Part shown: piece by piece, positions 1-39,478 of the stretch
Position numbering within the stretch: position 1 is the first letter of the stretch
How the letters are laid out: the number at the start of each line of letters is the position of its first letter
Source of the DNA: Candidatus Zhuqueibacterota bacterium
Lineage (GTDB): Bacteria; BS750m-G25
Direction of reading: 5' to 3'
Assembly: GCA_016783505.1 (NCBI GenBank)
Contig: JADHWK010000019.1
Span: 1 to 39,478, forward strand
DNA length: 39,478 nt
Program-made: the position numbers and the translations under genes
Notes under the pieces: model-generated
Told to the model about the DNA's origin: nothing
The model's database searches: none
Seen by the model: the letters and a program-made list of their open reading frames with translations, nothing else

Positions 1-475
1 TAGCAAATCCATAGTTTTCGTAGACGGTCACGATCTCCCGCACCAGGTCCATCCCTACGTGGCTGATGTCATCCAACCGACCCACGAAGGGACTGGCAAA
101 GGTGGCCCCGGCCTTGGCTGCCAGGATGGCCTGGGGAACTGAGAAAACCAGCGTCATATTGGTCATAATGTTCTCAGCGGACAAGGTCTTCACCGCCCGC
201 AATCCCTCCTTGGTCATAGGGATTTTTACGGTAACGTTGGGGTGAAGGGATGATAACTCCCGGGCTTCCTTTACCATCCCTTCATAATCCTGACTTATTG
301 CCTCGGCGCTAACCGGACCGTCAACGATACGGCAGATTTCCTTAATATGCTCCTTAAAATCAACGGGCTTTTCCTTGGATAACAAGGTGGGATTTGTGGT
401 TACCCCATCCAGAACCCCCAAACTTGCTGCTTCCCTGATTTCGTTCAGATTGGCCGTGTCAATAAAAAATTTCAT
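1..475 (-). CDS. fsa: Fructose-6-phosphate aldolase / small transaldolase, C-terminus off the left edge
   Basis: This is the N-terminal 158 residues of a TalC/FSA-type class I aldolase, a cytoplasmic TIM-barrel enzyme that moves dihydroxyacetone units in the non-oxidative pentose phosphate pathway or cleaves fructose 6-phosphate. It begins [13 protein letters not shown] and carries the family motifs [10 protein letters not shown], the Schiff-base lysine in VTVKIPMT (Lys84, matching Lys85 of E. coli FSA) and [10 protein letters not shown]. The family is about 215 residues, so roughly a quarter is missing beyond position 1. The ATG at 475 is preceded by AGAAGG at good spacing. Transaldolase and FSA activities cannot be separated from this fragment. 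The family call is very secure. Confidence 0.93.
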
Positions 476-892
476 CGTTCTACCTTCTTTCTATCCAGGT
501 TCGCTACTGTCGGCGCTTTTTTAAATCTCGTATAATTGTTGACAAAACCAAAATACTAATGAAAATGAACAATCAGATTAAAAAAATGGCTAATGTATCC
601 ATTTCTTTCATTTTATGTTTTCTAAGTTGAAAACCGTAAAAGTAAATTCCAATTACAACACTTAATCCCAAGAGGGCTTAGACCAGTTTTAATATACCGC
701 CAACTATAATAATTCATTAAGAGTGTTGTCCCGAAGGTTAGGAACAAATTTCTCAGTCTTTAGGAACATGGATGACCCCAGTTTGAAAAACTGTCCGTCT
801 AAGGAAAAGCCCTTTGAGAAAAAGTTCAGTATTTTTTCACTGCAACCTTGTAAATAAAGAGAATTTCTAAACCCCATTATTTTATGACTTTT
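476..892. other. Gene-poor stretch behind the aldolase
   Basis: Apart from the decayed membrane-protein reading at 504-717, I see no intact gene, RNA or terminator here. The part at 720-892 has no open frame of interest on either strand. Confidence 0.5.
504..717 (-). pseudogene. Decayed small two-helix membrane protein
   Basis: Read from 717 downwards, the minus strand gives MNYYSWRYIKTGL, then after a one-base frame change LLGLSVVIGIYFYGFQL, a basic turn, LAIFLI, an in-frame TGA at 573-575, and LFIFISILVLSTIIRDL followed by a basic tail and TAG at 504-506. That is the layout of a two-helix inner-membrane protein of about 70 residues broken by one frameshift and one stop. Other genes here use TGA as a normal stop (the OPT gene ends in TGA), so recoding is unlikely. 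No family is recognised. It might also be chance hydrophobic sequence. Confidence 0.33.
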
Positions 893-1060
893 CTACAGCC
901 ATCCTCTATATCTATAATATTTATATCCGCACTCCTCTATGAATTCTTTAGCCTCCTTTTGAATGTTTTCTATCAAGGAATGGGCATCATATCCGCTTTT
1001 TTTCCACATTTCTTTTCTAATCTTATGGATTTCTTTTAACATGGGGTCTTTCTCATACAT
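893..1060 (-). CDS. Small antitoxin-like protein, 55 aa
   Basis: A 55-residue reading frame, MYEKDPMLKEIHKIRKEM at the start and YRYRGWL at the end. The N-terminal pattern DPMLKEIHKIRKE...GYDAHSLIENIQ resembles the small soluble proteins of the type 'DPxxxEIHxIRxEI...YDxxxxxxxxQ' often found as likely antitoxins or orphan genes in uncultivated bacteria and cyanobacteria. No toxin gene adjoins it. The ATG abuts the edge of the hairpin repeat at 1061, so the repeat sits directly upstream and may have displaced the original promoter; no good Shine-Dalgarno is visible. Could be an orphan remnant. Confidence 0.5.
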   Translation of the reverse strand: MYEKDPMLKEIHKIRKEMWKKSGYDAHSLIENIQKEAKEFIEECGYKYYRYRGWL

Positions 1061-1245
1061 CTTTACAAACCGTTGAAACGGTTAGGGATGGTGGAAAGTG
1101 CTCCTTTTATTTCACCACGATGAATCGTGGTGTTATTACTATTCTTACAAAGATCGGTGTTCATTGTTAAGTTTAACACCCGAATTCATTCGGGTGACAT
1201 CGTAATCAATCACCCCTCCCTTAAGAACCGTTTTAACGGTTTCCT
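1060..1245. repeat. Hairpin-array repeat, copy 1 (right of the Y1 transposase gene's 3' end)
   Basis: About 186 bp, directly repeated at 1690-1879 with few differences. It contains four perfect short palindromes, each with a two-base centre: AACCGTT-ga (1068-1083), CACCACGAT-ga (1113-1132), CACCCGAAT-tc (1177-1196) and AACCGTT-tt (1226-1241). The first and last have the same arms, so the array is roughly symmetric. The stop codon of the transposase (1233-1235) lies inside the last palindrome. This resembles the REP/BIME elements mobilised by REP-associated tyrosine transposases. Confidence 0.85.
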
Positions 1246-1676
1246 CCTATCTGAAATCCATACTTTCGTAATAACAGGTCGTATTCCTCACGAAAAGACC
1301 TTTTCTTATGATGTTCATCTTGGTTTTGTATATATCGCTTTACCTGCTCTATCTGCGATGCACTTATAGAAAATGCACCATACCCCCGCTGCCAGTTAAA
1401 ATGCACCCCCAAAAAACCATTCTCGTTGATCCAGTGGGCGGATTCCCCCTTCAATGCTTTCACCACCCCCTGCAGGGTCTTGTCAGAAGGAAGGTTAAAG
1501 AAACTGTGAATGTGCTCTGGCTGTATGTTTAAGCGCTCAAGGGGAGTTCCGCTGGCCTGGGCGTATTCGAGGAGATGTTGGTGGATCAAGGGACGAATCT
1601 CAGGCTTCAAGATCCTCACCCGATTTTTGGTCGTCCAGATCAAATGAATCCAGATTTTGGTGTAGGAGTGCAACAT
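1233..1676 (-). CDS. IS200/REP-type Y1 (HUH) transposase
   Basis: A complete 147-residue single-strand transposase of the Y1_Tnp family. The HUH metal-binding pair is His55-Ile-His57 (PEHIHSFF), and the catalytic tyrosine is Tyr115 in VKRYIQNQDEHH, followed by the usual FREEYDLLLRKYGF tail. Length fits the usual 140-155. The gene lies between two direct 187-bp hairpin arrays, and its stop codon is supplied by one of them. There is no accessory TnpB. The context favours a REP-associated tyrosine transposase (RAYT-like) or a solitary IS200-type element whose ends are these arrays. All key residues are present, so it may be active. Confidence 0.9.
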   Translation of the reverse strand: MLHSYTKIWIHLIWTTKNRVRILKPEIRPLIHQHLLEYAQASGTPLERLNIQPEHIHSFFNLPSDKTLQGVVKALKGESAHWINENGFLGVHFNWQRGYGAFSISASQIEQVKRYIQNQDEHHKKRSFREEYDLLLRKYGFQIGGNR

Positions 1677-1689
1677 CAGTCAGATTTCC

Positions 1690-1879
1690 TCTTTACAAAC
1701 CGTTGAAACGTTTAGGGATGGTGGAAAGTGCTCCTTTTATTTCACCACGATGAATCGTGGTGTTATTCTTACAATTCTTACAAAGATCGGTGTTCATTGT
1801 TAAGTCTAACACCCGAATTTATTCGGGTGATATATCGGCATCAGCTACCTTTCCCTAAGAACCGTTTTAACGGTTTCCT
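1690..1879. repeat. Hairpin-array repeat, copy 2 (upstream of the Y1 transposase gene)
   Basis: About 190 bp, the same order of hairpins as copy 1: AACCGTT arms (here one arm changed by a base, so the first hairpin is imperfect), CACCACGAT arms, CACCCGAAT arms (one transition each side of the centre) and AACCGTT arms. It lies between truA and the transposase start and would be transcribed as its leader. The first hairpin has decayed more than in copy 1. Confidence 0.85.
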
Positions 1880-1919
1880 ACACTTCCAATGAGAAGCCCT
1901 TTCAAGACAAGCACTGTTT

Positions 1920-2648
1920 TTAATAGTAAACCTTTAGTAAAAACAACCCTCTGGCCGGTGCCGTTGGTCCCCCGTAGATACGATCTTCTCTTTCAAGGAT
2001 TGTCTTAAAATCTTCCGCTGAAATCTTGCCCCGACCCACCTCCAGCAGTGTCCCTACGATGGTTCTGACCATCCCTTGCAAGAAACGGTTTGCTTTTATC
2101 TCAAAATAAATCTCGTTCTCATTCCCCGTCCATCGGACCTCTTCCACCTGACAGCGGTGATGCTTTACCGCCGACTTTCCCCTACAAAATGATTTAAAAT
2201 TGTGTTCCCCCACCAAAAGCTGGGAGCACGATTTCATCAGCTCCAGGTCATATTTGAACTTGGGAAACCAGTAATAGTGTCTCCCCACGGCAGCAGGTCT
2301 TTTGGCCAACACATACCGATATCGTCTATAGTTAGCGTCATACCGGGCATGAAAGTCTTCACCGACCTCGGAGGCCCGATGAATGACCACATCCTGGGGA
2401 AGAAGACTGTTTAAGCCCAGTCTGATTCTCCCGCAGGCCAAGGGATTTTCCGTCCTGAAATTGGCTACCTGAGCCTGGGCGTGGACCCCGGAGTCAGTCC
2501 GGGAGGAGCCGATAAGGTTAACCTGCTCCTGCAATAGCTGCTTTAAGGCCTGCTGCACCACCCCCTGCACCGTACGCTGACCTTTCTGAACCTGCCAGCC
2601 AGCAAAATCGGTGCCGTCATATTCGAGCTCCAGCTTAATGTTACGCAT
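1920..2648 (-). CDS. truA: tRNA pseudouridine(38-40) synthase TruA
   Basis: Modifies uridines 38-40 in the anticodon arm of many tRNAs; cytoplasmic. The 242-residue length is normal. The N-terminal RNA-binding start YDGTDFAGWQVQ and the catalytic motif GSSRTDSGVHA with the nucleophile Asp52 are intact, and the C-terminal half keeps RFLQGMVRTIVGTLLEVGRG. The ATG overlaps the 3' end of ecfT by 8 bp (ATGCGTAA), so the two are translationally coupled, an arrangement (ecfT-truA) known from many Gram-positive genomes. No anomaly. Confidence 0.97.
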   Translation of the reverse strand: MRNIKLELEYDGTDFAGWQVQKGQRTVQGVVQQALKQLLQEQVNLIGSSRTDSGVHAQAQVANFRTENPLACGRIRLGLNSLLPQDVVIHRASEVGEDFHARYDANYRRYRYVLAKRPAAVGRHYYWFPKFKYDLELMKSCSQLLVGEHNFKSFCRGKSAVKHHRCQVEEVRWTGNENEIYFEIKANRFLQGMVRTIVGTLLEVGRGKISAEDFKTILEREDRIYGGPTAPARGLFLLKVYY

Positions 2649-3438
2649 AACGGGTGATCAGCAACAGTAGGATCAAAGAACCAATCAGAACCCCCCCGTC
2701 TTTTCCCCGAAGGACGAGCTGATGGAAGCTCGTCCGCCCCCCTCCCCCCCGGTAGCCCCGGGCTTCCATGGCCAAGGCCAGATGATCAGCCCGCCTGAAG
2801 GTGGAATAAACCACGGGAACAATTAAGGGTATTAAATTCTTGGTTTTTTTGAGCAACCCCCCCTTGAAATCCAGACCCCGGGATAATTGGGCATCCCGGA
2901 TACGAACCGCCTCATCCATTACCAAAGGAACAAAACACAGCGTCAAATTAACCATCATGGCCAGATCATCCACCGGAATTTTGATTTTCTTCAGGGGGGC
3001 CAAAAGCCGTTTCATAGCATCGGTCAGCTCCAGCGGGGTAGTGGTGAACATAAGTAGGGCAGAAAGCAGGATTAATAACCCGATACGCAGGCTAAAAAAA
3101 AGCCCCTTCCAGAATCCCTCAAAAGTAATATCCCAGTTCAGATAAGGAATAATCAAAAGAATCCGGCCATCGGTAAGAAACAAATGAACGAGCAAGGTAA
3201 TAGCAAAAAGCCAAACGAAGGGCCGCAGGTTCTGAAAGGCCGTTTTGGGAGAAATCTTGGCCACCAGGACGAGAGCAAAGATTATCCCGCCCAAAAGGAG
3301 GAGGAAGATGGGGTGGTGTAACAAAAATAGGTCTACCATTAGCGAAATGAAGACCAACAGTTTGGTTCTCGGGTCAAGCCGATGAACGACTGACCCGGTG
3401 TCCAGGTAACGCCCCCAGATAAAATCCTTCAAGAACAT
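2641..3438 (-). CDS. ecfT: Energy-coupling factor transporter transmembrane subunit EcfT
   Basis: The 265-residue integral membrane scaffold of an ECF-type vitamin/metal importer. It starts with the typical WGRYLDTGSVVHRLDPRTKLL, has about five or six hydrophobic segments, and carries the two ATPase-coupling arginine motifs (DAQLSRGLD and AMEARGYRGG). Partner ATPases (EcfA1/A2) and a substrate-binding S subunit are not next to it in this window, so they must be encoded elsewhere. It shares an operon with truA. A consensus sigma-70 promoter lies just upstream at 3462-3490. Membership of the CbiQ/EcfT family is secure; the substrate is unknown. Confidence 0.93.
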   Translation of the reverse strand: MFLKDFIWGRYLDTGSVVHRLDPRTKLLVFISLMVDLFLLHHPIFLLLLGGIIFALVLVAKISPKTAFQNLRPFVWLFAITLLVHLFLTDGRILLIIPYLNWDITFEGFWKGLFFSLRIGLLILLSALLMFTTTPLELTDAMKRLLAPLKKIKIPVDDLAMMVNLTLCFVPLVMDEAVRIRDAQLSRGLDFKGGLLKKTKNLIPLIVPVVYSTFRRADHLALAMEARGYRGGGGRTSFHQLVLRGKDGGVLIGSLILLLLITRYA

Positions 3439-3461
3439 ACGTGACCAAATTTAACCTGTTA

Positions 3462-3490
3462 ATTATACGGAATTTTTTGGAAAAAGTCAA
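3462..3490 (-). promoter_or_regulatory. Sigma-70 promoter of ecfT-truA
   Basis: On the minus strand TTGACT (3485-3490), exactly 17 bp, then a perfect TATAAT (3462-3467), about 25 bp before the ecfT start. It is the closest match to the sigma-70 consensus in the window. Confidence 0.85.
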
Positions 3491-3643
3491 ATCATATTTT
3501 CCTTGATTATTTTGAAAAAAGTCCTTATTTTGCACCGAATATATAATTTTTTCTTCGTAATAACTAAGTGTTGGTATAAAGGTTTGTTTACATTTTAACT
3601 TCGTATTATAAATTAAACTTTGTCATTTATCCCGGAGAAGACC

Positions 3644-5677
3644 ATGACTAATCATGAAAAACCGTATATTCCTTACGATACCAAACTCCCTGAATTCACC
3701 CTGAAGGCTATCCTTTTGGGCATTCTGATGGCCGTAATTTTGGGGGCCGCCAATGCTTATCTGGGCATGAAAGCCGGCATGACCATCGCCGCCACCATCC
3801 CCGCTGCGGTCATCGCCATCGCCGCCTTCCGACTGCCCTTTTTCCGTGGGAGTGTACTGGAACAGAACATCGCCCGCACCACTGCCTCTGTCGGTGAAGC
3901 GTTGGTGGCCGGGGCCATCTTTACCATCCCCGCTTTCGTCATCGTCGAGGTGGGGGGGCAAAAATTGTGGAAGACCTTTCATTATTGGGACACGACGATC
4001 ATTCTCTTAGCGGGGGGAATGCTGGGCATTCTTTTTGTCATCATCCTCCGCCGCACCCTGTGCATTGACGCCCAGCTTCCCTTCCCCGAAAGCTACGCCT
4101 GCGCCGAGATCGTCAAAGCGGGACAGGGGGGGGAGACCGGGGCCAAATACGTATTCGGGGCCATGGGAGTGGGGGTAATCCTGCAACTTTTAAAAGATAG
4201 TCAAGGATTTCAAATTTTCAAGGAATATGCAGGGGGATTCATCAAATTTCCGGCCTCTGTCATTCACCATTTCGACCCCCAGAGAAACCCTATCGGGGAT
4301 GTGGCCCATGGGGGTGGATTAGCCTTTTCTTCCCCGGTGGCCTCCCCGGCCCTGATAAGTATCGGCTACATCATCGGACCGAGACTGGCGGCCATCAACT
4401 TCTCCGGCGGAGTGTTCGCCTGGCTCATCTTGATCCCCCTGGCCCTATTTCTCGACCCCGACCTTCCCTCCCGGCTTAATCTGTCAGGAACCATGGCCGA
4501 TTGGGAAACGGTGAGCTATTCGGTCTGGTACAACATCGTCAGGCCTATCGCCGTGGGGGCCATGCTGGTGGGATCGCTTTACACTCTCTATAAAATGCGG
4601 GAATCCATTCTGAATTCTGTCAGGGGAGCCTTTAAAAAATATTCACTTTCTAAAGAGGAAGGGGAATTTGCCCCCACCCGCCTGGACATAGACATTCCCT
4701 TAAAGTGGATCATTATTGCCATTGTCATCCTGGTCCTGCCCATTACCGCCATCTACTATTATTTCTGCCACAACTTCTGGGGAGCGGTGCTGGCGGCGAT
4801 CATCATGACCCTGACCGGGTTTTTGTTCTCCGCGGTCGGGGGGTATTTGGTGGGATTAGTGGGTGGATCGAATCAACCCGTATCGGGCCTGACGCTCTCC
4901 GCCCTTATCGTGGCTGCCCTGATTATGGTGCTCATCGGGGTGACCGGGCTTTCGGGGGTGGCCGCCGTCCTCGGGGTGGCGGCAGTGGTCTGCTGTGCCA
5001 CCTGCACCTCGGGGGACATGATCCAGGATCTGAAAGTGGGACACCTTTTAGGCGGTACCCCCTGGAAGATGGAGATCGCCGAGATCATCAGCACCATCGT
5101 AGTCTCCTTTGTGCTGGTTTTCCCCATCATGTTCCTTCACGAGGCCAACATCAAAATGGGGGGGATCGGCATCGGTGACAAGGCATTACCGGCCCCCCAG
5201 GCGGGGCTGATGGCCCAACTGGCCAAGGGAATTGTGGGCGGGGAGATGCCCTGGGGTTTGATCCTGGTGGGAATGATGTTCTCGGTGGGACTGATCATGA
5301 TCAAAGCCCCTTCCCCTATGTTGATCGCGGTAGGGATGTATCTCCCATTCGAGACCACCTTTTCAATTTTTATCGGCGGAGCCATCAAGTGGGTCTTTGA
5401 TAGAATGTCAAAAAGACGTGGTCTCTCAGACAAGGATAAAGAACGCTCAGCGAGTAAAGGGGTGCTGGTGGCCTCGGGGTTCATCGCCGGGGAGGCCATC
5501 ACCGGAATTCTTCTGGCGGTGTTGGTGTTGAGCAACGTCCCCTCCATCACCCATATACTGACCGGATTGGAGCAACTGCCATTTTATGAAAATTGGGGGG
5601 GCTGGCTATCCCTGATCATCTTTGCGGTGGTTATTTACGGATTAATTAAAATACCTATAGGGAGAGAAAAAACCTGA
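3644..5677 (+). CDS. OPT-family oligopeptide transporter
   Basis: A polytopic inner-membrane transporter of the OPT superfamily, importing peptides or metal chelates by proton symport. The protein has some 14-16 hydrophobic stretches; family motifs include the N-terminal GAANAYLGMKAGMTIAATIP, the QNIARTTASVGEA segment and the GGSNQPVSGLT motif near residue 420. The ATG at 3644 (MTNHEKPYIP) is chosen over an upstream TTG at 3620 because GGAGAAG precedes it at good spacing; this gives 677 residues, normal for prokaryotic OPT proteins. It is monocistronic and divergent from ecfT. No frameshift or missing motif was noticed. Confidence 0.95.
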   Translation: MTNHEKPYIPYDTKLPEFTLKAILLGILMAVILGAANAYLGMKAGMTIAATIPAAVIAIAAFRLPFFRGSVLEQNIARTTASVGEALVAGAIFTIPAFVIVEVGGQKLWKTFHYWDTTIILLAGGMLGILFVIILRRTLCIDAQLPFPESYACAEIVKAGQGGETGAKYVFGAMGVGVILQLLKDSQGFQIFKEYAGGFIKFPASVIHHFDPQRNPIGDVAHGGGLAFSSPVASPALISIGYIIGPRLAAINFSGGVFAWLILIPLALFLDPDLPSRLNLSGTMADWETVSYSVWYNIVRPIAVGAMLVGSLYTLYKMRESILNSVRGAFKKYSLSKEEGEFAPTRLDIDIPLKWIIIAIVILVLPITAIYYYFCHNFWGAVLAAIIMTLTGFLFSAVGGYLVGLVGGSNQPVSGLTLSALIVAALIMVLIGVTGLSGVAAVLGVAAVVCCATCTSGDMIQDLKVGHLLGGTPWKMEIAEIISTIVVSFVLVFPIMFLHEANIKMGGIGIGDKALPAPQAGLMAQLAKGIVGGEMPWGLILVGMMFSVGLIMIKAPSPMLIAVGMYLPFETTFSIFIGGAIKWVFDRMSKRRGLSDKDKERSASKGVLVASGFIAGEAITGILLAVLVLSNVPSITHILTGLEQLPFYENWGGWLSLIIFAVVIYGLIKIPIGREKT

Positions 5678-5751
5678 AGGATACATAAATAAACTCAGTC
5701 GAGATTAAAAAAAAACCTATTTATAAGGTGTCTTTTTATTTACCGGTGGCA

Positions 5752-5832
5752 ATTCCTATAAATTGGAATAATCTATCCAATCCAATTCATTGGATTTACA
5801 TAAAATTTTAGGATAGCAATTTATTGCTATCC
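5752..5832. repeat. Cluster of three two-base-centred hairpins
   Basis: Three short palindromes behind the OPT gene: ATTCC(t)AT-aa (5752-5769, one mismatch), AATCCAAT-tc-ATTGGATT (5779-5796) and GGATAGCAAT-tt-ATTGCTATCC (5811-5832). Sequences differ from those around the transposase, but the design (8-10 bp arms, two-base centre, AAT/ATT at the apex, several hairpins in a row) is the same. No transposase is next to it. Confidence 0.7.
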
Positions 5833-5914
5833 AGGAGGAAGTTATCCTTCGCATTCAGACCAGCCGGATCAAAAAACATTCCTTCTTATCTTTAATTCCT
5901 GTGGTTCCTATACA

Positions 5915-5957
5915 ATAAAAAACCCCAATCCTTTCAACGGATGGGGGCTTGTTTTAT
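5915..5957. terminator. Bidirectional intrinsic terminator between OPT and the lipoprotein gene
   Basis: CCCCAATCC (5923-5931) pairs with GGAT-GGGG (5939-5946) around a seven-base loop with one bulged A. A run of A on the left and T-rich sequence on the right let it act on both strands; the minus-strand side (TTTTTT) serves the lipoprotein gene and is the stronger. Confidence 0.7.
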
Positions 5958-5998
5958 TCCCATACATTTAACCTAACCTTAAAAGATCGGGCATCCTT

Positions 5999-6038
5999 AA
6001 TGACTCAATGACTTAATGACTTATTGACCCATTGACTA
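5999..6038. repeat. 8-bp tandem repeat, five units
   Basis: Five consecutive octamers: AATGACTC, AATGACTT, AATGACTT, ATTGACCC, ATTGACTA. It lies just outside the 3' end of the lipoprotein gene. It is likely a slippage-born microrepeat. Confidence 0.75.
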
Positions 6039-6043
6039 GGCCT

Positions 6044-7003
6044 TCAGGGGAAGTGGACAACACGATAGGGCACACCCCAGATGTTGGAATCGTAGGGCTC
6101 GGTATCATCGTAAACCGTCCTGTGATCCAGAAAGTCAAAGCGGGCATAGAAGCGACCCATCCTTCGCACCTCCCACAACCCACTGTAAATACCGTCACCG
6201 GCTATTGCATCGGGATAGAATCCAGCATCGTTGAGCCGCCTTCGGGCCCGGAAACGTGGACTATGGCGGTAGTGCAACAGACCTACCTTGGGGTCGGTAT
6301 CAGCCATGATGACAAATACCTTTACTGTGTCCCGCCAGAAAAATCGGGGCACCCCAAACCGCGGGGGCAAAAAGGTATTCAACGGGTCGTCCACCGAAAG
6401 GAGCAGGCTATCAGGGTCTCCTTCCCTGCAACGATAGATCTCAAGATGTAAGATTTCCACCTGGTTGGGATTGGGATCCACCGAAAAATCCTCGCTTAAG
6501 GAAACACCCCGAAAGGCCCAATTTTCCCTGGGATTTGGGGAATTACCGACCCGGACGAAACGTAACCGCCTTGTGAGGTGGTTATACATATCCTTCTGAA
6601 ATACGAAATGAGAGTCCACGGTGTCAACCGCGACAATCAGAAACTGTCCGTTGAAGGAGCGCACTAAAGTGACGTATGCCGTATCCCCCTGGACCTCCAC
6701 TGAAATGGACTCCCGCCTGATCTGTCCCCGCCGGCCAAAGCGGACGGTTAAAATGGCACTGTCGAGCTGAGCCCCGCCGATCCCCTTTTCAAGGGTGCTG
6801 TCCTCAAATTCAGGCTCCACCGCCTCATCGTCAACGATTCCCTCATCGTAAAATATGTTGAGGGAATCGTCGGCTAGCAGGCCTTCGACCAACTCGGTGA
6901 TGGCTGCCTCATCGTCCACCTCCTCCTGGGTGCTCTCCGAACATCCGCCCCAAAAGAAGGCGAAGAACGCTAATATCACGGTCACTGGCAAGATTTTTCT
7001 CAT
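6044..7003 (-). CDS. Lipoprotein with C-terminal choice-of-anchor-X-like domain
   Basis: A 319-residue protein with a lipoprotein signal: basic MRKI, a hydrophobic stretch, and lipobox WGGC with the acylated cysteine at position 21. An acidic, disordered segment follows (residues 22-75). The C-terminal third, from FVIMADTDPKVG through DAGFYPDAIAGDGIYSG to the end, resembles the 'choice-of-anchor X'/Ig-like extracellular domain seen in surface proteins of FCB bacteria; the middle is not recognised. The start has GGAGG five bases upstream. It lies downstream of the aminotransferase with a 109-bp gap, so it may be transcribed separately. Its function is unknown. Confidence 0.75.
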   Translation of the reverse strand: MRKILPVTVILAFFAFFWGGCSESTQEEVDDEAAITELVEGLLADDSLNIFYDEGIVDDEAVEPEFEDSTLEKGIGGAQLDSAILTVRFGRRGQIRRESISVEVQGDTAYVTLVRSFNGQFLIVAVDTVDSHFVFQKDMYNHLTRRLRFVRVGNSPNPRENWAFRGVSLSEDFSVDPNPNQVEILHLEIYRCREGDPDSLLLSVDDPLNTFLPPRFGVPRFFWRDTVKVFVIMADTDPKVGLLHYRHSPRFRARRRLNDAGFYPDAIAGDGIYSGLWEVRRMGRFYARFDFLDHRTVYDDTEPYDSNIWGVPYRVVHFP

Positions 7004-7112
7004 CCTGACCTCCGCAAAAAAATAACTTTAAATGAATTAATCAATCTACGCTCTTTTAGACATCCGAATTACGAAAAGGTTTAAACGATAATCCTACTCA
7101 TTTAAAAAATCC

Positions 7113-8240
7113 TTATGATTTATCCCGAACACAATCAACTAACCGAAGGATCTCATCCTCGGTATTATAGAAATGGGGACTAACCCGTATTCCCGTACCC
7201 CGGTGGGATACGATAATTTTTTGGGAACTTAATTTTTTATAAAGGTCACCGGGGTTTACGGCGCCAAAAAACACAATACCGGAGCGACAATCTGGCTCCA
7301 GGGGAGTTAGCACAGAAATCCCGCTTTCTTGTAACTCCGCTATCAGAAGATCAGTTAGATCCATTATTCGCTTCTTTATATTTTCGATCCCCACCCCAAG
7401 CAATAGTTTGATCGCCTCAATCATCCCTAAAAACCCCATAAAGTTGTAGCTGCCAATTTCATACCGCTGGGCTGAACCCAAGAGGTCAACATTATAGTTG
7501 AAGAAATTAGCCGGGTCTTTCATGGAAAGCCAGCCCAGATGGGCCTGATAAATCTGATCTTGGAGTTCCTCCGTGACATAGACAAATCCCGTCCCCTGGG
7601 GTGCCATCAGCCACTTATGTCCCCCACACGCTAAAAAATCCACCGACGCCTTCTGAACGTCTACGGGTAAGGCCCCCAATCCCTGGATAGCGTCAACACA
7701 GAAAATGATTCCTTTCCGCCTACACCAGCGGCCAATGGCTTCCAAGTCGGCCTTAAAACCATTAAGGAACTGAACAAAACTGAGGCAGAGCAACCGGGTC
7801 TTGGGCTTGACGGCGCGGTCCAGATCCTCCACCAAGATTTTACCGTCCCGGTTCTTGACAAAATCAATCTTTACCCCCCTTCTCTTAAGGTTTAAGAAGG
7901 GAAACACATTGGCGGGAAACTCAAGGTCGTTCAGTAGAATCCGGTCATCGGGTTGCCACTGGAGTCCGCTGGCCAGGATGTTCAGCCCCTCTGAGGTGTT
8001 TTTTACCAGTCCGATCCTGTCCCCGGGGGCATTGATGAGTTTGCCCAAAAGCCCTCTCAGATAGGTCATCTTCCCCAGATGTTCTTCTATTCGGTCTTCC
8101 CCATCCCGGGATCTGTGTCCGATAAATTCAGCGATGGCCTTTAACACCCGGGTGGACATCGGGGCTAAGGCAGCGTGGTTCAAATGAACGAACTTCTTAG
8201 TTATCGGATAAAGGGATCTGTAGTTTTCAAAATACCCCAT
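7113..8240 (-). CDS. Class-V aminotransferase (cysteine desulfurase-like fold)
   Basis: A 375-residue PLP enzyme of the class-V aminotransferase family. The PLP lysine is Lys209 in CGGHKWLMAPQGTGF and the ring-pairing aspartate is Asp183 in FCVDAIQGLGA; KNTSEGLN near residue 80 is the phosphate-cup segment. The N-terminal HLNHAALAPMS is typical of the isopenicillin-N-epimerase/SufS-like branch. No obvious catalytic-loop cysteine motif of a true desulfurase was spotted, so the substrate is uncertain. It starts 15 bp after the metH stop with GAGG upstream, implying an operon with metH, which hints at a sulfur-amino-acid role (inference). Confidence 0.87.
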   Translation of the reverse strand: MGYFENYRSLYPITKKFVHLNHAALAPMSTRVLKAIAEFIGHRSRDGEDRIEEHLGKMTYLRGLLGKLINAPGDRIGLVKNTSEGLNILASGLQWQPDDRILLNDLEFPANVFPFLNLKRRGVKIDFVKNRDGKILVEDLDRAVKPKTRLLCLSFVQFLNGFKADLEAIGRWCRRKGIIFCVDAIQGLGALPVDVQKASVDFLACGGHKWLMAPQGTGFVYVTEELQDQIYQAHLGWLSMKDPANFFNYNVDLLGSAQRYEIGSYNFMGFLGMIEAIKLLLGVGIENIKKRIMDLTDLLIAELQESGISVLTPLEPDCRSGIVFFGAVNPGDLYKKLSSQKIIVSHRGTGIRVSPHFYNTEDEILRLVDCVRDKS

Positions 8241-8255
8241 AGATCTTTCCCTCTT

Positions 8256-10655
8256 TTAACCGATCAATTCCTTGACCACCTTAACCGCCTCCATGGCGTC
8301 CTTGGCGTAGCCGTGGGCGCCGATCTGGCGGGCGAACCTTGGGGTCACTACCGCCCCCCCCACCATTACCCTTGCCGGACATTTCTTCTTTTGAACGAGT
8401 TTTACCACGTTTCCCATTTCCATCATGGTGGTGGTCATCAGCGCCGAAAGGCCGATCAGTTGGGCCCTGCGGGCCATGGCCACCTGGACGATCCTTCCGG
8501 TTTCCACATTCTTCCCCAGGTCAATAACAGGATAACCATAGCTTTCCAAAACGGCAATCACGATGTTCTTCCCAATGTCATGGACATCCCCCTTGACGGT
8601 GGCAAAGACGATCCTTCCCTTAGACCGGCTTTCGACAAAGTCCAGATGCTCCTTTATCAGGGAAAAGGCGAGCTGCATGGCTTCGGCGGATAGGATAACC
8701 TGGGGGAGGAAATATTCTTTGGCATCATAGCGGCGGCCCACTTCATTCAAGGCGGGGATCAGGACCTCCTGGTTAAGAGAGATGGGGCTTTTTCCCCCAT
8801 CCAACGCTTCTTTGACCAGGTTCTCAATGCTGTTTTTGTCCCCGTATAAAATTGCGTCAAACAGCCTCTTGTCAACCGGCTTTTCATTCTTTTCAGCGGG
8901 GACAGATTTTTCTTTAAACTCAAGGTTCCCAAAGCGGCTGATAAAATTAGTGGCCCCCAGGTCCCGACCCAACAGCACGTCAGAACCGGTCAATGTCCCT
9001 TGAATGCGCTCATCGTAGGGATTCAGGATGGGAACATCAAGACCGTGCGAGAGGGCCATCCCCAGAAATTGGACGTTGATGAGACTTCGTTGGGGTAGTC
9101 CGAAGGAGATATTACTGACCCCCAGCACCGTCTTCACCCCCAGCTTCCCCTTGACCAACCGCAGGGCTTTCAGGGTCTCCTGGCCCATCGTCGGGTCTGT
9201 ACTTACGGCTAGGGTAAGGGTATCAATAAAAATATCCTCCTTAGCGATACCTTCTCGCAGGGCCCGTTTCAGAATCCTTCTGGCAATCTTCAACCGCTCC
9301 TGGGCTGTGGCCGGAACCCCCCCCTCGTCCAGGGTCAACCCGATGACCGCGGCCCCGTACTTTTTGGCCAGGGGGAGAATACTCCTCAGACTCTTCTCTT
9401 CACCGGTGACCGAATTAATAAGGGCTTTGCCCTCTATTTCCTTTAACCCCGCTTCCAGGACGGATGGGTTAGATGAATCCAGACTCAAGGGGACGCTAAC
9501 CGCCCGCTGGACGAACTCAACCGCTTTCCCCATCATTTCCACTTCGTCAACCCCGGGGGCGCCCACGTTAATGTCCAGGATTTGGGCCCCCGCCTTGACC
9601 TGCCGCACCGCCTCCTGGCGCAAAAGGTCGGTTTGGCCAGCCGCCAATTCCGCCGCCAGCTTTTTCCGGCCAGTAGGGTTAATCCTTTCTCCGATAATGA
9701 TGGTTGGTTTTCCATCTTGAATAGTTACCGTCCGGTCCCGGCTGGCCAATCGGGTCTGCCGGGGTATTGAACGGAAAACAGGCTTTAATGGTTTGATCCG
9801 CCCGGCGATCCTCCGGATATGCCCGGGGGTGGTACCGCAGCACCCCCCGATGATGTTTACCCCCAACCTGGCAAATTTTTCGGCGTAATCGGCCATATAT
9901 TCTGGACTGGCAGGATAGACAGTTTTCCCCCTTTTGAAAAAGGGAATACCGGCGTTGGGTTCTACACATAGGGGTAAATCAGTTTGCTCGGCCATGACGG
10001 TAAGGACGTTGAGGATCTCCTCCGGTCCGGTGCTGCAGTTGGCACCGATGACATCGGCCCCTAAGGCCTGGTAAACGGTCACCGCCGTGGCCGCGTCGGT
10101 GCCGGTGACCGTATTGAACCCATCGGCGAAGGTCATAAGGGCGATGACTGGCCCGGGAAAGACCTCCCGAACGGCGATCAACGCCGCCCTGGCCTCCCGG
10201 ATGTCGGACATGGTCTCCAGGATAATCAAATCGGGGGCTGCTTCGGTCAGGGCCTGTGCCTGTTCGTAAAAATTCTCCAGGGCTTCGTCAAATGTTAGCC
10301 GGCCCAGGGGTTCCAAAAATTTTCCGCTGGGACCCACCGAACAGGCCACCAGGACCCGATCACCGGCGGCAAGCCGGGCGATTTTGACCGCCTGGAAGTT
10401 GATGTCGTGAACCAGATGACCGAGGTGAAACTCATCCAACTTTATGCGGGAGCCCCCTAAGGTATTGGTGATGATAATATCGGCTCCAGCCTCGACGTAG
10501 TTCTCATGAACGGCCTGAACTATTCCCGGCTTCAACAGATTTAATTCCTCAGGGGCTTTTCCCGGGGCCAAATGCCCCTGCAGCATGGAGCCCATCGCCC
10601 CATCCAGAACCAAAATCTCCCGCCCCAACCGATCTTTAAATTCCTGTCTTCTCAT
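8256..10655 (-). CDS. metH: Cobalamin-dependent methionine synthase, short form
   Basis: Transfers methyl from methyltetrahydrofolate to homocysteine through B12. Numbering from an upstream ATG at 10706: homocysteine domain about 25-310 with the zinc cysteines Cys224 (GANCSTG) and Cys289/Cys290 (GGCCGTTP); pterin-binding domain about 335-600 (IIIGERINPTGRK, ILDINVGAPGVDE); B12 cap about 612-695; B12-binding domain with DVHDIGKN (axial His709). The protein stops there and lacks the C-terminal AdoMet reactivation domain of E. coli MetH (about 1,200 residues). The ATG at 10655 (MRRQEFKDRLGREILVLDG) is preferred because it matches where the family begins; its ribosome site is poor, and starts at 10697 or 10706 remain possible. 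Confidence 0.93.
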   Translation of the reverse strand: MRRQEFKDRLGREILVLDGAMGSMLQGHLAPGKAPEELNLLKPGIVQAVHENYVEAGADIIITNTLGGSRIKLDEFHLGHLVHDINFQAVKIARLAAGDRVLVACSVGPSGKFLEPLGRLTFDEALENFYEQAQALTEAAPDLIILETMSDIREARAALIAVREVFPGPVIALMTFADGFNTVTGTDAATAVTVYQALGADVIGANCSTGPEEILNVLTVMAEQTDLPLCVEPNAGIPFFKRGKTVYPASPEYMADYAEKFARLGVNIIGGCCGTTPGHIRRIAGRIKPLKPVFRSIPRQTRLASRDRTVTIQDGKPTIIIGERINPTGRKKLAAELAAGQTDLLRQEAVRQVKAGAQILDINVGAPGVDEVEMMGKAVEFVQRAVSVPLSLDSSNPSVLEAGLKEIEGKALINSVTGEEKSLRSILPLAKKYGAAVIGLTLDEGGVPATAQERLKIARRILKRALREGIAKEDIFIDTLTLAVSTDPTMGQETLKALRLVKGKLGVKTVLGVSNISFGLPQRSLINVQFLGMALSHGLDVPILNPYDERIQGTLTGSDVLLGRDLGATNFISRFGNLEFKEKSVPAEKNEKPVDKRLFDAILYGDKNSIENLVKEALDGGKSPISLNQEVLIPALNEVGRRYDAKEYFLPQVILSAEAMQLAFSLIKEHLDFVESRSKGRIVFATVKGDVHDIGKNIVIAVLESYGYPVIDLGKNVETGRIVQVAMARRAQLIGLSALMTTTMMEMGNVVKLVQKKKCPARVMVGGAVVTPRFARQIGAHGYAKDAMEAVKVVKELIG

Positions 10656-10742
10656 CCTATCATTTAAAAAAAATCCGCACCCAAAAAGCACGGACATCAA
10701 CCCCAATCATTCATCCCATTATCTGCTTTTAAGCTATAAATA

Positions 10743-10765
10743 AAGGGAGGCTACACTCCCAGGGA
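10743..10765 (-). terminator. Weak intrinsic terminator after the membrane bactofilin
   Basis: On the minus strand GGGAG, a six-base loop, CTCCC, then TTTATTT. It is short but well placed, 40 bp beyond the bactofilin stop. Confidence 0.45.
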
Positions 10766-10803
10766 ATTATTGAGATCAAAAAGCATTTCGTGGCTTTATT
10801 TTC

Positions 10804-11322
10804 TTATGACTGTTCTGGCTTAATTTTATCCTGGATGGGGACACCCTCTTCCATATCCACCGTGCCCTTGAAGTAGCAGTTTTCTGAAATCTTCAGGGAT
10901 GGGCTGGTAATATGGCCCGTATATTTGGCCGTATTCTTAAGCTCCACCCGTTCGTCAGCCCGGATGTTGCCGTCCATCTCCCCCTCAACGACGATGTTCT
11001 TGGCGTGCACCTCTCCCCCCACCTTACCCGTCTCTCCGATAACCAACAGGGCATCCAGGTTGATGTTGCCCTTTATCTCTCCCAGCACCATCAGGTTGTG
11101 TTGACCGACCACATCGCCGTCAACCCTGATCCCCGGCTGCATGACGGTAATACCTTGATTGCCCCCCTTTGTCCCATAAAATCGGTCGAGGGAGGCCCTT
11201 CGGGAACGGGAACTTAACATGGCAATAATTAGCACAACCATGATGCCAATAAGGATCAAAAAAGGGATTGGCTGCCCGAAGATCCCGGATATATCCCTAA
11301 CCAACTGCCCCAAAGTATTCAT
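10804..11322 (-). CDS. Membrane-anchored bactofilin
   Basis: A polymer-forming cytoskeletal protein of the bactofilin family (DUF583), a right-handed beta-helix that assembles nucleotide-free filaments and scaffolds cell-wall enzymes or shape determinants. The helix rungs run from about PGIRVDGDV to FKGTVDME with the repeated G-x-(I/V) pattern (VLGEIKGNI, VIGETGKVGGEV, VEGEMDGNI). Unlike soluble bactofilins, it has an N-terminal transmembrane helix (IPFLILIGIMVVLIIAML) followed by a basic stretch. The start at 11322 (MNTLGQLV) has AGGAGG four bases upstream; an ATG immediately before it is also possible. Sigma-70 promoter at 11367-11395. A soluble paralogue lies at 32021. Confidence 0.92.
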   Translation of the reverse strand: MNTLGQLVRDISGIFGQPIPFLILIGIMVVLIIAMLSSRSRRASLDRFYGTKGGNQGITVMQPGIRVDGDVVGQHNLMVLGEIKGNINLDALLVIGETGKVGGEVHAKNIVVEGEMDGNIRADERVELKNTAKYTGHITSPSLKISENCYFKGTVDMEEGVPIQDKIKPEQS

Positions 11323-11366
11323 CATTCCTCCTATCACACAATCGTTAGCTTTTTAAAAAACGTTAA

Positions 11367-11395
11367 AATATAAGACTTTAAAATTAAATAGTCAA
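11367..11395 (-). promoter_or_regulatory. Sigma-70 promoter of the membrane bactofilin
   Basis: TTGACT (11390-11395), 17 bp, TATATT (11367-11372) on the minus strand. Confidence 0.8.
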
Positions 11396-11507
11396 GTTTT
11401 TTGTTTTTTTATACGAATAATTGATGAGCATTAAAGATCAGGCAAAAAATCTAAGAAACGGTCAGACAACCTAAATTCTCAGAGCCTTCCAAACTTCCAT
11501 TAACCAT

Positions 11508-12131
11508 TTATGAATGATTTTTCTCCTCCTGCTTCCTTTTCCAGGCAACACCCAATAATTTATCAGTTCTTCTTGCCGCAGTAGCCCCCAGAACCCCCAA
11601 TCCCACGCCCACCAGGGCACCGATCAGGACGTCAGATGGATAATGCACCCCCAGATAGACCCTGGAATAGGCCACCAGGACAGCAACCGTCAGCAAAGCC
11701 GGCATCCATTTTCGATAATACAGGGAAAACAGAGAAGCCCCGGCAAAGATGTTGACGGCATGGGAAGAAGGGAAAGAAAAGGAGGCTTTATACACCTTGG
11801 GGACGATCTCCGGGGTCAAGATCCAGTGATTTGAGAGGAAAAGGTGCACCCCCCCTAAGACGTTGCAGGGTCTGACCCGTCCGATCAGAGGTTTCAGCAC
11901 GCTGCTGGAAACGAGATCACAGAATCCCACGATCAGGATGGCGGAGATAGCCGCTAACTTCCCCTTTCTTCCTCCAAAGAAGAACAAAGCCAAAAGGAGC
12001 AAAAGGATGGGAATTTTAAAATAATCGAAATTGGAAAGCACCGGCATTATGCGATCAAAGAGAAAATTCTCCCCCCCCCGATTGACCGCATAAAAAAGCC
12101 AGCTATCTACGCTGTAAAGAAAATCCCACAT
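11508..12131 (-). CDS. PAP2-family membrane phosphatase
   Basis: An integral-membrane acid phosphatase of the PAP2 family, likely acting on undecaprenyl pyrophosphate or another lipid phosphate at the periplasmic face. All three active-site motifs are present: KPLIGRVRP (KX6RP), PSSHAVN (PSGH type) and SRVYLGVHYPSD (SRX5HX3D). Five or six hydrophobic helices surround them. I take ATG 12131 (MWDFLYSVD) as the start; an upstream in-frame TTG at 12152 would add seven residues. Length near 207 is normal. Upstream lies a duplicated 27-bp AT-rich unit. Substrate not predictable. Confidence 0.9.
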   Translation of the reverse strand: MWDFLYSVDSWLFYAVNRGGENFLFDRIMPVLSNFDYFKIPILLLLLALFFFGGRKGKLAAISAILIVGFCDLVSSSVLKPLIGRVRPCNVLGGVHLFLSNHWILTPEIVPKVYKASFSFPSSHAVNIFAGASLFSLYYRKWMPALLTVAVLVAYSRVYLGVHYPSDVLIGALVGVGLGVLGATAARRTDKLLGVAWKRKQEEKNHS

Positions 12132-12181
12132 ATCGAATTGCCTAAATTTCAAAAATTTAAAAAAATGTCCAAACCTAGATA

Positions 12182-12235
12182 ATTTTGGTAATTTTTGAAC
12201 TTATGGCAATTTTGGCAATTTTTGAAATCATGGCA
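12182..12235. repeat. 27-bp tandem duplication
   Basis: Two consecutive 27-bp units with four differences: ATTTTGG(t/c)AATTTTTGAA..., ending ATGGCA. They sit between the lamin-tail gene and the PAP2 gene, with no coding role visible. Confidence 0.75.
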
Positions 12236-12278
12236 ACCCATCCCCTTCTAAGTATCGCCGTGATCTATTGATTATCAA

Positions 12279-14819
12279 TCATAACCGCCGTGCTAAAACG
12301 ACGGGTTTCTTAACCGATTTCACCACCCCCTTTTGAGCGTTTAGAGCCTCCAGAAAGATGATGTAGATTCCCATCCGCAGTTCCCCCCCATTATCGTCCT
12401 GGCCGTCCCAGATAACCCGCCCTTCACTCCCGCTGGGCTGGTTATTCTGAAGGGTTCGCACCAGGCGGCCCCGGACGTCATAGATTTCAATGCTGACACC
12501 GGCGGTAGCAACGGGTAGATGATAACTTAAAATGGTAACATCTTCATAGCCATCACCGTCCGGGGAAAAGGGATTTGGTGAGACCCCGAGGCTGACCCCG
12601 CTGGGAAGAATTTCCACAAAGATAGAGTTTTTCCGACCCGGGGTTCCACCTGACGTGTAGACAGAGGAAGCCCAATTATCAGGATCGTTAGAGCCCAGAT
12701 GAGGGTTGATCCGCTCCAGGGAAATACCGTAATCTCCCCCCCACCCCGAGAGATAGGGGACCGAATCAATCACCCGATCACTGCCATCAAACAGATAAAC
12801 GCAGTCGGCATCGTTGTTCAGGCCGGGAAAGTTCTGAAGGACAAACAGGGGACAATTCAGCAACCCAAAAAAGTCCCGTATGGAAGAATCTCTGGCGATC
12901 ACAAAATAGGCCCCTGGATCCAGATAAAAAGGCATTTGGGTAATTGGTATTCGATCTGAGGAGTCATCATCCGAAACCTGCCAGTCTTGAATGGAAATTT
13001 CCCCTTCATCTCGGACATAACATTCTATCCACTCCGTTTGACCCGACAAGGGCTGGTACATGATTTCATTGATGACTACGGTTCGCTCTTCAAATTGGAC
13101 ATTCAAAACAGCGCTCAAAAGATTGTTAGTGGTATCTTCGTCGGTAAAAGAGATCCTAACCCAGAATTCGTGTCGGCCAGACGTTATCTCATTTAACGAT
13201 TCAAAAACCGCTATCGAATCACCATTAGCTAAAAATTGAATGAGGTGGGTAGACAACTTCTCACCAGGAACTAATGCCGAATCGTAGTTAACATCCTCGT
13301 AAAAGTCAACATCGAAGTTGGCGATCCCTTGAGTGCCAACATTCTTTACGATCACCCCAATTTCAACACCTTGACCGGGGCTGGGATGGGCGGGGGTGAA
13401 CCAAATATTAGCCACCGCTATATCAAAGTCCTTGGGGGAAACGGTATTTTTCCGACCAGGGGTTCCACCTGAACTGTCTACCGAGGAAGACCAATTTAAG
13501 GAATCATTAGAATCGGACCCTGAGTTGATTCTTTCCAAAGAGACGCCGGTGCCACCACCCCAGTTTCGTTGATAAGATACAACATCAATCATATTGCCTA
13601 TTTCATCAAAAAGATATATTTGATCGTCGGTATTGTTCAAAATGGGAAAATTGTGGGGGATGAACAGGGGGCAGCTCAGTTCCCCAAAACGGTCAAGGAT
13701 GGTAGAATCTGCCGCAACCACAAAGTATTGCTGGTATTCAAATGGATATGATGAATCAGAAAGAACCACTCTTCTGCTGGTATCAGCATCAGAAAACCCC
13801 CATGCCTGAATATCAATCCCATCTTCGGCTAATACAAAAAATTCCACCCATTCGGCTCCGTCAGGAAGTGGGCTATACATGATTTCATTAATGATCACTG
13901 CTTTCTCAGGATAGCCCACTATTAGAGCGGTTCCCAAAAGGTTATTGGTGGTGTCATCATCTACTAAATTGACCCGGGCCCAAAATTCGTGTCGTCCCGG
14001 GGTTATTCCTTCCACCACGGCAGAAACTGTGGTAGAATCCCCACTTGTCAACAAAGAGATCGTCTCTGTGGACAGCCTTTCCGAGAATTCCAAAACCGAA
14101 TCCCTGTCCAGGTCTTCAAATAATTCTACTCCAAATTCTGTCGCATCCCTCATCCCGCAATTTTTGATTATGGCGATGAACTCGACATTTTCGCCGGGGC
14201 CGGGTTCGGTTGGCAAGAAAAAAATTCGGTTCACTTCAAGGTCAAATTCCTTGGGGCTGACGCTGTTCTTGAACCCCGGCGTTCCGTTCAGAACCAGGCT
14301 ATTGGCCCAATTTTCCTGGGAATTTTCAGCTTCCAAAATTATTTTTTCGTCGGAATGGCCGGGGGTATTGTCAAGGGAATATGTATAGATGGAAATGGTA
14401 TCGCCAGTCTCGTTCATAAGATAAATCGTCTCAGCAGTAGAATTGCTGAGTCCACCACTGCCGAGAGAATTATTATCAATCTGAAGCTTCAGCGCCCCAT
14501 CAGGAATCAGCGAGTCATAATAGGTGGAATTATCCGAATAACTTCCATCCAGAATAATTCCAAACTGTCTCGGGGCCAGGATTAACCCCTCCCCAAATTC
14601 GATAAGCGTATCCAGTCCCAAACCGTCGCTAACCTGCCAACCGGCCAGGTCCACGGAATCACTGTCACTGGTATTATAAATTTCGATGAACTCATCGTGA
14701 TATTCACTGCCAATCGGGTCAAACATAATTTCGCTGAGTGTGATTGAATTAGCGTCAGCTTTAACCGGACAAAAAAATAAGAAGGGGGCGAAAAATCCCA
14801 TGACTTTATATAATTTCAT
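12279..14819 (-). CDS. Secreted protein with three lamin-tail domains, CARDB-like linkers and a FlgD-like end
   Basis: A large exported protein of about 846 residues. After a signal peptide (MKLYKVMGFFAPFLFFCPV) it alternates lamin-tail (LTD) modules, each opening ITLSEIMFDP, VIINEIMYSP or VVINEIMYQP and closing with SGGTPGRKN or GTPGFKN, with two CARDB-like Ig modules (FDLEVNRIFFLPTEPGPGE, FDIAVANIWFTPAHPSPGQ; each ends GRHEFWVRI/ARV). The C-terminus (SPNPFSPDGDGYEDV...YDVRGRLVRTL) is a FlgD/gliding-motility-type Ig domain used by T9SS or related export. The ATG at 14819 is preferred since it begins the signal peptide; an upstream ATG at 14861 would add 14 residues. The promoter is at 14962-14990. 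Likely an adhesive or matrix protein; the internal duplication suggests repeat expansion. Confidence 0.88.
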   Translation of the reverse strand: MKLYKVMGFFAPFLFFCPVKADANSITLSEIMFDPIGSEYHDEFIEIYNTSDSDSVDLAGWQVSDGLGLDTLIEFGEGLILAPRQFGIILDGSYSDNSTYYDSLIPDGALKLQIDNNSLGSGGLSNSTAETIYLMNETGDTISIYTYSLDNTPGHSDEKIILEAENSQENWANSLVLNGTPGFKNSVSPKEFDLEVNRIFFLPTEPGPGENVEFIAIIKNCGMRDATEFGVELFEDLDRDSVLEFSERLSTETISLLTSGDSTTVSAVVEGITPGRHEFWARVNLVDDDTTNNLLGTALIVGYPEKAVIINEIMYSPLPDGAEWVEFFVLAEDGIDIQAWGFSDADTSRRVVLSDSSYPFEYQQYFVVAADSTILDRFGELSCPLFIPHNFPILNNTDDQIYLFDEIGNMIDVVSYQRNWGGGTGVSLERINSGSDSNDSLNWSSSVDSSGGTPGRKNTVSPKDFDIAVANIWFTPAHPSPGQGVEIGVIVKNVGTQGIANFDVDFYEDVNYDSALVPGEKLSTHLIQFLANGDSIAVFESLNEITSGRHEFWVRISFTDEDTTNNLLSAVLNVQFEERTVVINEIMYQPLSGQTEWIECYVRDEGEISIQDWQVSDDDSSDRIPITQMPFYLDPGAYFVIARDSSIRDFFGLLNCPLFVLQNFPGLNNDADCVYLFDGSDRVIDSVPYLSGWGGDYGISLERINPHLGSNDPDNWASSVYTSGGTPGRKNSIFVEILPSGVSLGVSPNPFSPDGDGYEDVTILSYHLPVATAGVSIEIYDVRGRLVRTLQNNQPSGSEGRVIWDGQDDNGGELRMGIYIIFLEALNAQKGVVKSVKKPVVLARRL

Positions 14820-14961
14820 TCTTGTGTTAATTTTTATACAAGAGGACTCGGATGCTGACAATTTACCACCAAAACAAGATCTAACAATATATTATTATTC
14901 CTTTTAAAGATAATTTAAACCATAATCCAATTTGGGCTCATTAATATTCAAATTTTTGTTT

Positions 14962-14990
14962 AATATAATGTTTCTTACTCAATTTGTCAA
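14962..14990 (-). promoter_or_regulatory. Sigma-70 promoter of the lamin-tail protein
   Basis: TTGACA (14985-14990), 17 bp, TATATT (14962-14967), immediately after the terminator of the preceding gene. Confidence 0.8.
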
Positions 14991-14993
14991 TAA

Positions 14994-15028
14994 TAAAAAA
15001 ACCAATCGGTAAGGATTGGCTTTTTTTG
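14994..15028 (-). terminator. Terminator of the LVIVD propeller gene
   Basis: CCAATC (15002-15007), a six-base loop, GATTGG (15014-15019), flanked by runs of A and T, so it can work in both directions. A near-copy lies at 20174-20207 after another T9SS gene. Confidence 0.8.
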
Positions 15029-15047
15029 AATCTTATTCTTGTATTTG

Positions 15048-18000
15048 CTATTTCAACAAAATCAACTTTCGTGTCTGCGAAAATTCACCGGCTTGAAGGC
15101 GGTAAAAATAAATACCGCTGGCTATACTTGTTGCATCCCATTGAACTTGATGGTATCCAGCTTCTTGAGTTTGGTCAACAAGGGTTGCTACTTCTTGACC
15201 CAAAAGATTATGAATCCTTAAGGTTACTTCTGAAGATTTTGGAAGGGCATATTTAAAAGTTGTTATTGGATTAAATGGATTGGGATAATTTTGACTCAAC
15301 GAATATTCGCTTGGAATATTTGAAAAATTGTCACTAATTCCTAAAAGCCCTAACGTTGCCGTGGCAACATCTTCGATCACGGACTCTTCATTCCAGCGAA
15401 GCCTCTGAAGGGTTACAGTTGTCTCATTCTCGTTGAAGTTCTCATTCACTGTAAAATGTAATGTGGTAAAAATCCCTTCCTGACCATCGGGAAGCGATCC
15501 AGCTCCGGCAACTTTTATTTCCCCTGAATCTACATCTGTCTCAATGGTAAAACCATCAACTAATTCTGACCAGACCAAACTATCAAAAGTCAAATGCTCT
15601 GGATTGAAGGTTATCAAACCTTCAAAGGCAAGGATATTGTCTCCATTGCTCAAATATAGTGGCACTTGAACAAGTTGCCCGGGTTGAATTTCGCCATCCT
15701 CCATGCTAATATCACCGGAAGCATGCAACAATCCGAGGGTGGTATCGTAAGGAAGGATATCAATAAGCCCAACGAAATATTGAAGAATCAATGAAGCATC
15801 TAAGGCAGAAACGGTAGTGTCCAAACTGACATTGGCATTTAGTAATTGTTGATTATTGAGGTCTATGTAATCCACAAGATATTTTAAAATAAGCGATGCA
15901 TCATAAGGGGTCACCTCACCATTCAAGCTAACATCACCATAATTTGGGATAAATTGAACATTGACGCCACCAGACGTAATATCTATTGGCAAATCACTTT
16001 CATCAAACAATGCTGAAATAAGTGTAATGGGAATAAAGCCAGAAGCTGTATCCGGAACTGCGAATTTCAATCGGAAGAGAACACCTTCACCGCTTATGTC
16101 CTCAGCTCCTGCAGAGGCTGTTATGAGCAAACTATCTGTTTCATTAACTTGGTAGGCCCATCCTGCAGCTCCAATTAAACTACCGGTTGTATCCACTTCT
16201 ATGAAATCCAATAGACCCAAATAATCTCCAAAAATGATTCCAGCGGAACTAAAGGAAGAGTCAATAGGAAACTGGACATTGACAGGTACAAGCACAGAAT
16301 CACTTGGCATAGCATTAATTATTGGAATAGTAAGGTAGATCTCACTAATTAGTAGATCATTCTGTATAATATACATACCATCCTCCCCATCGGCCACATA
16401 GGCGTAACTGCCGCTGACGGCAACGCCAAAAGCTTCGCCACCCGTATCAAAGAAGCCCACTTCCTGCGGGGAGGAAGGGGTGGAGACGTCAATGATGCGT
16501 AAACCATCCAAATAATCGGCCACATAGGCGTAACTGCCGCTGACGGCAACGCCATAAGCTAAGCTGCCCGTATCAAAGAAGCCCACTTCCTGCGGAGAGG
16601 AAGGGGTGGAAACGTCAATGATGCGTAAACCATCCCAGTAATCGGCCACATAAGCGTAACTGCCGCTGACGGCAACGCCACGAGCATAGCTGCCCGTATC
16701 AAAGAAGCCCACTTCTTGCGGGGAGGAAGGGGTGGAGACGTCAATGATGCGTAAACCAGCATCCCAATCGGCCACATAGGCGTAACTGCCGCTGACGGCA
16801 ACGCCCAAAGCACTGCCACCCGTATCAAAGAAGCCCACTTCCTGCGGAGAGGAAGGGGTGGAGACGTCAATGATGCGTAAACCATCCTCCTCATCGGCCA
16901 CATAGGCGTAACTGCCGCTGACGGCAACGCCTACAGCATCGCCACCCGTATCAAAGAAGCCCACTTCTTGCGGGGAGGAAAGGGTGGAGACGTCAATGAT
17001 GCGTAAACCATCCGAATGATCGGCCACATAGGCGTAACTGCCGCTGACGGCAACGCCACGAGCAAAGCTGCCCGTATCAAAGAAGCCCACTTCCTGCGGG
17101 GAGGAAGGGGTGGAGACGTCAATGATGCGTAAACCATCCCGGTGATCGGCCACATAGGCGTAACTGCCGCTGACGGCAACGCCTAAAGCATAGACACCCG
17201 TATCAAAGAAGCCCACTTCCTGCGGGGAGGAGGGGGTGGAGACGTCAATGATGCGTAAACCATCCAAATGATCGGCCACATAGGCGTAACTGCCGCTGAC
17301 GGCAACGCCACGAGCACTGCTGCCCGTATCAAAGAAGCCCACTTCCTGCGGGGAGGAGGGGGTGGAGACGTCAATGATGCGTAAACCATCACTCCTATCG
17401 GCCACATAGGCGTAACTGCCGCTGACGGCAACGCCACAAGCCTGGCCAGCCGTATCAAAGAAGCCCACTTCCTGCGGGGAGGAAGGGGTGGAGACGTCAA
17501 TGATGCGTAAACCATCCAAATAATCGGCCACATAGGCGTAACTGCCGCTGACGGCAACGCCATAAGCCTGGCCACCCGTATCAAAGAAGCCCACTTCCTG
17601 CGGGGAGGAGGGGGTGGAAACGTCAATGATGCGTAAACCATCCCAGTCATCGGCCACATAGGCGTAACTGCCGCTGACGGCAACGCCATAAGCCATGCTG
17701 CCCGTATCAAAGAAGCCCACTTCCTGCGGGGAGGAAGGGGTGGAGACGTCAATGATGCGTAAACCATCCCAGTAATCGGCCACATAGGCGTAACTGCCGC
17801 TGACGGCAACGCCATAAGCTTCGCCACCCGTATCAAAGAAGCCCACTTCTTGCGGAGAGGAAGGGGTGGAGACGTCAATGATGCGTAAACCATCCCAGTA
17901 ATCGGCCACATAGGCGTAACTGCCGCTGACGGCAACGCCATAAACTATTGACGGCGTTACTATCTTTCCTAATTCAACGGGATTTGCCGGATCTGATATA

Positions 18001-18284
18001 TCTACAACTTCAAGATAGCCCCCATTACCAAAATAGGCAATGTTACCCGATACATCCACGGCATAACAGGGACCATTTGCCCACCTTCCTATTAGTGTAG
18101 TATTACTATCGTCTAAGGCTTGAAAAGTCTCCTGCGGTGTGAAGGTTATATGGTGGCGAATATCCCTTGATGGGAGCTGTTCCGGGGGCACATTTGCTGG
18201 TCTGTTATTCTGACCAAAAGCAAGACTGCAAAATAAGATTGCAATCATTACTGTCTCTAAAATTTTACCATATTTCAATGACAT
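15048..18284 (-). CDS. T9SS-secreted LVIVD beta-propeller with cohesin, dockerin and sorting domain
   Basis: A 1078-residue exported protein. In order: signal peptide (1-25, FCSLAFG), one divergent propeller unit, twelve 42-residue LVIVD units (core YAYVAD..DGLRIIDVSTPSSPQ) and a thirteenth cut short; a cohesin-like domain (about 640-775); a dockerin-like pair with calcium-loop character (GDVSLNGEVTPYDASLIL and SLDTTVSALDASLIL, about 780-845); a second cohesin-like domain (about 850-985); and a type A T9SS domain (NYPNPFNPITTFKYAL to LLK). The 126-bp DNA repeats are nearly identical except for a few codons per unit. RBS GGAGG precedes the ATG at 18284. Promoter 18428-18456, terminator 14994-15028; monocistronic. 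Probably a surface or released binding scaffold; the ligand is unknown. Confidence 0.93.
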   Translation of the reverse strand: MSLKYGKILETVMIAILFCSLAFGQNNRPANVPPEQLPSRDIRHHITFTPQETFQALDDSNTTLIGRWANGPCYAVDVSGNIAYFGNGGYLEVVDISDPANPVELGKIVTPSIVYGVAVSGSYAYVADYWDGLRIIDVSTPSSPQEVGFFDTGGEAYGVAVSGSYAYVADYWDGLRIIDVSTPSSPQEVGFFDTGSMAYGVAVSGSYAYVADDWDGLRIIDVSTPSSPQEVGFFDTGGQAYGVAVSGSYAYVADYLDGLRIIDVSTPSSPQEVGFFDTAGQACGVAVSGSYAYVADRSDGLRIIDVSTPSSPQEVGFFDTGSSARGVAVSGSYAYVADHLDGLRIIDVSTPSSPQEVGFFDTGVYALGVAVSGSYAYVADHRDGLRIIDVSTPSSPQEVGFFDTGSFARGVAVSGSYAYVADHSDGLRIIDVSTLSSPQEVGFFDTGGDAVGVAVSGSYAYVADEEDGLRIIDVSTPSSPQEVGFFDTGGSALGVAVSGSYAYVADWDAGLRIIDVSTPSSPQEVGFFDTGSYARGVAVSGSYAYVADYWDGLRIIDVSTPSSPQEVGFFDTGSLAYGVAVSGSYAYVADYLDGLRIIDVSTPSSPQEVGFFDTGGEAFGVAVSGSYAYVADGEDGMYIIQNDLLISEIYLTIPIINAMPSDSVLVPVNVQFPIDSSFSSAGIIFGDYLGLLDFIEVDTTGSLIGAAGWAYQVNETDSLLITASAGAEDISGEGVLFRLKFAVPDTASGFIPITLISALFDESDLPIDITSGGVNVQFIPNYGDVSLNGEVTPYDASLILKYLVDYIDLNNQQLLNANVSLDTTVSALDASLILQYFVGLIDILPYDTTLGLLHASGDISMEDGEIQPGQLVQVPLYLSNGDNILAFEGLITFNPEHLTFDSLVWSELVDGFTIETDVDSGEIKVAGAGSLPDGQEGIFTTLHFTVNENFNENETTVTLQRLRWNEESVIEDVATATLGLLGISDNFSNIPSEYSLSQNYPNPFNPITTFKYALPKSSEVTLRIHNLLGQEVATLVDQTQEAGYHQVQWDATSIASGIYFYRLQAGEFSQTRKLILLK
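16377..17945 (-). repeat. Tandem 126-bp repeats encoding LVIVD blades (12 full units and part of a 13th)
   Basis: Twelve full in-frame 126-bp units and a partial one. Most bases are identical between units, with a handful of synonymous changes (for example TTCCTGCGGGG against TTCTTGCGGAG). Differences concentrate in two windows: two codons before DG (YW, DW, YL, RS, HL, HR, HS, EE, WD, GE) and the residues around a fixed Ala (GE-A-Y, SM-A-Y, GQ-A-C, SS-A-R, VY-A-L, GD-A-V and so on). Confidence 0.95.
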
Positions 18285-18427
18285 TATGACCTCCTCATTT
18301 GTTAGTTTAATTTTGTATGGCGGGTCTAACCATATATAGTCCTACCAAGATCAGTAGCTCAACAGTGGTAATCTTTGAGAGGCTAACAGTTCAGAATCAG
18401 GTTCCGAATGGAAAGGCCTGCATAGAA

Positions 18428-18456
18428 AATATAGTGAATTAAAGAGAAAGAATCAA
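18428..18456 (-). promoter_or_regulatory. Sigma-70 promoter of the LVIVD propeller gene
   Basis: TTGATT (18451-18456), 17 bp, TATATT (18428-18433). It leaves an untranslated leader of about 140 bases, part of which resembles the leader of the neighbouring SBBP gene. Confidence 0.75.
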
Positions 18457-18468
18457 GAGGAAAATTAG

Positions 18469-18507
18469 AAAAAAAAGCCTACTCAAGATGAATGAATAGG
18501 CCTTTTG
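18469..18507 (-). terminator. Terminator of the SBBP propeller gene (GCCTA/TAGGC type)
   Basis: GCCTA (18477-18481) and TAGGC (18497-18501) around a loop rich in ATTCAT, with A and T runs outside. The same 35-bp element recurs at 23186, 25861, 26538 and 31700. Confidence 0.8.
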
Positions 18508-18528
18508 ACAATAATAGGAATTGAGGTC

Positions 18529-20022
18529 TTATTTCATCAAAACCATCTTCCTCACCTTTTGAGACTCCCCCGCTTGAATTTTATAAAAATAGATTCCGGA
18601 TGAATAACCGGATGCATACCATTGAATTTTATAATAACCAGGTTCTTGATATGAATTCACTAATTCAGCCACTTGTCGGCCCAGGAGGTTATAGATTCGT
18701 AAGGTTACTTCTGCAGGTTTTGTAAGGCCGTATTTAAAGGTTGTTATTGGATTAAATGGATTGGGATAATTTTGCTCCAGATTAAACGATATTGGTATCT
18801 CATTAACATATTCTCTTATAGAAGTAGTAGTACTCTCGTATTTTATGGTTATGCAATCAAAGCCAAAGCTATCTGTTTGGGTTGTTCCGGTCACATAAAG
18901 ATAACCTGAAGCATCCACGGTGCAACTACTGCCATAGTCACCACCATTGGCAGGACCACTGTATCTTGTCGTCCACAATGTATCCCCATTGGCGGAATTA
19001 TACTTTATAGTAAAACAATCATCATTACCTCCATTATCCCCATTTAAACAAGTCCCCGTCACATAAAGATAACCCGAACCGTCCAAAGCACAGCCAAGAG
19101 ATTGATCATAACTTGTAGGACCATCATATATGCTAGTCCAGACAGGATTTCCTGAAGGATCATATTTTATTGTAACGCTGTATCTATTTCCCCTATCTGC
19201 TTCGATACCACACATTCCAGTTACATAGATATTACCTAAACCATCCACGGTGCAATCCGAATGCCCCCCATATTTCAAACTATCAATGGTATCCTGAGAT
19301 CTTCTGGTCCAGGTCGTATCGCCGTTGGAATCATATCTTATTGTAAGCAGGTTATAGTCTACTCCATTGTACGAGTAACCATTCACAAAAATATTACCTG
19401 AAACATCTACCGCACAGCCATATGCTACGTCGCGCCCATTAGCAGTGCCATCATATCGCCGGGTCCAGATAGTATCTCCGTTTACATTGTATTTGACAGT
19501 GATGTAGTCAAAGTTTATACCATTATGGGAGAGGCCTGTCACATAAATGTTACCTGAGCCATCCAAAGCACATTCTTGAGCACTATCATATCCATCGGCA
19601 GCACCATTATATGTCCGGGTCCAAATAGTGTCGCCGCTAGAAGTATTGTACTTGATGATAATAAAGTCTTTATTCGTGTCATTGTTTGAAAACCCAACCA
19701 CATAAATATTCCCTGAATTGTCTAACACACAGCCCACAGCCCCATCACCACTATTAGCATCACCATTATATCTACGTGTCCAGATAGTATCGCCGTTAGA
19801 TGTATTATATTTGATAATAATAAAATCAGTATTCGTGCCATTAAATGAACTACCAACCGCATAAAGATTACCTTGATTGTCTGCGGCACAGTCCGCGGCA
19901 TCATCATAGCCATTTCCAAGCCCATTATACGTACTGATCCATAATATATCCGGGGCCTGGGCAAGAGACTTTCCGGTCACAATCAAGAATAGAAACGTTA
20001 GCAAAAATGAGTATTTTCTCAT
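18529..20022 (-). CDS. T9SS-secreted SBBP-type beta-propeller protein
   Basis: A 497-residue exported protein. The signal peptide ends near SLAQA. Residues 25-405 hold about seven repeats of 55-60 residues of the SBBP (seven-bladed beta-propeller repeat) type: a blade core such as DNSGNIYVVGFS, then DFIIIKYN and GDTIWTRRYNG. The last ~80 residues are a type A T9SS sorting domain (NYPNPFNPITTFKYGL...KMVLMK), removed when the protein is exported and anchored. RBS GGGAG precedes the ATG. Promoter at 20145-20173, terminator at 18469-18507. A strong ribosome site in the leader starts an 11-codon ORF (20093-20128). Function beyond a surface propeller is unknown. Confidence 0.92.
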   Translation of the reverse strand: MRKYSFLLTFLFLIVTGKSLAQAPDILWISTYNGLGNGYDDAADCAADNQGNLYAVGSSFNGTNTDFIIIKYNTSNGDTIWTRRYNGDANSGDGAVGCVLDNSGNIYVVGFSNNDTNKDFIIIKYNTSSGDTIWTRTYNGAADGYDSAQECALDGSGNIYVTGLSHNGINFDYITVKYNVNGDTIWTRRYDGTANGRDVAYGCAVDVSGNIFVNGYSYNGVDYNLLTIRYDSNGDTTWTRRSQDTIDSLKYGGHSDCTVDGLGNIYVTGMCGIEADRGNRYSVTIKYDPSGNPVWTSIYDGPTSYDQSLGCALDGSGYLYVTGTCLNGDNGGNDDCFTIKYNSANGDTLWTTRYSGPANGGDYGSSCTVDASGYLYVTGTTQTDSFGFDCITIKYESTTTSIREYVNEIPISFNLEQNYPNPFNPITTFKYGLTKPAEVTLRIYNLLGRQVAELVNSYQEPGYYKIQWYASGYSSGIYFYKIQAGESQKVRKMVLMK

Positions 20023-20092
20023 GATTCTAATCTCCCTTTATAATTTTTCATTTTATTGTGGTAGTCTAATTTAGGGGCAATTCACACAAAGG

Positions 20093-20128
20093 TCAGGGGC
20101 TCATCGAACCAACGTTAATTGACTTCAT
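20093..20128 (-). CDS. Possible 11-codon leader peptide (MKSINVGSMSP)
   Basis: Within the leader of the SBBP gene, AAGGAGG lies six bases before an ATG that opens MKSINVGSMSP and TGA. The ribosome site is better than that of most real genes here. It could be a regulatory leader peptide or the stump of an earlier gene start. No terminator or pause structure follows it clearly. Confidence 0.3.
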   Translation of the reverse strand: MKSINVGSMSP

Positions 20129-20144
20129 TTTCCCTCCTTTTTAA

Positions 20145-20173
20145 AATATAAGACTTTTTACTCGATTTGTCAA
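20145..20173 (-). promoter_or_regulatory. Sigma-70 promoter of the SBBP propeller gene
   Basis: TTGACA (20168-20173), 17 bp, TATATT (20145-20150); it abuts the terminator of the upstream beta-helix gene. Confidence 0.85.
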
Positions 20174-20207
20174 CAACAAAAAAGCCAACCGGCAAGGATT
20201 GGCTTTT
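20174..20207 (-). terminator. Terminator of the propeller/beta-helix gene
   Basis: GCCAA (20184-20188) pairs with TTGGC (20199-20203), with partial pairing inside and A/T runs outside. It is closely related to the terminator at 14994-15028. Confidence 0.75.
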
Positions 20208-20230
20208 CAAGAATCTTATTCTAGTATTTG

Positions 20231-22873
20231 CTATTTTAGCAAAATCATCTTCCTCACCTTTACAAACTCCCCCGCTTGAATTTGACAAAAATAGATCCCA
20301 GATGAATAATCGGTTGCATCCCAATTTATCTGGTGGTAACCGGCAGGTTGATGCTGGGCCACCAAAGTGGCCACTTCTCGTCCGAGGATGTTAAATATCT
20401 TCAGGGTTACTTCTGACTCTTTAGGGAGACCGTATTTGATGGTGGTTATTGGATTGAAGGGGTTGGGGTAGTTCGGGGAAAGTGAAAATTGTGTGGGCAC
20501 TAAAACTATATTTTCATCAATTGAAACCATACCATATTCATACGCTCCTATATCCGGTGCTGAACCGACATATTCATCTGGTGAAAGATTCACCAATATA
20601 TCACCTTCCCAGACAAAAAAGGCGGTACCAGCATCTATGCAAGGTGAGCCTTCTTGAAGATGGAAATCACCGTTTTCTGGATCTACAAACAACGGATCGG
20701 CATCGATATTTCCATCCAGCCAATAAACAGTGCCATTATCATTAGTTACAATGCTATCTTGACCACCCTGCACGTCTGAATAAGCAATAGTAACGGAATT
20801 AGGATCACCACAATCGGCAAAATAAATTTCCTGAGGATAACCATTCCAGAGAATGGTATTCACCAAACTTGGGCTGGAATTATCTTGACAGGCAATCCCA
20901 CCGCCCCAATCCGCCGTATTCCCGGTGATGGTCACATTCACCAAACTTGGGCTAGAAATATTACAGTCAATCCCGCCACCACCAACAGTAGCCGTATTCC
21001 CGCTCACCGTAACATTCTCCAGACTAGGGTTGGAATTATCATGACAGTGAATTCCACCACCATTACTAGTAGCCGTATTCCCGCTCACTGTTACATCCGC
21101 TAAATTCGGGTTGGAATAATGCCCACAGGAAATCCCACCACCACATCCAACAGTCGTATTCCCGCTCACCGTAACATTCTCCAGACTCGGGCAGGAATGA
21201 TTCTGACAGTGAATCCCCCCCCCGTTTGAAGCCATATTTTCGCTCACCGTCACATTCACTAGGGTTGGGCTGGAATTATCCAAGAAAATCCCGCCGCCCC
21301 AACCAGAAGCCGTATTCTCGCTGATTATCACATTCACTTGAATTATGCTGGAATTAGTACAATTAATCCCGCCACCATTATAAGCCATATTCCCGGTGAT
21401 GGTCACATTCACCATACTCGGGTTGGATTCATAACAGTAAATCCCGCCACCAGAACTAGCCGAACCGTTTGTAATCATAAACCCACTTAAGACTGCCGTG
21501 GAGTCTTCACCATTCTCAAACATCACCACAGTTCCACTACTATCACCGTCTATCACCGTCTGGGAGATGTATGATGTGTCGCCTGTAGTAAGGGTAAGTG
21601 ATCCGACAATAATGTTTTTACCATTGAAGTTGATGTTTTCTATATAGGTGCCTGGACTAACCAAGACAGTGTCCCTATTGGTTGCAGAATTGATGGCGTA
21701 TTGGATTGTAGCAAATGGATTACTTTCAGAACCATCACCTGTTTCATCAGAACCTGTGATAGAGACGTACCAGATAGGGCCGGAGTAGGCCGCAGTAGGG
21801 CTTTTCTTGGCATATTTAAGGTCCCCCAGATCCGCATCATAATAAGCGATGTGAGAATAACCACTATCGTCAATAGCGACTGAAGTCCAGCCACATGACA
21901 CTGTATTATCTACAACCTCGGTCTGCCAAGTAGAACCATCCCAATAAGCATACTTCAACGGACCATTTCCATCATAACTGATGTGTGGACGGTCATTTGT
22001 ATCAAGAGCCAGAGATGTATAATTCCCAACCCATGGCTCAGAATCTACTATTTCGATCTGCCAGGTACTGCCATCCCAGTATGCATATTTAGCTCGCGAA
22101 GTGCCGAAGTAATCCTTATAGGCTATATGCGGATAGCCCAGACTGTCCAAGGCAATAGAAGAGAATTGGCCTACAGCACCATCTGTATCTACCCTCTCAA
22201 TATGCCAAGTCGAGCCATCCCAATAAGCGTACTTCAGATCAAATTCACTATCATCATAGTAGCTTAGGTGGGGATAATTACTATCGTCTAAAGCTATGGA
22301 GCAATACTCAAATTCACCACCGAGAAGAGTATCAGCGCCCTGGGTATGCCAGCCTGAAGCATCCTTGTAAGCATATCTTAAATAGCAATCTCCTGTATAA
22401 GTATAACCCGTATATGCAAAATGGGGATAGCCATCTCCATCCATGACGATAGAATTCCACTGACCTACTGTACCTGACCAGACTAATGAATCCACTCCTT
22501 CTTGCAGCCAGTTTGTACCATCCCACCAAGCGTGCCAGAACTGGTCGCCGTACCAGAGGCCTTTATCGAAGGCAATGTGGGGATTTTCAGCAGTATCAAG
22601 GGCAATAGAAGTCACCCCATAAACACTTACAGTTGTTTCCACCGATGCTATCTGCCATAAAGAACCATCCCAGTGGGCGTACTTAAGGCGCCAACCAATG
22701 GTACCATCCCTGTAACTAATATGAGGATTGCCATTTATATCGGTGGTAATGGCACACTTCACACCAACCGTTCCTGTAGTATCTACGGTCTCTAAATTCC
22801 ATTGTGCGTATAGCACTACCGGTAAGATGGCTATCACAGTGGCAATCATTTTGATTGATGCTGATTTCTTCAT
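20231..22873 (-). CDS. T9SS-secreted propeller plus parallel beta-helix protein
   Basis: An 880-residue exported protein. A signal peptide ends near VLYAQW. Residues 25-365 hold seven or eight repeats of about 46 residues with LKYAYWDGSTWQ and YPHISYYD, a propeller-like module. From WYVSITGSDETGDGSESNP a DUF1565-type right-handed parallel beta-helix begins, with about eight rungs of the form GGGIxCxxxSxPSLxNVTVSGNTA, ending in IDAGTAF and APDIGAYEYG. A type A T9SS domain closes it (NYPNPFNPITTIKYGL...KMILLK). RBS GGGG precedes the ATG at 22873; promoter at 23090-23118. Beta-helices of this type bind or cleave polysaccharides, but no catalytic residues could be assigned. Confidence 0.92.
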   Translation of the reverse strand: MKKSASIKMIATVIAILPVVLYAQWNLETVDTTGTVGVKCAITTDINGNPHISYRDGTIGWRLKYAHWDGSLWQIASVETTVSVYGVTSIALDTAENPHIAFDKGLWYGDQFWHAWWDGTNWLQEGVDSLVWSGTVGQWNSIVMDGDGYPHFAYTGYTYTGDCYLRYAYKDASGWHTQGADTLLGGEFEYCSIALDDSNYPHLSYYDDSEFDLKYAYWDGSTWHIERVDTDGAVGQFSSIALDSLGYPHIAYKDYFGTSRAKYAYWDGSTWQIEIVDSEPWVGNYTSLALDTNDRPHISYDGNGPLKYAYWDGSTWQTEVVDNTVSCGWTSVAIDDSGYSHIAYYDADLGDLKYAKKSPTAAYSGPIWYVSITGSDETGDGSESNPFATIQYAINSATNRDTVLVSPGTYIENINFNGKNIIVGSLTLTTGDTSYISQTVIDGDSSGTVVMFENGEDSTAVLSGFMITNGSASSGGGIYCYESNPSMVNVTITGNMAYNGGGINCTNSSIIQVNVIISENTASGWGGGIFLDNSSPTLVNVTVSENMASNGGGIHCQNHSCPSLENVTVSGNTTVGCGGGISCGHYSNPNLADVTVSGNTATSNGGGIHCHDNSNPSLENVTVSGNTATVGGGGIDCNISSPSLVNVTITGNTADWGGGIACQDNSSPSLVNTILWNGYPQEIYFADCGDPNSVTIAYSDVQGGQDSIVTNDNGTVYWLDGNIDADPLFVDPENGDFHLQEGSPCIDAGTAFFVWEGDILVNLSPDEYVGSAPDIGAYEYGMVSIDENIVLVPTQFSLSPNYPNPFNPITTIKYGLPKESEVTLKIFNILGREVATLVAQHQPAGYHQINWDATDYSSGIYFCQIQAGEFVKVRKMILLK

Positions 22874-23089
22874 GAGCCCCCCTTTTCTTTTACCTGAAAC
22901 ATTTCACTTAACGTCTACATAAACGGACTTCATCTCTTCAGCTACTTCTTAAGCATAGACGAACTTTTATTTCCATTTTGGCTTTAGAAGTGCGTTTTTT
23001 TTGACATTAATCGCCAGACCTGAAAAGCTAGCTAACCCATAATTATATGGTTTCAATCCGTCCAATATTTATTTATTCTTTGTATTAAT

Positions 23090-23118
23090 AATTTAACTCT
23101 TTCTTTTGCAGAAGTCAA
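23090..23118 (-). promoter_or_regulatory. Sigma-70 promoter of the propeller/beta-helix gene
   Basis: TTGACT (23113-23118), 17 bp, TAAATT (23090-23095). Confidence 0.7.
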
Positions 23119-23185
23119 GTCTTTAATACGGTAATTCCTGAATTAATCTAATCCAACTTTTGGAGGACAGTCAGATACTTAAATA

Positions 23186-23228
23186 AAAACAAAAAGCTTA
23201 CTCAATATGAATGAATAGGCCTTTTTTC
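23186..23228 (-). terminator. GCCTA/TAGGC-type terminator after the outer-membrane barrel gene
   Basis: GCTTA and TAGGC pair with one G-U wobble around the shared ATTCAT loop, with T-rich flanks. It is 130 bp past the stop of the barrel gene. Confidence 0.7.
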
Positions 23229-23356
23229 AAGAAAAAGGGAGAATTATTTTACAAAAAGCCAGTCCTTATTTCTCATAATTATTTAAGTCATTTCCTACAA
23301 AGTTTGTGGGAAGGCATAATGGGTTATGGTAGCGTTTCTGAGATAAGTAGGCTTGA

Positions 23357-24004
23357 TTAAAATGAATATCCCACCATTAATTGAATTACCGTGTTTTTAA
23401 TATCTGGCGGTTCACCATTTTTTTCTTTAAAAACATTTTTTAAACCCAAATAATACCTCAATTCGACAGTAATTTTACCCTCTGTTAAGGACCCACCGAA
23501 AATCAGCCCAAAGTCCGGGGTGTATACATCATCTGATTTAATATCCTCAGTAAACGTTGTATCAAAGAAAAAGAAGGAAGATTCAACCGACATCTCAACT
23601 TCCACTTCACCATTTAGATAAAAACCAAAGGATGGACCTGCAAAGAGTTTAGCATCATCTTGAATAGAATACAATCCAAGAATGGGAATCTCAATGTAAT
23701 TTGTAGACGTTATCACCTTCATGTAAATCCCAGGTACGCCTTCTTCGAACTTATGTCCTTTCATTGAATAAAGAAATTCAGGCTGAACAGCAAATTTCTC
23801 ATTGATCTTGAAGGTTAAATACCCACCAATTGCAAGACCAAGTTTATGATATGTGTTTGTATTCTCAACACTATCACCCCTGACACTTGCAAGGTTCATA
23901 CAGACTTTCACGCCCTTAAATATACCCTGCGCTAAAGTAGAATTAGAAAGAAGGGGCGTAAATAATATCGCCAAAACAAACAGCGTTATTATCATCTTTT
24001 TCAT
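23357..24004 (-). CDS. Outer-membrane beta-barrel protein (PorT/OMP_b-brl_2-like)
   Basis: A 215-residue outer-membrane barrel. The signal peptide (MKKMIITLFVLAILF...STLAQG) is followed by alternating amphipathic strands typical of the PorT-like family of FCB bacteria: GLAIGGYLTFKINEKFAVQPEFLYSMKGHKF, YIEIPILGLYS, KLFAGPSFGFYLNGE, DFGLIFGGSL, ITVELRYYLGLKN, and a terminal VIQLMVGYSF ending in Phe as barrel proteins do. RBS GGAGGGG precedes the ATG. Promoter at 24090-24118. It may assist T9SS, as PorT does, but many members have no known role. Confidence 0.85.
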   Translation of the reverse strand: MKKMIITLFVLAILFTPLLSNSTLAQGIFKGVKVCMNLASVRGDSVENTNTYHKLGLAIGGYLTFKINEKFAVQPEFLYSMKGHKFEEGVPGIYMKVITSTNYIEIPILGLYSIQDDAKLFAGPSFGFYLNGEVEVEMSVESSFFFFDTTFTEDIKSDDVYTPDFGLIFGGSLTEGKITVELRYYLGLKNVFKEKNGEPPDIKNTVIQLMVGYSF

Positions 24005-24089
24005 GATCCCCTCCTTACCTAATAAAAACCCCTACGGTCTTTAATGGGATAAACAATCTTTCGCCAGAAAGAACCTTTCTAGTTATTTC

Positions 24090-24118
24090 AAAATACAAAA
24101 TTTAGGTTTTAGTTTCAA
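24090..24118 (-). promoter_or_regulatory. Sigma-70 promoter of the outer-membrane barrel gene
   Basis: TTGAAA (24113-24118), 17 bp, TATTTT (24090-24095). It overlaps the stop codon of the repeat protein at 24115. The sequence CTAAAACCTAAAT inside it is shared with the promoter at 26040-26068. Confidence 0.65.
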
Positions 24119-24504
24119 GTGTTTTTCCCCTCGGCCTTCTTTTGCTTATACCTCTCCCTCATTTTCTGCAAAATCCTCTCCCTGTTCTTTTGATAATATT
24201 TCTTGTGATATTTCCGTACATATTCCATACGCTTTTCTTTGTGTTCCTGCCTATATCTTACCCAATAATCTTTATTCCTTTGATACCTGAGACGTTGCTT
24301 AGCTTTTATTGTCTCTTTATTGTCCTCATAATACGCTTTTTGAATCGCTTTGAATTTTTCTTTATTGCGATCCAAATAATTCTTCATTATTTGTTTTCGG
24401 CGTTCCCTGTTTTCCCAGTAATATTTCCGCCATCTCTCACGAATCTTATCCCTGTTGCGCTCATAATATTTACGACTATACTCTCTTGTTTTTTCCTGAT
24501 CCAT
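24115..24504 (-). CDS. Lys/Arg/Tyr-rich 15-residue-repeat protein, copy 1
   Basis: A very basic 129-residue cytoplasmic protein made almost wholly of 15-residue units: REYSRKYYERNRDKI, RERWRKYYWENRERR, KQIMKNYLDRNKEKF, KAIQKAYYEDNKETI, KAKQRLRYQRNKDYW, a shorter one, then VRKYHKKYYQKNRERI and LQKMRERYKQKK. The consensus is roughly (K/R)xxxxxYYxxN(K/R)(D/E)xI. No signal peptide or membrane segment. Similar strings occur beside some phage and giant-virus endonucleases, which hints at nucleic-acid binding, but no catalytic domain is present. The ATG at 24504 (MDQEKT) matches the start of both paralogues (26052, 30417); an upstream TTG at 24516 is less likely. Confidence 0.8.
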   Translation of the reverse strand: MDQEKTREYSRKYYERNRDKIRERWRKYYWENRERRKQIMKNYLDRNKEKFKAIQKAYYEDNKETIKAKQRLRYQRNKDYWVRYRQEHKEKRMEYVRKYHKKYYQKNRERILQKMRERYKQKKAEGKNT

Positions 24505-24620
24505 TTTAAAAAGCAATAATGATAATTACCACTTGTTTGAAGGTGTCGCCAAGATATTATACTAACAAATGTGCTATGGTACCAATTAGGAACGCTTAAA
24601 GTGAGACAGTTATTGGATTT

Positions 24621-24809
24621 CTACTTGTTATCTTTCTTTTTATATCGAATAAGTGCTATAATTAAAAATAATATTCCTAATACAAAATGTATAACTGCTC
24701 TGGTGAAATCATCTCCAAAAAGTTTAATTCCACCGGAAATAAAATAATAAATACCCACGACCAAGAAAAGTATTATTATAATATATCTTTGGCTTTTTTT
24801 CTTTTCCAT
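24621..24809 (-). CDS. Small two-helix membrane protein
   Basis: A 62-residue protein: MEKKKSQRY, a hydrophobic helix (IIIILFLVVGIYYFISGGI), a short loop with FGDDFTR, a second helix (AVIHFVLGILFLIIALI) and a basic RYKKKDNK tail. The ATG at 24809 is chosen because GGAGAATTCAA precedes it; an upstream start would add six residues. The family is not recognised. It sits alone between the PAS gene and a repeat-protein gene. Confidence 0.7.
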   Translation of the reverse strand: MEKKKSQRYIIIILFLVVGIYYFISGGIKLFGDDFTRAVIHFVLGILFLIIALIRYKKKDNK

Positions 24810-24992
24810 TTGAATTCTCCTTCCCAATAAAGATAATTTCGCCTACCACTGCCAGTAGGAGCTTAACAGGTCACCGAAATAATGACATTATTTTATTAAT
24901 ATATACTTCCTAATCGCTGGATGTTAACCTGTTATATTGAGGATCATTTGAGTTAATCAAAGCTATCTTTTTGGTAATCAGCTCTCTATTGA

Positions 24993-25613
24993 TTAAGTCT
25001 TTCTCATATCGGAAAGCTGCTGTTTCAGCTCCTTGATTTCATTTTTCAACTCAATCATCTTCAACTCCCTGTCTACTGTGATCTTTTTGAATGTCTCCAA
25101 TTTTTCTATTTGTTCCCGTTTAATCTCCTCCGCCTTCTTGCGCTCGGTGATGTCAGTGTAGACACCGACAACCCCGATCAATTCATCCCCCACCACGATC
25201 GGGGACCCGGCCAAAATAACTTCCACTGGAGAGCCATCCTTCCGATAACGGATGGTCTCTACGGTAGGCATCTCCTTCCCGCTCAGGACTGTCTGTGTAA
25301 ATCCGACCGCTTCCTCAAAGGTATCAGAATTGGTAATCAGATCGTCAATATTTTGGCCGATCACCTCCTCCCGTGAGTATCCGAACAGCCTTGCTGCGCC
25401 TGCGTTCCATTCCACGATCCGATGGTGGGCATCCAGGGTAACGATGGCGTCGGGAGCGGCTGCCAGCACTCCCTCCAGGTACAGACGGCGCTCTTCGATT
25501 TCGCGTTCCGCCCGCTTGCGCTTGATTTCTAATGCTTCCAGTTCAGTAATTCGTTTGCGCATTTCTTCCAACTCATTTATAAGTTGGTCTTTTGTCTTTT
25601 CTTCATCTTTCAT
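24993..25613 (-). CDS. PAS-domain protein with flanking coiled coils and no output domain
   Basis: A 206-residue cytoplasmic protein. Residues 1-45 form a charged coiled coil (ELEEMRKRITELEALEIKRKRAEREI). A PAS domain with its C-terminal PAC motif spans about 46-160: AAPDAIVTLDAHHRIVEWN, AARLFGYSREEVIGQ, YRKDGSPVEVILAGSPI and GVYTDITERKKAEE. A second coiled coil (EIKREQIEKLETFKKI...LKNEIKELKQQL) ends the protein where a histidine kinase or GGDEF domain would normally follow. It may act through a partner or be a cut-down sensor. RBS GGGAG precedes the ATG at 25613. Upstream lies a 430-base region with a promoter, structured leader and terminators. Confidence 0.88.
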   Translation of the reverse strand: MKDEEKTKDQLINELEEMRKRITELEALEIKRKRAEREIEERRLYLEGVLAAAPDAIVTLDAHHRIVEWNAGAARLFGYSREEVIGQNIDDLITNSDTFEEAVGFTQTVLSGKEMPTVETIRYRKDGSPVEVILAGSPIVVGDELIGVVGVYTDITERKKAEEIKREQIEKLETFKKITVDRELKMIELKNEIKELKQQLSDMRKT

Positions 25614-25860
25614 TTAATTACTCTCCCTTACAGATAAAAAATTGCTAAATTTCCGCTGGTGATGAAGGTAAATAGCGGTTGAAAATTAATCCTGGTAAAT
25701 TGCTTTCTCCTATAAGGAAAAGGATCCAGTTAAAATGCTTTTTAGGAAAGATACATAATATTTCTCTTAAAATTATCTATTTTTTGTTTTTTCAATTTAC
25801 TTGAATTTTGAAACAGGTTCGATTAATTCTAATATAACCATTTTCTTTAAAAAAGCAAGA

Positions 25861-25902
25861 AAAAAAAAGGCCTACTCAACATGAATGAATGGGCCTTTAA
25901 AA
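25861..25902 (-). terminator. GCCTA/TAGGC-type terminator upstream of the PAS gene
   Basis: AGGCCTA pairs with TGGGCCT (one G-U) around the shared ATTCAT loop, with A/T runs outside. It is one of five copies of this element. Confidence 0.7.
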
Positions 25903-25921
25903 AAGGCTAATTTTTTTATAA

Positions 25922-25973
25922 CGAAAAAACTAACCATCGCCATCCCCTCGGGGTCAGGTGCAGCGAGGGTTAG
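25922..25973 (-). terminator. Strong intrinsic terminator or attenuator hairpin
   Basis: On the minus strand CTAACC and TCGC pair with GCGA and GGTTAG (one C-T mismatch between the blocks), enclosing a small CCCC-ga-GGGG-like hairpin, then TTTTTT. The stop codon of the leader ORF (25970-25972) is in the 5' arm. Confidence 0.7.
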
Positions 25974-26035
25974 AAAGCGAATAAATAACTCCCTCTCTTC
26001 ATCCCGTTCCTTCGGGTGGGGGTTACTAAAGGCTT
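25922..26035 (-). ncRNA. Candidate small RNA or attenuated leader (about 115 nt)
   Basis: A self-contained unit: promoter TTGACT-17-TATCTT at 26040-26068, a GC-richer body in an AT-rich region with CCCG/CGGG pairing near 26000-26015, and the hairpin terminator at 25922-25973. It contains a ten-codon ORF MKRGSYLFAF (ATG 26002) with AGGA upstream. It could be a free small RNA, or a leader that controls the PAS gene. I recognise no known RNA family. A dispersed repeat is another possibility. Confidence 0.4.
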
Positions 26036-26039
26036 TTTC

Positions 26040-26068
26040 AAGATACATAATTTAGGTTTTAGAGTCAA
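26040..26068 (-). promoter_or_regulatory. Sigma-70 promoter of the structured leader upstream of PAS
   Basis: TTGACT (26063-26068), 17 bp, TATCTT (26040-26045), overlapping the end of repeat protein copy 2; it shares CTAAAACCTAAAT with the promoter at 24090-24118. Confidence 0.65.
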
Positions 26069-26453
26069 GTTTTTTTCCCGCAACCTTCCTTTGCTGATAC
26101 CGCTCCCTCATTCTCCGCAAAATCCTTTCCCTGTTCTTCTGATAATATTCCTTTTGATATTTCCGTTCATATTCCATACGCTTTTCTTTATGTTCCTGCC
26201 TATATCTTACCCAATAATCTTTATTCCTTTGATACCTGAGGCGTTGCTTAGCTTTTATTGTCTCTTTGTTGTCTTCATAATACGCTTTTTGAATAGGTTT
26301 GAATTTTTCTTTATGTCGTTTCTGATAATTTCTCATTATTTGTAGTCGAAGTTCCCTGTTCTCGCTATGATATTTCTGCCGTTGTGCAAGAATCTTATCC
26401 CTGTTGCGCTCATAATATTTACGACGATACTCTCTTGTTTTTTCCTGATCCAT
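26052..26453 (-). CDS. Lys/Arg/Tyr-rich 15-residue-repeat protein, copy 2
   Basis: A 133-residue paralogue of copies at 24115 and 30417, starting MDQEKTREYRRKYYERNRDK. The middle units (KAIQ/KPIQKAYYEDNKETI, KAKQRLRYQRNKDYW, VRYRQEHKEKRMEY) are almost identical to copy 1 in protein and in DNA; the units on both sides have drifted more (LAQRQKYHSENRELR, LQIMRNYQKRHKEKF). There is no clear Shine-Dalgarno. The promoter (TTGATT-16-TATATT at 26494-26521) and the next 40 bases match those of copy 3. Highly basic and cytoplasmic; function unknown. Confidence 0.8.
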   Translation of the reverse strand: MDQEKTREYRRKYYERNRDKILAQRQKYHSENRELRLQIMRNYQKRHKEKFKPIQKAYYEDNKETIKAKQRLRYQRNKDYWVRYRQEHKEKRMEYERKYQKEYYQKNRERILRRMRERYQQRKVAGKKLDSKT

Positions 26454-26493
26454 TTTGAAAAGTCGGATTTGTGAAACTGATATTACCTAATTT

Positions 26494-26521
26494 AATATAG
26501 CAATAAATATCTAAAAATCAA
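26494..26521 (-). promoter_or_regulatory. Promoter of repeat protein copy 2
   Basis: TTGATT (26516-26521), 16 bp, TATATT (26494-26499). It is nearly the same sequence as the promoter of copy 3 at 30856-30883, so the control region was duplicated with the gene. Confidence 0.7.
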
Positions 26522-26537
26522 GTAAAATTTCAAAAAA

Positions 26538-26576
26538 AACAAAAAGCCTACTCAAGATGAATGAATAGGCCCTAAA
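26538..26576 (-). terminator. GCCTA/TAGGC-type terminator of the second beta-helix gene
   Basis: GCCTA (26546-26550) and TAGGC (26566-26570) around the shared loop, with T-rich tail on the minus strand; 20 bp after the beta-helix stop codon. Confidence 0.75.
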
Positions 26577-26594
26577 ATTAAAAGGGATAAAATC

Positions 26595-28460
26595 TCACTT
26601 CAGCAAAACCATCTTCCTCACCTTCTGGAACTCACCTGCATGAATTTGATAAAAATAGATTCCAGATGAATAACCGGATGCATCCCAGTTTATCTGGTAG
26701 TAACAAGCAGGTTGATGTTCATCAACTAAGGTGGCTACTTCTCGTCCGAGGATGTTGAATATTCTTAGGGTTACTTTTGAATCTTTGGGCAGGCTGTATT
26801 TGATGGTAGTTATCGGGTTGAAGGGATTGGGATAATTCGGCTTCAAGGCAAACGCCTGAGGCACATTTTCCTCGGCTTCGGATATATTTGTCTCGGCAAA
26901 TTCATCCGCCCCAATATCTACGGTGTCGCCTTGGATCCTTGCTTCACCATCTATATCGTAGTCTCCAACCCCAGGCACGTTCTCACCAGCATTGATGGCG
27001 GATGATGTGACCTGTAAATGCAGATTGGGTTCGCTCAGATCGGCAAATTGTGGCGCAATAAATAACGAGTGACTGTCGTTTCCTGTGGCTGATTGGTATG
27101 TAGCAAAGCCCTGATATATGATGTTTTGCCACTCCCACTCGCTATCTGTGATACCTGCTGGACCAAAATACAAGTTGTAATCAACTACATTATTAACGTT
27201 CTCGGTGAAGGGGTTGCCAATCAGGAGACTTTGATCGTTAGCGTAAAAGATGTTATTCTTAATTATGTTGTATCGCGTGTCGAACTGCAATAGGATTTCT
27301 TGGTTTCCATCTTCCCCTATTCCATTGTGATACAAGCTGTTATTGACGATAATACAATTCTCTGTGCTACCCCGCTCGTTGTCGTACCCGCCCATCGAAA
27401 TACCTGCCATACGGTTGTTAAACAAAAAGTTGCTACGCACGGATATATGGCTGGTAGCCCGACCCTGATGTTCGCTGGCAATTTCTATACCAATGTCTGA
27501 CTGGAAAATTGTATTTCGCTCTACGATGATGTCCCTGCCACCGTCAACATAAATGCCTCCAGCACTGTACTCATTTCCATAAGCTGGATTGCCAAACGAG
27601 GAAATGTTGTAAATTGTGTTGTTGCTGACTATTCCGTTTCGGGCCTGATCATAGTCGCTATTGGGAGCAATATCCTCAAAACCGATGAAATCTATGCCAA
27701 TGTTATCGCAATCATAGACGATGTTGTTATTAACGGTGAATAGTGTCACGTTGCCGTTTAAGACCAATCCTTCACTTGAGCCAAGGATGAGGTCGTGGAG
27801 TTCATTGCCCTCTATGAAGATGTTGTTGATAGAATCGGGAGCAGAAGTGCCATACACGGCGATACCATGTGCATCTGCACCCATAAGCTCTTCATCTACG
27901 GGAGCATTGGTTTCGATGTGGTGAATGTTGTTGTTTTTCAATTTAATGTTGTGAGCTTCGCCTCTGATGTGGATACCAACAGGGATAATGTATGGGGTGG
28001 AAGCGCGGTAATTGCGTATTTCAAAACCCTCGATAATTATATAATACTGATCCACAATCAAGAACATACCGTTGCTACTGTCAGGCACAGGCAGTCCGGT
28101 GCCGTCCAGAATGGGTACCTCGTCTTCATAGTTTCGAAAGGTGATATAGCCGTTGTCGGCGGTGCCAGATACGTTTACGGTTACTTTTTCGTTGTAAACA
28201 CCACCGCGCACGTACACGGTGTCCCCTGGAGCAAGGGTGTTAGCTGCTTTTTGAATGGTTTGCCAAGGTTCTGCTAATGTACCGGGGTTGTTATCGTCGC
28301 CATTCGGGTCCACATAGTAGGGTTGACCGATGGCTTTTGTATTCATACTTAGAATGAATAGCATTATGAACATTACACAAATCTTCAATGTTCTGGCATT
28401 TGAAGTGTTAATAATTCCAATGTTTAACATAAGTTCTAAATTACACATTTCATTTTTCAT
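26595..28460 (-). CDS. T9SS-secreted parallel beta-helix protein
   Basis: A 621-residue exported protein. After a long N-terminus with a hydrophobic signal (ICVMFIMLFILSMNTKAIGQ) it opens with YYVDPNGDDNNPGTLAEPW and GDTVYVRGGVYNEKV, the DUF1565/pectate-lyase-like start of a right-handed parallel beta-helix. Helix rungs continue to about residue 480 (NIYNISSFGN, IIVERNTIFQSDIGIEI, CIIVNNSLYHNGIG), then INAGENVPGVGDYDIDGE...VDIGADEF. A type A T9SS domain ends it (NYPNPFNPITTIKYSL...KMVLLK). RBS AGGAGG lies ten bases before ATG 28460. Promoter 28576-28604. It may be a polysaccharide lyase or binder; catalytic residues not identified. Confidence 0.92.
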   Translation of the reverse strand: MKNEMCNLELMLNIGIINTSNARTLKICVMFIMLFILSMNTKAIGQPYYVDPNGDDNNPGTLAEPWQTIQKAANTLAPGDTVYVRGGVYNEKVTVNVSGTADNGYITFRNYEDEVPILDGTGLPVPDSSNGMFLIVDQYYIIIEGFEIRNYRASTPYIIPVGIHIRGEAHNIKLKNNNIHHIETNAPVDEELMGADAHGIAVYGTSAPDSINNIFIEGNELHDLILGSSEGLVLNGNVTLFTVNNNIVYDCDNIGIDFIGFEDIAPNSDYDQARNGIVSNNTIYNISSFGNPAYGNEYSAGGIYVDGGRDIIVERNTIFQSDIGIEIASEHQGRATSHISVRSNFLFNNRMAGISMGGYDNERGSTENCIIVNNSLYHNGIGEDGNQEILLQFDTRYNIIKNNIFYANDQSLLIGNPFTENVNNVVDYNLYFGPAGITDSEWEWQNIIYQGFATYQSATGNDSHSLFIAPQFADLSEPNLHLQVTSSAINAGENVPGVGDYDIDGEARIQGDTVDIGADEFAETNISEAEENVPQAFALKPNYPNPFNPITTIKYSLPKDSKVTLRIFNILGREVATLVDEHQPACYYQINWDASGYSSGIYFYQIHAGEFQKVRKMVLLK

Positions 28461-28575
28461 TTTAGATTTCCTCCTATCAGACGCCTATTATGGATCAGCA
28501 AACTGGAATTATCCACCAGCCATAACTACAACTCAATGTCAATACCGGTCTTAAGGTGACCTTTCCTTTCGTAGG

Positions 28576-28604
28576 AATATAAGGTTTTTTTTGTTTTGTG
28601 TCAA
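28576..28604 (-). promoter_or_regulatory. Sigma-70 promoter of the second beta-helix gene
   Basis: TTGACA (28599-28604), 17 bp, TATATT (28576-28581). Confidence 0.8.
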
Positions 28605-28653
28605 GAATAAAATTCAATACTGAACGTAATCCTAAATCAAAGTATTTATTATT

Positions 28654-28870
28654 CTACTTCAACAAGATTAACTTCCGGGTCTGTGAATATTCACCAGCTT
28701 GAAGGCGGCAAAAATAAATACCGCTGGCTAAACTTGTTGCATCCCATTGAACTTTATAGAAACTAAGGTCTTAATGTGAACTTACTAATTCAGTCATTTG
28801 TTGACCTATAATGTTATAAATTCTTAAAGTAACTTCAGAAGGTTTTAGCAAGCCATATTTGAAAGCCATG
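28654..28870 (-). pseudogene. Decayed T9SS C-terminal sorting domain
   Basis: Directly behind the trypsin-like protease stop codon, the minus strand reads AFKYGLLKPSEVTLRIYNII, GQQMTELVSSH, an in-frame TAA, then SFYKVQWDATSLASGIYF, CRLQAGEYSQTRKLILLK and TAG (28654-28656). This is the last 70 residues of a type A T9SS domain with one nonsense mutation and without its NYPNPFNP start. The 3' half is close in DNA to the end of the LVIVD propeller gene near 15048-15160. It is a fossil of a lost secreted-protein gene or of an earlier tail on the protease gene. Confidence 0.85.
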
Positions 28871-28871
28871 G

Positions 28872-30404
28872 TTAGCCAGCCAAAATCACGATGATTCCCA
28901 TTAACATCAATATCATACTAAATCCAATTAGGGCTGCTGCTAATTCTGTTTTTTCTTTTTTAATAAGTTCTTTATAACCACCAGCAGCGAATTCATCTCC
29001 AGCATAAGGAGCAAAATCATCCCACGCCTTTCTAACTGTTTTTTCTGGTAAAATAACTACCTCTGGAGAATTAGAGGCTTTTCTATCATAAATTTTCAAT
29101 TTTATTGTTGGATATATCCCGTTTACAGGTTTGAATATTTTGAAATCATAATTGAAATAACCAGTCAGAACCATTTCATCAAACCCATATTTCCCATCCC
29201 AAGAAATCACAGAAAAAGCCAACGGCTGCATTATATTAGCCCGCATCATATCATTCTGTAATATGCCATTTCTGTAAACCTGAAAATCATATAAGCCTCT
29301 TTTGTATTTATAATTATAAATTAATTTAGAATATGAGTCAGAATGAATATCGCCCATTGCACCAAGTATATTCCGGATTGTCTTATTTGAAGTTTGACCT
29401 ATTATGGGAATTACTTCGAAAGATACGACAGGACTAAATCTACTTGTATTATCTGGCCATTTCTTCAAATCATTAAACAGATAGTTACTATATTGACCTT
29501 CTATATCACCATTATTCCCCCAATCTTTGCACTCTTTTGTCAATCGTAATTCAACTCGCTTTATTCGATAATAATGATATGGTGGGGTGACAACCGTTAC
29601 AAGAAAATGCCTGGTATATTTAAGTTTGGAGACATTATAAGGTTTCTCATCAAATTTTTCAACAAACATAGTCCGTTGCAAGCTTTCTAATGGAAAAATA
29701 TTTTTTGGTTGAACCGGTAATCTTTCTGTTGTAGGAGGGGTTACATTCCCTAGTATGATTTTTGCTTGTTTAATAATAGAATTATCCTTTGTTATTAAAA
29801 GACTACCCTGCATATTTGGACCTCTGTTAGGTAAATCACCAAAATTATTCATACCAACAACAATACCATCCATATTGACCAAGGGTCCACCCGAACCTTC
29901 AGGATTAATATTGATATCAGAAATAATTACATCTGGTTCAACTTTATTTACTATTCCTGCTGTCATAAATCTACCCTGATTGAACGCATTGCCAACAGCA
30001 ATGACCTTCTCCCCAATATAGACCACAGTGTCACTTGGGCTTGCTATCGGAAGTACTTCAATATTATTACAAAAAGTCTCGTTTATAAGAAGGATAGCAA
30101 CATCTTTTTCTTTGTCTGATGATAGGACAATAGCCTTCACTTTTGTTGAATCGTTCAATTGAACACGAATGTATTTTGATGATGCAATAATATGCTGATT
30201 TGTAAGAATTAATCCCCTTTTGTCAATTAAAAATCCACTTCCGTGCCCTCGGTCTCCAAAAACGGTAAATACGCTCTCCTTCACCCTATAAAAAACCCGT
30301 GCTTCTTGGCTAATTCTTCTTTGTGCAAATAGAGCGTCCAACATATTAAAAATAACAAAAATGCTTACTAATGCCATGGATCTGAATTTTTGTATTTTTG
30401 CCAT
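28872..30404 (-). CDS. Trypsin-like (HtrA-type) serine protease with C-terminal membrane helix
   Basis: A 510-residue exported protease. A signal peptide or anchor (MALVSIFVIFNMLDALFAQ) precedes a trypsin-fold domain, about residues 38-215, with a complete triad: His71 (LTNQHII), Asp101 (EKDVAIL) and Ser171 (NPEGSGGPL). No PDZ domain is seen. Residues 240-480 form an unrecognised domain, and a C-terminal hydrophobic helix (LAAALIGFSMILMLMGIIVIL) would anchor it. It begins 12 bp after repeat protein copy 3, whose 3' end contains its ribosome site (GAGGG), so the two are probably one operon with the promoter at 30856-30883. A decayed T9SS domain follows its stop codon. Confidence 0.88.
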   Translation of the reverse strand: MAKIQKFRSMALVSIFVIFNMLDALFAQRRISQEARVFYRVKESVFTVFGDRGHGSGFLIDKRGLILTNQHIIASSKYIRVQLNDSTKVKAIVLSSDKEKDVAILLINETFCNNIEVLPIASPSDTVVYIGEKVIAVGNAFNQGRFMTAGIVNKVEPDVIISDININPEGSGGPLVNMDGIVVGMNNFGDLPNRGPNMQGSLLITKDNSIIKQAKIILGNVTPPTTERLPVQPKNIFPLESLQRTMFVEKFDEKPYNVSKLKYTRHFLVTVVTPPYHYYRIKRVELRLTKECKDWGNNGDIEGQYSNYLFNDLKKWPDNTSRFSPVVSFEVIPIIGQTSNKTIRNILGAMGDIHSDSYSKLIYNYKYKRGLYDFQVYRNGILQNDMMRANIMQPLAFSVISWDGKYGFDEMVLTGYFNYDFKIFKPVNGIYPTIKLKIYDRKASNSPEVVILPEKTVRKAWDDFAPYAGDEFAAGGYKELIKKEKTELAAALIGFSMILMLMGIIVILAG

Positions 30405-30416
30405 TAATTCTACCCT

Positions 30417-30815
30417 CTATTTAATGCTTCTATTTTTCCCCTCAGTCTTCTTTTGCTTATACCTCTCCCTCATTTTCTGCAAAATACTTTCCCTGTTCTT
30501 CTGATAATATTTCTTGTAATATTTATTACCATATTCACGATAATATTCTCTTATTGTTTCTCTGTGTTCTTGCCTATATCTTACCCAATAATCTTTATTC
30601 CTTTGATACCTTTGGCGTTGCTTAGCTTTTATTGTGTCTTTGTTGTTTTCATAATACGCTTTGAATTTTTCTTTATTGCGATCCAAATAATTTTTCATTA
30701 TTTGTAGTCGGCGTTCCCTGTTTTTCCAATAATACTTCCGCCATCCATCAAGAATCTTATCCTTGTTGCGTTCATAATACCCAGGGTTATGTTTCCGTTT
30801 TCTTTCTTGATCCAT
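30417..30815 (-). CDS. Lys/Arg/Tyr-rich 15-residue-repeat protein, copy 3
   Basis: A 132-residue paralogue of 24115 and 26052, starting MDQERKRKHNPGYYERNKDK. Compared with copy 1, it has lost four residues in the fourth unit (KFKAYYENNKDTI in place of KFKAIQKAYYEDNKETI) and gained about four in the linker (RETIREYYREYGNKYYKKYY), so total length is almost kept. It lies 12 bp upstream of the trypsin-like protease on the same strand and is likely co-transcribed with it. The promoter matches that of copy 2. No enzymatic motif; function unknown. Confidence 0.8.
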   Translation of the reverse strand: MDQERKRKHNPGYYERNKDKILDGWRKYYWKNRERRLQIMKNYLDRNKEKFKAYYENNKDTIKAKQRQRYQRNKDYWVRYRQEHRETIREYYREYGNKYYKKYYQKNRESILQKMRERYKQKKTEGKNRSIK

Positions 30816-30855
30816 TTTGAAGGGTCGGATTTATGTAACTGGGATTACCTCATTT

Positions 30856-30883
30856 AATATAGCAATTAATCTTAAAAAATCAA
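30856..30883 (-). promoter_or_regulatory. Promoter of repeat protein copy 3 and the protease
   Basis: TTGATT (30878-30883), 16 bp, TATATT (30856-30861), shared with copy 2. Confidence 0.7.
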
Positions 30884-30903
30884 GTAAAAATTGAGTTAAC
30901 TTT

Positions 30904-30945
30904 AAAATAAGAAACCCACCCCTGCGGGGGGTGGGTTCTTACTGT
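30904..30945 (-). terminator. Intrinsic terminator of the SnoaL-like gene
   Basis: A perfect ten-base-pair stem AACCCACCCC (30913-30922) with GGGGTGGGTT (30928-30937), five-base loop, then a T-rich tail on the minus strand. Confidence 0.8.
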
Positions 30946-30989
30946 GATTAAATTCTTTCCTGTTCCATCATAACCGGCGGAAGAATTAG

Positions 30990-31556
30990 TTATTCTTCAG
31001 GAGGAGCCTCCTCTTTTTCTACCCCCTCCTCGGCCTTTACAGTCGTTCCTGCGTCGACCATCACCCGCCACTGGCCGTCCATCTTTTTCCAGACGGTGAC
31101 GTACTCGCCGCTCTCCTCGGCAGCCTCGCCCGGCCCGTCCGGGTCGTAGGTCCAGGTGCCGCGCTCGTAGGCCAGATCGCCGGAGGCGGCCACCTCGACC
31201 GCGGTGGTGGTCCAGCCGATGGTGAAGTCGGGGTTCTCGGTCCACTCCTCCTCCCGATTCGCGTCGATCGCCGCCTGGCCCTCATGAATCTCGCCGTCGA
31301 AGATCGTGGTGCCGTTCGGGGCGAATAGATTGCTGATGGTTGCGCCGTCTCTGGCGTTTTCGGCCTCCATCCACTGGGCGGAGAGGTCGCGGATCGCCTG
31401 CGCCTCGGCGGCGACGTCGATCGCCGGAGCAGCCTCTTCGACAGGCGGTGGGGCTTCCTCCTTGGGTTTCTTGCTAATCCCAAAGGATACAGAAGCCAGG
31501 CAGAAGGCCATCAAAACCGTCAGCACCAAACCGAGAACAAATACCTTTCCCCTCAT
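30990..31556 (-). CDS. Exported SnoaL/DUF4440-like protein (NTF2 fold)
   Basis: A 188-residue exported protein: signal peptide (FVLGLVLTVLMAFCLASVSFG), a Pro/Glu/Ala-rich linker, then an NTF2-fold domain of the DUF4440/SnoaL type, about residues 48-172: AIRDLSAQWMEAENARDGATISNLFAPN, DGEIHEGQAAIDANREE, TTTAVEVAASGDLAYERGTWTY and EYVTVWKKMDGQWRVMVDAG. The acidic tail EEGVEKEEAPPEE ends it. These domains bind small ligands or act as isomerases; the substrate is not predictable. RBS GGAGG precedes the ATG; promoter 31604-31632. Its GC content is clearly higher than the AT-rich genes around it, and codons end mostly in G or C, which suggests transfer from elsewhere. Confidence 0.85.
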   Translation of the reverse strand: MRGKVFVLGLVLTVLMAFCLASVSFGISKKPKEEAPPPVEEAAPAIDVAAEAQAIRDLSAQWMEAENARDGATISNLFAPNGTTIFDGEIHEGQAAIDANREEEWTENPDFTIGWTTTAVEVAASGDLAYERGTWTYDPDGPGEAAEESGEYVTVWKKMDGQWRVMVDAGTTVKAEEGVEKEEAPPEE

Positions 31557-31603
31557 CTCTTACCCTCCTAAATTAATAAATCTTATTTATTAATCTCAAA
31601 GAT

Positions 31604-31632
31604 AAAATAGTAAATTTTTCAGAAAAAGTCAA
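31604..31632 (-). promoter_or_regulatory. Sigma-70 promoter of the SnoaL-like gene
   Basis: TTGACT (31627-31632), 17 bp, TATTTT (31604-31609). Confidence 0.75.
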
Positions 31633-31699
31633 GTATTTAATACGGTAATTTTTGAATTTGTCTAATTTCTGTTAAGAGGGACAGTCAAATATTCAAAAA

Positions 31700-31738
31700 A
31701 CAAAAGGCCTACTCAAGATGAATGAACAGGTCTTTTTT
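31700..31738 (-). terminator. GCCTA/TAGGC-type terminator, fifth copy
   Basis: AGGCCT pairs with AGGTCT (one G-U) around the shared ATTCAT-type loop with T and A runs. It lies 280 bp past the soluble bactofilin stop. Confidence 0.65.
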
Positions 31739-32020
31739 AAAATGTTTTAAGACTCGACCTTGTAATCCCATTCAAAGTGTCAAGGACAAACTAAAGTTAA
31801 ATTCCTCTTTTCGGACAGCGTAACTCTAACTTCAGTCAGTGTCACACTGCCCGAAAGAAGCAATAATGGGAACAAAGGGACTATGGGGAGCTAATGGGAG
31901 GCTATCATCTTGTTAGGGAACACCGGTTCCGAGACGCACCCCCGTCACCATGCCAGTACAATGATTGGCCGAAAGATCCGATCGAATTCTTATTGAATTG
32001 ACTTAGCGGTACTTGAGCTT

Positions 32021-32443
32021 CTATGGGCTCTCGTCGTCAGCGGCGGCCTTGGGTTTCTCGGTGAAGGGCAGTACCGGCGACTCCACGGCTTCCGTCATCA
32101 TCTTCACATTGCCCTCGAAGAAGGCATTATCGGAAATCAAGACCGCAGGAGCCAGGATTTCGCCCGTATACTTCCCGCCGTCACGTATTTCCACCTTTTT
32201 GTTGGCGATTACCTTACCCTCGACCTCGCCTTCGATGATCACGCACTCTGCCTTCACTTCACCCTTGAGCCTCCCGGTCTTACCCACCAACAAGAGCGCC
32301 GTGAGATCGATCGTACCTTCGAATCCGCCGTTCAGATACAGGTTCTGGGAACCCTTCAAGTCCCCCACCACGCTGATCCCCTCAAAGATCGCCGTCGTGT
32401 TCAGTTTCTGGACTTTGTCCAGCATACGCCGATTCAGTTCCAT
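32021..32443 (-). CDS. Soluble bactofilin
   Basis: A 140-residue bactofilin without a membrane segment. Beta-helix rungs run from about residue 18 to 110: FEGISVVGDLKGSQNLYLNGGFEG, LLLVGKTGRLKGEVKAE, IIEGEVEGKVIANKKVEIRDGG, YTGEILAPAVLISDNAFFEG. The tail is disordered and acidic (EKPKAAADDESP). The ATG at 32443 has GGGAGG upstream, and the promoter TTGATT-17-TATCTT is at 32551-32579. Likely forms cytoplasmic filaments; the membrane-anchored paralogue at 10804 may co-polymerise with it (inference). Confidence 0.92.
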   Translation of the reverse strand: MELNRRMLDKVQKLNTTAIFEGISVVGDLKGSQNLYLNGGFEGTIDLTALLLVGKTGRLKGEVKAECVIIEGEVEGKVIANKKVEIRDGGKYTGEILAPAVLISDNAFFEGNVKMMTEAVESPVLPFTEKPKAAADDESP

Positions 32444-32550
32444 CTCACACCTCCCTTATACAAGAATTTCCTTAACTACATTTTGAACCTTGGCTAATAG
32501 AAATTTTTTTCTTAAAATAAATTGCCAACAAATATAGATATTAATATATA

Positions 32551-32579
32551 AAGATAGAAATTTATTTCGCAATAATCAA
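32551..32579 (-). promoter_or_regulatory. Sigma-70 promoter of the soluble bactofilin
   Basis: TTGATT (32574-32579), 17 bp, TATCTT (32551-32556). Confidence 0.7.
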
Positions 32580-32629
32580 GTTATTCTTTTAGATGTTTGA
32601 TTTATCCAACAAGAATATTGAAAATCAAA

Positions 32630-35600
32630 CTACTCTGACCGATCCGGATATGCCGGCTTCTTCGGTTCTTTCGGTGGTCTTTTTTCTAGCAATACTAGAA
32701 TTACCTCGATCGCTTTTTCCAGCTGCGGATCACGGCCGGCGACCATCTCGTGGGGAGCATTCTCGACCCCATAATCAGGCTCCACACCATGGCCCTCAAC
32801 TTCCCAGTTGCCTTCGGTGTTCCAGAATCCAAAAGTCGGCGCTGAAACGAAGCCCCCGTCAATCGGCTGTGGGTTGCCGCTGATGCCGATCAGGCCGCCC
32901 CAGGTTCTGGTTCCAACCAGTGGTCCCAGCCCGGCTTTACGGAAATAGTACGGGAAAGCATCGCCGCCGGAACCGGCCCAACCGTTCACCAGCATCACCT
33001 TCGGTCCGGTATGCGCTACGAACGGCGTCTGCCAATCGCGCAGATCCCGCCGCGCCCAGTAGTTATAAATGGAACGGTTCAAAAGTTCAATGAAGCGGTC
33101 CGGAATTTGTCCACCGCTGTTAAACCTTTCGTCAATAATTAAACCTTCTTTGGTTCGCTGGGGGATGAACTGGCGCACCAACTCGTTCTGACCATTCCTG
33201 CCGGTATCGGGTACGTAGATGTATCCGATCCTGCCATTGGTCTCCTCTTCAACTTTGCGCCGATTGCTTTCAATCCAGGTCAGATTACGCAGACGGAATT
33301 CACTTTTCAAGGGCTCGACAACCACCTCACGGGCACCCTTCAAGGTGGGGGAAGAATTAATTGTTAGCGTGACCACTTCGTTGGCAAGCCCCTGAAAAGC
33401 CGCCCACGGGTCTCTGGAGATGTCCAGCGGCCGCCCATTGACTGCCAGTAGGTAGTCTCCTTGATTTACCTGTACACCCGGCTGGCGCAGTGGTGAGCAC
33501 ACCTCAGCATCCCACACTGCACCTTCGTAAATCTTCTTGATGCGATAAGCGCCGTTCTTTCCGTCCAGCTCAAAGTCACAACCCAAAAGTCCCACCGAGA
33601 TATCTTTGGGTCGTTCGATGTCGCCTCCACGTACATAAGTGTGGGAGGCGTTCAATTCGGCGATCATCTCACCGATCACGTAATTCAAGTCAGCGCGGTC
33701 CACCACGTAAGGAAGCAGGATTGCATAGCGGTGCTTGATGGCCGGCCAGTCGAGCCCGTGCATGCCCGGGTCGTAGAAAAAGTCCCGTTCGATGCGCCAT
33801 GTTTCTTTGAAAATCTGTTCCCACTCCTCTCGAGGATTAATCCAGGCCTGCAGCTTATCTGCCGCGATTTTGCCGTCACCAACCTCCTTACCTTCAGCCA
33901 ACTCGATAATACCGTAGGTGGATTTGCTTTTATATATGACCTTCTCGCCGTCGGCCGAAAGGTCGTAGGTGTCAATACCGGATATGACGGTCTTTTCCTC
34001 GCGTTCCTCCAGATCATAGTACACCAACGTGCCCGAGGGTTCGTCTGGTTTGGCTGACCCGGCGGCAGGATTGCGCAAGAATACCACTTTGCCTTCCACC
34101 GCATGCAAAGGTCCCACATTACCCGCTTCCACAGGCAGTTTGACAACCCGTTTTTCAAAGCCCTCGAAATCAATCTTAACCCGTCCGGGTTTCTTTTTCT
34201 TTTCATCATCCTTATCGAATTTTTCCTTCTTATCCTTTTCCTCACCCTCCTCTTCATCACTCCTCGGGCCGACGGGCGACTCGATGTCCTTGCGTAAGGT
34301 AGCCGCATAAACGCCGGTGGCATTGGGATAAATCCAGGTCGCATCCATATCGCCGTAGACTGGCTTAAAGGTGCGGTTAGAATAGAAGAAAAGATATTCC
34401 CCCCCCGGATCAAAGGCAGGGGATGAATTGTCGTAATAATCACTTGTTACCTGATGAGTCTTATGCTTGACCGCATCGTAGATCATAATCGCGCCCTGGC
34501 CGTTGGGCATGTTCTTCGAATAGGCGAGCCACTTACTGTCAGGTGACCATGAATAGGATGTTATTCTTGACCATTCGTCCTTGTCAACAAATTTTGGCTT
34601 TCGCTTTGAAATATCCAGAACAAAGAGACTTCCGGTTTTATCGCTGAAGGCAATCCTTTTACTGTCCGGTGACCAGACCGGCGAATATCGGAACACCGTT
34701 CCTCCCTCAGTAATCTGGCGTTCCTCTCCCTTTCCATCACCGGGACGCAGGTATAACTCGTATTCGCCGGTGCGGTCGGAGAAATAGGCGACGGTTTTAC
34801 CGTCCGGTGACCAGGCCGGGAAGCGCTCGGCCACGCCCGATGAATTGGTTAAATTACGCACGCTGCCGTGCTTCTCGGGCACTGTAAAAATTTCGCCCCG
34901 TGCTTCGAACAACGCCCGTCTGCCGCTGGGCGAGAGGGAAAAATTCTGAATATTCTTCGAAACCTCTTTTAGCTGGGCACGCACCTCCGGTAGGTCGGCC
35001 GGCACCTGTACAGAAATCGGCCTCGGATTTTCGGTTGCCAAGTCCAGCAAGTAGAGCTTGCCGCCGTTTTCGAAGATGATGGCATCCGATCCCAGGCTCG
35101 GCCATTTTACATCGTAATCGGTAAACTTGGTGACCTGTCGGGGCTGTCCCGTAGCCAGATCATAAGCCCATATATTGAGCTTCTTTAATTCATCCCGGTC
35201 GGACAGAAAATAAATGTTGTTCTGATGCCACATAGGGACAGAGTCCGTTCCCTTAAAGTCGGTGAATTTTTCTGAGGTGTTGTTGACAAAATCATACAGC
35301 CATAGATCGCTGGCCATCCCCCCACGATAGCGCTTCCAGGTTCGAAATTCCCGGGAGATAAACTGAAACGCAATACGGTTACCATCTGGACTGAAGCTCG
35401 CCAGCTCACCGTACGGCAGGGGAAGGGTCTCCGACATGCCGCCTTCAAACGGTTGTTTGAAGAAGCGATTGAACCGACGTGAAGGACTGATCATTCGCGA
35501 GCGATAAAGAATGTGTTTCCCGTCCGGATACCACTCCACCACCAAATCAGCATCGGGATGATGGGTCAACCGCTTTGGTGTGCCCCCCTCTACGGGCATG

Positions 35601-35893
35601 ACATAGACGTCGGTGTTGCCGTCATAGTTACCGCTGAAAGCAATCCACTGACCGTCGGGGGAAAACTTGGGAAAGAGTTCATGCCCCTTTGGCGAGCTGA
35701 GTCTACGTGCAAGTCCGCCCTCTTTATGCACAATCCACAGGTCACCGGCATACACAAACACAATCCGGTCAGCGCTCACATCCGGGAAACGCAGCATGAG
35801 CGCATCCGGTATCTCGATCCGGGTTGGTTGTGCGAAAGCAGATGCCGCAAAATACAACAGAATTCCAGCTAGTGTCAACAACCGTTTCATCAT
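32630..35893 (-). CDS. Tricorn-like protease: TolB propellers, PDZ and S41 peptidase
   Basis: An exported protease of about 1087 residues. Signal peptide MMKRLLTLAGILLYFAASAFAQ; then two TolB/WD40-like beta-propellers with repeated FSPDGQWIAFSG-type blades (WSPDGKTVAYFSD, WSPDSKRIAFSD); a Lys/Glu-rich linker (EEGEEKDKKEKFDKDDEKKK); a C1-like helical segment with the NASHTY histidine; a PDZ domain (GVQVNQGDYLLAVNGRPLD); and the S41 core with the nucleophile serine in NGWAGSGGDAFPYYFR and glutamate in WNTEGNWEVEG. All tricorn active-site residues are represented. GGAG lies six bases before ATG 35893; an in-frame ATG further upstream (35968) would precede the signal peptide with 25 residues and is rejected. 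It probably degrades peptides in the periplasm. Confidence 0.94.
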   Translation of the reverse strand: MMKRLLTLAGILLYFAASAFAQPTRIEIPDALMLRFPDVSADRIVFVYAGDLWIVHKEGGLARRLSSPKGHELFPKFSPDGQWIAFSGNYDGNTDVYVMPVEGGTPKRLTHHPDADLVVEWYPDGKHILYRSRMISPSRRFNRFFKQPFEGGMSETLPLPYGELASFSPDGNRIAFQFISREFRTWKRYRGGMASDLWLYDFVNNTSEKFTDFKGTDSVPMWHQNNIYFLSDRDELKKLNIWAYDLATGQPRQVTKFTDYDVKWPSLGSDAIIFENGGKLYLLDLATENPRPISVQVPADLPEVRAQLKEVSKNIQNFSLSPSGRRALFEARGEIFTVPEKHGSVRNLTNSSGVAERFPAWSPDGKTVAYFSDRTGEYELYLRPGDGKGEERQITEGGTVFRYSPVWSPDSKRIAFSDKTGSLFVLDISKRKPKFVDKDEWSRITSYSWSPDSKWLAYSKNMPNGQGAIMIYDAVKHKTHQVTSDYYDNSSPAFDPGGEYLFFYSNRTFKPVYGDMDATWIYPNATGVYAATLRKDIESPVGPRSDEEEGEEKDKKEKFDKDDEKKKKPGRVKIDFEGFEKRVVKLPVEAGNVGPLHAVEGKVVFLRNPAAGSAKPDEPSGTLVYYDLEEREEKTVISGIDTYDLSADGEKVIYKSKSTYGIIELAEGKEVGDGKIAADKLQAWINPREEWEQIFKETWRIERDFFYDPGMHGLDWPAIKHRYAILLPYVVDRADLNYVIGEMIAELNASHTYVRGGDIERPKDISVGLLGCDFELDGKNGAYRIKKIYEGAVWDAEVCSPLRQPGVQVNQGDYLLAVNGRPLDISRDPWAAFQGLANEVVTLTINSSPTLKGAREVVVEPLKSEFRLRNLTWIESNRRKVEEETNGRIGYIYVPDTGRNGQNELVRQFIPQRTKEGLIIDERFNSGGQIPDRFIELLNRSIYNYWARRDLRDWQTPFVAHTGPKVMLVNGWAGSGGDAFPYYFRKAGLGPLVGTRTWGGLIGISGNPQPIDGGFVSAPTFGFWNTEGNWEVEGHGVEPDYGVENAPHEMVAGRDPQLEKAIEVILVLLEKRPPKEPKKPAYPDRSE

Positions 35894-35960
35894 GATCAAC
35901 TCCAGGTTACTGGTATCAGTTTGGATAGGTGAAATTGATAATGAATAAGAAGGTATCAGA

Positions 35961-35998
35961 ATTGACAATTTTCAATTAACAATTGTCAATTTTTTTTC
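35961..35998 (+). terminator. Terminator-like hairpin with T-run, no clear client gene
   Basis: ATTGACAATT (35961-35970) and AATTGTCAAT (35981-35990) form a ten-base-pair stem followed by eight T on the plus strand. No plus-strand gene precedes it, so it may only be a structured repeat. Confidence 0.45.
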
Positions 35999-36026
35999 CT
36001 GCTCCTCCGCTGCTTCTCAACTTCGG

Positions 36027-36048
36027 ATTAGTCAGGCTCCTGACTGAT
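36027..36048. repeat. Single two-base-centred hairpin
   Basis: ATTAGTCAGG-ct-CCTGACTGAT, ten-base-pair stem with one G-U. It has the same design as the hairpins at 1068-1241 and 5752-5832. Confidence 0.55.
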
Positions 36049-36099
36049 GGCTACACAATTACGTTTAGTAGAAGTGATTGATAAATAGCTGTATTATTC

Positions 36100-36276
36100 T
36101 CACCCCCGGGTCTTGTCCCGAAAAAAATAGATCAGAAATCCCCCCAGAAGGATTATCGGTAGAAAATGACCCACCAGCTTTTTTACATCCGTCACCTGTT
36201 CCAGTGGTCCAGAAAGGACCATGACAAACAGAATGATCAACACGATAAAAACCATAATAATTTGATTGATGTTCAT
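36100..36276 (-). CDS. Small two-helix membrane protein
   Basis: A 58-residue protein: MNINQ, a helix (IIMVFIVLIILFVMVLSGPL), a polar loop (EQVTDVKK), a second helix (LVGHFLPIILLGGFLIYFF) and RDKTRG. An upstream TTG at 36333 would add 19 residues without adding a domain, so the ATG at 36276 is preferred, though its ribosome site is weak. No family recognised; it precedes the tricorn-like gene on the same strand by about 200 bp. Confidence 0.55.
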   Translation of the reverse strand: MNINQIIMVFIVLIILFVMVLSGPLEQVTDVKKLVGHFLPIILLGGFLIYFFRDKTRG

Positions 36277-36395
36277 GTTCTTAAGCCCATCATGGTTTAT
36301 TTCCCTTAGATGTCTGTATGGTATAGCAAACAATTGTTTTGTAAAACATACAGTGGGATGACCGATCTTCTATTCTTGGGGATTCTTTATGATAT

Positions 36396-36788
36396 TCATT
36401 CTTGGGCTTCAGCCCCTTCCCTCTCCAACACCCAGGTAATCTTGCTGGGCAGGCTGAATTCTTCATAAGCGGAATATTTGGTTACATAACCTTTTTTCTC
36501 AACGAAAAACTCGTAGCGGAAACCCCTTTCGGCAAAGAAAGTGAAGGGAGTTCTCCGTGTCAGTCTTTCAACGGCCAATCCCACCTCCCGGTCGTCAGCC
36601 AAAGAACTGACTTCCTTGCTGATCTTTATGATGGTCACATCGGCCCCAACCGGAACCGAATAGCAGGTAACCTGTTTCGACCGTCCTCCAAATCTGCCCT
36701 TTAGAACCGGGGTGCATTGAACGAGCAACCCTAAAAAAATGAGGCAAACTGAAACGAATTTAATCCTTTTAGAAAAATTCATTTCCAT
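36396..36788 (-). CDS. PEGA-like lipoprotein
   Basis: A 130-residue lipoprotein: MEMNFSKRIKFVSV, a hydrophobic stretch and lipobox LLVQC with the acyl cysteine at residue 25. The mature part resembles a PEGA-like Ig domain (SVPVGADVTI, then RTPFTFFAERGFRYEFFVEKKGYVT) as found in surface proteins of many FCB bacteria and deltaproteobacteria. The start at 36788 follows AGGAAGGG; an ATG at 36782 is equally possible, and one at 36815 lies inside a tandem repeat and is unlikely. It lies downstream of the VWA gene with a ~105-bp gap of tandem repeats. Confidence 0.7.
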   Translation of the reverse strand: MEMNFSKRIKFVSVCLIFLGLLVQCTPVLKGRFGGRSKQVTCYSVPVGADVTIIKISKEVSSLADDREVGLAVERLTRRTPFTFFAERGFRYEFFVEKKGYVTKYSAYEEFSLPSKITWVLEREGAEAQE

Positions 36789-36792
36789 TTCC

Positions 36793-36880
36793 CTTCCTCT
36801 ATCCGCTTTCAGCATTCCACTGTCCGCTTTCAGCCTTCCGCTATTCCTGACCGCTGATTACGGATAGCTGATTGCGGACT
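36793..36880. repeat. Short tandem repeats upstream of the PEGA-like gene
   Basis: A 21-bp unit ending in CCGCTTTCAGC occurs twice (36793-36813, 36814-36834), followed by two 14-bp units GCTGATTaCGGAta / GCTGATTgCGGAct (36853-36866, 36867-36880). The first unit contains the ribosome site of the PEGA-like gene. Confidence 0.7.
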
Positions 36881-36893
36881 GCGGGCAGCTGTT

Positions 36894-39059
36894 TCACATC
36901 ATACCACTTCTTTTCCTTATAAACCATTCCAAAGAGAGGAGAAGGATAAACCCGGCCAGAAGAACCCATCGGTTCCAAATCTCGATTTCCTTCTCCTGTG
37001 TCAAAATCCTCGACGGCAGTTTCAGGTCGGCTACCAGTTGATTCACATCCGCCAGATCGTAATACTTACCCCCAGTATTTTCTGAAATACGTTGCAATAG
37101 TCCCTTTTCCATCCTGATGTTCAAAAACTCGATGTTGTATTCCTCGACTGAAAATTTACCCGTCCTCTCCTCGATAACCCGCTCTCCAACCAAAGCCCGT
37201 GCTAAAAAGGTATAGTCCCCCTTTTCCAAAAGCCTGAGCTCACCCCCATACCGTCCGCTTCCCAAACCCACCAGATCGAGCTCGGGGCTATCGGGAATAC
37301 TGATCCTCACTTCAGCACCATCCTGGGGCCGGTAATCAGCTGTATACACCTGAGCGCTGAACAAAATATTCTCCCCACTCTGATATACCGACTTGCTGGT
37401 CGCCACCCTAAGCCTTCCGCTCTTCTCTTCGGTCACTAACCACCGAATAGCCCCATCCCAGAGATTTTGATATAACTCATTGGTCTTGCCAACCCCCCAC
37501 AGGAAAAAATCCCACCGCCAGAGCCCATAAGTCAACACCGCCAATGCCTTACGTCCCTTTGTCACGGAACTAACCATTACCGGATTTTTTTTCCTTATAC
37601 TCCCCCCCTTGGAAACGGTTTCCGCTAAAACCTCACTCCCTTCCCGGGGTTCAAATGAGCCCGGCCATGAATATATCGGGGGCAAATCAGCCCATTTCCC
37701 CCGTTCGATCCCGTCCTTCCCCATCAGCATCACGATGGAGCTGGCCTCGTCTTCAGGGCTTAGGTTCACATACACGCTTAGTTCCTTCCCCTTTCGGCCC
37801 AGCGTCTGAAAGGGTAAAATCGCACCCAGATCGGCTAATTTCTTAATATCCGTTTGAGGTCCTAATAGAAACAGTAGGGGACTTTTGCCCTTTTTAAGAA
37901 ACTGAACCAATTTTCGCCAAACACGACGATCCGAATAAGAACAGGGATAATTCTGTAAAATCAAGCAATCGTACTGGGGAACATCCCCTTCCATTGTAAG
38001 GGATAATGGGGGATGGAAACGCCCTTGGCGATCCTGAAGGGCCACCCTAAGCTCTACATCTTTGTTTCTCCCCAGGGCCCGTTTCAAAAAGCGGAAGTCC
38101 TGACCAGGGTTGCCGGATATCAAAAGAACCCTTTTCTTGCTCTTCAGCACGGTGACGATAAACTCCTTTCGATTATTTTTGTCCGTCAATTCGTCTTTGA
38201 ATGGGGCCACCTGTACCGAATATTTCATCTGTCCTACTTCGTGGGGTTGAAAGGAAAGGGATACTTTTTTCTCCAAAAGGTCATCAGGCAGGGTTACCCA
38301 CTTGGATTCCAGGATTTTTACCCCTTCGGAAAGGGAGACTGTTACTTTTTCCCCACCGTAGCCCACACCGGTCAGGGTGACATCCACCCATAGGGTTACC
38401 CCCTGATAGGTGATTTCGTTGGTCTCCACTTTGACCAGGAAGACATCCTTCTGGAGGGCGGTATCCCCTACCCCGAGGCTGAATATGGGCACCGCCACCA
38501 TCTGGCTATATTGTACCGGGTCCTCACCCAGATTATGGGCTCCATCGCTGACCAAGATCACCCCCTGGAAGTTGTCCTCGGCCATCTCCCGGACCGCCAG
38601 CTCCAGGGCCTTCTTCAGATCACTGCCTACCCTGGAAAAATGAACATCCCCCCCTTTTTCCAGGTCCAGTTCCCCCAGATTATCGGAAAATTGAAACCCT
38701 TTGAGAGTAACCTTCTCCCTTAATGCGGCGAGGCTTTGGCTCTGCAAAAACTCACGCACCACCTGGGGACGATTTACCCCCCGATCCGCCAGACCCATAC
38801 TGGCCGAGGTATCCACCAGGAGTGCCACCGCCGGTTTTTCTCCCCTCTGAATCTGCCAGCCCACCACCGGTTCAAAGAGAATCCATACTGCCAGGAGGAA
38901 GGCTAAGCCCCTCAGGACCCTGAGCACATTCCTTCGCCCGGGGGAAACGGGGGGGGTTGTATAGCGGTAATAGAAAAAAGAAAATCCCACCGCCAGCACC
39001 ATCAGCAGGATAAGTAGCCACCAGTTTCCCCTTAAAATTACATTGATCCCCTCGATCAT
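36894..39059 (-). CDS. Large membrane protein with a von Willebrand factor A domain
   Basis: A 721-residue inner-membrane protein. Two N-terminal helices (WWLLILLMVLAVGFSFFYY and VLRGLAFLLAVWILF) are followed by a VWA domain, about residues 76-210, with the metal-site motif DTSAS (83-87), the second-loop SRVGSDLKKAL and VILVSDGAHN. Residues 215-310 are Ig-like, 330-560 resemble the class I glutamine-amidotransferase-like fold (KRVLLISGNPGQDFRFLKR, CLILQNYP, LLFLLGPQTD), and a C-terminal helix (WVLLAGFILLLSLEWFI) ends it. Such proteins occur beside BatA/BatB-like operons in FCB bacteria, but no MoxR ATPase is seen here. The ribosome site is weak (AGG). Confidence 0.88.
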   Translation of the reverse strand: MIEGINVILRGNWWLLILLMVLAVGFSFFYYRYTTPPVSPGRRNVLRVLRGLAFLLAVWILFEPVVGWQIQRGEKPAVALLVDTSASMGLADRGVNRPQVVREFLQSQSLAALREKVTLKGFQFSDNLGELDLEKGGDVHFSRVGSDLKKALELAVREMAEDNFQGVILVSDGAHNLGEDPVQYSQMVAVPIFSLGVGDTALQKDVFLVKVETNEITYQGVTLWVDVTLTGVGYGGEKVTVSLSEGVKILESKWVTLPDDLLEKKVSLSFQPHEVGQMKYSVQVAPFKDELTDKNNRKEFIVTVLKSKKRVLLISGNPGQDFRFLKRALGRNKDVELRVALQDRQGRFHPPLSLTMEGDVPQYDCLILQNYPCSYSDRRVWRKLVQFLKKGKSPLLFLLGPQTDIKKLADLGAILPFQTLGRKGKELSVYVNLSPEDEASSIVMLMGKDGIERGKWADLPPIYSWPGSFEPREGSEVLAETVSKGGSIRKKNPVMVSSVTKGRKALAVLTYGLWRWDFFLWGVGKTNELYQNLWDGAIRWLVTEEKSGRLRVATSKSVYQSGENILFSAQVYTADYRPQDGAEVRISIPDSPELDLVGLGSGRYGGELRLLEKGDYTFLARALVGERVIEERTGKFSVEEYNIEFLNIRMEKGLLQRISENTGGKYYDLADVNQLVADLKLPSRILTQEKEIEIWNRWVLLAGFILLLSLEWFIRKRSGMM

Positions 39060-39064
39060 AAATA

Positions 39065-39368
39065 CCTAAGACGTTAGCACGAATTCAATTTATGATTTTA
39101 TGCCAATCCAAGCAGCTCGTCGGGGAAGTTGTCTTCCCCGACAAAACCATTGCCCTAAATTCCCGATGGATAGCGTGGTTACGGTTTCCGGCGGATGACA
39201 ACATCCGCCGGGAGCATAGTACAAAGAAATGGTGGGGAAACAAACGCCCATCCCCTCTGCCCCGCTGCTCCTCCGCCCCTCTGCTATTTCTCGGATACAA
39301 CTCGTATCCGATCAACCTGAAATCCTAAATCATTATACCTAACTTCAATCTATAATTTATGCCAATCC
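39065..39368. repeat. Hairpin cluster with ACAA apices, framed by an imperfect direct repeat
   Basis: Three hairpins: GTCGGGGAAG-ttgt (39119-39142), CCGGCGGATG-acaa (39188-39211) and TCGGATAC-aactc (39291-39311). Read on one strand or the other, each apex contains ACAA(C). The frame is an imperfect direct repeat of about 45 bp (39065-39109 and 39324-39368) that ends in TTATGCCAATCC in both copies; the right copy includes the last codons and stop of tsaD. Confidence 0.7.
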
Positions 39369-39478
39369 CAAACTGGGATCCGCCTCAAGATCAAGGCCTG
39401 AACGTTCCCCCCGTTTAAGTCGCATCCATCCAGCCCAGGCGATCATGGCCCCATTGTCGGTGCAGAACCTCTCCTCCG
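39358..39478 (-). CDS. tsaD: 3' end of tsaD (tRNA threonylcarbamoyladenosine synthase), 5' part off the right edge
   Basis: The last 40 codons of TsaD, the Kae1/OSGEP-family subunit that completes N6-threonylcarbamoyladenosine (t6A) at position 37 of ANN-decoding tRNAs. The family motif [17 protein letters not shown] is present, with the conserved Asp of the metal site in CTDN, followed by the usual short divergent tail ending DPSLGLA and TAA. Its 3' end is partly repeated at 39098-39109, left of the hairpin cluster. Confidence 0.92.

Follow-up and report, generated by a model that had tools for sequence, protein, structure and literature searches.

The gene at positions 15048-18284 (minus strand) of the window, i.e. 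the entire analysed stretch of 39,478 nucleotides, probably encodes a modular extracellular recognition protein built as a double propeller, the specificities of which have been exchanged and subsequently conserved. According to this explanation, the protein would be exported to the cell surface by the T9SS, and its 14 LVIVD blades would fold into two seven-bladed propellers; each blade would add to a common scaffold four to seven variable residues that all lie on the same side of the ring, namely the pair X-Ala-X within the d-a loop and the pair XX within the b-c loop. The 14 small recognition modules would jointly form one binding surface, putatively for a glycan, a protein or the surface of another cell. 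The likeness of the framework would result from purifying selection on the fold and from recombination between blades, presumably by gene conversion or unequal exchange in whole-ring steps; with a new specificity of a gene copy or locus type, the loop residues would be reshuffled and replaced and then held by purifying selection.

Judged by its profile matches, the 1078-aa gene product is a member of the PF08309 family (609 bits in the Pfam scan at a cut-off of 20.2, in 14 stretches) and of the choice-of-anchor B family (NCBIfam TIGR04312; 229.9 bits, curated cut-off 100); the LVIVD family was first described in cell-surface proteins (PMC2447325). All features are encoded on the minus strand. 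A hydrophobic N-terminal leader, as read from the sequence (residues 1-24; 18213..18284), is a probable signal peptide. It is followed by the predicted seven-bladed propeller 1 (residues 57-353; 17226..18116; AF2 model, match to 2ymu), with an N-terminal d strand as velcro and a divergent first blade, and by the predicted seven-bladed propeller 2 (approximately residues 354-643; 16356..17225; HMM count of 14 blades); the split was placed after blade 7 because of the blade counts of the relatives. The C-terminal part comprises a type I dockerin (residues 782-836; 15777..15941; PF00404, 25.6 bits), a cohesin (residues 867-961; 15402..15686; PF00963, 41.2 bits) and, as the last domain, a C-terminal sorting domain of T9SS type A (residues 1000-1075; 15060..15287; PF18962, 39.1 bits; TIGR04183, 44.8 bits at a cut-off of 23). 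This sorting tail and the presence of a homologue of the T9SS translocon protein SprA in the source genome (PF14349, 146 bits, at G000:C3) suggest that the protein is displayed on the cell surface. The cohesin and dockerin part beside the propellers (15402-15941) is present in this gene only and absent from its paralogues on contigs C5 and C26; it may link subunits. The neighbourhood constitutes a cluster of surface proteins rich in repeats: two neighbours with a T9SS tail are repetitive as well, namely an SBBP propeller-repeat protein (18529-20022), in which a 159-bp unit is tandemly repeated at 19602-19929, and a Chlam_PMP repeat protein (20231-22873), which contains repeats of 78-81 bp at 20858-21452. 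PADLOC revealed no defence-system match for the LVIVD gene and three neighbours.

Twelve full 126-bp units with a near-identical framework occupy positions 16377..17888 of the minus strand (TRF and unit alignment). TRF returned a period of 126 with 12.3 copies at 16389-17943, in frame within the 1078-aa ORF; the twelve full units are preceded by a divergent blade and followed by a capped one, which brings the total to 14. The preliminary description had reported near-identical units with the framework changes STL, TAG and DAG, had listed the dipeptides before DG and the residues flanking a fixed Ala, and had claimed that the loop codons diverge more than the framework: The units, the changes and every one of the listed residues were reproduced, and the per-position rate check bore out the claimed contrast. 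With unit numbering starting at LRIIDV, the variable codons of the twelve full 42-aa units are 21-23 and 25, assigned to the d-a loop, and 39-41, assigned to the b-c loop, with positions 23, 25, 39 and 40 as the core. In the framework of the twelve units, pS was 0.066 and pN 0.002, versus a pN of 0.44 at the seven variable columns and of 0.64 at the four core columns, where the loop rates are near saturation; the nucleotide divergence between inner blades was 0.593 (core) versus 0.057 (framework), and 4.9% of the same-residue codons in the framework comparisons differed. The distances of loop A, loop B and framework were uncorrelated (Mantel P 0.17-0.91), which argues against the loops being mere markers of recent unit duplication. 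In this array, loop likeness of adjacent units was not above that of distant ones, and the lag analysis gave no lag-7 signal of a seven-unit block duplication. The core residues are enriched in Y, G, W, D, S and R (Y and W together 24%), a richness that is expected of binding surfaces.

The restriction of the changes to short stretches, with all three codon positions affected, might be taken to indicate a diversity-generating retroelement or a comparable process of mutagenesis aimed at the loop codons. However, there was no reverse transcriptase (PF00078) match in the source genome (60% complete), the variable codons are unlike those of the adenine-template kind, and two variable stretches per blade are found in all blades; such an origin is thus considered most improbable.

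The AF2 model of seven blades alone (17226-18116) was obtained with a pLDDT of 95.7 and a pTM of 0.93 and contained exactly 28 strands; its best solved matches are seven-bladed, with 2ymu on top (Z 37.5, rmsd 1.6, 264 residues). DSSP analysis of this model assigned position 23 to the d-a loop, position 25 to the beginning of strand a and positions 39 and 40 to the b-c loop, in agreement with the earlier placement of the variable codons in propeller loops. It is a general feature of propellers that the d-a loops lie on the same face as the b-c loops; the variable residues are therefore expected, from the strand order of the model, on a single face of the ring. A model of the complete 14-blade set was weak (pTM 0.59): Its first ring closed at eight blades, residues 28-353 matched eight-bladed chains, and its Foldseek matches were tandem double propellers; on account of the weakness and the eight-bladed first ring it was dropped for residue placement. 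Nearly identical blades are known to make such models ambiguous (PMC9218822). In our view, the closure at eight blades reflects such an ambiguity, yet it counts against two seven-bladed rings.

The number of blades was determined by HMM in 99 blocks uncut by contig ends: 7 blades were present in 28 blocks, 14 in 35, 21 in 2 and 28 in 1, i.e. multiples of seven in 66/99 (52/83 for the window and the GTDB scan alone) compared with a chance expectation of 1/7 (P about 1e-23 to 1e-32). The next commonest numbers were 6 and 13 (8 blocks each), most of which probably reflect an end blade missed by detection, and no block with 8, 9, 15 or 16 blades was found among the 99. In the Microcystis homologues that share the N-terminal lead, 7+7 or 14+7 blades are separated by linkers that we take to be Calx-beta-like. 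These layouts and the multiples of seven support two seven-bladed rings. The speculation of the preliminary description that the 14 blades form two seven-bladed rings is supported by the blade counts of the relatives and by the seven-blade model, but not by the 14-blade model that closed eight blades first.

The GTDB genome scan (one genome per species) yielded 79 loci spread over many bacterial and archaeal phyla, and 1176 units were found with the blade HMM. In nearly all homogenised arrays checked, from several phyla, the same loop columns ranked highest in diversity, despite different framework sequences. None of the 40 genomes of relatives, all from other families, belonged to the genus or family of the source organism; the genome collections contained no sufficiently close orthologue of the gene at 15048-18284, and the IMG/VR viral contigs no relative of it. 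The source genome G000 is a MAG of 2.5 Mb in 89 contigs with a completeness of 60%, the copy on contig C26 has 13 blades, and Illumina assemblies have been documented to garble comparable fungal repeat arrays (PMC12222747); collapsed or chimeric repeats from the assembly of short reads might thus be suspected as the cause of the pattern. Against such an artefact, the 1078-aa frame is intact and comprises exactly 14 blades (the order of which may still be wrong), multiples of seven recur across many assemblies, and the same pattern is present in Microcystis locus L149, with a divergence of 0.041 in the framework and 0.550 in the core, in a genome assembled as a single 5.45-Mb contig. An assembly origin of the pattern is accordingly regarded as very unlikely.

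Two paralogous arrays are present in the source genome, at C5:60047-61582 (14 blades) and at G000:C26:26417-27844 (L003, L153; 13 blades); the latter breaks the rule of sevens, with a blade either lost or collapsed in the assembly. Signal region, framework and variable columns of both are as in the LVIVD gene; the loop residues differ. Between same-position blades of the paralogues in G000 the framework identity amounted to 0.94-0.98, that of the core only to 0.09-0.17. Some units deviate in length (L002 units 5 and 8, L003 unit 7: 39, 40 and 43 aa), and two of them drop residues of the b-c loop; the loops thus also vary by whole codons. In the 112 codons of leader and first blade, C5 and C89 of G000 differed with a pN of 0.102 and a pS of 0.084, i.e. 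fast change appears to extend outside the array. Loop-B hexamers were common to different loci in 13 pairs versus 5.5 by column shuffling (P<0.001), an excess that suggests that loops have moved from blade to blade and from locus to locus; part of this sharing could be convergence. The silent divergence between the loci of G000 was low (0.12-0.15 in the blades, 0.08-0.12 in the N-terminal 112 codons), indicating that the loci are young; since the value for the blades is not below that of the N-terminus, the silent sites do not call for inter-locus exchange. A framework identity of 0.965 versus 0.911 for the N-terminus had at first sight seemed to prove inter-locus conversion; this argument was rejected after the silent-site check.

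These silent divergences, taken together with the value of 0.066 within the array, are compatible with the recent occurrence of all steps, i.e. with a scenario in which one blade was recently amplified and its copies then diverged rapidly at specific positions, in the loops only, with no gene conversion involved. A cycle of amplification and differentiation has reportedly been proposed by Pereira and Lupas in 2022, and recent amplification is documented in many propeller families (PMC9218822). In the blade tree, however, the first blades of the LVIVD gene, its paralogues and the relatives L019 and L020 clustered by position, as did mostly the second blades, and the internal blades of the source genome formed one group; the blades of L019b and L020 paired strictly by position (framework identity 0.90 for the same and 0.69 for other positions). 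The positional grouping of blades 1 and 2 indicates that the ancestral state was probably a capped gene with 14 blades; likewise, L019 and L020 are capped 14-blade relatives with diverged, position-specific blades, and the orthology of their first blades to those of the LVIVD gene suggests that the 14 blades probably preceded the blade likeness. In addition, approximately 1.4 changes per site would be needed in the loops while the silent sites gained 0.07 (JC correction, near saturation), and loop-B hexamers are common to the loci beyond chance. Amplification followed by differentiation alone is in our opinion unlikely; rather, the internal blades of the source genome were probably made alike after an ancestral 14-blade stage, via conversion or re-amplification. 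The homogenisation put forward in the preliminary description is hence favoured over recent re-amplification by the blade tree, but it is unproven.

The diversifying selection on the loops proposed in the same place was supported only in part. In orthologues in register, the ratio of loop dN to framework dS was low: 0.19 for L019b/L020 (95% interval 0.03-0.43), 0.07 for L019a/L024 and 0.17 for L085/L088, and the loops of these three pairs are conserved. In contrast, the loops were replaced in the tandem paralogues L019a/L019b (1.81; 1.12-2.94) and between the Microcystis locus types (second ring, L143 vs L146: 3.41, 95% interval 1.93-7.97), and a ratio of 2.15 was obtained for G057-G042; the framework dN/dS was 0.13-0.30 in all compared pairs. 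The Microcystis loci L143, L144, L145, L146 and L147 share an N-terminal lead and exhibit two classes of loops in the last ring; pairs of the same type had ratios of 0.24 and 0.57. Retained as well as replaced loops are thus seen when different Microcystis species are compared. By these comparisons the loops appear to define types: They would have been switched and then retained. A hypervariation that is still under way, comparable to allorecognition or antigenic variation, i.e. loops that differ among strains and change at present, would be in line with the excess of loop dN over framework dS between the Microcystis types and in G057-G042 and with the unrelated same-position loops of the G000 paralogues; the retention of the loops in the three other orthologue pairs and within the Microcystis types (0.07-0.57) speaks against it and makes it a conceivable but rather doubtful reading. 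Exchange of specificities followed by their conservation remains the preferred one.

Among known systems, the fungal HET-D/E sensor comes closest, although the LVIVD protein is not a member of that family: The Pfam scan of the gene product gave no WD40, NACHT or HET match. The WD40 domains of the Podospora anserina HNWD proteins (HET-D, HET-E, HET-R) consist of blades of approximately 42 aa under concerted evolution, with four codons of the top face under diversifying selection that form two hypervariable pairs flanking or adjoining a fixed residue; reactive alleles have been modelled as two seven-bladed propellers (PMC1805685, PMC2873952, PMC12222747). The likeness to fungal NWD repeats claimed in the preliminary description is supported by this literature, since high internal conservation and paired hypervariable codons on one predicted face are common to both. 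Unlike the HNWD proteins, the LVIVD array is not of the WD40 family, is bacterial and predicted to be extracellular, and some orthologues keep their loops. The WRAP-type WD40 propellers (Nostoc 2ymu) likewise possess near-identical blades and represent the best structural match, but differ in sequence family and cellular context. In the literature on the LVIVD/choice-of-anchor B family, no report was found of loop hypervariability, a seven-fold blade rule or specificity types.

The recurrent design, together with loops that outpace silent sites in some lineages, suggests an exchangeable recognition surface. The likeliest role of the LVIVD protein would be to bind a partner, a glycan or a surface specifically, through contacts that the 14 blades contribute on one or both rings. 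A more far-reaching interpretation, to which we attach little probability, is that LVIVD rings constitute a prokaryotic modular code, with blades in sevens, a homogenised framework, loop pairs exchanged as units and inherited specificity types for kin or partner recognition, possibly including a specialised mechanism directed at the loop codons. The scheme of the fungal self/non-self sensors would extend to a different family of repeats, at bacterial and archaeal cell surfaces. By the rule of sevens and four core positions per blade, specificity would become readable from sequence, and the rate test between orthologues tells frozen from switching loci; the Microcystis set L143-L147 offers a natural system for specificity types. 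If the core positions set the choice of ligand, the LVIVD rings may serve as a natural scaffold for designed binders and allow strain-recognition typing in Microcystis and other uncultured groups.

What the first reader, a model, noticed from the sequence alone, without database searches (positions are those of the whole stretch)
24115..30815. Three recent copies of a Lys/Arg/Tyr-rich 15-residue-repeat protein within 7 kb
Genes at 24115, 26052 and 30417 encode proteins built of 7-8 units with consensus (K/R)xxxxxYYxxN(K/R)(D/E)xI. Central units are almost identical even in DNA, while outer units differ. Copies 2 and 3 share their promoter (TTGATT-16-TATATT) and leader; copies 1 and 2 share sequence beyond the stop codon including an outward promoter. 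So whole transcription units were duplicated, each landing among secreted-protein genes. Strongly basic helical repeats without a catalytic domain suggest nucleic-acid or polyanion binding. I know of similar strings only next to some phage endonucleases; a stand-alone bacterial family may be undescribed.
Basis: partly seen in the sequence, partly recalled or inferred. Interest (0 to 1): 0.7.

Follow-up and report, generated by a model that had tools for sequence, protein, structure and literature searches.

The report
Nuclease-free repeat protein, four chromosomal copies
A little-known bacterium carries four copies of a small, strongly basic protein made only of the 15-residue repeats otherwise seen in front of phage DNA-cutting enzymes, so it has probably kept a nucleic-acid-gripping helix without the blade.

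Summary
Three minus-strand ORFs (129, 133, 132 aa) are built of 15-residue units; a fourth copy (99 aa) lies on another contig. dN/dS is 0.15-0.44 in all six pairs, so they are almost certainly translated and under purifying selection. They are not very recent (dS 0.34-0.91). The shared promoter does not show transcription-unit duplication: similar terminator-promoter modules recur at dozens of places in this genome.

The repeat matches, in the same 15-residue register, the repeat arrays of phage HNH/endonuclease-VII-type proteins; the bacterial proteins lack the nuclease and Cys-rich parts. AlphaFold gives a long helix broken at the conserved Asn of two units, as in a phage relative. One weak hit apart, I found no homologue in 385 other sampled genomes, and none in 14 genomes holding close relatives of a neighbouring protease. 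Best reading: a stand-alone, non-catalytic, cationic hinged-helix protein that binds nucleic acid. Binding is inferred, not shown.

The parts
24115..24504 (-). copy c1, 129 aa, units of 15 residues, pI 10.2, net charge +27
   Evidence: phrog_17714 E 4.9e-9
26052..26453 (-). copy c2, 133 aa, pI 10.3, net charge +26
   Evidence: AlphaFold long helix broken at N17 and N62
30417..30815 (-). copy c3, 132 aa, pI 10.2, net charge +26; 12 nt upstream of a trypsin-like protease gene (28872-30404), so possibly co-transcribed with it
26494..26521 (-). promoter-like site of c2, TTGATT-16-TATATT with TG before the second hexamer; member of a genome-wide module
30856..30883 (-). promoter-like site of c3, TTGATT-16-TATATT
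26543..26573 (-). terminator-like hairpin just upstream of the c2 promoter (after the preceding secreted-protein gene); its sequence is dispersed through the genome
26454..26530 (-). c2 promoter and leader, 84% identical to those of c3; no Shine-Dalgarno word in the 20 nt before ATG
30816..30892 (-). c3 promoter and leader
24086..24129 (-). c1 end and 3' tail shared with c2 (89% over 44 nt)
26036..26079 (-). c2 end and 3' tail shared with c1

Best explanation
The three window genes and a fourth copy elsewhere encode a stand-alone, nuclease-free form of a 15-residue repeat that phages place before HNH/endonuclease-VII-type nuclease domains. Each unit reads roughly (K/R)-x3-(K/R)-x-Y-Y-x-x-N-(K/R)-(E/D)-x-I. 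It forms about four helical turns, and the Asn caps a helix and acts as a hinge. Shown: the repeat, its register match to phage proteins, the absence of nuclease and Cys-rich domains, and purifying selection on the coding frame. Inferred: the strongly basic hinged helix (net +22 to +27) lies along nucleic acid and binds the backbone without sequence specificity, acting as a small architectural or RNA/DNA-coating protein in the cytoplasm (I see no signal peptide in the sequence). Origin by loss of a nuclease domain, or from a phage stand-alone form, is also inferred.
For: dN/dS 0.15-0.44 in 6 of 6 pairs, Fisher p 0.0024 or less; gaps are whole codons in a protein-guided alignment. A position matrix from c1+c2, scored as three units exactly 15 apart, gives 31.6-76.4 for 16 of 17 phage/viral proteins, above all 1000 local shuffles each; the 17th (L042) scores 11.7, reached by 1 of 1000. 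Of 1005 control ORFs the top two (27.4, 21.6) look like repeat proteins themselves and the next is 15.2. In phage proteins the repeat stands before HNH/endoVII-like domains. pI 10.2-10.4. Helix breaks fall on the unit Asn in c2 (N17, N62) and in phage L009 (N32, N47). The four copies sit among ordinary chromosomal genes.
Against: No direct evidence of binding to anything. A basic, Glu-rich helix could equally be a spacer or bind protein. In phage nucleases the repeat may itself be only a linker. The c2 model rests on 4 sequences (pTM 0.34) and shows breaks at only two of about eight units; the L009 model is single-sequence (pLDDT 63). Foldseek found no PDB match and phmmer with c2 none. The phage proteins in the register test were found by similarity first, so the test speaks to register, not to discovery.
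Confidence: 0.5

Rival explanations
1. Spacer or scaffold: the repeat is a long charged helix (single-alpha-helix-like or a coiled coil with 15-residue period) that holds proteins apart or oligomerises; nucleic acid is not its target.
For: AlphaFold gives an almost continuous helix; the units are rich in K/R/E and a 15-residue period fits about four turns; in several phage proteins the array lies between a Cys-rich N-terminal part and the HNH domain, where a linker would sit.
Against: Net charge +22 to +27 is far from the balanced E/K pattern of typical single helices (recalled); conserved Tyr-Tyr and Asn at fixed unit positions are not needed for a spacer; here there is nothing at either end to space apart.
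Confidence: 0.22
2. Counter-phage or counter-homing decoy: the stand-alone repeats compete with phage HNH/endoVII-type enzymes for their DNA or RNA sites, or poison their assembly.
For: Same repeat register as phage nucleases; several copies under selection; rare, patchy distribution.
Against: No defence genes were noted beside the copies (PADLOC was not run); no own-genome phrog_1035 nuclease was found; host phages are unknown.
Confidence: 0.08
3. Decaying or selfish leftovers of an invading nuclease gene, spreading with the dispersed intergenic module and having no cell function.
For: Two of the genes use the dispersed terminator/promoter module found before many other genes; none of the four has a recognisable Shine-Dalgarno word, whereas 7 of 7 neighbouring genes examined have at least GGAG or GAGG.
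Against: dN/dS below 0.45 in all pairs over a long divergence; no nuclease-bearing parent in the 60%-complete genome.
Confidence: 0.1

Closest known systems
Repeat arrays of phage HNH/endonuclease-VII-type proteins (phrog_1035, PF02945; e.g. L140-L147, L150, L151, L010-L013)
   Same: Same 15-residue register and consensus (Y at 7/8, N at 11, K/R at 12, E/D at 13, hydrophobic at 15)
   Different: The window proteins lack the HNH/endoVII-like domain and the Cys-rich N-terminal part; they are chromosomal and multi-copy
phrog_17714 and phrog_36724 (phage families, unknown function)
   Same: Best profile matches: 4.9e-9, 1.2e-6, 5.9e-4 for c1, c2, c3 against phrog_17714; profiles of 129 and 88 positions, compatible with stand-alone repeat proteins
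   Different: Matches cover positions 15-94 of 129; no function known; phage, not chromosomal
Stand-alone phage repeat proteins: Chlorobiaceae phage CV-1-33 gene 20 (L148, 204 aa) and two adjacent ORFs of Sinorhizobium phage phiM19 (L154)
   Same: Nuclease-free 15-residue repeats; in phiM19 two neighbouring copies
   Different: L148 units read more like W-x-x-x-N-P-E; the phiM19 proteins carry an N-terminal CxxC part and a shared C-terminal tail; no close identity

Membership tests
Phage HNH/endonuclease-VII-type nucleases (phrog_1035 / PF02945 / PF01844) | HNH (beta-beta-alpha-metal) catalytic domain | tested here: not met
   No Pfam, NCBIfam or PHROG nuclease match to c1-c3 except phrog_2340 at E 0.3 over the repeat of c1; no Cys in any copy, and the sequences end soon after the repeats. 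c4 was not scanned.
Phage HNH/endonuclease-VII-type nucleases (phrog_1035 / PF02945 / PF01844) | N-terminal Cys-rich segment present in many of them | tested here: not met
   0 Cys in all four copies
Phage HNH/endonuclease-VII-type nucleases (phrog_1035 / PF02945 / PF01844) | 15-residue repeat array in the same register (accessory, not defining) | tested here: met
   16 of 17 phage/viral proteins above all shuffles, the 17th reached once in 1000
phrog_17714 (unknown function) | Profile match | tested here: met
   E 4.9e-9, 1.2e-6, 5.9e-4; partial coverage, biased composition
phrog_17714 (unknown function) | Encoded by a phage or prophage | tested here: not met
   Neighbours are secreted-protein, PAS, bactofilin, tricorn-type protease, RND, patatin-like and radical-SAM-like genes (several named by eye)
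Sequence-recognisable bacterial nucleoid proteins (HU, H-NS, Lsr2 and others) | Family profile match | tested here: not met
   No Pfam or NCBIfam match of that kind for c1-c3
Nucleic-acid-binding protein (working likeness, not a family) | Measured binding to DNA or RNA | not testable with these tools
   Only charge (+22 to +27) and the phage domain context

The most novel reading that the evidence does not exclude
A bacterium has domesticated the substrate-gripping half of a phage nuclease into a multi-copy family of non-catalytic hinged-helix proteins that coat its own DNA or RNA: an undescribed kind of architectural protein built from 15-residue Asn-hinged units whose number sets the footprint on the nucleic acid.
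Probability: 0.22. Interest if true: 0.62.

Novelty: new variant of a known kind. Interest (0 to 1): 0.42.

Why it matters
The 15-residue repeat recurs in phage HNH-type proteins, but none of my paper searches listed a paper that describes it. A nuclease-free, multi-copy cellular form lets the repeat be studied apart from the blade: what it binds, whether unit number sets the footprint, and why a cell keeps it. It would also be a case of a phage enzyme's accessory part taken into chromosomal service. If it turns out to be only a spacer, it is still a clean 15-residue helical repeat for which no PDB match was found.

Tried and rejected
Central-unit DNA identity as a sign of gene conversion or an embedded signal: rejected, permutation p 0.25 and 0.20. 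Antisense ORFs (125, 109 and 84 aa opposite c1-c3) as the real genes: rejected, none of 50 aa or more opposite c4, and the minus-strand frame is the constrained one. L139 (phrog_17714 match in G224): rejected by eye, an unrelated tandem repeat. L017 (weak A1 match, E 5.2e-5) lies beside a CxxC protein with an Arg/Tyr-rich tail; that protein's search rang in 0 of 192 genomes and had no positive control. One genome-contig scan with A1 gave 87 pattern stretches and no relative; plasmid tblastn gave none; phage tblastn with c2 gave none at E<=0.01, whereas c1 gave 63 records at E<=10, many of them weak. Single-protein viral scans: c1 found L042 only, c4 none. Six paper searches: only search listings and starts of abstracts were seen, no paper was opened, and nothing relevant was listed. 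The fold search gave no match. Organism: nearest proteins of the tricorn-type protease are from a KSB1 MAG (80%), a Latescibacterota MAG (79%) and a Caldithrix MAG (75%), so probably a lineage near these; the species is not identified. Of the records found (28; 63, 40 listed), 12 regions were opened.
Full report
WHAT IS THERE. Three ORFs on the minus strand, c1 24115-24504 (129 aa; the list gives a TTG start a few codons upstream), c2 26052-26453 (133 aa) and c3 30417-30815 (132 aa), begin MDQE and are built of 15-residue units. A search of the same genome (2.5 Mb in 89 contigs, about 60% complete) finds a fourth copy, c4, 99 aa, at C57:7204-7503. c4 lacks one 15-column unit of the alignment. 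Net charges are +27, +26, +26 and +22, pI 10.2-10.4, and there is no cysteine.

IS IT CODING. Pairwise dN/dS (NG86, my script) is 0.30, 0.20, 0.15, 0.44, 0.24 and 0.21; Fisher tests of synonymous against nonsynonymous change give p from 4.6e-9 to 0.0024. The test counts were rounded and the pairs are not independent. Gaps are whole codons, but the codon alignment was made on proteins, so that is only weak support; a plain DNA alignment in the same call also shows mostly in-frame gaps inside the genes. dS of 0.34 to 0.91 means the copies are not very young.

IS THE REPEAT REAL. Lag-15 self-identity beats every one of 2000 shuffles (maximum over lags 3-45) in c1, 0.35% of shuffles reach it in c2, 24% in c3 and 9% in c4; c3 and c4 carry indels that shift the register. 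The near-identity of the central unit in DNA is not significant once all aa-invariant codon columns are considered: longest run of identical codons 11 of 53 columns, p 0.25, or 0.20 within residue type.

THE PROMOTERS. c2 and c3 do share TTGATT-16-TATATT and the stretch from there to the ATG, 84% over 77 nt. But the region upstream of c2 matches 39 places in the genome at E<=1 (c2 itself included): a terminator-like hairpin with consensus near GGCCTATTCATTCATCTTGAGTAGGC, a T-run and, in several, the same ACTTGATTTTT...TGCTATATTAAA promoter, mostly between genes of one direction and often before secreted-protein genes. A second variant (31600-31720) matches 31 places. So shared promoters are ordinary here. 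The c2/c3 leader is only partly matched elsewhere (C35:37519-37638 matches through query position 143 of 147 at 82%). c1 has a different upstream region. c1 and c2 share 44 nt around the stop. None of the four genes has a GGAG/GAGG/AGGA word in the 20 nt before ATG, whereas 7 of 7 neighbouring genes that I examined do.

WHAT IT RESEMBLES. No family in Pfam or NCBIfam reaches its cut-off; the best weak Pfam hit is NST1 (c3, E 0.00077, 20.1 bits against a cut-off of 25), a compositional match in my view. phrog_17714 matches c1, c2, c3 at 4.9e-9, 1.2e-6 and 5.9e-4 and phrog_36724 at 0.0011, 0.00018 and 0.054, both of unknown function. A profile scan of viral contigs gave 5 loci; 4 of 5 (L010-L013) match endonuclease VII families, and the fifth (L009) matches none but carries an LDHI...NH-like stretch by eye. 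tblastn in phage records with the repeat region of L010 gave 28 records at E<=0.01 and with c1 63 at E<=10. I opened 12 regions. Ten proteins end in an HNH-like domain: nine match phrog_1035, and the tenth (L147) was not scanned but has nearly the same C-terminus as L140. Two do not: L148, 204 aa of repeats, and L149, which with its neighbour in phiM19 makes two adjacent CxxC-plus-repeat proteins. L149 was not scanned against PHROGs.

REGISTER TEST. I built a position matrix from the 16 in-register units of c1 and c2 and scored the best three units exactly 15 apart. Phage/viral proteins (17: the 12 above, L009-L012, L042; L013 was not included) score 11.7 to 76.4. For 16 none of 1000 local shuffles reaches the observed score, for L042 one does. 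c3 and c4 score 75.5 and 87.6. L017 scores 29.0 (1 of 1000). Of 1005 other stop-to-stop frames of at least 100 codons from the same loci, the window and 16 further loci, the best two (27.4 and 21.6) look like repeat proteins themselves, then 15.2. An earlier version chose regions by motif and is partly circular; I rely. Outside the motif used to collect units, position 15 is I/V/L in 33 of 43 phage units and I in 11 of 19 window units, and position 5 is K/R in 32 of 43 and 16 of 19.

STRUCTURE. AlphaFold2 on c2 with the four copies gives helices 2-16, 18-61 and 63-132, pLDDT 87, pTM 0.34. The two breaks are N17 and N62, position 11 of their units. A single-sequence model of L009 (pLDDT 63 overall, 68-90 in the repeats) breaks at N32 and N47, also position 11. 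I read the Asn-(K/R)-(E/D) as a helix cap and hinge; that is inference from two models, and most units show no break. Foldseek finds no PDB match.

DISTRIBUTION. A1 hits 2 of 386 sampled genomes, one of them the window's own; the other (G285) is the weak L017. In its own phylum only this genome is held. None of 14 genomes holding close relatives of the window's tricorn-type protease (14 of 80 loci chosen) has it, nor do the 80 fetched loci. The nearest named relatives by that protease are a KSB1 MAG at 80%, a Latescibacterota MAG at 79% and a Caldithrix MAG at 75%. phrog_17714 rings in 2 of 386 (the own genome and the false L139) and in 0 of 14 control genomes. The own genome has no phrog_1035 match at E<=0.1 and two HNH matches (PF01844) on other contigs, which I did not study. 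Absence is limited by the 60% completeness and by sparse sampling.

NEIGHBOURS. OMP beta-barrel, a 68-aa membrane-like ORF, PAS protein, secreted proteins with NPFNP-type C-termini, trypsin-like protease, DUF4440/SnoaL-like, bactofilin and tricorn-type protease around c1-c3; DUF3108-like and B12/radical-SAM-like ORFs (named by eye) around c4. No phage gene was recognised there, although not every ORF was scanned. c3 lies 12 nt before the trypsin-like protease gene and could share its transcript.

MECHANISM. Best reading: a cytoplasmic, basic, Asn-hinged helical array that lies along DNA or RNA, the accessory part of a phage nuclease type without the nuclease. Shown: repeat, register kinship, missing domains, selection. 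Inferred: binding, origin, hinge. Rivals are a spacer or scaffold, a decoy against phage nucleases, and leftovers without function; the last is weakened by the dN/dS.

VERDICT. The recent-duplication claim fails. Novelty lies in a chromosomal, multi-copy, nuclease-free form of a repeat known from phage proteins but, in the six searches made, not found described.

Noticed in passing
26454-26600 and 31600-31720, plus 39 and 31 genome matches: A dispersed intergenic module (terminator hairpin near GGCCTATTCATTCATCTTGAGTAGGC, T-run, then one of at least two promoter variants) recurs across the genome, often before secreted-protein genes; it may be a spreading regulatory repeat.
   Followed up: partly
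start sites of c1-c4 (24504, 26453, 30815; L004:1510): No Shine-Dalgarno word in 4 of 4 repeat genes, against 7 of 7 neighbouring genes examined that have one; the start context TTTTCAAAATGGATCA is largely conserved.
   Followed up: partly
L154:6070-6895 (Sinorhizobium phage phiM19): Two adjacent nuclease-free ORFs with an N-terminal CxxC part, 15-residue repeats and a shared C-terminal tail; the first is not annotated as a gene on that strand.
   Followed up: partly
C35:37519-37638 (L045): Leader resembles the c2/c3 leader and continues with a GGATAGATTAAAG stretch that might be a decayed start of the repeat gene.
   Followed up: no
G000:C78:351-497 and C17:2074-2214: Two HNH-domain ORFs in the own genome, not linked to the repeat genes.
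   Followed up: no
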